39,357 nucleotides of DNA, taken from positions 1 to 39,357 of the forward strand of contig NZ_SJEW01000047.1 in assembly GCF_005930475.1 (NCBI RefSeq). The letters run 5' to 3'. The position numbers and the translations under genes were made by a program. Below are positions 1 through 39,357 of the stretch, in pieces. The notes below the pieces were generated by a model that had not been told where the DNA came from, did not search any database, and saw only the letters and a list, made by a program, of their open reading frames with translations. This DNA is from Modestobacter altitudinis. Its GTDB lineage: Bacteria > Actinomycetota > Actinomycetes > Mycobacteriales > Geodermatophilaceae. How positions within the stretch are numbered: the first letter of the stretch is position 1; the number at the start of each line of letters is the position of its first letter.

Positions 1-272
1 CGCCCGTGCCGCCACCCCCACCCATGCCGTCCATGTCGCCGGCCGCCGCCTCACCGGCGGTGACGGTCCCGGCGTCGGCGCCGTCCACGGTCACGCTGTA
101 CGACTCCCCCGCGGTGACGTCGGCCGAGGAGTACACGACCGACTGCGCGTCCTTGGTCACGGTGGCCGAGGCGACGACGGTCCCGTCGGCGGAGACGACC
201 TCCACGGAGTCGCCCGCCGCGGCCGCCGTCGTCAGGACGGCTGAGATCCAGCCTTGCGTCGGGTGCACCGCC
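1..272 (-). pseudogene. C-terminal remnant of a carbohydrate-binding (Cthe_2159-type, PF14262) protein
   Basis: Reading the minus strand towards the left edge gives an uninterrupted segment with QGWISAVLTTAAAAGDSVEV near its beginning, then ADGTVVASATVTKDAQSVV, then VTVDGADAGTVTAGEAAAGD and a Gly/Met-rich tail. This order (QGW, 'VVAS..T.K..QS.V', 'AGE.Y.V', 'VTAGE' and a GMGGG tail) is the end of actinobacterial carbohydrate-binding-domain lipoproteins of the Cthe_2159 family. The calcium-binding beta-helix that should precede it is absent: the same frame meets a TGA near 375 and nothing recognisable lies before it. The only in-frame start is a GTG just before HPTQGW. I read it as a 5'-truncated remnant; the window edge cuts its 3' end, so a frameshifted but longer gene is not excluded. 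Confidence 0.55.
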
Positions 273-476
273 CGGGCCGGGCGCGACGGGCGCTGCGGCT
301 GGGGATCGACGCCGTGCGCGGCGATGACGTCGACGCGCTGGTGGCGGCCGTGTCGAACGACACGGCCAGCCGGTCACAGAGGGCTGCCAGCCAGGCCGAC
401 GACCACAGCACGGGTTGGCTTGTGTCCACGTCACTGGCCCGAGGCGGCTGGCGTGGTCAGGGACGGATGACGGCCG

Positions 477-1580
477 TCAGGCGGGCATCGGGTCGACGCC
501 GAGCCGACCCGTCGCGATGGAGAAGACCCACCGGCGCCCGGGCCACTCGGAGACGCACCAGAGCTCCTCTCCGGGCCGGGACCAGTCGAGGTCCTCCGGC
601 CCGCTCGGCAACACCCCCCGGTGGCGGTGCCACCCGTGGGGCGTACCGCTGTACAGGTCGCCGGCCGACCGCTGGCCATTGCTCGCCGTGACGAACCAGG
701 TGGACCCGTGCACGGCCACGCCCTGCATGCGGCTCGGTTGGTCCTCGTAGACCTCGAGCGGAGCGCATCGGCCATGGTCGTCAGCACGCGGGAGACCGGT
801 CCGGGGGTCGATGGGGTAGCGCGCGAGCCGGGGCCGCCGGTCGCCGTTCCGGCGGTACTCCCCCACGACGAGGTTCGGCTGGCCCTCGACCTGCCCGATG
901 GACAGGAACGAGTAACTCGGTCGACCTGGGCCCCAGCGCAGCGGAGCGCGGAACGCCATGAACTGAGGGAGCACGTAGGCGCACCCCCCGGCCCGAGAGC
1001 CGCCGACAGCGGAGCGCTGCAACAACCCGTTCCTGCCGCCCGATGAGTTCCGGTCTGCGCCGGGCGGTCGCCCAGGGAGAGCCATGACGTCCCCGAGGCG
1101 GAAGACGCGCACGCCGAAGTACGTGTCGGGGACGAAGAGGAAGCGGTCGTGGACGGCGATGCCCCCAGCGTGCACCGGGACGGTGCCCATGGTGAGGACT
1201 CCGAGACGCCGCCGCGGCACGACCAGCAGGACGTGCCGGTAGCGGGGACCCTCCGGCTGCGTCCGGTCGACGACCGAGATCCGCGCGCCCGGCGTGCGCA
1301 ACAGCCGACTGCGCTTGGCGTACCAGCTCACGAGCAGCAGTGCGCCGGACCGGACGCTCACCACGCCCTGCGGCCACCACGTGGGGTCGTTCCGGTCGAC
1401 GTCGTCCCAGGTGAATCCCTCACCCGCGGCCTCGCCCGGGACCGAGCACACGTGGGCGGCGCGGTCGAGGTCGCCGAGGACGCCCTCGAGGCCGACCTCC
1501 CGTAGTCGGGCGCCCAACGTGCCGACGAGGTCGGCCCGAGGCCGTGTCGCCGTCAGCGTGAACGGCGGTCCAGTGCCCAT
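477..1580 (-). CDS. Conserved hypothetical protein, possible beta-propeller
   Basis: A protein of about 367 residues with no signal peptide or membrane segment that I can see. It is rich in short W/Y/G strands ending in polar turns (GIAVHDRFLFVPDTYFGVRV, YSFLSIGQVEGQPNLVVGEY, GVAVHGSTWFVTASNGQ, EDLDWSRPGEELWCVSEWPG), a pattern that suggests a propeller of repeated sheets. I do not recognise a named family. Two ATGs lie close together, at 1589 and 1580. The second is preferred because a GAGG sits 9 bases upstream of it, whereas that same GAGG abuts the first. It faces away from the GtrA-like gene, with about 380 bases between them. Confidence 0.7.
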   Translation of the reverse strand: MGTGPPFTLTATRPRADLVGTLGARLREVGLEGVLGDLDRAAHVCSVPGEAAGEGFTWDDVDRNDPTWWPQGVVSVRSGALLLVSWYAKRSRLLRTPGARISVVDRTQPEGPRYRHVLLVVPRRRLGVLTMGTVPVHAGGIAVHDRFLFVPDTYFGVRVFRLGDVMALPGRPPGADRNSSGGRNGLLQRSAVGGSRAGGCAYVLPQFMAFRAPLRWGPGRPSYSFLSIGQVEGQPNLVVGEYRRNGDRRPRLARYPIDPRTGLPRADDHGRCAPLEVYEDQPSRMQGVAVHGSTWFVTASNGQRSAGDLYSGTPHGWHRHRGVLPSGPEDLDWSRPGEELWCVSEWPGRRWVFSIATGRLGVDPMPA

Positions 1581-1964
1581 GGAACCCATCCTCGATCGGC
1601 CGATGCCGGTCGGCGACCCGCCTGCGACGCGTGGTCGGCAGAAGATCTCGCCGGGAGGGGCCCGGAAGTGCTGCTGCTGTCCAGCCAGCGGCTCAACCCG
1701 GGCATGTCCAGGCTGGTGCCCAGCTGCGCTGGACGAGCCCTCCTCAGGCGATGCAAGTGCAGCCGTGGCAGCACCATCGCCGGGGAGCAGCCCGGACCTC
1801 ATCGACCTCCTCGATTGGCTGGCCTCGACCGATGACCAGTAGCGTCGCTCTCGATGGCTCGGACCGACCCGCTGACCCGGGGCCTCGGCCGGGCCGCGCG
1901 CTGTAGACCCGCGGGGATCACGCGCCGTGTCCGGCGCTCCCGCCACACGGGGAAGGAACACGAC
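1581..1964. other. Intergenic stretch between divergent genes
   Basis: This stretch of 384 bases separates the divergent hypothetical gene and the GtrA-like gene. I see no convincing gene or structured RNA in it. A weak promoter-like pair (TTGGCT, 19 bases, TAGCGT ending near 1844) points towards the GtrA-like gene. Confidence 0.4.
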
Positions 1965-2504
1965 GTGGGTCCCGTCCGGTCTCCGGCTCGTCAGGAGCGC
2001 ACTGCGGCACACGCCCCGAGCAGTCTTCCGCCTGCTGCCGGTGTGACCCCTCGAACGGTGGCACAGCCGCGACGTGGTGGAGCCCTCGGCAAAGAGGCCT
2101 CCGGATTCGCGGCCGTGGGCGCGGTCGGCCTGGCCGTCGACATCGGGGGCTACAACGCGCTCGTGCACCTTGGCGGGCACGGTTGGCTGGCCGAGCAGCC
2201 GCTCATCGCCAAGACGGTCTCGCTCATCGCGGGAACGACCGTTGCCTACGTCGGCAATCGGTTCTGGACCTACCGGGACCGGCCACGCGGCCGGGTTGCC
2301 CGGGAGTACACGCTGTACCTGGTCCTCAGCGGCGTTGCCCTCGGGATCGCGCTCGGCTGTCTCGCGATCTCGCGCTACGTCCTGGGTCTCACGAGCCCGT
2401 TGGCCGACAACGTCGCGGCCAATGGCGTCGGCCTCGCGCTGGGCAGCCTCTTCCGCTTCGTGTCCTACCGGCGCTACGTCTTCCCACCCGAGCCGCCGGA
2501 CTGA
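1965..2504 (+). CDS. GtrA-family membrane protein
   Basis: 179 residues. The GtrA domain occupies about residues 45-170, with FAAVGAVGLAVDIGGYNALV as the first membrane segment and the family landmark YVGNRFWTYR (normally 'NRxWTF') after the second; two further hydrophobic segments follow (YLVLSGVALGIALGCLAI; the segment before FRFVSYRRYVF). GtrA proteins are small four-helix membrane proteins thought to flip or help present polyprenyl-phosphate sugars for glycosyltransferases. The GTG start is chosen because GGGGAAGGA lies 7-8 bases upstream; an ATG further upstream would add an Arg-rich, unlike-family extension. The nearby PAP2 and GT-C genes fit a role in cell-envelope glycan assembly. Confidence 0.85.
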   Translation: MGPVRSPARQERTAAHAPSSLPPAAGVTPRTVAQPRRGGALGKEASGFAAVGAVGLAVDIGGYNALVHLGGHGWLAEQPLIAKTVSLIAGTTVAYVGNRFWTYRDRPRGRVAREYTLYLVLSGVALGIALGCLAISRYVLGLTSPLADNVAANGVGLALGSLFRFVSYRRYVFPPEPPD

Positions 2505-2540
2505 TGCAGTGACGGGCGGCACGAACAGCCACCGCCGGCG

Positions 2541-3647
2541 TCAGGAAGCGGACGGGGACGCCTCCCGAACTCGTCGGGATCGCGCGGTGTGCGGCCAGCT
2601 CCGGCTGCGCTCGCGCGCCGCGGCGCCTCGCCACGTTGTCGATCTCCGGAACTGACCCGTTCCCCAGCCGGCCAGCAGGACCGCTGCCACGCCGATGCCG
2701 AGCCCGGCGATGTCGTCCACGATGTAGTGCCAGCCGAAGTAGATGGTCGCTGTCACGGTCAGGACGAAGAAGACCCAGAGGAGCGTCCGCACTGCGACCG
2801 AGCGGAGCGTGAGCTGGGCGATGAGCGCCGCGGTGAAGATGATCGACACGTGCAGCGACGCGAAGGCGGCGATGCTCTGCATGCGCTCGGTCGCGTGCGG
2901 GTCGATGAGGACGATCGAGCGTGACACCAGCAGGCTGTCCTGCAGCCGGGAGACGCCGGTCTCGGGAAGGCTCCAGAACAGCTGCGGCTCGGCGTACACC
3001 GGACCCCTCGAGGGCAGGACGTAGTAGCTGGCGGCGCCGAGCGCCCAGTTGAGGCACAGGGCCGTGACGTACCAGCTCGCATGGACCGATCGACGGATCG
3101 AGACGAGGGCCAGCCCGAGTGACACCGGGACGAACATCAGGAACGCCAGGTAGACCCAGGACAGGACGTGCGCGGTGACGCCGGTGCCGAGGACGTCGTG
3201 CAGCAACTCAGCCGGCGCGATCCCCCCGGCCATCGCCCGATCGAGTCTGAGCAGCTCCTCGTCGACGAGGTGCGGCCTCAGCATGGGGAGGTAGTGCTTG
3301 AGATTGCGGTACGACACGTACGTGCCGTAGAAGGCTGCGAGCCCGATCAGCGCTGGGCGAAGGCGCCGCCAGGGCCAGCGCTCGCGGGCGATGAGGACCG
3401 TCTGCTCCGCGAAGGCGCGGGCCGAGCGCGCACGGAGCAGCGCACGGGGCAGCACGTCCGCCGCCAGGAGCAGCGCCACGATCAACGGCAGGCGCACGTA
3501 GGTCGGCCCGAGGAAGCCGTCCGGGTCGCGCAGCGGGAGCCCGAGGTACACGGCGCAGATGACGGCCGCAGCGCCCGAGACGAGGGCGACGACCACGGCC
3601 AATGCGTAGGCGCCGTCGCGGACACCACGCACGGCAGGTTCGTCCAT
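2541..3647 (-). CDS. PAP2-type membrane phosphatase (PAP2_3-like)
   Basis: 368 residues with about six or seven hydrophobic helices. The two phosphatase signatures are present in their PAP2_3 form: FASLHVSIIF (the His-bearing second motif) and YFGWHYIVDDIAGLGIG (the third motif with its His and Asp). An earlier VLPSRGPVYAEP stretch supplies the usual loop between helices. Such proteins dephosphorylate lipid phosphates, or act as inositol-phosphoceramide-synthase-like transferases, at the membrane. The Arg/Ser-rich C-terminal tail is probably cytoplasmic. It diverges from the AftB-like glycosyltransferase, sharing a promoter region of less than 80 bases. In mycobacteria a PAP2 protein (Rv3807c) also sits beside AftB, but the resemblance here is one of neighbourhood only. 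Confidence 0.8.
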   Translation of the reverse strand: MDEPAVRGVRDGAYALAVVVALVSGAAAVICAVYLGLPLRDPDGFLGPTYVRLPLIVALLLAADVLPRALLRARSARAFAEQTVLIARERWPWRRLRPALIGLAAFYGTYVSYRNLKHYLPMLRPHLVDEELLRLDRAMAGGIAPAELLHDVLGTGVTAHVLSWVYLAFLMFVPVSLGLALVSIRRSVHASWYVTALCLNWALGAASYYVLPSRGPVYAEPQLFWSLPETGVSRLQDSLLVSRSIVLIDPHATERMQSIAAFASLHVSIIFTAALIAQLTLRSVAVRTLLWVFFVLTVTATIYFGWHYIVDDIAGLGIGVAAVLLAGWGTGQFRRSTTWRGAAARERSRSWPHTARSRRVREASPSAS

Positions 3648-3724
3648 GTTCGGCTAGTTTTCTCCCAGTCGTCGGCCAGAACACGTCGCCGTCCCCGACT
3701 CGGCGTCGAGTCATCGAAAGCGGA

Positions 3725-5242
3725 GTGCCGTTGCGGACGATCAGCGTACCTGTCGAGGCGACGCCCTCCCCTCGAAGGTCCTCCGACCCGGCGAGGGCGA
3801 TCGGATGGGCCGTCGTCGCGCTGGCCGCCCTGGTCCACCTGGCACTGTGCTGGCTCTACCGCGACTTCCTCACCGATGACGCCTGGATCTCCGTTCGTTA
3901 CGCCGAGAACATCGCGGCCGGAGAGGGACCCGTGTGGAACCCGGGCGGCCCCCGGGTCGAGGGCTTCAGCAACCCACTGCTCGTCGCGATCGAGGCGCTC
4001 GCCCACGCGGTCGGCTGGTCGGCGCCGGGGGCAGCACGCTCGCTGGGCGTGGTCAGCGGCCTCGCGTGCGTGGTGCTCGTCTACGTCCAGGGCCGAGCCG
4101 TCGTGGGCGAGTGGACCGCCCGGATCGCCTCGTTGCTGACGGCCTGCAGCGCGCCCTTCGCCCTCTGGGCGGTCGGCGGCCTCGAGACGCTCCTGGTCGC
4201 TCTCGCCGTAGCCGCAGGCACGCTGGAAGTCGCCCGGCGCGATGGCGGCAGGGTGCTGCCCGCCGCGGCGGCGTTCGCCGTCCTGCCGTGGCTCCGCCCG
4301 GAAGGGCTCGCCGTCGCGGCCGCTGTGGTGGCGATCGGCGAGGTCCCCGGCCTCTTCCGGGCAGGGACGCGCCGCCGCGCGGTGCGACGGGTGGCGGTGC
4401 TCGGGGGCGTCCCGCTGTGCTCGCAGATCGTCCTCGAGGCCGTCCGGGTCGGCGTCAACGGGCACCTGCTCCCCAACTCGGTGCTCTACAAGTCCGGCGC
4501 CGGGGAGGGGTTCACGGTGCTCGCCAAGTTCCTCGACCAGGCCCTGCTGCCGACGGCGCTGGCTGCTCTCGGTGCCGTCCTCGTGACCGGCCGGGCGCGG
4601 CTGCTGGCGGTGCCGCCGGCCGTGTACGCGCTGGGATCGATCGGCACGCTGGACAGCGCGAACGCCTACAGCCGGTTCTTCATGCCCGTCTGGCCGCTCC
4701 TCGCCCTGCTGATGGCGGTGGTGATCGGCTACGTCGTCACGACCCGGGTGGAGGCGCGTCGCGCGGTGTGGGCGGGTGTTCTCGCGGCTGCAGCCGGGCT
4801 CGCACTGCTGGGGGTGCCCCCGGCCGACGTCCGGAGTGTGGAGGCCACTCAGCAGCGGTACACGGACTGCAGGGTCGGGGCCAGGGAATCGGCGCTCGAG
4901 TGGTTGCGGACCACTCCGCCGGAGACCTCCTTCGCCATCTCCGACGCCGGCCTGGTGCCGGCTCGCGCCGGGGGACGGCCCGTCGTCGACGCCTTCTTCC
5001 TGAACGAGCCCCTCATCCAGGAGACCGGCCGGCTGCCGTTCCGCGAGCGCGCAGCGCTCGTGCACGAGCGCGCCCCTGACGTCCTGGTGCTGGCGAGTCG
5101 CGACGCCCGGGGGTTCGTCGGCTACTACCCCACGGACCAGGCGATCTTCGACCATCCGGCCATGTCGGACTACCGCCTCGTGCACGTGGCGAGGGGCCGC
5201 GGCGCCGCCTGCGGTTACACCCTCATGGTGTTCCGGCGATGA
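3725..5242 (+). CDS. GT-C glycosyltransferase, AftB/ZomB-like
   Basis: About 505 residues with an N-terminal membrane helix followed by FLTDDAWISVRYAENI and GPVWNPGGPRVEGFSNPLL. This combination (DD acid pair, 'R(Y)..N', 'GxGxVWNPGxRVEGxxNPL') marks the AftB/ZomB branch of GT-C enzymes, which transfer sugars from polyprenyl-phosphate donors on the outer face of the membrane; mycobacterial AftB adds the terminal arabinofuranose of arabinan. Eight or more further helices follow, then a C-terminal soluble part (ISDAGLVPARAGGRPVVD). The GTG at 3725 gives a family-like N-terminus; longer readings add an Arg-rich lead that overlaps the divergent gene. It overlaps pgsA by four bases (ATGA), so the two are translationally coupled. 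The sugar substrate cannot be read from sequence. Confidence 0.82.
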   Translation: MPLRTISVPVEATPSPRRSSDPARAIGWAVVALAALVHLALCWLYRDFLTDDAWISVRYAENIAAGEGPVWNPGGPRVEGFSNPLLVAIEALAHAVGWSAPGAARSLGVVSGLACVVLVYVQGRAVVGEWTARIASLLTACSAPFALWAVGGLETLLVALAVAAGTLEVARRDGGRVLPAAAAFAVLPWLRPEGLAVAAAVVAIGEVPGLFRAGTRRRAVRRVAVLGGVPLCSQIVLEAVRVGVNGHLLPNSVLYKSGAGEGFTVLAKFLDQALLPTALAALGAVLVTGRARLLAVPPAVYALGSIGTLDSANAYSRFFMPVWPLLALLMAVVIGYVVTTRVEARRAVWAGVLAAAAGLALLGVPPADVRSVEATQQRYTDCRVGARESALEWLRTTPPETSFAISDAGLVPARAGGRPVVDAFFLNEPLIQETGRLPFRERAALVHERAPDVLVLASRDARGFVGYYPTDQAIFDHPAMSDYRLVHVARGRGAACGYTLMVFRR

Positions 5243-5829
5243 TCCACATGACCTGGACCCTGCCGAACGTCCTCACCGTCCTGCGCCTGCTCGCCGTCCC
5301 GTTCCTCGGCGCGGTGTTCGTCGTCGCGGGCAACACCTCCGCAGGCCGCTGGACGGCTCTCGCGCTGTTCGTGGCGGCGTCGCTGACCGACATCGCGGAC
5401 GGCTGGATCGCGCGACGTCGCAACCAGTGCACCGAGTTCGGCGCCCTGATCGACCCGATCGCGGACAAGGCCCTGATGGCCACGGCCCTGATCTGCTTGT
5501 CCGCCGACGACCTCCTCTCCTGGTGGGCGACCGCGCTGATCCTCGCCCGCGAGGCAGGCGTCACAGCGCTGCGGCTGGCTGTCCTGCACCGCGGTGTCAT
5601 CCCGGCGAGTCGCGGCGGCAAGGTGAAGACGGTCGCCCAGACGACGATGATCGTCCTCGCACTGGCCGCGCCCGGGTGGACAGGAGTGCTGGCGGCCGTG
5701 GTCACGGTGACCGTGTGCTGGACCGTGGTCACCGGCCTGGACTACGGCGTGAAGGCGCTGGCGCTGACGCGGTCCCGGGCATCCTCACTGCCGCCGTCGG
5801 CCGGTCCACGATGGCTCCTGCGCCGCTGA
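5239..5829 (+). CDS. pgsA: CDP-alcohol phosphatidyltransferase (PgsA-type)
   Basis: 196 residues. The CDP-alcohol phosphotransferase motif D-x2-D-G-x2-A-R-x8-G-x3-D-x3-D is complete at about residues 54-76 (TDIADGWIARRRNQ, then FGALIDPIADK). Four hydrophobic helices flank it. Members transfer a phosphatidyl group from CDP-diacylglycerol to an alcohol; the N-terminus (TLPNVLTVLRLLAVP) and the GALIDPIADK block are typical of phosphatidylglycerophosphate synthases. The start ATG overlaps the stop of the AftB-like gene, which implies joint expression. Because it is paired with a glycan enzyme, a specialised alcohol acceptor other than glycerol 3-phosphate is possible. Confidence 0.88.
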   Translation: MIHMTWTLPNVLTVLRLLAVPFLGAVFVVAGNTSAGRWTALALFVAASLTDIADGWIARRRNQCTEFGALIDPIADKALMATALICLSADDLLSWWATALILAREAGVTALRLAVLHRGVIPASRGGKVKTVAQTTMIVLALAAPGWTGVLAAVVTVTVCWTVVTGLDYGVKALALTRSRASSLPPSAGPRWLLRR

Positions 5830-5864
5830 TCGTCGATCCGGCGGCGAGCGGAGGCCCGTCCTGG

Positions 5865-7385
5865 TCAACAGGGCGGTGATGGAGCCAACGCCCGGGTCAG
5901 GTCCTGGCGCAACCACACCGGGTGGCCGCAGATCTCGGCGACGATCCGGTAGCGCTGGTGGAGCAGCTCGCGAAGTCGTGACCGGTCATCGATGCCCCAC
6001 GAGTCCAGGCCGGTGACCTGGACGATCCACGCTGGTGCTCCCGGACCTCCCAGCGTCGCCCGTAGCCGGGTCTGTTCGGGGTCGAGCGTGCGCATCGGCA
6101 CGCTCCACAGGTGCGGGTACGGCGATGGCATGTCGGCGGTCTCCAGGACGGCGGCATTCCCGTACGCGACCAACCCCGTGTCGCTCGGTGCCTTCGAGTC
6201 CGCCAGCCACTCGCCGATCCGCTGGCTGTACGAGACCTGCGGGACGGTCGCGTGGACCACGCCGGAGACCAGGGTCCCCAGCACGGCAGCGGCGACGACC
6301 GTCCTGCTGCAGCCCCTCATCCACGCGCCGGCCACGGAGACGGAGGGAGCCATCGCACCGGCGGCCAGCACCGCCGCCGGAGCGAGTTGCAACAGGTAGG
6401 GAGGCCAGTAGCTGCCACCGGCCACGATGGCGCCGACGCCGAAGACGAGCAGCGCGGTGATCGTCCGCACTCCCGGCTGCCCGTGCCGGGGGAAGCGGCT
6501 CGCGGCGAGGAACCAGGTGAGCACGACCGGCAGGAGACCTGTGACGAGGCCCAGACCCACCAGCAGCCACGCCCTCCGGATCGAGGCGTCGGGACTGCTG
6601 GCCCAGATGGTGTCGAAGGCGGCACCACGGAAGGCGACGAGATCACGCCATGCCGCGGACAGCCCGCTCCGGGCCGCCGTCAGCCACACCAGGGCCAGGG
6701 CACAGGGGACCAGCGCACCCACCAGGGCCGCCGGCGCGATGCGGAGAGCGCGGTGGCGAGCCGCACCGTCGTGGCTCCAGCACCCGTACAGGACCAGGCC
6801 CGCCAGGAGGACCAGTCCCTCGAGCAGGTTCTGCTTGACCAGCGGCGCGGCCGCAGCGGCCACGCCGGCGGCGCCGGCCCAGCACAGCCGGCCCGTGCCG
6901 GAGTCGGCGTGCCACGCAGAGAGGGCCAGCGCGATGGCTGCCATCACGAATGCGGCCCCGAACAGCTCGCCGTCCGCCTGCTCCGCCGCCAACCCCGGGG
7001 AGCACATCACGCCCGCAGCCACCACGGCGGCCCACCGTCCGCCGGCCGGGCCCCCGAGGAGGGTGCCCGCACGCCAGCCGGCGAGGACGAACAGGAGGAC
7101 GAACGGGATCGCGAGGACGCGGATGGCCTGGTCCCACTCCACCAGTGACGCGAGCCTGAAGATGAGCATCAGCAGCGGCGGGCGGTCCACGAAGTAGTCG
7201 CCGTACAGGAACTCCCCGCCGGTGTGCCACTGCCGCGCGACGAGCAGGTAGCCGCCCTCGTCGTTCCGCAACGGCCGGGGCACGTACGTGGCACGAACCA
7301 CCACCACGACCGAGCACAGCAGCGCGAGAGAGCGCCGCGCCGTGCTCAGATCGAGGATGGCCGGCTCGGCGTCCCTGGTCGACAT
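5865..7385 (-). CDS. GT-C glycosyltransferase, GT39/PMT-like
   Basis: About 506 residues, strongly hydrophobic with ten or more helices. After the first helix comes LRNDEGGYLLVARQWHTGGE and YGDYFVDRPPLLMLIF, the layout of the first periplasmic loop of PMT_2/ArnT-type enzymes with its acidic pair (DE) and the 'D.RPPL' element that normally reads 'DKPPL'. Such enzymes use polyprenyl-phosphate sugars to glycosylate proteins or lipids outside the membrane. A soluble C-terminal part carries PSPYPHLWSVPMRTLDPEQT. The ATG at 7385 is preferred over longer readings, which would run into the DUF2784 promoter. It is convergent with pgsA (35 bases apart) and divergent from the DUF2784 gene. Confidence 0.8.
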   Translation of the reverse strand: MSTRDAEPAILDLSTARRSLALLCSVVVVVRATYVPRPLRNDEGGYLLVARQWHTGGEFLYGDYFVDRPPLLMLIFRLASLVEWDQAIRVLAIPFVLLFVLAGWRAGTLLGGPAGGRWAAVVAAGVMCSPGLAAEQADGELFGAAFVMAAIALALSAWHADSGTGRLCWAGAAGVAAAAAPLVKQNLLEGLVLLAGLVLYGCWSHDGAARHRALRIAPAALVGALVPCALALVWLTAARSGLSAAWRDLVAFRGAAFDTIWASSPDASIRRAWLLVGLGLVTGLLPVVLTWFLAASRFPRHGQPGVRTITALLVFGVGAIVAGGSYWPPYLLQLAPAAVLAAGAMAPSVSVAGAWMRGCSRTVVAAAVLGTLVSGVVHATVPQVSYSQRIGEWLADSKAPSDTGLVAYGNAAVLETADMPSPYPHLWSVPMRTLDPEQTRLRATLGGPGAPAWIVQVTGLDSWGIDDRSRLRELLHQRYRIVAEICGHPVWLRQDLTRALAPSPPC

Positions 7386-7430
7386 CGAGGCCACGCCGCA
7401 TTCAACCCCCGAAGCCCCCTGGGCAGGCCG

Positions 7431-7443
7431 TATAGTCCGCCTC
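7431..7443 (+). promoter_or_regulatory. Probable -10 box of a leaderless transcript
   Basis: TATAGT at 7431-7436 is followed by seven bases and then the GTG start codon of the DUF2784 gene at 7444. This spacing places the transcription start on the start codon itself, and no ribosome binding site is present. No clear -35 box is visible. Leaderless mRNAs are common in actinobacteria. Confidence 0.55.
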
Positions 7444-7836
7444 GTGGTAGCCCTGGTCGCCGCGGTCGTCGTCGCGATCTTGCACATGGGCTTTCTGGTC
7501 TACATGGTGTTCGGTGGGTTCCTGGCTCTGCGCAGGTTGGCGTGGATCTGGCCGAGCATCGTCTCGACCCTCTATTCGGTCTATGTCACGGTCACGGACT
7601 TCAAGTGCCCGGCCACCGCCCTCGAGAAGTGGCTCCTCGAGAGGAGCGGGAGGACGCCGTACGAGGGCAGCTTCACCGCTCACTACCTGCGCGACGTCCT
7701 CTACCCCGCGCAGTACGAGACGGCCATCTGGTTGTGCGGGATGGGCACCGCCGTCCTGTCCTACACCGTCGTACTGGCGCGGCAGCGGCGTTCCGTCGTC
7801 CTCTGGACGACTGATCCCAAGGGGCAGTGGTCGTAG
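7444..7836 (+). CDS. DUF2784 membrane protein
   Basis: 130 residues. The order 'HMGFLVYMVFGGFLALR', 'W..P', 'CPATALEKWLLERSG', 'Y.G.F..HYL...LYP' and a last membrane helix is that of DUF2784, a small three- or four-helix membrane family of unknown function. The GTG at 7444 starts the first helix directly, as in the family, and lies seven bases after a -10 box. Oddity: the last codons (GQWS and the TAG) lie inside the end of a decayed IS982-type transposase on the other strand, so the natural C-terminus has probably been replaced by a few residues from the element. Confidence 0.8.
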   Translation: MVALVAAVVVAILHMGFLVYMVFGGFLALRRLAWIWPSIVSTLYSVYVTVTDFKCPATALEKWLLERSGRTPYEGSFTAHYLRDVLYPAQYETAIWLCGMGTAVLSYTVVLARQRRSVVLWTTDPKGQWS

Positions 7837-8170
7837 GCGATCGGTGACCGTGGGGTCGGTGCGCCGATGTGGTCGTCGTGCCAGCTGGCGGCGGTGAGAG
7901 CCAGGCTCCGCTGCGGGATGCGGCCCAAGACCCCGAGGGTTGCCGGCCGTGGTGGTGCCGGTCGGCGGTCACGCGGAGTCGGCCGTGAGGATGCCCAGCA
8001 GCACCTCGCGCTCGTCAGTCTTGGCGCCGGAGACGGCGAAGCCGACCGGCAGTCCGTGCAGCGTGCACCGCAGACGCAGCCGCAGTCCCCGAAGTAGCGG
8101 GAGTGGCTGGCGCAGCAGCCGTACCGAGCCCTGCCCCGGTGAGATCGGTCGGCTGGAACGCTCCTGGGCG
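7826..8170 (-). pseudogene. Decayed IS982-family transposase
   Basis: Three frames on the minus strand together spell pieces of an actinobacterial IS982-type transposase. Around 8120-8165 there is a weak match to 'SDLAGWARYGYC' and then YGCCASHSRYF. In the next frame LRLRCTLHGLPVGFAVSGAK and TDEREVLLGILTADSA end in a TGA near 7972. In another frame, 7826-7935, RIPQRSLALTAASWHDD and SPIAYDH match the usual C-terminus ('QRILALTAAIWHN...RSLIAYDH'). The N-terminal half and the region between the TADSA block and the C-terminus are missing, so it is a relic with frameshifts and an internal deletion. This explains the otherwise empty 370 bases between the DUF2784 and antiporter genes. Confidence 0.75.
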
Positions 8171-8205
8171 GCCGGGCTCCCGGAGCGGTCAGGGAGGATG
8201 GGGCG

Positions 8206-9858
8206 GTGAGCGCCGAGACGATCTTGCTGTTGGTCCTCGGCGCGGTGGCGGTGATCGTGGGGATCCGCTGGGTCGCCGACCGCACCGGGCTCCCGGCCGC
8301 CGCCCTGCTCACCCTGGCGGGGATCGGCTACGCGCTGCTGCCCGGGCCGAACGTGAGCCTGGACCCGCACCTGGCGCTGACCCTGGTGCTCCCGCCGCTG
8401 CTGTACAGCGCGGCGCTGGACTCCTCGCTGACCGCGATCCGCCGCAACCTGCGCACCGTGGTGAGCCTGTCGGTGCTGCTGGTCCTGGTCACCGCCGTGC
8501 TGGTCGGGATCGGCTTCGAGCTGTTCGTCACCGGTGCCACGCTCGCCGCGGGGATCGCGCTGGGCGCCGCGGTGGCGCCCCCGGACCCGGTCGCCGCGCT
8601 CTCCGTCGGCCGGAAGGTGGGCCTCCCGCCGCGGCTGATCACCCTCATCCAGGGCGAGGGGCTGCTCAACGACGCGACCGCGCTGACCCTGCTCACCGTC
8701 GCAGTCGGCGCGGCGCAGGGCGAGGGGTTCTCCACCCCCGCGGCCGTGAGGGAGTTCGTGATCGCCGCCGCCGGTGGGGCGGCCGCCGGGATGGCGGTCG
8801 CCTACGGCGTCCGGCCGCTGCGCCGGCTGCGCCGCGACCCGCTGTCGTCCAACGCGATCTCGCTGGCCACCCCGTTCGTCGCCTACCTGCTCGGCGAGGC
8901 GGTGCACGTCTCCGGGGTGCTCGCCGTCGTCGTCGCCGGGCTGGTGATCGGGCACAACACCCCGTACTGGACGTCGGGGGCCAGCCGGCTGCAGACCGAC
9001 GCGGTGTGGCGGCTGGTCGACTTCCTGCTCGAGGGCATCGTCTTCCTGCTCATCGGCCAGCAGCTGCCCACCGTCGTCCGCGGGCTGGGCCAGTACGAGA
9101 CCTCGACCATCGTCATCGCGGCGTCGATCACCGTCGGCTGCGTGCTGCTGATCCGCCCGCTGTGGCTGCTGCTCACCGAGTCGCTGCCGCGGTCGCTGCA
9201 CACCCGGCTGGGGGGTCAGGACGTGCGCGAGGAGGGCGAGGAACCGGCCGAGAGCGAACGGTTGACCATCCGCGAGATCGTGGTGCTGAGCTGGGCCGGC
9301 ACCCGCGGCGTCATCAGCCTGGCCGCGATCTTCACCCTGCCGCTGGTCACCGACAGCGGCGCGCCGTTCCCCGACCGCGACCTGCTGCTGTTCTGCGCGT
9401 TCCTCGCGGTGCTGGTGACCCTGGTGGGCCAGGGACTGACCTTCGCCCCGCTGGTGCGGGCGCTGGGCTGCCGCGCCGACCAGGCCGACGAGGCGCGGCT
9501 GCGCAACCAGGCCCGGATCGCCGCCGCGGAGGCCGGCCTCGCCCGGTTGGACACCATGCAGGCCGAGGAGCACGACGACGTGGACGACCGGGCCATCGCC
9601 TCGCTGCGCGCCGTGCTGAGCACCCGGGTGGACCGCTACCGCACGCGGCTGGACGTGCTGGAGACCGCCGAGGGCGGCGACATCCCGCTGTCCCCCACCT
9701 ACGAGGCGGCGCTGCGGCTGCGCCGGGCGGTCATCGCCGCCCAGCGCGAGGAGCTGCTGCGCTGGCGGGACGGCGCCCGGCTGCCCGACGAGGGCCTGCG
9801 GATCCTGGAGCGCGAGCTGGATCACGAGGAGGGCCTGCTGCCCGCCCGCGGCCGCTGA
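8206..9858 (+). CDS. CPA1-family Na+/H+ antiporter
   Basis: 550 residues. About twelve hydrophobic helices fill residues 1-430. Helix motifs of the CPA1 family are visible: GAAVAPPDPVAALSV with the transport Asp, GEGLLNDATALTL with the second conserved Asp (the 'ND' motif), and WAGTRGVISLAAIFTLPL near the end of the membrane domain. The C-terminal tail of about 120 residues (from RALGCRADQADEARLRNQ) is charged, helical and cytoplasmic, as in bacterial NhaP/YjcE-type exchangers. It would exchange Na+ (or K+) for protons at the inner membrane. The GTG start has AGGGAGG about seven bases upstream. The gene begins immediately after the transposase relic. Confidence 0.9.
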   Translation: MSAETILLLVLGAVAVIVGIRWVADRTGLPAAALLTLAGIGYALLPGPNVSLDPHLALTLVLPPLLYSAALDSSLTAIRRNLRTVVSLSVLLVLVTAVLVGIGFELFVTGATLAAGIALGAAVAPPDPVAALSVGRKVGLPPRLITLIQGEGLLNDATALTLLTVAVGAAQGEGFSTPAAVREFVIAAAGGAAAGMAVAYGVRPLRRLRRDPLSSNAISLATPFVAYLLGEAVHVSGVLAVVVAGLVIGHNTPYWTSGASRLQTDAVWRLVDFLLEGIVFLLIGQQLPTVVRGLGQYETSTIVIAASITVGCVLLIRPLWLLLTESLPRSLHTRLGGQDVREEGEEPAESERLTIREIVVLSWAGTRGVISLAAIFTLPLVTDSGAPFPDRDLLLFCAFLAVLVTLVGQGLTFAPLVRALGCRADQADEARLRNQARIAAAEAGLARLDTMQAEEHDDVDDRAIASLRAVLSTRVDRYRTRLDVLETAEGGDIPLSPTYEAALRLRRAVIAAQREELLRWRDGARLPDEGLRILERELDHEEGLLPARGR

Positions 9859-9914
9859 CCGGGCCGGCGCGCAGGGCCATCGACACCCGGCGTCGCGACC
9901 GGCAGGCTGGCCCG

Positions 9915-10520
9915 ATGGCGGCACCCGAGGGCTCCACCGGCACGACGATCCTGGTCCGGCCGGCGACGAGCGAGCGGTTCGACGACGTCGCGACGATGCT
10001 GGGCCCGCGGAACCCGACGTCCAACGTGTGCTGGTGCCTCAGCCACCGGGTCGACGCGCGGACCAACCGGGAGCTGGTCGGCCCGGCCCGCCGGCAGTAC
10101 GTCCGCGAGCTGACCGGCCGTTCCGTCGCCCCCGGGGTGCTCGCCTACGACGGTGCCGAGGTGGTCGGCTGGGCGGCGGTCGCCCCGCGCGCGGAGCTGC
10201 CGTTCGAGCACTCGACGAGGATCCCGCACGTCGACGGGCTGCCGGTGTGGTCGCTGTGGTGCATCCGCGTGCGCCCGGGTCACCGCGGCCAGGGCATCGC
10301 GCACGCGCTCGTCAGCGGGGCGGTGGACTACGCGGCGTCCCAGGGCGCCCCGGCGGTCGAGGGCTACCCGGTGGACAACGAGGGCCGGCGGGTCGACCTC
10401 ACCATGGCCTACGTCGGCACCCGCAGCCTGTTCGAGAAGGCCGGCTTCAGCTGGGCGGCCGACACCGCGTCGGTGTCGGGTGGCATCCGCCGGGTCCTGA
10501 TGCGCCGCGCCCTGGACTGA
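9915..10520 (+). CDS. GNAT-family N-acetyltransferase
   Basis: 201 residues. The acetyl-CoA pyrophosphate loop is RVRPGHRGQGIAHALVSGAV, preceded by the beta-4 strand VWSLWCI, and followed by GTRSLFEKAGF, the usual beta-6/alpha-4 element. An N-terminal NVCWCLSHR stretch with two Cys is shared with a group of uncharacterised actinobacterial GNATs. The substrate is unknown. The ATG at 9915 starts just ahead of a typical GNAT first strand (TILVRPAT). It lies 56 bases after the antiporter and may be co-transcribed with it. Confidence 0.85.
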   Translation: MAAPEGSTGTTILVRPATSERFDDVATMLGPRNPTSNVCWCLSHRVDARTNRELVGPARRQYVRELTGRSVAPGVLAYDGAEVVGWAAVAPRAELPFEHSTRIPHVDGLPVWSLWCIRVRPGHRGQGIAHALVSGAVDYAASQGAPAVEGYPVDNEGRRVDLTMAYVGTRSLFEKAGFSWAADTASVSGGIRRVLMRRALD

Positions 10521-10605
10521 GCGCGACGGGACCCCTGGACACCACCCCGCCGGGGCGCCCAGCATGGACGGCGACCCTCCGTCGACGATCCGAGGAGTGG
10601 TGGTC

Positions 10606-10818
10606 GTGCAGGCGCGAACCGGTGAGTGGCTGGTGGTGCACGGGCGGGTCACCGACCAGCCCGAGCGGGTGGGCGAGATCGTCGAGGTGCCGCACGGCGA
10701 CGGCTCCCCGCCCTACGTCGTCCGCTGGCTCGGTGCGGACCACACCTGCGTGGTGTTCCCCGGCCCGGACGCCGGGGTGGTGGCGCAGCGGCCACCCGGC
10801 GTGCACGTGCCCGGCTGA
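10606..10818 (+). CDS. DUF1918 small protein
   Basis: 70 residues. The core reads W-L-V-V-H-G-R then VGEIVEVPHGDGSPPYVVRW and VVFPGPDAGV, matching DUF1918, a small SH3-like beta-barrel family frequent in actinobacteria and of unknown function. Several GTGs in a row precede it; the one at 10606 is chosen because CGAGGAG lies 8 bases upstream. Confidence 0.85.
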   Translation: MQARTGEWLVVHGRVTDQPERVGEIVEVPHGDGSPPYVVRWLGADHTCVVFPGPDAGVVAQRPPGVHVPG

Positions 10819-10886
10819 GCCGGCTCAGGCCACCCGAGGATGGCGACCCCGGCCATCACCGCGGAAGTCGTCGGCGAGCGGGGTGG

Positions 10887-12233
10887 TCACCGGGCGCCCG
10901 CCAGCGGGGGCAGACCCAGGTTGTCGCGCAGCGTCGTCCCCGTGTACTCGGTGCGGTACGCCCCGCGCTCCTGCAGCACCGGGACGACGGCGTCGACCAG
11001 CGGGTCCAGCCCGCCCGGGGTGATGTGCGGGACGAGGATGAAGCCGTCGCTGGCTCCCGCCTGCACCAGGTCGATCATCTGCTCGGCGATGGTGGTCGGG
11101 CTGCCGATGAAGTCCTGGTGACTGCTGATCTCGATCATCAGCTCGCGGATCGACAACCCCTCGGCCTCGGCGCGCTCCCGCCAGTCCTTCGCCACGGCGA
11201 TCGGGTCGCGGTTCATCCGCACGCTGGCTCGCCCCTTGGCCACGGTGTGCTCTCCGACCAGCGGGTCGACCTCGGGCAACGGGCCGTCGGGGTCGTAGCC
11301 GGACAGGTCCCGGTTCCAGACCTCCTCGAGCTTGCGCAGCGCCGTCTGCCCGGACACCTGCTGCCTGCGCACCTCGGCGGCGAGCTCGACGGCCTCGGCG
11401 TCGGTCTCGCCGACGACGAACGTGGCGGCCGGGAGGATCAGCAGGTCCGCCGGGGTCCGGCCGTACTCCGCCAGCCGGCCCTTGACGTCGGCGTAGAAGG
11501 CCTGCCCGGCCTCCTTCGTGCCGTGCCGGCTGAAGATCGCGTCGGCGGCGGAGGCGGCGAACTCCCGGCCCTCCTCGGAGTCGCCGGCCTGGAAGACCAC
11601 CGGCCGGCCCTGCGGGCTGCGCGGGACGTCGAACCGGCCGGCGATGTCGAAGTGCGCGTCGGAGTGGGCGAACGTCCCCGCCGCCGGGTCGGCCAGGAAG
11701 GTGCCGGTGTCCTTGTCGGCCGCGATCTCGTCCCCACGCCAGGAGTCGAGCAGCTCCTGGACGGTGGACAGGAAGGTCCGGGCCCGGTCGTAGCGCTGGT
11801 CCTGGGCCAGGAACCCGCCGCGGCGGAAGTTCTCCCCGGTGAACGCGTCCCAGGAGGTGACGACGTTCCAGGCCGCCCGGCCACCGGACAGGTGGTCCAG
11901 CGAGGCGAACTGCCGGGCCACCTCGTAGGGCTCGTTGAAGGTGGAGTTGATCGTGCCGGCCAGGCCGAGGTGCTCGGTGACCGCCGCCAGCGCGGCGAGC
12001 ACGGTGAAGGTGTCCGGGCGGCCGACGACGTCCAGGTCGTAGATCGCGCCGTTCTGCTCGCGCAGCCGCAGCCCCTCGGCAAGGAACAGGAAGTCGAACT
12101 TCCCGCGCTCGGCGGCCTGCGCGAACCGGACGAACGAGGAGAACTCGATGTGGCTGCCGGCCGCCGGGTCGCTCCACACGGTGGTGTTGTTGACGCCGGG
12201 GAAGTGCGCGGCGAGGTGGACCTGCTTGGTCAT
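10887..12233 (-). CDS. NtaA/SnaA/DszA-type FMN-dependent monooxygenase
   Basis: 448 residues, the usual length of the NtaA/SnaA/SoxA/DszA branch of luciferase-like (TIM-barrel) monooxygenases. Landmarks are HIEFSSFVRFAQAAERGKFD, FLFLAEGLRL, ASLDHLSGGRAAWNVVTSWD, AFTGENFRRGG, PQGRPVVFQAGDSEEGREF and, near the end, HQDFIGSPTTIAEQMIDLV. These enzymes use FMNH2 supplied by a separate reductase to oxidise sulfur compounds, aminopolycarboxylates or sulfides (DmoA). It is the third gene of the minus-strand operon behind the Cys-type leader peptide, 11 bases after the LLM gene. That context favours a thioether or S-substituted amino acid as substrate. Confidence 0.88.
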   Translation of the reverse strand: MTKQVHLAAHFPGVNNTTVWSDPAAGSHIEFSSFVRFAQAAERGKFDFLFLAEGLRLREQNGAIYDLDVVGRPDTFTVLAALAAVTEHLGLAGTINSTFNEPYEVARQFASLDHLSGGRAAWNVVTSWDAFTGENFRRGGFLAQDQRYDRARTFLSTVQELLDSWRGDEIAADKDTGTFLADPAAGTFAHSDAHFDIAGRFDVPRSPQGRPVVFQAGDSEEGREFAASAADAIFSRHGTKEAGQAFYADVKGRLAEYGRTPADLLILPAATFVVGETDAEAVELAAEVRRQQVSGQTALRKLEEVWNRDLSGYDPDGPLPEVDPLVGEHTVAKGRASVRMNRDPIAVAKDWRERAEAEGLSIRELMIEISSHQDFIGSPTTIAEQMIDLVQAGASDGFILVPHITPGGLDPLVDAVVPVLQERGAYRTEYTGTTLRDNLGLPPLAGAR

Positions 12234-12244
12234 GTCAGCTGTCC

Positions 12245-13399
12245 TCAGACGGTGGTGTAGCGGTTGGCGGGGCGCGGCAGACCCAGGTGACCGCGCAGGG
12301 TGGTCGCCTCGTAGGCGGTGCGGAACAGGCCGCGGCGCTGCAGCTCGGGCACCAGCCCGGTGGTGACCTGCCGCAGGTCGTGCGGCAGGGTCGCCGGCCG
12401 GAGCCGGAAGCCGGTGAGCCCGGCCTGTGCCCACTCCGCCAGCTGGTCGGCGAGCCCGGCCGGCGTCCCGACGACGACCGTGGCGTCGCTGGTGTACTCG
12501 GCACCGGCCCGCTCGTCGAGCCGGTCCTTGCGCGCCCGGGCGGTCGCCTCGTCGTCGTCGAGGAACACGACCAGGTCGCCGAAGACGTGCACCGTCTCCT
12601 CCGCCCGAGCGGCCGCGGCCTGCGCGTCCCGGACGGCGCCGACGATGCGGGTCGCGTCCGCGGCGTCGGTGGGGGTGACGAAGCCCAGGTCGGCGCTGCT
12701 GCCGACCAGCTCGAAGGGCGCCTGCTGGTGCGCCAGGGCGGCGACGATCGGCTGACCCTGCGGCGGGCGTGGGGTGATCGAGGGGCCCTTCACGGACAAG
12801 GACCGGCCCTCGAAGTCGATGTAGTGCAGCTTCTCCCGGTCGACGAACCGGCCGGTGGCGACGTCGCGGATCTCCGCGTCGTCCTCCCAACTGTCCCAGA
12901 GCCGGCGGAGCACCTCGACCCAGTCGGCGGCCTCGGCGAAGAGGTCCTCGAGGCTCAGCACCTCGCGGCGGCCGACGTGCGCCGCCTCCGCTGGGCTGCC
13001 GCTGACCTTGACCCGGACACCGGCCCGGCCGGTGCTCACGTAGTCCAGCGTGGCGATCGCCTTGGACAGGTGGAACGGCTCGGTGTGGGTGACGACAGCG
13101 GTCGGCACCAACCCGATGTTCGCCGTCAGCGGCGCCACCCGGGCGGCGACCTGGACGGCGTCCAATCGGCCGCGCACCTGGTCGGTGCGGTCGTCGGGGC
13201 CGTCGCGGTCGGTGGACTGTAGGGACAGCGCGTCCTCGAGGGTGACCAGGTCCAGCAGGCCGCGCTCGGCCTCCTGCACCAGGTCGACCCAGTAGCCGGG
13301 GGTGAGCAGGTCGGCGGGGCGGGCGTCGGGCTCGCGCCAGGCGGCGGGGTGCCAGCCGGCGCCGTCGAGGGCGACAGCGAGGTGGAGGGGGGTGCTCAT
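12245..13399 (-). CDS. LLM-class flavin-dependent oxidoreductase
   Basis: 384 residues. Luciferase-like TIM-barrel features: LLTPGYWVDLVQEAERGLLD, FHLSKAIATLDYVSTGRAGV, GPSITPRPPQGQPIVAALAH and GTPAGLADQLAEWAQAGLTG. Like its neighbour it should use reduced FMN from a partner reductase, and it sits in the second position of the operon (16 bases after the FAD/NAD(P) gene). Its C-terminal end (ELQRRGLFRTAYEATTLRGH) echoes the end of the downstream monooxygenase (VLQERGAYRTEYTGTTLRDN), which suggests a common origin of the pair. The exact substrate is not determinable; sulfur scavenging is inferred from context. Confidence 0.88.
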   Translation of the reverse strand: MSTPLHLAVALDGAGWHPAAWREPDARPADLLTPGYWVDLVQEAERGLLDLVTLEDALSLQSTDRDGPDDRTDQVRGRLDAVQVAARVAPLTANIGLVPTAVVTHTEPFHLSKAIATLDYVSTGRAGVRVKVSGSPAEAAHVGRREVLSLEDLFAEAADWVEVLRRLWDSWEDDAEIRDVATGRFVDREKLHYIDFEGRSLSVKGPSITPRPPQGQPIVAALAHQQAPFELVGSSADLGFVTPTDAADATRIVGAVRDAQAAAARAEETVHVFGDLVVFLDDDEATARARKDRLDERAGAEYTSDATVVVGTPAGLADQLAEWAQAGLTGFRLRPATLPHDLRQVTTGLVPELQRRGLFRTAYEATTLRGHLGLPRPANRYTTV

Positions 13400-13415
13400 G
13401 GGGGGATCTCCGGGT

Positions 13416-15302
13416 TCAGGCGGCGGCCGCGACGGCGGCGCGGCCGGCGAGGGTCTGCCACAGGCGGCGGGCCAGGGCGTCGTTCTGGCGGAAGAAGGGG
13501 GCGTTGGTGCGGGGGCGGGCGAAGGCGGCGACCTGGGCGCCGGAGGTCCAGAAGCCGACCGCGAACAGCCGCTCCTTCGGCAGCCCGGTCGCGCTGACCA
13601 CCCGCTGCTCGGCGTCGACGTGCAGCCGGCCGGTGCCCGTGCCGTCCGGGACGGTCTTCTCCGCGGCGACCCCGCGGGTGACCAGGGAGCTGACCAGCCG
13701 ATCGGGGGTCGCCGACACCGCCGGGGCGGGCAGCCGGGCCTCGACCATCGTCCGGGCGCTGACCACGGAGTCGACCGAGGACGACCGTGCGGTGAACACG
13801 CCGGTGACCTCGTCGAGGTCGAAGCGGGTGTCGGCGCCGAGGAACCGGACGACGCCGGCCTCCGACAGCGCGAGCAGCTCGGCCAGCCGCGGCGCCGGCG
13901 GGCCGCTGGCCAGGTAGCTGAACAGGTTCATCCACCAGCCGGCGACGTCCTCGGCCTCCGACCGCGGCGTCAGCCGCCCGGCGGCGACCAGCCCGGCGAT
14001 CGTGCCGTGGCAGGACAGCAGGGCGGTGAAGACGGCGGCGTCGGTGCTGTGCGCCGGGTCGGCGGACCGGGTCAGGTCCGCCCGCACCAGCCCGCGCACC
14101 GCCTCCTGCAGCTCGGCGGTGGAGCCGAACCGCGCACCGGCCAGCGGCCGGTCCCGCGCCGCGAGGTCGAACCGGTCGGCCGGGTCGGGAACGGCGGCGT
14201 CGAGCAGCGCGGTCAGGTCGCCGCCGGCCGCGTAGGCGTCGGCGAACTCCGGCCAGGGCAGGGCAGTGCGCTCGGGGTGGGCGCGGAACAGCTCGGTGTA
14301 GTGCGCCCAGCCCAGCTCCCGGGCGATGACGGGGGCCAGGTCGGCGCGCAGGTCGAGCTGGCGGTCGGTGGGCAGCGCCTCCGGGGTGAAGAAGCGCAGC
14401 AGCACCGGCGGGCCGGGCCAGACGTACCCCAGCTTGGCCCGGTAGGGGACGCCGCGCCGCGACCCGACGTGCAGCACCGGCTCCTGCCCGGAGGGGAGGT
14501 AGCGCAGCCCGTCGCCGGCCGGCTCGAACCGGCCGCCGCGACCACTGGTCAGCAGCACCATCAGGTCTATGAACGCCAGCCCGGCGCCGCGGACGAGCAC
14601 GTCCTCCCCCGGCGCGAGCCGCCCGAGGTCGAGGTCGGCGGTGTAGCCGGTCGGGAGGTAGCTGAGCCCGGCGTCCGCCGCGCGCTGCGCGACGTCGCGC
14701 TCGGCGGCGGTGGCGTGGGCGTCGAGGTGGCCCTGGGCGAGCACGGCGAGGTCTGCGGGGAGCACCCCGCCGTCGGCGAGCTCGACGTCGACCCCGTCGG
14801 CGTGCACCCGGACGTCGACGACCGTGCTCTCGTGCAGGTGCACGTCGGCCCACGGTCGGGCCGCCGCGACCACCTCGCCCAGCACCCAGCCCAGGTAGGC
14901 GTTGACCAGCGGGCGGGACGGGAAGGACGTCGGCGTCACCGCGCGCGCCTCCTCCGCCACCGGGTCACCGGCCGGGAGGTGTCGCCCCACGGCCTCCACC
15001 CACTGCCACAGCGTGGTGCCCTCGCCCACCGGTCCGTCGACGGTCACCGACGGGTCGGGCAGCACCGTGACGTCGGCGGCCAGCGAGTTCGCCCACAGCA
15101 GCGCAGGCTGGGCGGCGCGCCAGACGCGCCCTCCGCCGGGCGGGTGCGGGTCGATCAGGTGTACCTGCAGCCGGCCGGTGCCGCTCAGCTCAGGCGCGCT
15201 GGCGACCAGCCGTTCGAGCAGGCCGATGGCCGTGGGTCCGGCGCCGACGACGGCGATGGACGGGCCGGCGGGGACGGGATCGTGCGGGGGTGACGCGGAC
15301 AT
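13416..15302 (-). CDS. FAD/NAD(P)-binding protein (NAD_binding_9 type)
   Basis: 628 residues. A Rossmann dinucleotide fold opens the protein (IAVVGAGPTAIGLLERL), followed by LIDPHPPGGGRVWRAAQPAL and LWANSLAADVTVLPD, the layout of the FAD-NAD(P)-binding NAD_binding_9 group. VLVRGAGLAFIDLMVLLTSG is the second nucleotide loop. LFAVGFWTSGAQVAAFARPR near the C-terminus closes the FAD site. The role is uncertain: it may be a flavin monooxygenase or oxidoreductase acting with the two FMN enzymes downstream. It is the first structural gene of the operon, beginning 22 bases after the stop of the leader peptide. Confidence 0.82.
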   Translation of the reverse strand: MSASPPHDPVPAGPSIAVVGAGPTAIGLLERLVASAPELSGTGRLQVHLIDPHPPGGGRVWRAAQPALLWANSLAADVTVLPDPSVTVDGPVGEGTTLWQWVEAVGRHLPAGDPVAEEARAVTPTSFPSRPLVNAYLGWVLGEVVAAARPWADVHLHESTVVDVRVHADGVDVELADGGVLPADLAVLAQGHLDAHATAAERDVAQRAADAGLSYLPTGYTADLDLGRLAPGEDVLVRGAGLAFIDLMVLLTSGRGGRFEPAGDGLRYLPSGQEPVLHVGSRRGVPYRAKLGYVWPGPPVLLRFFTPEALPTDRQLDLRADLAPVIARELGWAHYTELFRAHPERTALPWPEFADAYAAGGDLTALLDAAVPDPADRFDLAARDRPLAGARFGSTAELQEAVRGLVRADLTRSADPAHSTDAAVFTALLSCHGTIAGLVAAGRLTPRSEAEDVAGWWMNLFSYLASGPPAPRLAELLALSEAGVVRFLGADTRFDLDEVTGVFTARSSSVDSVVSARTMVEARLPAPAVSATPDRLVSSLVTRGVAAEKTVPDGTGTGRLHVDAEQRVVSATGLPKERLFAVGFWTSGAQVAAFARPRTNAPFFRQNDALARRLWQTLAGRAAVAAAA

Positions 15303-15324
15303 GCGGACTCCGTTGAACGGAGGG

Positions 15325-15420
15325 TCAGGGGCGCGGGGTCCAGACCGTGCGCCGACACTGCGCGCTCGCCGTCCGCAGGAGGTCGACGTGCCGGCGGCAG
15401 ACCAGCGGGGTGCGGGGCAC
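15325..15420 (-). CDS. Putative sulfur-gene leader peptide (RRHVDLLR type)
   Basis: A 31-codon ORF: MPRTPLVCRRHVDLLRTASA followed by QCRRTVWTPRP. The CRRHVDLLR core with Cys codons before and after it (positions 8 and 22) matches the short 'putative leader peptides' repeatedly found just upstream of sulfur-uptake and sulfur-oxidation operons in Streptomyces and relatives. GAAGGAG lies 6 bases before the GTG start. The stop is 22 bases before the FAD/NAD(P)-binding gene. Inference: ribosome stalling at Cys codons, or coupling across this ORF, adjusts expression of the operon to cysteine supply. No terminator/antiterminator pair is obvious in the 22-base gap, so translational coupling is at least as likely as transcription attenuation. 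Confidence 0.75.
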   Translation of the reverse strand: MPRTPLVCRRHVDLLRTASAQCRRTVWTPRP

Positions 15421-15493
15421 GTGCGTCTCCTTCCGGTGTCCGGGTGCCTGGGGCAACTCCGGCCGGGGGGCGGGCTGTTCCCCTTCGGCGGGT

Positions 15494-15536
15494 GCGTCAA
15501 CTCACGATGTCCCATCAAGTCGATCGTGATTGACGC
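15494..15536. promoter_or_regulatory. Near-perfect inverted repeat between the divergent sulfur units
   Basis: The left arm GCGTCAACTCACGAT (15494-15508) and the right arm ATCGTGATTGACGC (15523-15536) are reverse complements except for one extra C in the left arm, with 14 bases between. The right arm contains the -35 box of the riboswitch promoter, and the left arm carries an outward-facing TTGACG on the other strand. This is what an operator controlling both divergent transcripts would look like. The regulator is not in the window. Confidence 0.55.
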
Positions 15537-15559
15537 GTGGCCGGGCGTGTCCCTATCGT
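15530..15559 (+). promoter_or_regulatory. Sigma70-type promoter of the SAM-IV riboswitch transcript
   Basis: TTGACG (15530-15535), an 18-base spacer and TATCGT (15554-15559) form a good housekeeping promoter. The predicted start falls at about 15566, within the first base pairs of the riboswitch P1 stem. Confidence 0.65.
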
Positions 15560-15563
15560 CCCC

Positions 15564-15646
15564 CCAGGTCCTGAGCGCCAGCGACGAGCCCCGGCTCGCT
15601 GGCCGGCAACCCTCCCTGCGACGGGGTGCACCGGGTGACGACCTGG
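15564..15646 (+). ncRNA. SAM-IV riboswitch
   Basis: The sequence carries the SAM-I/SAM-IV core: CTGAGCGCCAGC, GAGCCCCGGCTC, GCTGGCCGGCAACCCTCC, a GGGGTGC segment and CCGGGTGACGACC. P1 pairs CCAGGTC (15564-15570) with GACCTGG (15640-15646). P2 pairs GCCAGC (15577-15582) with GCTGGC (15598-15603). The P2 loop CCCGG can pair with the late CCGGG (15631-15635), the pseudoknot that marks SAM-IV, the actinobacterial class. It binds S-adenosylmethionine and normally switches off genes for methionine or sulfur acquisition. Downstream are a short ORF, a GNAT gene and a broken ABC permease. A small hairpin (15680-15696) before the ribosome binding site of the short ORF may belong to the expression platform. 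Confidence 0.88.
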
Positions 15647-15679
15647 CCGTGGCGCATCCGCGCCCGGCAAGCAGAGGAC

Positions 15680-15696
15680 TCCCCTCCCCGAGGGGA
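15680..15696 (+). promoter_or_regulatory. Hairpin in the riboswitch expression platform
   Basis: TCCCCTC, loop CCC, GAGGGGA form a perfect 7-bp stem directly before the AGGAG of the following short ORF. It has no U-run, so it is not a normal terminator. It may influence access to the ribosome binding site in response to the riboswitch state. Confidence 0.4.
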
Positions 15697-15715
15697 CGAA
15701 CGAGGAGCAGCACCC

Positions 15716-15814
15716 GTGGGACAGACCGGCATCCGTGCCGCCACCACCGACCTGGTCGATCGGCCGGCCGTCGACCCTGCTGCGCACCGACAGCGCGCTC
15801 TGTCGCTGACCTGA
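15716..15814 (+). CDS. 32-residue ORF downstream of the SAM-IV riboswitch
   Basis: MGQTGIRAATTDLVDRPAVD followed by PAAHRQRALSLT. The GTG start has AGGAG eight bases upstream, a proper spacing. I do not recognise the peptide; it has no Cys and no Met beyond the start, so it is not an obvious attenuation peptide. It ends 70 bases before the GNAT gene. It could be a real small protein, a leader peptide translated under riboswitch control, or the truncated beginning of a lost gene. Confidence 0.45.
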   Translation: MGQTGIRAATTDLVDRPAVDPAAHRQRALSLT

Positions 15815-15884
15815 GCAGCCCTCTCGTCCCTCCCCTGCGCGGCCTCCTCCGGGCGCGCCCCTCCGCACAGGAGTTCCTCCTCGC

Positions 15885-16427
15885 ATGTCCACGTCCCAGT
15901 CCTCGCACGCCCTGCAGGTCGTCCGCGTGCACCCCGACGACCCGCTGGCCGCACCGCTGTTCACCGACCTCGCCGTCGAGTACGACACCCGCTACGGCGA
16001 CCTGTTCGGCGGCGCGTCGGAGGAGCTGACCCGCTACCCCGCCGAGGCGTTCCTGCCCCCGGACGGCGACTTCCTGCTGCTGGTCGAGGACGGCGTCGCG
16101 GTCGCCGGCGGCGCGTTCATGCGGCACCCCTCCGGCTCCGCCGAGGTCAAGCGGATGTGGACCGCCGCGTCGCACCGCCGCGGCGGGCTGGCCCGCCGGG
16201 TGCTCATGCTGCTGGAGCAGCAGGCGGCCGCGGCCGGCTACGCCCGGATGTACCTGACCACCGGCCCGCGCCAACCCGAGGCGCGCGACCTGTACCTCGC
16301 CGCCGGCTGGACGCCGCTGTTCGACCCGGCGGTCCCCCGCCCCACCGACACCGACGCGCTGCGCGCCCTGCCCGTCGACCAGCGCCTCTACGCCTTCGAG
16401 AGGCAGCTCCCGGGAGACCGCTCATGA
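15885..16427 (+). CDS. GNAT-family N-acetyltransferase of the sulfur locus
   Basis: 180 residues. After an N-terminal stretch LQVVRVHPDDPLAAPLFTDL, VEVKRMWTAASHRRGGLARR equivalents (read here as AEVKRMWTAASHRRGGLARR) form the acetyl-CoA loop, followed by YLTTGPRQPEARDLYLAAGW, the usual last strand-helix. CAGGAG lies 11 bases before the ATG. Its position behind a SAM riboswitch, next to two FMN monooxygenases and just ahead of a broken amino-acid ABC permease, matches the acetyltransferases of the Bacillus yxe and ytm operons (YxeL, YtmI). Those N-acetylate S-modified cysteines so that a luciferase-like monooxygenase can open the thioether. The function is inferred from this context. It overlaps the permease pseudogene by ATGA. 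Confidence 0.85.
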   Translation: MSTSQSSHALQVVRVHPDDPLAAPLFTDLAVEYDTRYGDLFGGASEELTRYPAEAFLPPDGDFLLLVEDGVAVAGGAFMRHPSGSAEVKRMWTAASHRRGGLARRVLMLLEQQAAAAGYARMYLTTGPRQPEARDLYLAAGWTPLFDPAVPRPTDTDALRALPVDQRLYAFERQLPGDRS

Positions 16428-16770
16428 CCACGGTGGAGACTCGTGCCGCTGCCCGGGCCACCGCCCCGCCGCCGGGCACGCCCACGGCCAGCTGACGGTG
16501 GTGCAACCCGGCACCGCGGCCGCTGGGTCGCCACCGCCGTCGTAGCCTGCCGCCGGCCATGGTGCTCAACAGCCTGGGCACCGACCCGCGCTGGAAGTGG
16601 GACGTCGTCGGCGCCGACCTCACCGAGGGGGCGATCGTCGCGGCGTGCTGACCACCGTCCAGCTGACCGCGATCACCGCGTGCTCTGCTCCCCGCTGGGC
16701 ACGGTGCCGGTGTTGATGCGGCTGAGCCACTCGCCGCTCGTCCGACGACGGCAGCTGCCCGGGACACTGG
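16425..16770 (+). pseudogene. Decayed amino-acid ABC transporter permease
   Basis: An ATG overlapping the GNAT stop opens a 23-codon reading (MTTVETRAAARATAPPPG...) that stops at 16496. Then, in changing frames, come RHRGRWVATAVVA, MVLNSLGTDPRWKWDVVGAD, GVLTTVQLTAITA and LGTVPVLMRLSHSPLVRR. These are, in order, the N-terminal segment of a His/Glu/Met-type amino-acid permease ('WxWDVVGxYL', 'G...TLQLT', 'GxxLAxMRLSxSPLxR'). At least three frame breaks separate them and everything after the first membrane helices is gone. The ATP-binding and substrate-binding partners are not in the window. This is the wreck of the transporter expected in a sulfur-amino-acid scavenging operon. Confidence 0.72.
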
Positions 16771-16909
16771 AGCGCTGGTGGCCGTCGGACGGGGCCGTCG
16801 ACGCACCGGTGATCAGGCCGGGCACGTCCGCTGCCCGTCGTCAGCCGTGACCGGTTGTCCACAGGACCTTGTCCGCGCTGGTCAGCGGCTCGCTCGACGA
16901 CCATCATCG

Positions 16910-16925
16910 TCGAACACGTGTTCGA
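16910..16925 (+). promoter_or_regulatory. LexA (SOS) box
   Basis: TCGAACACGTGTTCGA is a perfect match to the actinobacterial LexA consensus TCGAAC-N4-GTTCGA. It overlaps the GTG start of the DUF222/HNH pseudogene, so that the right half-site encodes the first residues (M-F-D). Several 13E12/DUF222 genes of mycobacteria are known SOS genes, which supports a functional origin. Confidence 0.75.
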
Positions 16926-17455
16926 CTACGTGTACGTCACTGAGCCGCCCGACGGCGGAGCGTGCGCGGCCGACACCGGGGGCGACCACGACGCCGTTTC
17001 CAGCCCCGGGCCAGCACCCGCCTCCACTGCGGAAGAGGGGTGGCCGGACGAGCTCTTCACTCCTCTGCGAGAGTCGCTGGAGGACGGCGGGCTGCTGCTC
17101 GACCTGCTTCGTGAGGAGCAGCAGGCCATCGGAGCGGCGGAGGCGCTGCGCGCTCGCTGGATGGTCGACTTCTGCCGGTCCCGCCCCTCTTCGAACGACC
17201 GCGCGGACGCCGAGATCGGCATCAGCGCATGGCCGACTGCCTCGTCGACCTGGTGCTGCGGCCGGGCGCCCACGGGCTCGCCCCGGTCCAGGCGCAGCTG
17301 ACCATCATCGCCACCGTGCGCACCCCACCACCCCGACCGGCCAGGTGCTCGTGACCCACCCCGGGGGGCTGACCGACGACGACCCACCGCCCGGACGCAG
17401 CGACGGGCCGCCACCCGGGGTGGCTCCCCCGGCCGACGACCCGCCACCGTTCTGA
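16918..17455 (+). pseudogene. DUF222/HNH endonuclease (13E12 type) remnant
   Basis: From the GTG within the SOS box, the first frame gives FDYVYVTEPPDGG and, after a variable acidic stretch, EALRARWMVDFCRSRPSSND, like the N-terminal part of DUF222 proteins. The next frame, from 17229, reads MADCLVDLVLRPGAHGLAPV and QAQLTIIATV, a middle block typical of the Geodermatophilaceae versions. A third frame ends with LVTHPGGLTDDDPPPG and a Pro-rich tail. The helical core and the HNH domain are missing. It is therefore a relic with frameshifts and large deletions. Confidence 0.7.
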
Positions 17456-17466
17456 TGACGGCTCGC

Positions 17467-18267
17467 TCAGCCGACCGGCTTCTTCTCCCCCGCCTCGACG
17501 GCCACCGGCAGGTGGTTCTCTTCCGGCGGCAGCGGGCAGGTGGCGAACTCCGTGTAGGCGCAGGGCAGGTTGGTGGCCCGGTTGAAGTCAAGGACCACGG
17601 CGCCGTCGGCGTCCGGCGGGTCGACCTTCAGCGACCGGTTGGCCGCGTAGGTGGTGACGCCCGAGGTCTCGTCGGTGAAGAGCACGAACAGGCTGCCCTC
17701 GCTGGCACCGTTGAACGCGGTCAGCGACAGCGTCTGCCCGTCGAGCTCGAACTCGATCCGCCCCGGGGCGTCGTAGACGTGCTGCAGCCCCTCGACGACC
17801 GCACCGACCGTGGTCGGCCGCGGCTCGTCGAACGGCAGGTACCGCCCAGGCACCGTCCAATGGGGGTCCGCCGGGTAGGCCGGCGTCCCCGGGTACCCCT
17901 GCAGCACCGGGTTGTCCGGGTGCCGTGGCCGGACGACGTCCGAGCCACCGCGCCGCGCGACCTCGATCACCGCGTCGCCGGACCCGACGGTCACCCCGCC
18001 GCGCTCCGGGATGACGCCGAACGCGTGCTCACCGCGCACCGGCGCCCCGTCGACGACCAGCTCCTCACCGTCGGCGAGGCGGACCAGCGGGCCGTCGTCG
18101 CCGGTCCACCACTCCCCCGGCGCGTCCGGGAACCGCTGGGCCGCCCCGGTGAGCCAGTGCAGCCCGGTGATCGCCAGGAAGCCGTGCGGGTCGGCGCGCA
18201 CCCGTTCGTGCCCGGCGTGCCACCGCTCCCACTGCTGGGCAAAGGTGTCGTTCTCGACGACGGTCAT
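17467..18267 (-). CDS. DUF1684 protein
   Basis: 266 residues. The family layout is clear: W..WH..HERVRADPHGFLAIT, LHWLTGAAQRFPDAPGEW, RHPDNPVL, FDEPRPTTVGAVVEGL, LSLTAFNGASEGSLFVLFTD, TYAANRSLKVDPP and LDFNRATNLPCAYTEFATCPLPPEEN (written here in parts of the same region). DUF1684 is a soluble beta-rich family of unknown function, sometimes fused or linked to other small enzymes. It starts only two bases after the stop of a beta-carbonic anhydrase relic on the same strand, so the two were probably one translational unit. Confidence 0.85.
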   Translation of the reverse strand: MTVVENDTFAQQWERWHAGHERVRADPHGFLAITGLHWLTGAAQRFPDAPGEWWTGDDGPLVRLADGEELVVDGAPVRGEHAFGVIPERGGVTVGSGDAVIEVARRGGSDVVRPRHPDNPVLQGYPGTPAYPADPHWTVPGRYLPFDEPRPTTVGAVVEGLQHVYDAPGRIEFELDGQTLSLTAFNGASEGSLFVLFTDETSGVTTYAANRSLKVDPPDADGAVVLDFNRATNLPCAYTEFATCPLPPEENHLPVAVEAGEKKPVG

Positions 18268-18269
18268 GG

Positions 18270-18510
18270 TCAGGCCACCTCACTGAGCCGGCCGGTGGCG
18301 ACGTCGAAGACGACGCCCCGGACGCTGTCCTCGTTCGGGATGTACGGGCTGTCCAGGATGCGCCTGGGGGAGGCACGGACGTCGTCCTCCAGGTCGGCGA
18401 ACGCCTCTGGGTGCCACTCGGGTCACCGGCCGACCTCGGTCTCGATGCCGGACCGAAGTCCTCGTCGTCGGGGTGAGCATCCCGCAGTACTCGTGACCTG
18501 TCCCGAGAGT
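18270..18510 (-). pseudogene. Beta-carbonic anhydrase 3' remnant
   Basis: Reading the minus strand towards 18270: LGTGHEYCGMLT (normally 'LGT..V.VIHHT.CGMLTF', so the zinc ligands His and Cys are still visible), then a shifted frame with DDEDF, then PEWHPEAFADLEDDVRAS and SPYIPNEDSVRGVVFDVATG ending RLSEVA. This is the C-terminal half of a small actinobacterial beta-class carbonic anhydrase ('SPF.P..D.VRGFVYDV.TG.L.EV'). An in-frame TGA before PEWHPE and at least two frame changes show decay. The 5' half has been replaced by the upstream region of the divergent FMN reductase gene. Confidence 0.7.
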
Positions 18511-18562
18511 GGCGGACGACCGATCTGCCGTCGAAGTGCATCGACATGGTGGGATCCGCAGT

Positions 18563-19072
18563 GTGAGCACCATCGCCGTCGTCGGCAACCCGAGGCCCCG
18601 CTCCCGCACCCGGTCGGCCGCCGAGCTCGTCGTCGAGCGGCTGACCGGCGCCCCGCCGGACCGGGTCGTCGACGTCATCGACCTCGGCGCCGGCCTGCTG
18701 AGCTGGGGCGACCCGGATGTCGCTGACGCGGTGACCGCGCTGCGCGAGGCCGAGGTCGCCGTCGTCGCCAGCCCGACGTACAAGGCCACCTACACCGGGC
18801 TGCTCAAGCTGTTCCTGGACCAGGTGGGCACCGGCGACCTGGCCGGGGTGGTGGCCGTCCCGCTGATGCTCGGCGGCGGCCCGGGGCACGCGCTGGCGCC
18901 GGACCTGCTGCTCAAGCCGGTGCTGGTCGAGCTGGGCGCCACCACCCCGACCAGGGGCCTGTACCTGATCGACAACGCGTGGGACTCCCCCGGTCCGCTG
19001 GAGGACTGGCTGGTCGCCGCCGGGCCGCAGGTCAGCGCCGCCCGCACCGCCGGACGCCCGACCCTAGGCTGA
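18563..19072 (+). CDS. NADPH-dependent FMN reductase
   Basis: 169 residues. Flavodoxin-like fold: STIAVVGNPRPRSRTRSAAE is the phosphate-binding loop, and VVASPTYKATYTGLLKLFLD is the 'SPxYxxSxxGxLKxxxD' signature of SsuE/MsuE-type reductases; PLMLGGGPGHALAPD follows. These enzymes reduce FMN with NADPH and pass FMNH2 to two-component monooxygenases such as SsuD or the NtaA/DmoA type. It is the only such reductase in the window, 6 kb from the monooxygenase operon, so it is a reasonable partner. The GTG at 18563 starts one residue before the first strand. It is followed after four bases by the ABM gene. Confidence 0.85.
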   Translation: MSTIAVVGNPRPRSRTRSAAELVVERLTGAPPDRVVDVIDLGAGLLSWGDPDVADAVTALREAEVAVVASPTYKATYTGLLKLFLDQVGTGDLAGVVAVPLMLGGGPGHALAPDLLLKPVLVELGATTPTRGLYLIDNAWDSPGPLEDWLVAAGPQVSAARTAGRPTLG

Positions 19073-19076
19073 GCCG
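19066..19076 (+). promoter_or_regulatory. Possible -10 box for a leaderless ABM transcript
   Basis: TAGGCT at 19066-19071 overlaps the end of the FMN reductase gene and lies six bases before the GTG of the next gene. This spacing would allow a leaderless transcript. No -35 box is evident, so read-through from the reductase is equally plausible. Confidence 0.35.
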
Positions 19077-19406
19077 GTGATCCTCATCGTCGTGAAGTGG
19101 CCCGTCCGTCCCGAGTTCGACGACCGGTGGCCCGAGCTGGTCCGCGAGTTCACCGAGGCCGTCCGGGCCGAGCCGGGCAACGTGTTCTTCGAGTGGTCCC
19201 GCAGCGTGGAGGAGCCGCACACCTGGGTGCTCGTCGAGGGCTTCCGGGACGCCGAGGCGGGCTCCGTGCACACCGCCTCCGACCACTTCACCAAGGCGAT
19301 CGGCGAGATGCCGGACTGGGTCTCGGCGACCCCGTCGATCATGTACGTCGACTCCCCCGACCTGTCCGGCTGGGGCCCGATGGGCGAGGTCCAGCCCCGC
19401 GGCTGA
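19077..19406 (+). CDS. ABM-fold antibiotic-biosynthesis-type monooxygenase
   Basis: 109 residues, one ferredoxin-like ABM domain: ILIVVKWPVRPEFDDRW, then EPGNVFFEWSRSVEEPHTWV, VLVEGFRDAEAGSVHTAS and HFTKAIGEM. The pattern 'EPG...F.W.....P......E.F.D..A...H..S.HF' is that of small putative quinol or heme-independent monooxygenases of the YgiN group. It is convergent with the large FAD hydroxylase (9 bases between stops). The substrate is unknown. Confidence 0.85.
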   Translation: MILIVVKWPVRPEFDDRWPELVREFTEAVRAEPGNVFFEWSRSVEEPHTWVLVEGFRDAEAGSVHTASDHFTKAIGEMPDWVSATPSIMYVDSPDLSGWGPMGEVQPRG

Positions 19407-19415
19407 CCGCTCGGA

Positions 19416-21212
19416 TCAGCGGCGGTCCAGGACGGCGCCGAGGACGTCGGCCAACCAGGTCCGGGCCTCCGCCGCCGAGGCCGGGGCGCCGGCGTGCCGG
19501 CCTGCGACGTAGAGGTCCGGGCGGACCAGGAGCACCCCGGCGTCACCGATCTCCCGCAGCTCGGCCCAGCTGCCGTAGGGGTCCTCGATCGGCTCGCCCG
19601 GCCCGATCGAGACCGGCGTGATCGCCAGTCCCCACGTCGACGTGAGCTCGGCGGCCGCCGCCAGCCAGGCCGCACCACCGATCCCGGTGACCACGGTGAA
19701 GGAGCCGTGGCCGGCCAGGTCCAGAGTGGACACCCGGTGCCCGGCCCGGGTCACCCAGGTGTGCGGCAGCTTGGCACCGGGCCAGGTCGTCGGCTGGGCG
19801 TACAGCGTCGGGTCGCGGCGGTACTCCGGCATCGGGGTGCCGTCGGGCACGACCGCCGAGGACGCGTAGCGCTGGTTGTGCTCGACGCCATGCGCGTCGA
19901 ACTCGTGCGCCTTGTAGGCGATGGCCTCGCGCAGTGCGGCGCGCACCGCCTCCCCCTCGGGCCCCGGGGCCTTGCGCAGCGCCAGCGCCGCCTCGAGCTT
20001 GTCGACGTCGGTGGTGTCGGAGAGGTCCAGTGCGGTGAGGATCCGGCCGGTGTCGGCGATGCTCTGGTTGGCCCGCTCCACGATCTGCCGGGCGATCGGC
20101 GCCCGCTCGGCGTCGTAGCTGTCCAGCAGCGCCGGACCGGCGGTGCCGGCGACGACGTGCGCGAGCTTCCACGCCAGGTTGTAGGCGTCCTGGATCGAGG
20201 TGTTCGAACCCAGCCCGTTGGTCGGCGGGTGCCGGTGCACCGCATCGCCGGCGCAGAACACCCGACCGCGGGCGATCGTGGTGGCGAAGTGGTGGTTCAC
20301 CGTCCACGGCGAGGCGGACGTCACCCGCATCTCGAAGTCCTCGGTGCCGACCAGGGCCACGGCCAGCTCGCGGACCACCTCGTCGGTGAACGTCGGCGGG
20401 CCGGCCGCCACCTCGTAGCCCCACATGAGCATCCACTCGGTCCAGGGCTTGATCATCCGCAGCACGCCCAGGCCGACGCCCTCCCGCTCGGCACCCGGCT
20501 GGAGCATCCAGTAGAGGACCGACGGGCGGTGGGCCACCAGGTGGGTCAGATCGGCCTCGAAGACGATGCTCATCGCCCCGGCCACCGCGCCGGGGCCCTC
20601 GAAAGGCAGGTCCAGGTCGGCGGCGACCGCGCTCCGCGCACCGTCGGCACCGATCAGGTACCGGGAGCGGATCGTGTACTCCGCACCGGTCAGCCGGTCG
20701 CGGACGCTGGTGGTGACCCCCTCGTCGTCCTGCACGTGGCCCAGGTACTCGGTGTCGAACCGGATCCGGGCACCGCGCTCCTGGGCGGCCTGCACCATGA
20801 CCGGCTCGGTGATGGTCTGCGGGGCGTCGAGCATCGTGCACGGGCTCTGCAGCTCGTAGTCGGCGTGCCGCACGGTGTCGGTGCCCCAGGAGGGAATCCG
20901 GCCCAGCTCCTCACCGGTCAGGCTGGTGCAGAACGTGGTGTTGCCCATCGACTCCCACGGCGTGGCCAGCGCCAGCAGCGTCTCCTCCACGCCCATGTCG
21001 CGCAGCGCCTCCATCGTGCGCTGGTTGGTGATGTGCGCCCGAGGGGTGTCGGAGAGCCGTCCGTACTTGGTGATCAGCAGGGTGCGGGTGCCGTACGTGG
21101 CGAGGAACAGCGCCGCGGACGCACCGGCCGGACCGGAGCCGACCACCAGGACGTCGGTGTCCAGGGTCGCGGCGGAGGCAGGAGGGGAGGCGGGGAGCTC
21201 GGCTGCGCTCAT
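19416..21212 (-). CDS. FAD-dependent aromatic hydroxylase, TfdB-like
   Basis: 598 residues, the length of 2,4-dichlorophenol 6-monooxygenase-type enzymes. TDVLVVGSGPAGASAALFLA is the GxGxxG FAD loop. YLIGADGARSAV is the DG motif. VFCAGDAVHRHPPTNGLGSN is the GD motif, followed by DAYNLAWKLAHVVAGTAGPA. The C-terminal 150 residues carry the thioredoxin-like dimerisation domain (TWVTRAGHRVSTLDLAGHGS, GVLLVRPDLYVAGR). Such enzymes hydroxylate phenolic rings with NADPH and oxygen. The ATG at 21212 is preferred to an upstream GTG because the FAD strand follows at the normal distance. It is preceded by a good promoter with TTGACA. Confidence 0.88.
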   Translation of the reverse strand: MSAAELPASPPASAATLDTDVLVVGSGPAGASAALFLATYGTRTLLITKYGRLSDTPRAHITNQRTMEALRDMGVEETLLALATPWESMGNTTFCTSLTGEELGRIPSWGTDTVRHADYELQSPCTMLDAPQTITEPVMVQAAQERGARIRFDTEYLGHVQDDEGVTTSVRDRLTGAEYTIRSRYLIGADGARSAVAADLDLPFEGPGAVAGAMSIVFEADLTHLVAHRPSVLYWMLQPGAEREGVGLGVLRMIKPWTEWMLMWGYEVAAGPPTFTDEVVRELAVALVGTEDFEMRVTSASPWTVNHHFATTIARGRVFCAGDAVHRHPPTNGLGSNTSIQDAYNLAWKLAHVVAGTAGPALLDSYDAERAPIARQIVERANQSIADTGRILTALDLSDTTDVDKLEAALALRKAPGPEGEAVRAALREAIAYKAHEFDAHGVEHNQRYASSAVVPDGTPMPEYRRDPTLYAQPTTWPGAKLPHTWVTRAGHRVSTLDLAGHGSFTVVTGIGGAAWLAAAAELTSTWGLAITPVSIGPGEPIEDPYGSWAELREIGDAGVLLVRPDLYVAGRHAGAPASAAEARTWLADVLGAVLDRR

Positions 21213-21259
21213 GGGGTCCTCGTCGTGGGCCGTGCGCAGGTCCGCACCGCGGGCGCCCA

Positions 21260-21289
21260 GGAGTACCCGCGCGGGCACAGCTGTGTCAA
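21260..21289 (-). promoter_or_regulatory. Promoter of the FAD hydroxylase gene
   Basis: On the minus strand TTGACA (21289-21284), an 18-base spacer and TACTCC (21265-21260). The -35 matches the consensus exactly; the -10 is weaker. A CACAGCTGTG palindrome (21276-21285) lies between the two boxes and could be an operator. Confidence 0.45.
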
Positions 21290-21347
21290 CCGTCACACCC
21301 GGGGACTAGTCGGACGGCGCCGTCGAACGGTGTGGAACGGTTCCGCC

Positions 21348-22199
21348 ATGGTGAACGTCCTCTCCATCCAGTCGCACGTGGCCTACGGGCACGCCGGCAA
21401 CGCCTCGGCGGTCTTCCCGCTGCAGCGGCTGGGCGTCGAGGTCTGGCCGGTGCACACCGTGCAGTTCTCCAACCACACCGGCTACGGCGCCTGGACCGGC
21501 CGGGTCTTCGACGGGCAGGCCGTCGAGGAGGTCGTGCAGGGCATCCAGGACCGCGGCGTGCTGGGCAGCTGTGACGCCGTCCTGTCCGGGTACCTGGGCT
21601 CGGCCGACATCGGGCACGCCGTCCTCGGCTCCGTCGGCAAGGTGCGCGCCGCCAACCCGGCCGCGGTGTGGTGCTGCGACCCGGTCATCGGCGACGTCGG
21701 GCGGGGGGTGTTCGTGCGGCCGGGCATCCCGGAGTTCCTCCGCGAGGTCGCCGTCCCCGCCGCCGACCTCGTCACGCCCAACCACTTCGAGCTCGACCTG
21801 CTGTCCGGGCAGCAGACCGGCTCGCTGGGGTCGGTGAAGGACGCCGTCGCCGCGGTCCAGGCGCTGGGCCCGCGGGTGGTGCTCACCACCTCGCTGGTCA
21901 CCGAGGACACCCCGGACGACGCCGTCGACCTGCTCGCGTCCGAGGGCGGCCGGCACTTCCGGGTGCGCACCCCGCGGCTGGACGTGTCGGTCAACGGCGC
22001 CGGCGACGCGATCGCCGCGCTGTTCCTCGCGCACTGGCTGTCCACCCGCTCCGCCGGCGAGGCGCTCGGCCGCGCCGCCGCGTCGGTGTTCGGGCTGCTG
22101 CGACTCACCGCGGAGGCCTCCTCCCGCGAGATCCTGCTGGTCGCCGCGCAGGACGAGTACGTCACCCCCACCCGCACCTTCGACGTCACCGAGGTCTGA
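21348..22199 (+). CDS. pdxY: Pyridoxal kinase
   Basis: 283 residues. The N-terminus NVLSIQSHVAYGHAGNASAV is the ATP/substrate-binding start of PdxY/PdxK. VHTVQFSNHTGYGAW is the pyridoxal-site loop. CDPVIGDVGRGVFV and ADLVTPNHFELDLLSG follow, and VSVNGAGDAIAALFLAHW carries the ribokinase-family GAGD with the catalytic Asp. It phosphorylates pyridoxal with ATP in the B6 salvage pathway. It is divergent from the FAD hydroxylase and is followed after two bases by a UPF0303 gene, with which it is probably co-translated. Confidence 0.93.
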   Translation: MVNVLSIQSHVAYGHAGNASAVFPLQRLGVEVWPVHTVQFSNHTGYGAWTGRVFDGQAVEEVVQGIQDRGVLGSCDAVLSGYLGSADIGHAVLGSVGKVRAANPAAVWCCDPVIGDVGRGVFVRPGIPEFLREVAVPAADLVTPNHFELDLLSGQQTGSLGSVKDAVAAVQALGPRVVLTTSLVTEDTPDDAVDLLASEGGRHFRVRTPRLDVSVNGAGDAIAALFLAHWLSTRSAGEALGRAAASVFGLLRLTAEASSREILLVAAQDEYVTPTRTFDVTEV

Positions 22200-22201
22200 C
22201 C

Positions 22202-22678
22202 ATGACCGACTTCCCGGCCCTCGCCGAGCTCGCCGCCGAGGAGGTGGAGCTGCAGCTGACCAGGTTCACCAACGACGACGCCTGGGCCCTGGGCTCCGCG
22301 CTCGTCGCCCGCGGGCGGGCCGAGCAGCTGCCCATCGCGATCGAGGTGTCCCGGCACTCCCACCAGCTCTTCCACGCCGCGCTGACCGGGGCGACCCCGG
22401 ACAACGACGAGTGGATCGCCCGCAAGGCCCGCACGGTGCACCGGTTCGGGCACAGCTCGCTGGCCGTGGGCCAGCGGTTCCGCGAGCTGGGGACGACGTT
22501 CGAGGCGGGGTCCGGGCTCGACCCGGAGCTGTACGCGGCGCACGGTGGCGGCTTCCCGCTGCTGGTCCGCGACGTCGGGCCGGTCGGCGTCGTCGTGGTG
22601 TCCGGGCTGCCGCAGGTGGAGGACCACCGGATGGTCGTCGCCGCGCTCCGGGACCTGGTCGCCCAGCAGGCGGGCTGA
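22202..22678 (+). CDS. UPF0303 / heme-degrading-domain (HbpS-like) protein
   Basis: 158 residues: LQLTRFTNDDAWALGSALVA, PIAIEVSRHSHQLFHAALTG, DNDEWIARKARTVHRFGHSS and AAHGGGFPLLVRDVGPVGVV followed by VSGLPQVEDHRMVVAAL. This is the full UPF0303 fold, related to GlcG/HbpS proteins. The R/H-rich helix with W..RK..TV.RF.HSS is diagnostic. Members are described as heme-degrading-domain proteins, but the biochemical role is not settled. It follows pdxY by two bases. Confidence 0.88.
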   Translation: MTDFPALAELAAEEVELQLTRFTNDDAWALGSALVARGRAEQLPIAIEVSRHSHQLFHAALTGATPDNDEWIARKARTVHRFGHSSLAVGQRFRELGTTFEAGSGLDPELYAAHGGGFPLLVRDVGPVGVVVVSGLPQVEDHRMVVAALRDLVAQQAG

Positions 22679-22740
22679 CCGCCGGTCACGTTCGGGGCCG
22701 CGGCGACCGGGGTAGGAGTGGGGCACGGTCCGTACGCGCC

Positions 22741-22764
22741 CGTCCCCGACGGCCGTCGGGGACG
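22741..22764. terminator. Perfect palindrome between UPF0303 gene and small Cys-rich gene
   Basis: CGTCCCCGAC, loop GGCC, GTCGGGGACG form a perfect 10-bp GC-rich stem 62 bases after the UPF0303 stop. There is no U-run, as usual in actinobacteria. It is a likely terminator for the pdxY-UPF0303 unit, or a structure in the leader of the next gene. Confidence 0.5.
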
Positions 22765-22810
22765 AGGTCCTCCACCCCCGCCGCGCCGTCGGCGGAGTCA
22801 GGCCACCGCC

Positions 22811-22999
22811 ATGACCGCCCCCACGTACTCTCCCGGCACCGTCCCCGGCACCGCGCCCGCGGACGCCGTCGGCGCCGAGGAGCGGTGCCCCGCCTGCCCG
22901 CACCCGATGACCGCGCACGACCCGATCGGCGTCCGGTACTGCCAGGCCACCGCCGCGGCCGGCACCGAGGGCCGGGGCTGCGTCTGCCGCGTCGGCTGA
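22811..22999 (+). CDS. Small Cys-rich (zinc-knuckle-like) protein
   Basis: 62 residues with CPACPHPMTAHDPIGVRYC and RGCVCRVG. The pattern C-x2-C-x2-P-x4-H-D-x6-C then C-x-C near the end suggests a small metal-binding module with His and Cys ligands. Similar short proteins of unknown function occur in actinobacteria. The ATG is the first of the frame after the palindrome. The next gene, 28 bases downstream, also begins with a Cys cluster, so the two may be linked. Confidence 0.6.
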   Translation: MTAPTYSPGTVPGTAPADAVGAEERCPACPHPMTAHDPIGVRYCQATAAAGTEGRGCVCRVG

Positions 23000-23027
23000 G
23001 CCCGGCAGCGCGGGGCACACTGCCGGT

Positions 23028-23873
23028 GTGCCTTCCGACGAGCTGACCGCGGCCCGGCAGGACCTGACCGCCGACTGCGCGCGCTGCGTCGGCCTCTGCT
23101 GCGTCGTGCCGGCCTTCACCGCCTCCGCCGACTTCGCGATCGACAAGCCGGCCGGGACGCCGTGCCTGCACCTGCTGCCGGACTCCCGGTGCGGGGTGCA
23201 CGACCAGCTCCGCGAGCGCGGCTTCCCCGGCTGCGTCGTCTTCGACTGCCTCGGTGCCGGCCAGCGGGTCACCCAGGACGTCTTCGGCGGCGCCGGGCGG
23301 CGCGACGACCCGGCGATGGCCGTCGTCTTCACCGTGATGCGGCAGCTGACCGAGCTGCTCTGGCACCTCCGCGAGGCACGCACCCTCGTCGCACCGGGCC
23401 CGTTGCGCACCGAGGTCGAGCGGCGGCTGGCCGGCGTCGAGGCGCTGACCACCGGCAGCGCCGACGAGCTGGCCGCACTGGACGCCGCGGCGCACCGCCG
23501 CGAGGTGGGCGACCTGCTGGGCCGGGTGAGCGAGGCAGCCCGGCGCGACGTCCCCGGCCGGGCCCGCGACCGCCGCAACGCCGACCTGATGGGAGCGGCG
23601 CTGCGGGGCGCCGACCTGCACGGCGCCAGCCTGCGCGGGACCTACCTGATCGGTGCCGATCTGCGCGGCGCGGACCTGCGGCGGACCGACCTGCTCGGCG
23701 CGGACCTGCGCGCCGCCGACCTCCGCGGCGCGGACCTGACCGGCGCCCTCTTCCTCACCGGGCCGCAGCTCACCGCGGCCGTCGGCGACGACACCACGGC
23801 GGTGCCAGCGGCGCTGTCCCGACCGGCTCGGTGGGGTCCGCCCCCCACCGGGCAGCGCCGCCGGTCTCGCTGA
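23028..23873 (+). CDS. Pentapeptide-repeat protein with N-terminal YkgJ-like Cys domain
   Basis: 281 residues. The N-terminal third has CARCVGLCCVVPAF, then CLHLLPDSRCGVHDQL and GFPGCVVFDC, a CxxCxxxCC-type cluster resembling the YkgJ zinc/iron-chelating domain. A helical middle follows. Residues about 184-245 are pentapeptide repeats (ADLMGAALRGADLHGASLRG, then ADLRGADLRRTDLLGADLRA and more), which fold into a right-handed beta-helix. I know this architecture from other actinobacteria, without a function. The C-terminal 30 residues are Pro/Arg-rich and run into the truncated permease; the junction may have changed the natural end. Confidence 0.8.
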   Translation: MPSDELTAARQDLTADCARCVGLCCVVPAFTASADFAIDKPAGTPCLHLLPDSRCGVHDQLRERGFPGCVVFDCLGAGQRVTQDVFGGAGRRDDPAMAVVFTVMRQLTELLWHLREARTLVAPGPLRTEVERRLAGVEALTTGSADELAALDAAAHRREVGDLLGRVSEAARRDVPGRARDRRNADLMGAALRGADLHGASLRGTYLIGADLRGADLRRTDLLGADLRAADLRGADLTGALFLTGPQLTAAVGDDTTAVPAALSRPARWGPPPTGQRRRSR

Positions 23874-24669
23874 TCGTCGGGCTCGAGCCGGCCACCTTCG
23901 GGATCGGCGGGGTGCTGACCGCCGCGGCCGTCGTGTTCTTCGCCTACACCGGCTTCGAGGCCGTGGCGAACCTGTCGGAGGAGACCCGCAAGCCCTCCCG
24001 GGACATCCCGCTCGGGCTGCTCGGCACGCTGGGCGTGGCCACCGCGCTGTACATCGGCGTGGCCTTCGTCGTGGTGGGCATGGTCGAGTACACCGACATC
24101 GACGAGGGCGCCCCCATCGCGGACGCGTTCGACCAGGTCGGGCTCGGCTGGGCGTCGTCGCTGATCTCCATCGCCGCCATCGCCGGGCTGACCTCGGTCA
24201 TCCTGGTCGACCTGATCACGGTCAGCCGGATCGGCTTCGCGATGGGCCGGGACGGCCTGCTGCCGCAGTCGGTCGCCGCGGTCAGCCCGCGCACCGGCAC
24301 CCCGGTGCGGATGACCCTGCTCTACGCCGCACTCGTGCTGCTGACCGCGACGTTCGTCCCGCTGGAGAGCCTGGCGAACCTGGTCAGCATCGGCACCCTG
24401 TTCGCCTTCGTGCTGGTGTCCGCCGCCGTGCCGGTGCTGCGCCGCACCCGACCGGACCTGCCCCGGCCGTTCCGGGTCCCCTTCTCCCCCGTCGTCCCGG
24501 TGCTCTCCGCGGCCGCCTGCCTCTACCTGATGCTGAACCTGGAGGTGGAGACCTGGTTGCGGTTCCTCGCCTGGATGGTCCTCGGCCTGCTCGTCTACGC
24601 CGGCACGGCTACCGGCACTCCCGCCTCGGCAACGCCGACCGGGCGGAGGCCGCGGCCCGGGCCGACTGA
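23850..24669 (+). pseudogene. 5'-truncated APC amino-acid permease with 3' frameshift
   Basis: An open frame encodes about 250 residues of an APC (CAT/YfnA-type) permease: GLEPATFGIGGVLTAAAVVF, FAYTGFEAVANLSEETRKPS, VDLITVSRIGFAMGRDGLLP, PRTGTPVRMTLLYAALVLL and RTRPDLPRPFRVPFSPVVPV. This is the C-terminal half only: helices 1-5 and any start are missing, and the segment begins at the end of the pentapeptide gene. Near 24605 the frame shifts: the proper end (YRHSRLGNADRAEAAARAD and TGA at 24667) lies in another frame. Two independent lesions make this a pseudogene rather than a split gene. Confidence 0.78.
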
Positions 24670-24690
24670 GCCACCCGGCACGATCAGCGC

Positions 24691-25728
24691 ATGCCCCACC
24701 ACGCAGACAGCACCCGCTACGACTCGATGCCGTACCGGCGCACCGGCCGGAGCGGCCTCGACCTGCCCGCCGTGAGCCTGGGCCTCTGGCACAACTTCGG
24801 CGACGACGTCCCCTTCCACCGCCAGCGCGACGTCCTCCGCCGGGCCTTCGACCTGGGCGTGACCCACTTCGACCTGGCCAACAACTACGGCCCGCCCTAC
24901 GGCTCCGCGGAGACCAACTTCGGCCGGCACCTGGCCGAGGACTTCCGGCCGTACCGGGACGAGCTGGTCATCTCCTCCAAGGCCGGCTGGGACATGTGGC
25001 CCGGCCCGTACGGCCAGGGCGGCGGTGGCCGCAAGTACGTGCTGGCCAGCCTCGACCAGTCACTGCAGCGGATGGGGCTGGAGTACGTCGACGTCTTCTA
25101 CAGCCACCGGCCCGACCCGACGACGCCGCTCGAGGAGACGATGGGCGCGCTGCACACCGCGGTGCAGTCGGGCAAGGCGCTCTACGTGGGCATCTCCTCC
25201 TACTCCCCGGCGATGACGGCGGAGGCGGCCCGCATCCTCGCCGGCCTGGGCACGCCGCTGCTGATCCACCAGCCCTCCTACTCGATGCTGAACCGCTGGA
25301 TCGAGACCGAGGGCCTGCTGGACACCCTCGCCGACGTCGGCGCGGGCTGCATCGCCTTCTCCCCGCTGGCCCAGGGGATGCTCACCGACAAGTACCTGGA
25401 CGGGGTCCCCGAGGGCTCGCGCGCGAGCCAGGACAAGTCCCTGGACCGCGGCATGATCACCGAGCAGTACCTCACCCACGTCCGGGCGCTGGACGAGATC
25501 GCCCGGTCCCGCGGCCAGAGCCTGGCCCAGCTCGCGCTGTCCTGGGCGCTCCGCGACCCGCGGGTCACGTCGGTGCTGATCGGCGCCAGCAGCGTCCGGC
25601 AGCTGGAGCAGAACGTGGCCGCGACCGAGCGCCTGGAGTTCACCGCCGAGGAGCTGGCCGCGATCGACCAGCACGCGGTCGACGGCGGCATCGACCTGTG
25701 GAAGGGCGCCCGCGAGGGCACCCTCTGA
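24691..25728 (+). CDS. mgrA: Aldo/keto reductase (L-glyceraldehyde 3-phosphate reductase type)
   Basis: 345 residues, close to E. coli YghZ. It begins ADSTRYDSMPYRRTGRSGLD, then LPAVSLGLWHNFGDD, both typical. Catalytic residues: Asp and Tyr in FDLANNYGPPYGSAE, Lys in VISSKAGWDMWPGPYG, His in VDVFYSHRPDP. GASSVRQLEQNVAA near the C-terminus binds the NADP phosphate. It reduces aldehydes such as L-glyceraldehyde 3-phosphate or methylglyoxal with NADPH. It is convergent with the semialdehyde dehydrogenase and shares a hairpin terminator with it. Confidence 0.9.
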   Translation: MPHHADSTRYDSMPYRRTGRSGLDLPAVSLGLWHNFGDDVPFHRQRDVLRRAFDLGVTHFDLANNYGPPYGSAETNFGRHLAEDFRPYRDELVISSKAGWDMWPGPYGQGGGGRKYVLASLDQSLQRMGLEYVDVFYSHRPDPTTPLEETMGALHTAVQSGKALYVGISSYSPAMTAEAARILAGLGTPLLIHQPSYSMLNRWIETEGLLDTLADVGAGCIAFSPLAQGMLTDKYLDGVPEGSRASQDKSLDRGMITEQYLTHVRALDEIARSRGQSLAQLALSWALRDPRVTSVLIGASSVRQLEQNVAATERLEFTAEELAAIDQHAVDGGIDLWKGAREGTL

Positions 25729-25737
25729 CGCCTCCGG

Positions 25738-25767
25738 GAGGGGCCATGGTGGCCAACATGGCCCCTC
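25738..25767. terminator. Bidirectional hairpin terminator
   Basis: GAGGGGCCATG and CATGGCCCCTC form a perfect 11-bp stem with an 8-base loop. It lies exactly between the convergent stops of the aldo/keto reductase (25728) and the semialdehyde dehydrogenase (25775), so it can serve both. Confidence 0.75.
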
Positions 25768-25774
25768 TCGCGGG

Positions 25775-27199
25775 TCACTCGGCGGCCGAGCCCGCCGGGT
25801 CGCCCTGCTCCTGCTCGCTGCTGGGCGCGCCGACCCACACCGTCTTGGCGTTCATGAACGCCCGCATGCCGACCTCGGTGAGCTCCCGGCCGTAGCCGCT
25901 CTGCTTGACCCCGCCGAAGGGGAGCTCGGGGTAGCTGGTGGTCATCCCGTTGATGAACGCCATGCCGGATTGGATGTCCCGGACGAACTGGGCGCGCTCC
26001 CCCTCGTCCTCGCTCCACAGGTTCGAGCCCAGGCCGTAGGGGTGGCTGTTGGCGATCCGGATCGCCTCGTCGAGGCTGTCGACGGTCCACAGCGCGGCGA
26101 CCGGGCCGAAGACCTCCTCGGCGTACAGGTCCATCTCGGGCGTGATCCCGGTGAGCAGGGTCGGCTCGTAGAACCAGCCCGGCCGGTCGACCCGCTTCCC
26201 GCCGACCACGACGGTCGCGCCCTTGGCGACGGCGTCCTCGACGTAGTCCGCGACGTCCTGGACGCCGGACTCGGTGGCCAGCGGCCCGACCTGGGTGTCG
26301 GGGTCCATCGGGTCGCCCACGGTCAGCGCGCCGATCTTCTCGGCGAAGACGCGGGTGAACTCCTCGGCGACGTCGCGGTGCACGAAGAACCGCTTGGCGG
26401 CGATGCAGCTCTGCCCGTTGTTCTGGTTGCGCGAGGTCACCGCGACCCCGGCAGCGGTCGCCAGGTCCGCCGAGGGCATCACGATGAACGGGTCCGAACC
26501 GCCCAGCTCGAGCACGGTGGGCTTGAGGGCGTCACCGGCGATCGACGCCACCGACTGACCCGCCGGCGCGCTGCCGGTGAGGGTGGCGGCCATCACCCGG
26601 TCGTCGCGGAGCACCCGCTCGATGGTGCCCGAGCCGATGAGCAGGGTCTGGAAGACGTCGGCGGGGAAGCCGGCCTTGCTGAACAGCTCCTCCATGTACA
26701 GCGCCGTCTGCGGCACGTTGCTGGCGTGCTTGAGCAGGCCCACGTTGCCGGCCATCAGCGCCGGCGCGGCGAACCGCATCGCCTGCCACAGCGGGAAGTT
26801 CCACGGCATGACCGCCAGCACGACACCGAGCGGCTGGTAGGTCACGTAGGCCTCGACCGCCTTCACTGCACCGGCGTCCTTGCGCTCGGGCTCGAGGTAG
26901 GCCGGCCCGTGCTCGGCGTAGAACCGCAGCGCGGTCACGCACTTGGTGGCCTCGGCCTTCGCCGAGGCCAGCGTCTTGCCCATCTCGGTGGTCATCAGCT
27001 CGGCGACGGAGTCGACGTCGGACTCCAGCGCGTCGGCGGCCGCCCGGAGCCAGCCGACCCGGTCCTCGACCGAGGTCAGCCGGTAGCTCGCGTAGGCGGT
27101 CGCGGCCCGGGCGAGCGCGTCCTCGAGCGCCTCGTCGGACAGCGGCTCGTAGGTCTTCAGCGTCTCGCCGGTCGTGGGGTTGATGGTGGCGATGGCCAT
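25775..27199 (-). CDS. gabD1: Succinate-semialdehyde dehydrogenase (NADP+)
   Basis: 474 residues, very similar in layout to mycobacterial GabD1. The start is MAIATINPTTGETLKTYEPL. VMPWNFPLWQAMRFAAPALM is the conserved substrate/cofactor entrance. LTGSAPAGQSVASIAG binds NAD(P). LELGGSDPFIVMPSADL carries the general-base Glu, and NNGQSCIAAKRFFVH the catalytic Cys. EEVFGPVAALW and ELPFGGVKQSGYGRE follow. It oxidises succinate semialdehyde to succinate. GGGAG lies close upstream of the ATG. The divergent CoA-transferase gene acts on succinyl- or acetyl-CoA, so the two may share regulation. Confidence 0.92.
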   Translation of the reverse strand: MAIATINPTTGETLKTYEPLSDEALEDALARAATAYASYRLTSVEDRVGWLRAAADALESDVDSVAELMTTEMGKTLASAKAEATKCVTALRFYAEHGPAYLEPERKDAGAVKAVEAYVTYQPLGVVLAVMPWNFPLWQAMRFAAPALMAGNVGLLKHASNVPQTALYMEELFSKAGFPADVFQTLLIGSGTIERVLRDDRVMAATLTGSAPAGQSVASIAGDALKPTVLELGGSDPFIVMPSADLATAAGVAVTSRNQNNGQSCIAAKRFFVHRDVAEEFTRVFAEKIGALTVGDPMDPDTQVGPLATESGVQDVADYVEDAVAKGATVVVGGKRVDRPGWFYEPTLLTGITPEMDLYAEEVFGPVAALWTVDSLDEAIRIANSHPYGLGSNLWSEDEGERAQFVRDIQSGMAFINGMTTSYPELPFGGVKQSGYGRELTEVGMRAFMNAKTVWVGAPSSEQEQGDPAGSAAE

Positions 27200-27320
27200 G
27201 GGGACTCCCGTCGTCGGACCGATCGCGGGTCGGGGCCGGACGGCGGCGCTCCCGGGGGCGCTCGGGCGGTCCGGCTCGGCTCGCCTGCACTCCTCACCTG
27301 CCCGCTGACCCGCCGGTGAA

Positions 27321-27345
27321 ACGACCGACCCGCGACGTCGGTCGT
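27321..27345. promoter_or_regulatory. Inverted repeat between gabD1 and the CoA-transferase gene
   Basis: ACGACCGAC, seven bases, GTCGGTCGT: perfect 9-bp arms in the middle of the 292-base divergent intergenic region. The position suits an operator for a regulator of both genes; a hairpin in the gabD1 leader is the alternative. Confidence 0.45.
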
Positions 27346-27432
27346 CCACCCGACTGCCCGCGCACCGCCACCGGCGCACCGGGCGGGGGCGGTCGCGGCC
27401 GTCCCCGATCGGCCGAGCGCGGCTCCCGGCCC

Positions 27433-27438
27433 TAGCGT
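27433..27438 (+). promoter_or_regulatory. Possible -10 box of the CoA-transferase gene
   Basis: TAGCGT in the context GGCCCTAGCGTG lies about 55 bases before the ATG of the CoA-transferase gene. The same TAGCGTG motif recurs before the amidase gene, which supports a housekeeping -10 element. No clear -35 is visible. Confidence 0.35.
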
Positions 27439-27491
27439 GTACCGGACGCGGTCGTCTGCGTGGACCGCGCAGCCGACGAGGAGGTCCGCTG

Positions 27492-29012
27492 ATGACCGGA
27501 ACCGGACGCATCCAGCACGCCGGGATGGCCGCCAAGGTGATGTCCGCCGACGCGGCCGTCGAGCACATCCGCCACGGCGACACCGTGGGGATGAGCGGCT
27601 TCACCGGCGCCGGCTACCCCAAGGTGGTGCCGCAGGCGCTGGCCCGCGAGATCACCGCCGCACACGACGCCGGGCAGCCGTTCCGGGTGAACGTGTGGAC
27701 CGGCGCCTCCACCGCACCCGAGCTCGACGGCGCCCTCGCTGCGGCCGACGGGATCGAGCTGCGGCTGCCGTACCAGTCCGACCCGGTCAGCCGGCAGAAG
27801 ATCAACGACGGCCTGATGGAGTACATCGACGTCCACCTCTCGCACGTCGCCCAGCTGGCCTGGGAGGGGTTCCTCGGACCGCTGGACGTCGCGGTCGTGG
27901 AGGTCAGCGGGATCACCGCGGAGGGGGCGCTGGTCCCGTCGTCCTCGATCGGCAACAACAAGACCTGGCTGGACCGCGCCGACCGGGTGGTGCTCGAGGT
28001 CAACTCCTGGCAGAGCGCCGACCTCGACGGCATGCACGACGTCTACTACGGAACCGCGCTGCCGCCGCACCGCCGGCCGATCCAGCTGGTGGAGCCCGGT
28101 GACCGGATCGGGGAACCGTACCTGCGGGTCGACCCGGACAAGGTGGTGGCCGTCGTCGAGACCGACAGCCCGGACCGGAACACCGCCTTCGCAGCACCGG
28201 ACGACACGGCGCGGCGGATCGCCGGGCACCTCATCGAGTTCCTCGACCACGAGGTCTCGGTCGGCCGGGTGCCCTCCCAGCTGCTGCCGCTGCAGTCAGG
28301 GGTGGGGAACGTGGCCAACGCCGTGCTCGCCGGGCTGCAGCACAGCCGCTACGAGCAGCTGACTGCGTACACCGAGGTGATCCAGGACGGCATGCTCGAC
28401 CTGCTGCGGTCCGGGAAGCTGGCGCTGGCCTCGGCGACCGCCTTCTCGCTCAGCCCGACCGCCGTCGAGGACTTCAACGCCAACGCCCGCGAGTTCCGCG
28501 ACCGGATCCTGCTGCGGCCGCAGGAGATCAGCAACCACCCGGAGGTCATCCGGCGGCTGGGGGTGCTGGCGATGAACGGGATGATCGAGGCGGACCTGTA
28601 CGGCAACGTCAACTCCACGCACCTGATGGGCAGCCGCATCCAGAACGGCATCGGTGGGTCCGGCGACTTCGCCCGGAACGCCTTCATCTCCTTCTTCGTC
28701 ACCCCGTCGACGGCCAAGGGCGGTGCGATCTCCTCGATCGTCCCGATGGTGTCCCACGTCGACCACACCGAGCACGACGTGCACGTGATCGTCACCGAGC
28801 ACGGGCTGGCCGACCTGCGCGGGCTGGCGCCGCGGCGGCGGGCCCAGGTGGTCATCGACCACTGCGCCGCACCCGAGTACCGGCCGATGCTGGCCGACTA
28901 CGTGGAGCGGGCGCAGACCGGCGCCTACGGCCGGCACACCCCGCACCTGCTGGCCGAGGCGCTGAGCTGGCACACCCGGTACCTGGAGACCGGCTCGATG
29001 CTGCCGAGCTGA
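27492..29012 (+). CDS. Acetyl-CoA hydrolase/CoA-transferase (succinyl-CoA:acetate type)
   Basis: 506 residues. Class I CoA-transferase of the Cat1/ACH1 group: HIRHGDTVGMSGFTGAGYPK near the N-terminus, LPYQSDPVSRQKINDGLMEY, PLQSGVGNVANAVLAGL, YTEVIQDGMLDLLRSGKL with the catalytic Glu, and STHLMGSRIQNGIGGSGDFA and PMVSHVDHTEHDVHVIVTEH. These enzymes move CoA between acetate, succinate and related acids, or hydrolyse acetyl-CoA. GAGGAGG just upstream of the ATG is a strong ribosome binding site. It is divergent from gabD1, giving a compact succinate-producing and succinyl-CoA-using pair. Confidence 0.9.
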   Translation: MTGTGRIQHAGMAAKVMSADAAVEHIRHGDTVGMSGFTGAGYPKVVPQALAREITAAHDAGQPFRVNVWTGASTAPELDGALAAADGIELRLPYQSDPVSRQKINDGLMEYIDVHLSHVAQLAWEGFLGPLDVAVVEVSGITAEGALVPSSSIGNNKTWLDRADRVVLEVNSWQSADLDGMHDVYYGTALPPHRRPIQLVEPGDRIGEPYLRVDPDKVVAVVETDSPDRNTAFAAPDDTARRIAGHLIEFLDHEVSVGRVPSQLLPLQSGVGNVANAVLAGLQHSRYEQLTAYTEVIQDGMLDLLRSGKLALASATAFSLSPTAVEDFNANAREFRDRILLRPQEISNHPEVIRRLGVLAMNGMIEADLYGNVNSTHLMGSRIQNGIGGSGDFARNAFISFFVTPSTAKGGAISSIVPMVSHVDHTEHDVHVIVTEHGLADLRGLAPRRRAQVVIDHCAAPEYRPMLADYVERAQTGAYGRHTPHLLAEALSWHTRYLETGSMLPS

Positions 29013-29064
29013 GCGGCGCCGGCAGGCGGGCCGGCACGCCGCCCGGTCGGCTACCTTCCTGGAG

Positions 29065-30147
29065 ATGGCGCGTCGCCTCGTCTGCCTCCTCGCCGTCCTG
29101 GTCGTCACCGGGTGCTCCGCGACGCCGGAGCCCGGGTCGGCTGCGGGTGGGTCCACGACGAGTGGAGCCCCGCCGCGGACGTCCGCTCCGGCCCCCGTCA
29201 GCACCTCCTCGGCGCAGGGCCCGGCCACGTTGAGCTTCGCCGGGGACGTGCACACCGCCGGACGGCTCACCGAGCGCTTCCAGCAGCCGGAGACCGCCCT
29301 GCTCCCGGTGGCTCCCCTGCTGGCGGCCGCCGATCTCACCGTCGTCAACCTCGAGACCGCCGTGACCGACCGCGGCACCGCCGAGGACAAGTCCTTCACC
29401 TTCCGAGCGCCGCCGTCGGTGTTCGACGCCCTGCGCGTCGCCGGCGTCGACGTCGTGAGCATGGCCAACAACCACGGTGTCGACTTCGGGCCGGTCGGGC
29501 TCGCCGACAGTCTGGACGCCGCCCGGCAGCGGGGCTTCCCGGTGGTCGGGCTCGGCGCCGACGACACCGCCGCCTTCGCCCCGTACCTGGTGACGCTGCG
29601 GGGCGAGCGCATCGCGGTGCTGGCGGCGGACCAGGTCGCCGACTCCACCGTGCGGCGGTACTCGGCCGGGCCCGGCCAGGGCGGCGTGGCCTCGGCGTTC
29701 GACACGGACCGGCTGCTGCAGGCCGTCGCATCGGCCCGGCAGCAGGCCGACACGGTGGTCGTCTACCTGCACTGGGGGCAGGAGGAGCAGAGCTGTCCCA
29801 CGGCGCTGCAGCGGGACCTCGCCCGGCAGCTGTCCCAGGCCGGTGCGGACATCGTCGTGGGGACACACGCGCACCAGCTGCAGGGAGCCGGCTGGCTCGG
29901 GCGGACGTACGTCGCCTACGGACTCGGCAACTTCGTCTGGTGGCGCTCGATCTCGGAGGTCTCGGTCGAGACCGGCGTCCTCGAGCTCAGCGTCGACGAC
30001 GGGCAGGTCCTCCAGGCCGAGTTCACCCCGGCGCGGATCGACGACACGGGCATCCCCCGGCCCCGTGGGGGTCCCGACGGCGAGCGGGCCGCGGCGGCCT
30101 TCACGGCGCTGCGCGTCTGCGCGGGACTCAGCGATTCACCCAGCTGA
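29065..30147 (+). CDS. CapA-family lipoprotein
   Basis: 360 residues. A lipoprotein signal peptide ends in the lipobox VVTGC at about residue 17, followed by a Ser/Thr/Pro-rich linker to residue 52. The CapA (metallophosphatase-like) domain follows: LSFAGDVHTAGRL, LTVVNLETAVTDRG, VDVVSMANNHGVDFG, VVVYLHWGQEEQ, DIVVGTHAHQLQG and YVAYGLGNFVW. The metal-ligand Asp, Asn, Glu and His residues of the family are present. CapA is best known from poly-gamma-glutamate capsule synthesis, but most actinobacterial homologues have unknown roles in the envelope. It is convergent with the SDR gene. Confidence 0.88.
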   Translation: MARRLVCLLAVLVVTGCSATPEPGSAAGGSTTSGAPPRTSAPAPVSTSSAQGPATLSFAGDVHTAGRLTERFQQPETALLPVAPLLAAADLTVVNLETAVTDRGTAEDKSFTFRAPPSVFDALRVAGVDVVSMANNHGVDFGPVGLADSLDAARQRGFPVVGLGADDTAAFAPYLVTLRGERIAVLAADQVADSTVRRYSAGPGQGGVASAFDTDRLLQAVASARQQADTVVVYLHWGQEEQSCPTALQRDLARQLSQAGADIVVGTHAHQLQGAGWLGRTYVAYGLGNFVWWRSISEVSVETGVLELSVDDGQVLQAEFTPARIDDTGIPRPRGGPDGERAAAAFTALRVCAGLSDSPS

Positions 30148-30314
30148 TCACTGGCGCACGCATGGCCCACGCTGGAGCGACCGGCAGGTGCCCACCGGAA
30201 GCGGTACCGGCCCTCGGTGCCCTCGCTCTTGCCCTGGTCCGGCGTCGATCAGCTCCCGCGTGCGCGACACCGGCCTCGTTGACCTCGTGGTCAGGCCCGA
30301 GGCTCCGCTGCCCT

Positions 30315-30341
30315 CGCCGGCCGGTCGTCAGCCGGCCGGCG
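30315..30341. terminator. Hairpin terminator at the end of the CapA and SDR genes
   Basis: CGCCGGCCGG, loop TCGTCAG, CCGGCCGGCG: a perfect 10-bp stem. It overlaps the stop codon of the SDR gene (30328) and lies about 170 bases after the CapA stop. It fits a terminator for the plus-strand transcript. Confidence 0.5.
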
Positions 30342-31392
30342 GGGGGACGACCCTGCGCTCGGCGAGCTGGTCGAACAGCTGCAGGAACCGGTCCTCGGTG
30401 TCCAGGCAGTCGGCGAACCCGGCCTGGCGCAGCTTGATCGTCGAGCTCACGTTGTCGAAGCCCGAGGTGAAGATGAACTCGCCGAACCCCCAGCCGACGA
30501 GGTCCTCGTAGGGCGTGGGCACCAGACCGTGCCGGGCGACCAGCCGTTCCCAGACGTCGCGCCGGTCGGCCATCGCCTCGGCCAGCGGCACCGGCTGCGG
30601 CTCCGCGCTCTCCATGCCCAGGTGCCGGGCGAAGGCGGGGAACAGGTGCCGCCAGCGCAGCTGGTCGCCGTTGGTCACGTTGTAGACCTCGCCGTCGGCG
30701 GCCGGCGCCCCACCGGCCCACACCGTCGCCCTGGCCAGCAGCTCCGCGTCGGTGACCTGGTACAGGGCGTCGTAGGCGGCCAGGCTGCCCGGGAAGCGCA
30801 GCGGCTGGCCCAGCTCCTTGCTGATCGCGGCGTAGACGGCGATCACCATGAGCAGGTTCATCGGGTTGCCGACGGCGTAGCCGATGACGCCCTCCGGGCG
30901 CAGCACGGTGAGCCGGAACCCGCGCTCGGCGGCGACCTCGCGGAGCAGGTCCTCCTGGTCGTAGTAGAAGTTCGGCTGGACGATCCGCGGGTCGGTCTCC
31001 TTGGCCGGCGTGTTGAAGAACCCCATGTGCGCGCCGTAGGCCTTGCCGCCCTGGTACAGGGTGACGTGCTCCAGCGGGGCGCCGGCCGCGGCCAGCCCGT
31101 CGAGGGTGTGCCGCAGCATCCCGACGTTGACCGCGGACAGCTCCCGGGCGGTCGGGCGCTCCGCGTACGCGCCGAACACCAGGTGGGTGACGTCGCCGGC
31201 CTCGGCGAGCCCGGCCCGGGCGGTGTCGGCGTCGAGCAGGTCGACGGCGAGGTGCTCCCAGCCGGCCTCCCGCGGCGCCCGGCGGCTCAGCCCGCGCACC
31301 CGCCACCCGGGGGCCTTCGCGTACTCGGCGGCGGCGTGCGCGCCGATCACCCCGCCCGCTCCCGTGACCAGCACACTGCCCTGCTCGGTCAT
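30328..31392 (-). CDS. SDR oxidoreductase, PRISE/5-beta-reductase-like
   Basis: 354 residues. SVLVTGAGGVIGAHAAAEYA is the NADP-binding loop. NVGMLRHTLDGLAAAG, YQGGKAYGAHMGFF and NFYYDQEDLLREVA follow; the YY of NFYYDQEDLL is the active-site Tyr of progesterone 5-beta-reductase/iridoid-synthase-like (PRISE) enzymes, which reduce enones. The C-terminal half has TIKLRQAGFADCLDTEDRFL, also typical of that group. The ATG at 31392 is chosen because GAGGAG lies 9 bases upstream. It follows the WYL regulator after 66 bases on the same strand and is likely its target or operon partner. Confidence 0.85.
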   Translation of the reverse strand: MTEQGSVLVTGAGGVIGAHAAAEYAKAPGWRVRGLSRRAPREAGWEHLAVDLLDADTARAGLAEAGDVTHLVFGAYAERPTARELSAVNVGMLRHTLDGLAAAGAPLEHVTLYQGGKAYGAHMGFFNTPAKETDPRIVQPNFYYDQEDLLREVAAERGFRLTVLRPEGVIGYAVGNPMNLLMVIAVYAAISKELGQPLRFPGSLAAYDALYQVTDAELLARATVWAGGAPAADGEVYNVTNGDQLRWRHLFPAFARHLGMESAEPQPVPLAEAMADRRDVWERLVARHGLVPTPYEDLVGWGFGEFIFTSGFDNVSSTIKLRQAGFADCLDTEDRFLQLFDQLAERRVVPPPAG

Positions 31393-31458
31393 CCCGCGGT
31401 TCTCCTCAGTCGGCTCGGCCACGGGGTCTCCATGCCCGGCGACGGGGAGGCGAACCGG

Positions 31459-32424
31459 TCAGCGGCTGTGGCGCTCGATCAGTTCAGCGCCGATCCGGGC
31501 CAGCTCGGCGCGCACCTCGTCCGGCGCGACCACCTCGACCGCCCCGCCGAGGCCGGCCAGCTGCTCGGCGACCGACCGCACCGTGTGCGCAGCGACCTGC
31601 ACCTCGCGCCGGTCGTCGTCCCCGGCGTCGCCGACCGTGCAGTGCCGGCCGAAGAGGCCCTGCAGCACCGGGACCAGCCGGGCCGGCGCGAGCACCGTCG
31701 CCGCGACGGTGGAGCGCCGTCCCTCCAGCTCAGCCACCACCTCCTCCCAGACGGCGGCCAGCTGCAGACCGGCCGGCCGGTCGGCGACCTCGTCGGTGAG
31801 CTCGGCGGTCAGCACCCGGTCGACCCGGAAGGTGCGCCGCCCGGCGGGGGTGCCGGCGAGCAGGTACCAGACGTCGTCCTTGTCGACGAGGCCCCACGGG
31901 TCGACGAGCCGGTCGGTGGGCTCCTGGCCCCGGCCGCCGTAGCGCAACCGGACCCGGCGCCGCCGGACGACCGCCCGCTGCAGCAGCTCGACCACCGGCG
32001 GCCGGGCCCGGCCGGTCGCACCCCACCCGGCCGGGTCCACCACCACCGCCTCGGTGGCGGCCAGGGCCTCGGCCCGGAACGGCCCGGGCAGCGCCCGCAC
32101 CAGCTTGCGGAGCGCGGACCGGACCTCCGGCCCGCCGTCCGCCGCCGGACCGATCAGCAGGAACAGCGCGGCCGCCTCCGCCGAGGTGAGCCCGGTCAGG
32201 TCGGTGCGGGCACCCCCGACGAGCGACCAGCCACCGCCCCGGCCCGGCTGCGGGTAGACCGGGATGCCGGCCGCCGACAGCGCCTCCAGGTCGCGGCGGG
32301 CGGTGGCCACCGAGACCTCCACCTGGGCGGCGAGCTCCGCGGCGGTGACCCGGCCGCGGGCCTGCAGCACCAGCAGCTCCGCCACCAACCGGTCCGCCCG
32401 CACGCGGTCCAGGATGCCGGGCAA
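31459..32424 (-). CDS. WYL-domain transcriptional regulator (YafY type)
   Basis: 321 residues. The N-terminal winged HTH is LLVLQARGRVTAAELAAQVE and VSVATARRDLEALSAAGIPV. LTSAEAAALFLLIG and VVELLQRAVVRRRRVRLRYG lead to the WYL domain with VDPWGLVDKDDVWYLLAGTP, where WYL reads W-Y-L. These domains sense small ligands and act as repressors or activators. The apparent start is a TTG directly abutting a perfect palindrome, and no ribosome binding site precedes it. A GTG seven codons later is an alternative. It is divergent from the VOC gene, which together with the SDR gene is its likely target. Confidence 0.85.
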   Translation of the reverse strand: MPGILDRVRADRLVAELLVLQARGRVTAAELAAQVEVSVATARRDLEALSAAGIPVYPQPGRGGGWSLVGGARTDLTGLTSAEAAALFLLIGPAADGGPEVRSALRKLVRALPGPFRAEALAATEAVVVDPAGWGATGRARPPVVELLQRAVVRRRRVRLRYGGRGQEPTDRLVDPWGLVDKDDVWYLLAGTPAGRRTFRVDRVLTAELTDEVADRPAGLQLAAVWEEVVAELEGRRSTVAATVLAPARLVPVLQGLFGRHCTVGDAGDDDRREVQVAAHTVRSVAEQLAGLGGAVEVVAPDEVRAELARIGAELIERHSR

Positions 32425-32446
32425 AGTGCTCAGGAGGTGAGCACTT
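32424..32446. promoter_or_regulatory. Palindromic operator between the WYL regulator and VOC genes
   Basis: AAGTGCTCA, five bases GGAGG, TGAGCACTT: perfect 9-bp arms. It touches the TTG start of the WYL gene and lies about 60 bases before the VOC gene. Placement and symmetry are those of an autoregulatory binding site for a dimeric regulator. Confidence 0.65.
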
Positions 32447-32508
32447 CAGCGCGGATGGTGGTCGGTGTACCCACCGGCGGCACCGCCGCCCGACGAGAGG
32501 ACACCGCC

Positions 32509-32934
32509 GTGCTGCGAGAGCTGGCCACCGTCTCCTGCTACGCCACCGACCTGGCCGCGGCCGAGCGCTGGTACACCGAGCTGCTGGGCATCGAGCCCTA
32601 CTACCGGGTCCCGGGCGGCGGCTACGTCGAGTACCGGATCGGGGAGAGCGAGGACGAGCTGGGGCTGATCGACGCCCGGTACCGCCCCGGCGGCCCCGTC
32701 GCCCCGGCCCCCGCCGGTGCGGTGGTGTTCTGGGACGTCGACGACCTGCCGGCCGCGATCGACCGGCTGGTGGCCCTGGGTGCGACCGTGCACGAGCCGC
32801 TGCGGGAGCACGGCGACGGCGAGGGGTTCGCCACGGCCTCGGTGATCGACCCCTTCGGCAACGTCCTCGGCGTGATGGTCAACCCGCACCACCGCGCCAT
32901 GCGCGCCCGCCGGACGGCCGCCGCCGCCGGCTGA
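32509..32934 (+). CDS. VOC-family (glyoxalase-like) protein
   Basis: 141 residues. Two beta-alpha-beta-beta-beta units: CYATDLAAAERWYTELLGIE and YVEYRIGESEDELGLIDARY in the first, GAVVFWDVDDLPAAIDRLVA, GEGFATASVIDPFGNVLGVM in the second. The end 'DPFGN..G' with a preceding acidic metal ligand is typical of glyoxalase/bleomycin-resistance proteins. The specific substrate is unknown. The GTG is chosen because GAGAGG lies 8 bases upstream. The gene is divergent from the WYL regulator across a palindromic operator. Confidence 0.82.
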   Translation: MLRELATVSCYATDLAAAERWYTELLGIEPYYRVPGGGYVEYRIGESEDELGLIDARYRPGGPVAPAPAGAVVFWDVDDLPAAIDRLVALGATVHEPLREHGDGEGFATASVIDPFGNVLGVMVNPHHRAMRARRTAAAAG

Positions 32935-32952
32935 GCGGCCGGCCGCCGGGGT

Positions 32953-33303
32953 TCAGCCGAAGAGCTCGCTGATCAGCGACTTCTGCTTCTTCGGCTTGTG
33001 CCCGTACCCGTGCGAGCTGGAGCTGCTGCTGCGCACCTGCCCGAGCACCTCGCTCACCACGGAGCCCAGCGACGCGGCGGGCTGCTGGAGCCCCGGCTGC
33101 TGGTGCGCGGGCTGGTGGGTCGACTGCTGGGAGGCAGGCTGGGCGGCCGGTCCGCCGTGCCAGGCGTTCTCCGCGTCGACCAGCCGCTCCAGCTCGCCGC
33201 GGTCGAGGAAGATGCCGCGGCACTCCGTGCACTGGTCGACGTGGACGCCGTTGCGCTCGTAGGTGCGCATCGTCCCCTGACACTTCGGGCAGACCAGGTC
33301 CAT
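32953..33303 (-). CDS. TFIIB-type zinc-ribbon protein
   Basis: 116 residues. The N-terminus has CPKCQGTMRTYERNGVHVD and QCTECRGIFLDRGELERLVD: a zf-TFIIB-like zinc ribbon with two CxxC pairs and the usual 'GIFLDRGELE' helix start. A Gln/Pro/Ser-rich linker follows, then a basic, Ser-rich stretch and SLISELFG at the very end. Small proteins of this family are widespread in bacteria; their role is unknown. Confidence 0.85.
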   Translation of the reverse strand: MDLVCPKCQGTMRTYERNGVHVDQCTECRGIFLDRGELERLVDAENAWHGGPAAQPASQQSTHQPAHQQPGLQQPAASLGSVVSEVLGQVRSSSSSSHGYGHKPKKQKSLISELFG

Positions 33304-33348
33304 GTGCAGGGAACGGGGCCAGCCGGCTGACGGTTCCCGCCGGCCCGG

Positions 33349-33684
33349 TCAGCCCGTCGTCCTCCGGCGCCGCCGCGGGGCGCCCTCCGGCGGCGCCAGC
33401 CGGAACGCGAGCTCCTCCGTGCTCGGCGGGACCGGCCGGGGTCCCGGAGCGGCCGCACGGAGGTGCTCCGGCCGGGGCCGTGCCGCCTCGTCGCAGCGCT
33501 CCCGCGACCGGGACTGCGCCAGGTAGAGCGCGATGTCACCAGGCGTCGCCCGCGACCCGCGGGCGGCCACGTCGTGCCGCGCCTCCCACTCGCAGATGGC
33601 CTTCTCCTCCGCCGTCATCTCGTGGACGGCGCGCGCCGGCCGGCCGGCTCGGCCCGTCGGGTCTGGGGTCACGGAACTCGTCAT
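33349..33684 (-). CDS. Hypothetical protein
   Basis: 111 residues, no recognised domain. The middle, MTAEEKAICEWEARHDVAAR and ATPGDIALYLAQSRSRERCD, looks helical and conserved in character; the ends are Pro/Arg-rich and probably disordered. GGAGGGA lies nine bases before the ATG, so it is likely translated. It follows no operon partner closely; the zinc-ribbon gene is 45 bases downstream on the same strand. Confidence 0.6.
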   Translation of the reverse strand: MTSSVTPDPTGRAGRPARAVHEMTAEEKAICEWEARHDVAARGSRATPGDIALYLAQSRSRERCDEAARPRPEHLRAAAPGPRPVPPSTEELAFRLAPPEGAPRRRRRTTG

Positions 33685-33787
33685 GGCACGGTCCCTCCGA
33701 GGTGCAGGTGTGCCCCTCCATGGTCACCCCGCGGGCCCCCGGACGGAAGTGCCGACGGGACGGGAGCCACGTGCCAGGGTGGTCGGC

Positions 33788-34879
33788 GTGAGCATCGAGC
33801 GCACCGTGCGGTTGTCCTTCTCGGCCCGGGCGCGGGCGTCGGGGACGCACGCGAACCTCTCCGCCGTCCGCAGCGACGGGCCGGTGCTCTGGGTCGCCGG
33901 TGACGAGACCGCGACCATCGAGCGGCTGGTCGCCGACGACCCCGACCGACCGGAGGTGTACGCCGACCAGGCGAGCACCCGGCTGGCCGACCTGGTGCGG
34001 CTGCCCGGGGAGGACGCCGACGAGGAGGCCGACGTCGAGGGGCTGGCGCGGCACGGGCACTTCCTCTGGGCGGTCGGCTCGCACAGCCTGCGGCGCCGGC
34101 GGGTGAAGGCGCGACACAGCGGGGAGAAGGCGCTGCGGCGGCTGGCCCGGGTCACCGGGCAGGCCAACCGGCAGGTGCTGGTGCGGCTCCCGGTCGCCGA
34201 GGTCGACGGCCTTCCCACCCCCGTCGGCGAGCTGACCGTGGACGGCCTCGTCCACCGGGCCGCGGTGTTCGGCGCGCACGGCCGGGACCTGCGGGACCTG
34301 CTGGCCGACGACGAGCACCTGGCGCCGTTCCTGGCGATCCCCGGGAAGGACAACGGCCTGGACGTCGAGGGCATCGCGGTGACCGGTGACCGGGTCTTCC
34401 TGGGACTGCGCGGCCCGGTGCTGCGGGGCTGGGCCGTGGTGCTGGAGCTGCGGCCCGACCTCGACCCCGACGACCCGACCCGGCTGGAGCTGGGCGCGTT
34501 CGAGGACGGCCGCCGGTACCGCAAGCACGTGCTGCGCCTGGACGGCCTCGGCGTCCGGGACCTCTGCCCGCATGGCGAGGACCTGCTCGTGCTGGCCGGG
34601 CCCACCATGGACCTCGACGGCCCGGTGCACGTCTTCCGGTGGCGCCACGCGCTGACCGCCGACACGCCGCAGGTGGTGCGCGACGACCTGCTCGTCCGTG
34701 AGGTCGACCTGCCCTTCGGCGTCGGCGTCGACCACGCCGAGGGGATCGGGTTGCTCGACCCGGACCCGGCCGGCCCCCGGCTGCTGGTCGTCTACGACAG
34801 CCCGGCGCCGGAGCGGTTGCACGACCACGGGGTGACCGCCGACGTCGTCCGGCTGCCGGGCACGACCGGCGGACGCTGA
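33788..34879 (+). CDS. DUF3616 protein
   Basis: 363 residues. The order LSAVRSDGPVLWVAGDETAT, DEEADVEGLARHGHFLWAVG and SHSLRRRRVKA, IPGKDNGLDVEGIAVTGDRV and FLGLRGPVLRGWAVVLEL, then LDGLGVRDLCPHGEDLLVLA and DHAEGIGLL is that of DUF3616, a propeller-like family of unknown function. The conserved 'KDNGLD(I/V)EG' and 'GLRGPVL' blocks are intact. A GTG start gives the normal N-terminus. It is convergent with the next gene, one base between stops. Confidence 0.85.
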   Translation: MSIERTVRLSFSARARASGTHANLSAVRSDGPVLWVAGDETATIERLVADDPDRPEVYADQASTRLADLVRLPGEDADEEADVEGLARHGHFLWAVGSHSLRRRRVKARHSGEKALRRLARVTGQANRQVLVRLPVAEVDGLPTPVGELTVDGLVHRAAVFGAHGRDLRDLLADDEHLAPFLAIPGKDNGLDVEGIAVTGDRVFLGLRGPVLRGWAVVLELRPDLDPDDPTRLELGAFEDGRRYRKHVLRLDGLGVRDLCPHGEDLLVLAGPTMDLDGPVHVFRWRHALTADTPQVVRDDLLVREVDLPFGVGVDHAEGIGLLDPDPAGPRLLVVYDSPAPERLHDHGVTADVVRLPGTTGGR

Positions 34880-34880
34880 C

Positions 34881-35735
34881 TCACACCCCCGGGCCGAGGG
34901 CGGCGATCGTGGCGCGGACCTCCGCGGCGGTGAGCGGTTCGACCGGCAGGTGCCCCAGCAGCGCCGGGACCTCCTCGGGCAGCAGCCCCTCGGCGAGCAG
35001 CAGGTCCAGCAACCGGTCGGCCTGGGCCGGCGGCACCGGCAGCGTCAGCCCCGAGCCGGTCAGCGCCGCCTCGGCGAGGAACAGCGCGCCCGCCAGCTCG
35101 TCGGGCCGCCCGGGCTCGGCCGGCCGCGGCGGCGGTGGCGCGGCCGCCCGGGTCACCGCCTCCGCGGCCCGCACCAGCGACAGCGGCAGCCCCTCCGCCT
35201 CGACCTCGACCAGCGGCACCGCCCCTAGCGCGGCGAGCACCAGGTGCTCGGCGTCGATCCGCAGCGGCGCCTCCCACTCCCCCACCCGGACGACCTCGAC
35301 CAGGTCGCTGCCGTCCTCACCGAGCTCGTCGAGCAGCTCCGCCCATCCAGCGGCCCGGGTGTCCCGGGCACGTTCGGCGGCGCGGACGCAGGTGTCGAGC
35401 ACGAAGGGCTCGACAACCTCGCGGTCGAAGTGCTCGGCGATCAGCGAGCCGTCGGGGGTGACGGCGTTGAGCACGTCCTGGAAGGTCCCCGGGCGGGCGT
35501 CACCCAGCTCCAGCCGGCCGTCCTCCTCACCGCCGAGGGACTGCCCGGTCGCGGCCCGGGCGCCGATGGTGAGGCCGGTGCGCACCACCCGGCCACGCAG
35601 CCGCAGGTGGTGCGGCTGGTCGGAGAGGCCGACCGCCCAGGCGCACGCCTCGGCGATCAGCTCGCCGGTGCGCTCGCGGAGCACCTCGCGGGTGAGCAGG
35701 GCCATGGGGTCGGGGCCGAAGTCGCTGCCGAGCAC
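34881..35735 (-). CDS. Hypothetical protein
   Basis: About 284 residues, acidic, with no recognised domain. Its first part, MALLTREVLRERTGELIAEA and CAWAVGLSDQPHHLRLRGRV, looks globular. The middle is Leu/Glu-rich, and a Pro-rich hinge (APPPPPRPAEPGRPDE) precedes a helical C-terminus, LDLLLAEGLLPEEVPALLGH. The start is uncertain: GTG at 35735 has a G-rich stretch about 9 bases upstream, GTG at 35795 would add 20 residues, and ATG at 35705 would remove 10. It is divergent from the amidase. Confidence 0.6.
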   Translation of the reverse strand: MLGSDFGPDPMALLTREVLRERTGELIAEACAWAVGLSDQPHHLRLRGRVVRTGLTIGARAATGQSLGGEEDGRLELGDARPGTFQDVLNAVTPDGSLIAEHFDREVVEPFVLDTCVRAAERARDTRAAGWAELLDELGEDGSDLVEVVRVGEWEAPLRIDAEHLVLAALGAVPLVEVEAEGLPLSLVRAAEAVTRAAAPPPPRPAEPGRPDELAGALFLAEAALTGSGLTLPVPPAQADRLLDLLLAEGLLPEEVPALLGHLPVEPLTAAEVRATIAALGPGV

Positions 35736-35852
35736 GCCACCACGATCCCCCGTCGCAGCCGCGCCGTCCTCTCGTCCGGGCGAGGACTGCGTCACCTGTG
35801 CGGGAACTGTGCGGTGGCTCGGTGCTCACCCAGCGGTCGCCCAGCGAACGGC

Positions 35853-35858
35853 CTAGCG
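35853..35858 (+). promoter_or_regulatory. Possible -10 box of the amidase gene
   Basis: TAGCGT within GGCCTAGCGTGCACGGA lies about 40 bases before the amidase ATG. The context closely resembles the one before the CoA-transferase gene. Confidence 0.35.
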
Positions 35859-35899
35859 TGCACGGAACGCCGCAGCCGCACCGACACCCGGAGAAGCCC

Positions 35900-37618
35900 A
35901 TGCGCGTCGCCGCCCCCTCTCGTCAGCTCCCTCGGAAGGCCGCGGTGACCGCCGCGGTCGCTGCGGCCCTGCTGGTCCCGGCCAGCACCGTCTCCGCCGC
36001 CCCGCCCGCGGGCGCCGCGGTCGGGGCCCCCGACCGCGCGGGCTCCGGGACCCTGCCGCTGCGCGGCCTGGACCTCGACGCGCTCACCATCCCCGAGCTG
36101 CAGCAGCGGATGGACGCCGGGAACCTGACCGCCGTCGCGCTCACCGAGGCCTACCTGGCCCGGATCGAGGCGCTCAACGACGACCTGGGTGCGGTGCTGA
36201 GCGTCAACCCCGACGCCCTGGACGACGCCGCGGCCAGTGACCGGGCGCGCGGCCGGCACTCCGCGCGCAGCCCGCTCGAGGGCATCCCGGTCCTGCTCAA
36301 GGACAACGTGGGCACCGAGCAGATGCCGACCACGGCGGGGTCCCGCGCCCTGCTGCACAGCGAGCCGGACGACGCCACGATCACCCGCCGGCTGCGCGAG
36401 GCCGGCGCCATCGTGATCGGCAAGGCCAACCTCTCCGAGTGGGCCAACTTCCGCGGCTCGGCGTCGACCAGCGGCTGGAGCGGGGTCGGCGGGCAGACCG
36501 CGAACCCCTACGTGCTGGACCGCAACCCGTGCGGCTCGTCGTCCGGGTCCGGCGCCGGGGTGGCCGCCTCGCTGGCGCAGGTGGCGATCGGCACCGAGAC
36601 CGACGGCTCGATCGTCTGCCCGGCCGGGCAGAACGGGGTCGTCGGGCTGAAGCCGACGCTGGGGCTGGTCAGCCGGGACGGCATCGTGCCGATCTCCGCC
36701 GAGCAGGACACCGCCGGCCCGATGGCCCGGCACGCCGTCGACGCGGCGATCATGCTGGACGTCATCGCCGGCACCGACGACGCCGACGCGGCGACCGCCG
36801 AGATCCCCGGTGAGCTCCCCGCCTACGCCGACCTCGATCTGGACACGCTGCAGGGTGCCCGGATCGGCGTGTGGACGCTGACCCCCGAGCAGGCCGCTGC
36901 CGTCGACGACCAGACCGAGGCGGTCTTCGCCGCCGCGGTGAAGCAGGTGGAGGCGGCCGGGGCCACCGCGGTGCCGGTGCAGCTGGCGTACCAGGAGGAG
37001 ATCGGCGCCGGAGAGACCCCGGCGCTGCTGGCCGAGTTCAAGCGCGACCTGAACGCCTACCTGGCCGCGACGCCGGGCGAGCACCCCGCCGACCTGGCCG
37101 GGCTGATCGCGTTCAACGAGCAGGACCCGGTGGAGCTGGCCTACTTCGGCCAGGAGCTCTTCGAGCAGGCGCAGGCGGCGACCGTGCCGGCCGACGACCC
37201 GGCGATCCGGGCGACCCGGGACCGGATCCGGCAGCTGGCCCGCGCCTCGATCGACGAGGTGCTCGCCCAGGGGGCCGGACCCGAGGACGACCTGGACGCC
37301 ATCGTGGGGCTGACCAACACCCCGGCCTGGCAGACCCGCTACGAGTTCCTCGACGGGGAGGCCGACGCGTTCGTGTACAGCACCTCCGGCCCGGCGGCGG
37401 TCGCCGGTTACCCGAACGTGTCGGTGCCCGCCGGCTTCTCCGGTCCCCGGGAGACCCTGCCGGTGGGGGTGTCCTTCTTCGGCGGCCGCTGGTCCGACGC
37501 CCTGATGCTGGACATCGCCGCGGACTTCGAGGAGCAGGCCGCGGCCCGTGAGGCGCCGGGGTTCCTGCCCACCGTCGGCGCCGACCCGCAGCCGGACAAC
37601 CCCGAGCCGGGCACCTGA
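35900..37618 (+). CDS. Secreted amidase (amidase-signature family)
   Basis: 572 residues. A signal peptide of about 35 residues (basic start, then AAVTAAVAAALLVPASTVSA) indicates export. The amidase-signature catalytic triad is visible: Lys in GIPVLLKDNVGTEQ, the cis-Ser and nucleophilic Ser in NPCGSSSGSGAGVAASLA and GTETDGSIVCPAGQNGVVGL. ANLSEWANFRGS is typical of the peptide-amidase/aryl-amidase branch. It would hydrolyse amides outside the cell or in the envelope. GGAGAAG precedes the ATG. A strong hairpin terminator follows. Confidence 0.9.
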   Translation: MRVAAPSRQLPRKAAVTAAVAAALLVPASTVSAAPPAGAAVGAPDRAGSGTLPLRGLDLDALTIPELQQRMDAGNLTAVALTEAYLARIEALNDDLGAVLSVNPDALDDAAASDRARGRHSARSPLEGIPVLLKDNVGTEQMPTTAGSRALLHSEPDDATITRRLREAGAIVIGKANLSEWANFRGSASTSGWSGVGGQTANPYVLDRNPCGSSSGSGAGVAASLAQVAIGTETDGSIVCPAGQNGVVGLKPTLGLVSRDGIVPISAEQDTAGPMARHAVDAAIMLDVIAGTDDADAATAEIPGELPAYADLDLDTLQGARIGVWTLTPEQAAAVDDQTEAVFAAAVKQVEAAGATAVPVQLAYQEEIGAGETPALLAEFKRDLNAYLAATPGEHPADLAGLIAFNEQDPVELAYFGQELFEQAQAATVPADDPAIRATRDRIRQLARASIDEVLAQGAGPEDDLDAIVGLTNTPAWQTRYEFLDGEADAFVYSTSGPAAVAGYPNVSVPAGFSGPRETLPVGVSFFGGRWSDALMLDIAADFEEQAAAREAPGFLPTVGADPQPDNPEPGT

Positions 37619-37622
37619 GCCG

Positions 37623-37656
37623 GTCCGGCCGCGGTCGTCCCCGACCGCGGCCGGAC
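37623..37656. terminator. Strong hairpin terminator after the amidase gene
   Basis: A perfect 15-bp stem (GTCCGGCCGCGGTCG with its complement) and a TCCC loop, directly after the amidase stop. It lies between convergent genes and ends 12 bases before the stop of the mannitol-dehydrogenase-like gene. Confidence 0.85.
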
Positions 37657-37667
37657 GGGGGCGGGCC

Positions 37668-39189
37668 TCAGGCCGCGCGGCGGGTCAGCGTCCCGTCCAC
37701 CGCGGCCTGCACGGTGGCCCGGGCGCCGTGCTCGTGCAGCGAGGCCAGCGCGGCCCGGTAGACCGAGGTGAACCGCTCGTCGTCGACCAGGTCGGCGAAC
37801 AGCCCGCGGTCGGCCACGAGGGCGAGCGGGTCCTCCCGCTGCCGCCGGGCCCGGGCCATCAGCTCCTCGCGCCGGGGGTCGACCACCTCGATCGGGTCCC
37901 CGGCATCGTCGACACCCTCGGCGTACCGGGCCCAGGCGGCGACCACGGTGACCGCCCGGACGAGCTCCCCGCCGGCGCCCAGGGCGTCCCGGATCACCGG
38001 ATCCGGTCGGAGCTCTCCGCGCAGAGCCGGGCGAGGGTGTCCCGGACGTAGGGGTTGGAGAACCGCCCGAGGAGCTCGGCCTGGTAGTCGGCCAGGTCGA
38101 TGCCGGGCACGGGGGGGCAGCGCGGGGGCCGCCTCGTCGTCCATGTAGCCGCGGAGGAAGGCCCGGAACAGCGGGTCCTGCGCCGCGTCGTGCATGAAGA
38201 CGGTGCCCGCCAGGCTGCCCAGGTAGCCCAGTGCCTGGTGGCTCCCGGTGAGCAGGCGCAGCTTCATCAGCTCGTAGGGCTCGACGTCGACCACCAGCTG
38301 GACGCCGACCTGCTCCAGGGGTGGTCGCCCGCAGGTGAAGTCGTCCTCGAGCACCCACTGGGTCCACGGCTCGCACAGCACCGGCCACCCGTCCTCGACG
38401 CCGAAGCGGCGGGCCACCTCGGCCCGGTGCAGGTCGGTGGTGGCGGGGGTGATCCGGTCGACCATCGAGTTCGGGAACGCGACCGCGGTGCGCACCCACT
38501 CCCCGAGCTCGGGGTCACGCAGGGCGGCGAAGGCGGCGAAGCTGCGCCGCGCCACGTGCCCGTTGCCCGGCACGTTGTCGCAGGACATCACGGTGAACGG
38601 CGGCAGCCCGCGGTCCCGCCGGCGGGCCAGCGCCTCGACGACGAGGCCGAACGTCGTCCGCGGCACCGCCCCGGGCTGCAGGTCCGCCTCCACGTCCGGT
38701 GCTGCGGGGTCGAACTCGCCGGTCACCGGGAGACGTTGTAGCCGCCCTCGGTCACGGTGAGCGAGACGATCCGGGTGGCCGGGTCGGCCATCTTCGCCAC
38801 CACGGCCTCGGGGTCGTCCGGGGCGAGCAGGTACTCCGTGATCGAGCCGATGACCTGGGCGCCGAGGTACCCGTCGGGATGGGCGACGACCAGCGTGTAG
38901 AGACCGTCCTGGGCGGCCATGACGTCGCGCATCCGCCGGTCCCCGGGCAGCACCCCGACCCCGCAGTCCCCCAGTCGGAGGCCGCGCCGCGGGCCAGCAG
39001 CCGGTCCAGGTACATGGCCTGGTGCGACCGGTGGAAGCCCCCGACCCCCAGGTGCACGATGCCGGTCCGCACGGCGCCCCGGTCGTAGCGCGGGATCTCG
39101 ACCTCCGCACCGAGCGTGGCCAGCGTGGTCGCGTCAGCTGGGTCCTGCGCGGACGCTGCCCATTCCCAGCACCCCGGCAAACCCGTCAC
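37668..39189 (-). pseudogene. Mannitol dehydrogenase family gene with four frame breaks
   Basis: The pieces read in order as a long-chain mannitol dehydrogenase/fructuronate reductase: GIVHLGVGGFHRSHQAMYLD (NAD loop), then VLPGDRRMRDVMAAQDGLYT and VIGSITEYLLAPDDPEAVV, then FTVMSCDNVPGNGHVARRSF, NSMVDRITPATTD and ELMKLRLLTGSHQALGYLG (with the catalytic Lys region), then ADYQAELLGRFSNPYVRDT, and ARYAEGVDDAGDPIEVVD to the end. Frames change at about 38968 (G5 run), 38729 (premature TGA), 38106 (C7 run) and 38010. At the last site the conserved 'PKWLL' block is missing, a true small deletion. The first two could be sequencing slips, but the deletion argues for real decay. The enzyme would have oxidised mannitol or a related sugar acid. 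Confidence 0.8.
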
Positions 39190-39204
39190 CCCGCCGGCCG
39201 GCCG

Positions 39205-39357
39205 TCAGCCGAGGAGTGCGGTGCGCAGTTCGTCGGCGTCCTGCCGGACCTGCTCCAGCACCCCGGCGACGTCCCCCCGCGGAGCTGCGCATCCCTGCGC
39301 CCTGCCTGCACCCTCGGCGCCGCGGCGACGGTGCTGCACCCCCGGCGGCGGTGGATG
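39205..39357 (-). CDS. C-terminal end of an unidentified protein (partial)
   Basis: An open minus-strand frame running off the right edge ends with GDVAGVLEQVRQDADELRTA and LLG before a TGA. The last 25 residues look like a natural amphipathic helix, but the earlier part is Pro/Arg-rich and may not be coding. The family cannot be judged from this piece. Confidence 0.3.
   Translation of the reverse strand, partial: HPPPPGVQHRRRGAEGAGRAQGCAAPRGDVAGVLEQVRQDADELRTALLG

Follow-up and report, generated by a model that had tools for sequence, protein, structure and literature searches.

Leader attenuators that carry short Cys ORFs are known ahead of sulfur genes in actinobacteria (Seliverstov 2005, PMC1262725; Shell 2015, PMC4633059), and Rho was proposed in 2005 to act at the mycobacterial Cys leaders (PMC1262725). 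The locus analyzed here resembles these attenuators, as they are presented in the accessible parts of both papers, in having a short Cys ORF before sulfur genes and no classical terminator. Unlike in those parts, a leader lies here directly behind a SAM-IV aptamer, and it has a single near-terminal TGT and no cysteine run. NCBI groups actinobacterial Cys leader peptides in NF042934 and related models. In S. lividans, a SAM-IV riboswitch of the same RF00634 family has been described ahead of a cysteine desulfurase gene, and the available portion of that report mentions no leader peptide with it (PMC8079986); the SAM-IV elements ahead of class V aminotransferases in our sample were likewise without a leader (0 of 92 among the matches listed). 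In M. tuberculosis, uORFs under riboswitches have been described for B12 (PMC11260477) and for Mg (Mbox, PMC12810186), with the same succession of aptamer, translated uORF and main gene as here, and one Mbox uORF contains four Cys codons. Those riboswitches have other ligands, however, and the accessible text of both reports does not describe the uORFs as amino-acid-sensing leaders. As far as the available parts of these sources extend, Cys leaders and SAM-IV riboswitches are known apart from each other, and the combination of a riboswitch with a uORF has been described for B12 and Mg.

The ubiG operon of C. acetobutylicum reportedly carries a Cys T-box, and polycysteine attenuators of the type named after Canestrari (2020) are said to contain a run of consecutive cysteine codons. 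Such a run is absent from both leaders of the present locus, which have scattered, isolated Cys codons. For the ubiG operon an antisense SAM riboswitch has been described (PMC9943018), and the likeness, judged from the accessible part of that source, is that cysteine and SAM signals meet on one sulfur locus. Control of ubiG is convergent and antisense, whereas here the SAM-IV riboswitch and the minus-strand operon are divergent, as are their promoters, and the tandem lies on a single mRNA. Two RNA sensors in series also occur in tandem riboswitches of the SAM-II/SAM-V kind, as given in the accessible part of PMC11508383; in the present case the second sensor is a translated peptide, with no aptamer. 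Riboswitches are usually treated as an alternative to amino-acid leader peptides; here one follows the other on a single mRNA. No report of a SAM-IV and Cys leader pairing was found among the matches listed in the open-licence literature, an absence that is weak evidence because subscription journals lie mostly outside that search.

The DNA analyzed (hereafter the window) is an entire 39,357-base contig of the Modestobacter altitudinis genome. A covariance-model search identified a SAM-IV riboswitch aptamer at 15567-15679 on the plus strand (RF00634, 84.6 bits, gathering score 38), which covered all 116 model positions (1-116 of 116; E 7e-14) and was the sole Rfam match in the window at the gathering threshold. 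From its family, the aptamer is expected to bind SAM and to lower expression. On the minus strand, an ORF of 31 amino acids at 15325-15420 (GTG 15420-15418 to TGA 15327-15325) encodes MPRTPLVCRRHVDLLRTASAQCRRTVWTPRP, with a conserved Cys codon TGT within ..SAQC.., and matches the NCBIfam model NF042934 'putative leader peptide' (29.8 bits, cut-off 27). A sequence-only reading had named both elements, a Cys-type leader on the minus strand and a full SAM-IV core on the plus strand, and their divergent arrangement, and these claims are supported by the model searches; the interval that it delimited, 15325-15646, starts exactly at the stop codon of the peptide and cuts off the SAM-IV end by 33 bases. 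Motifs read directly from the letters are the Shine-Dalgarno AAGGAG of the minus leader (15427-15432, minus strand), a putative -10 TATCGT of the plus arm (15554-15559, plus strand), given which the plus-arm transcript would start at SAM-IV P1, and an inverted repeat CTCCG-TTCAA-CGGAG (15308-15322, minus strand), which would mask the Shine-Dalgarno of the FAD/NAD(P) gene. This anti-Shine-Dalgarno pairing, judged by eye, is alike in Modestobacter-group relatives and absent in Klenkia.

The first minus-arm gene encodes an FAD/NAD(P)-binding protein (13416-15302; PF13454, 128.5 bits) and is followed on the same strand by genes for two LLM-class flavin monooxygenases. One is NtaA/DmoA-like (12245-13399; PF00296; TIGR03860 278.6 bits, just below the cut-off of 279.7); the second (10887-12233; TIGR03860 409.4 bits, above the cut-off) has MoxC/YtnJ as its best PDB sequence match (6ask, E 1.1e-80). 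A flavin reductase comes next in the minus arm of L038, with matches also in L034, L036 and L251. First on the plus arm is the gene for a GNAT acetyltransferase (15885-16427, plus strand; PF00583, 43.9 bits), whose substrate we read from the context because its matches to solved structures are weak. With the window and the locus of Modestobacter excelsi (L230) set aside, a permease gene was found by tblastn 3′ of GNAT in 12 of the 14 stretches from relatives, most of them also having an ATPase and either one or two solute-binding proteins (shown by Pfam for L038 and L232, and by tblastn), and the plus arm in most relatives consists of GNAT and an amino-acid ABC transporter. The permease, intact in relatives, is present in the window as a remnant at 16430-16683 (plus strand; tblastn pieces and a search of the own genome). 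The stretch 16430-17455 after GNAT holds decayed coding remnants, this permease fragment and then further broken pieces; in M. excelsi, solely the tail of a solute-binding protein was matched downstream of GNAT.

Further along the plus strand, an NADPH-dependent FMN reductase (18509-19072; PF03358, 75.4 bits) could plausibly supply flavin to the monooxygenases; the Rfam scan of the window placed no SAM-IV next to it. In some relatives, extra SAM-IV elements lie before a class V aminotransferase (L037 at 2283, L038 at 17334, L039 at 18597 and L045 at 9243), 32-69 nt from the match start of a divergent FMN reductase. We take the gene set of the locus to resemble the S-alkylcysteine salvage systems of B. 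subtilis, with a likeness to the ytmI operon. S-alkylcysteine salvage is the topic of PMC10863075, PMC9706529 and PMC12757645, to judge by the accessible parts of these papers. The FAD/NAD(P) protein, the two LLM monooxygenases, GNAT and the ABC transporter indicate that the locus is probably a divergent organosulfur scavenging unit under RNA control, of S-alkylcysteine type as regards the substrate suggested by context; the earlier proposal of one organosulfur locus is therefore retained as probable.

Overlooked in the sequence-only reading was a second Cys-type leader behind the riboswitch. It was present between SAM-IV and the next gene in all 17 Geodermatophilaceae loci with SAM-IV (17/17), so that the order on the plus strand is SAM-IV, leader, gene, and its C-terminus in these relatives reads ..VDLLRTDSALCR-stop or a near variant. 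Across 20 relatives, the uORF starts 14-36 nt past the aptamer, usually behind GAGGAG, and is 93-123 nt long; its 3′ end is TGT CGC TGA in 20/20, the pattern used to find it having contained this ending and no tried locus having failed the pattern. In the window, the corresponding Shine-Dalgarno GAGGAG is at 15702-15707 (plus strand), with GGAG invariant in 17 aligned loci. The leader assignment also leans on a shared ..VDLLRT.SALC.. core. When six plus uORFs of GNAT loci were compared with NF042934, the one from Blastococcus (L251) reached 30.4 bits and the other five 17.9-19.7 bits. Of 75 codon differences from the consensus in the uORF frame, 36 were synonymous (48%; 31% expected), and in the other two frames 7 of 74 and 10 of 82 were. 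By this excess of synonymous changes in its own frame, the uORF is shown at the level of the alignment to be coding.

To survey relatives, we aligned ten GNAT proteins and scanned GTDB genomes with the result, which yielded 35 loci; loci without GNAT are invisible to this survey because it was seeded on the plus-arm GNAT. Nineteen of the 35 belong to Modestobacter, Klenkia, Geodermatophilus, Goekera, Trujillonella, Blastococcus and one unclassified member of Geodermatophilaceae; L230 is truncated by the contig start, which leaves 18 Geodermatophilaceae loci for counts. The Rfam scan left out six distant loci (L257-L262). SAM-IV was detected in 17 of the 18, L233 being the exception. The FAD/NAD(P) gene was found in 15 of the 18, those in which it was not found in the examined stretch being L234, L235 and L238, and all 15 have the divergent leader. 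Conservation of the pair in relatives that have the minus operon, one of the points on which the sequence-only reading had staked its proposal, was confirmed: SAM-IV and the divergent leader occur together in 14 of these 15 loci, so their pairing exceeds chance. Since DNA matches across both elements were obtained for 6 of 22 same-genus genomes, not every member of the genus has the locus. No SAM-IV was detected in the 10 more distant GNAT loci scanned (0/10); a Cys leader-like ORF was observed in five distant Streptomyces/Kitasatospora GNAT loci (L247-L249, L252 and L255), the one in L247 scoring below the NF042934 cut-off. In L233 (Modestobacter sp. RYN_176; the same contig as L042), GNAT and the minus leader are present and SAM-IV and the plus leader are both missing. 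In L043, the leader and the FAD/NAD(P) gene are present, with no SAM-IV and no GNAT within the 8,000 bases examined.

The tandem of SAM-IV and leader recurs beyond this locus. We compiled 110 SAM-IV elements from a class survey (the best-scoring among the matches listed, 296 genomes), 72 from a family survey and 85 from an order survey (both among the matches listed) and 20 from relatives, in total 287, of which 277 remained after the removal of 10 duplicates; 3 of the 85 order elements and 4 of the 110 class elements lack the simple core-motif check, all being Rfam hits above the cut-off. With a tandem defined as a same-strand leader at most 500 nt downstream of SAM-IV and scoring at least 10 bits, a leader was found at 47 of the 277 elements examined (among the matches listed), a number that includes the window's own remaining frame and many orthologues. 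These tandems fall in eight actinobacterial families (f1, f2, f3, f4, f16, f32, f43 and f48), and in the two control orientations nothing reached 10 bits in the class, family or order survey. Because circularity was to be avoided, the profile was rebuilt from divergent leaders only. This divergent-only HMM detected 26 same-strand downstream ORFs in the class, family and relatives sets (one element counted twice), where no control reached 10 bits (best 9.2), and 20 matches in the order set, where the best control scored 8.9.

The tandem leaders are unevenly distributed over the genes that follow. Gene classes were set by tblastn against a few references, of which the labels MetY, MetX, class V aminotransferase, FMN reductase, LLM and two solute-binding proteins were confirmed by Pfam and NCBIfam; the reference L046 is PnrA-like. 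Among the matches listed, a leader followed SAM-IV in 0 of 89 elements ahead of MetY/MetX and in 42 of 60 whose next gene encodes a GNAT, an LLM monooxygenase, a flavin reductase or part of an ABC transporter (GNAT 17/17, ABC transporter 17/21, LLM 7/20, flavin reductase 1/2). Without the 17 orthologous GNAT loci, the leader was still present in 25 of 43 (among the matches listed). Comparing MetY/MetX with the 60 gave Fisher p values of 4e-23 and, without the orthologous GNAT loci, 1e-15, which overstate the preference because the loci are related. The class V aminotransferases (0/92) were counted apart because their reference is cysteine-desulfurase-like (SufS model, below its cut-off). In the remaining classes, again among the matches listed, the leader was found ahead of cysteine dioxygenase in 1/1, PnrA-like binding proteins in 0/3 and unassigned genes in 4/32. 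In the window genome itself, the other SAM-IV is ahead of an O-acetylhomoserine sulfhydrylase gene and has no leader. A rule that scavenging means a leader is not strict, given the class V aminotransferases and the 7 of 20 LLM genes; in some relatives, class V aminotransferase genes adjoin the FMN reductase of the same cluster, yet they are without a leader. Scavenging and uptake operons thus often have both sensors, and the methionine-synthesis genes in the sample have the riboswitch alone. One tandem, in L323 (1279-1914), is ahead of a gene for a cysteine dioxygenase type I protein (PF05995, 65.5 bits).

We consider it fairly probable that the best explanation of these observations is a divergent scavenging unit with a gate that makes sulfur scavenging and uptake depend on two signals. 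The order of aptamer, leader and gene suggests two checks in series. An intact plus transcript would carry, in this order, SAM-IV, a short uORF with a near-terminal UGU, a C-rich stretch, GNAT and the ABC transporter. When SAM is high, the aptamer would fold and the transcript would be blocked, probably via a hidden uORF start and Rho termination; when SAM is low, the uORF would be translated. With plentiful Cys-tRNA, the ribosome would complete the uORF and depart, leaving the C-rich stretch exposed, whereas with scarce Cys-tRNA it would stall on UGU, one sense codon before the stop, and would cover the start of the C-rich stretch, so that expression is allowed. The 60 nt after the plus-leader stop average 53% C and 26% G in 21 loci, which fits Rho loading; their C-richness lies at the 90th percentile or above of 8,006 background windows, these being all windows of the loci, unmatched for intergenic position. 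What the sequences themselves show is the presence of the elements, the order in which they stand, their conservation, the coding character of the leader and its preference for certain gene classes; from the serial checks on SAM and Cys-tRNA, we infer the ligand responses, the role of Rho and, on the plus arm, an AND gate that would open when SAM and cysteine are both low. The minus arm, with the FAD/NAD(P) protein and the two LLM monooxygenases, would read cysteine alone. More tentatively, and as a serious possibility, the gate may be nested, the aptamer setting leader translation and UGU setting continuation, and may have been added to scavenging and uptake operons (42 of the 60) and to none of the 89 MetY/MetX elements among the matches listed. 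If this is true, costly organosulfur use would be switched on only when cysteine and SAM are both short.

A simpler arrangement, which we regard as rather unlikely, is that SAM-IV works by itself, either at the level of transcription or at the main gene, and that the uORF tunes translation of the first gene without cysteine sensing. The M. tuberculosis riboswitch uORFs offer a precedent, since in the accessible text of PMC11260477 and PMC12810186 they modulate downstream genes with no stated amino-acid sensing, and the four Cys codons of the Mbox uORF, which stand among rare codons, are interpreted there as a matter of poor elongation (PMC12810186). Folding is also compatible with this arrangement, as no specific attenuator structure is supported by folding energies at the plus leader. 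A hairpin between the aptamer and the uORF Shine-Dalgarno (15680-15696, plus strand) appears in the minimum-energy fold of the window; its energy is not beyond that of shuffles, its sequence is absent in L236 and L039 among the 17 aligned loci, and other folds win in L232, L235 and L237. A second candidate, CGACAG..CUGUCG in the uORF end, was drawn in many folds and was rejected, its energy being not beyond shuffles and the helix being broken in L251.

The properties of the peptides point the other way and favor the two-signal gate over control by SAM-IV alone. Eight of the 22 tandem leaders tried from relatives pass the NCBI leader-peptide model NF042934 at its cut-off of 27 (L107 28.0, L145 40.2, L179 27.5, L251 30.4, L304 29.3, L309 34.2, L317 31.3 and L305 31.6 bits), the remaining 14 scoring 17.9 to 25.8 bits; these lower scores, and the scattered single Cys codons in place of polycysteine runs, count against the gate. 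In 42 of the 47 tandem leaders TGT serves as the final Cys codon, and over all their Cys codons TGT outnumbers TGC by 54 to 28; in the window, TGT is the less used Cys codon (1 TGT vs 28 TGC in 19 ORFs chosen by codon composition). The empty MetY/MetX class (0 of 89 among the matches listed) also speaks against SAM-IV acting alone, and in the window 75 nt separate the leader stop from the GNAT start, with no overlap.

Quite improbable, in our judgment, is a division of labor in which the minus arm answers to cysteine and the plus arm to SAM alone, without a second leader. This is the split that the sequence-only reading had put forward, and of it the two elements stand and the one-signal-per-strand assignment does not, because in relatives the SAM-IV arm has its own Cys-type leader and would therefore read both signals in series. 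The split may hold for this one strain. In the window, the plus leader ORF from the conserved start (15716-15814, plus strand) does not share the frame of the conserved Cys end, and the transporter operon has decayed, intact copies of both being found in relatives. The frame that remains (15735-15809, plus strand), with the end ..LLRTDSALCR and the Cys codon TGT at 15801-15803, scores 22.2 bits with the custom leader HMM and matched none of the NCBIfam models up to E 10, NF042934 with its cut-off of 27 included. For the locus family as a whole, however, one signal per arm is already contradicted: the second leader is present in 17/17 SAM-IV relatives at the locus, and tandem leaders occur in other families.

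Upstream of the riboswitch, a promoter block at 15508-15535, an imperfect palindrome around CGATCG that ends in the plus-arm -35 TTGACG, is kept in 17 loci, which were aligned via their own TTGACG, missing in none. The block is a possible protein operator, overlapping the plus -35, and may add protein control to the RNA control. That regulation rests mainly with a conserved DNA-binding repressor at this block, the RNA elements playing a lesser part, is very improbable, for, although the CGATCG...TTGACG block is also kept in L234, L235 and L238, three loci in which the search met no divergent operon, such a repressor leaves aptamer conservation and codon-level conservation of the plus peptide unexplained, and the block may be mere promoter sequence. 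An McbR-like promoter site was also considered and does not fit. A c-di-AMP riboswitch (48.8 bits) was detected at 9769-9915 of L238.

The two-signal gate suggests a role for some of the short ORFs behind actinobacterial riboswitches, and the tandems would offer a naturally occurring collection of two-input RNA gates that is open to testing and to evolutionary comparison. Divergent SAM-IV pairs were observed in L309, L311, L160 and L161, and in L316 (1001-1568) two SAM-IV elements stand back to back on opposite strands, each with its own Cys-type leader behind it.
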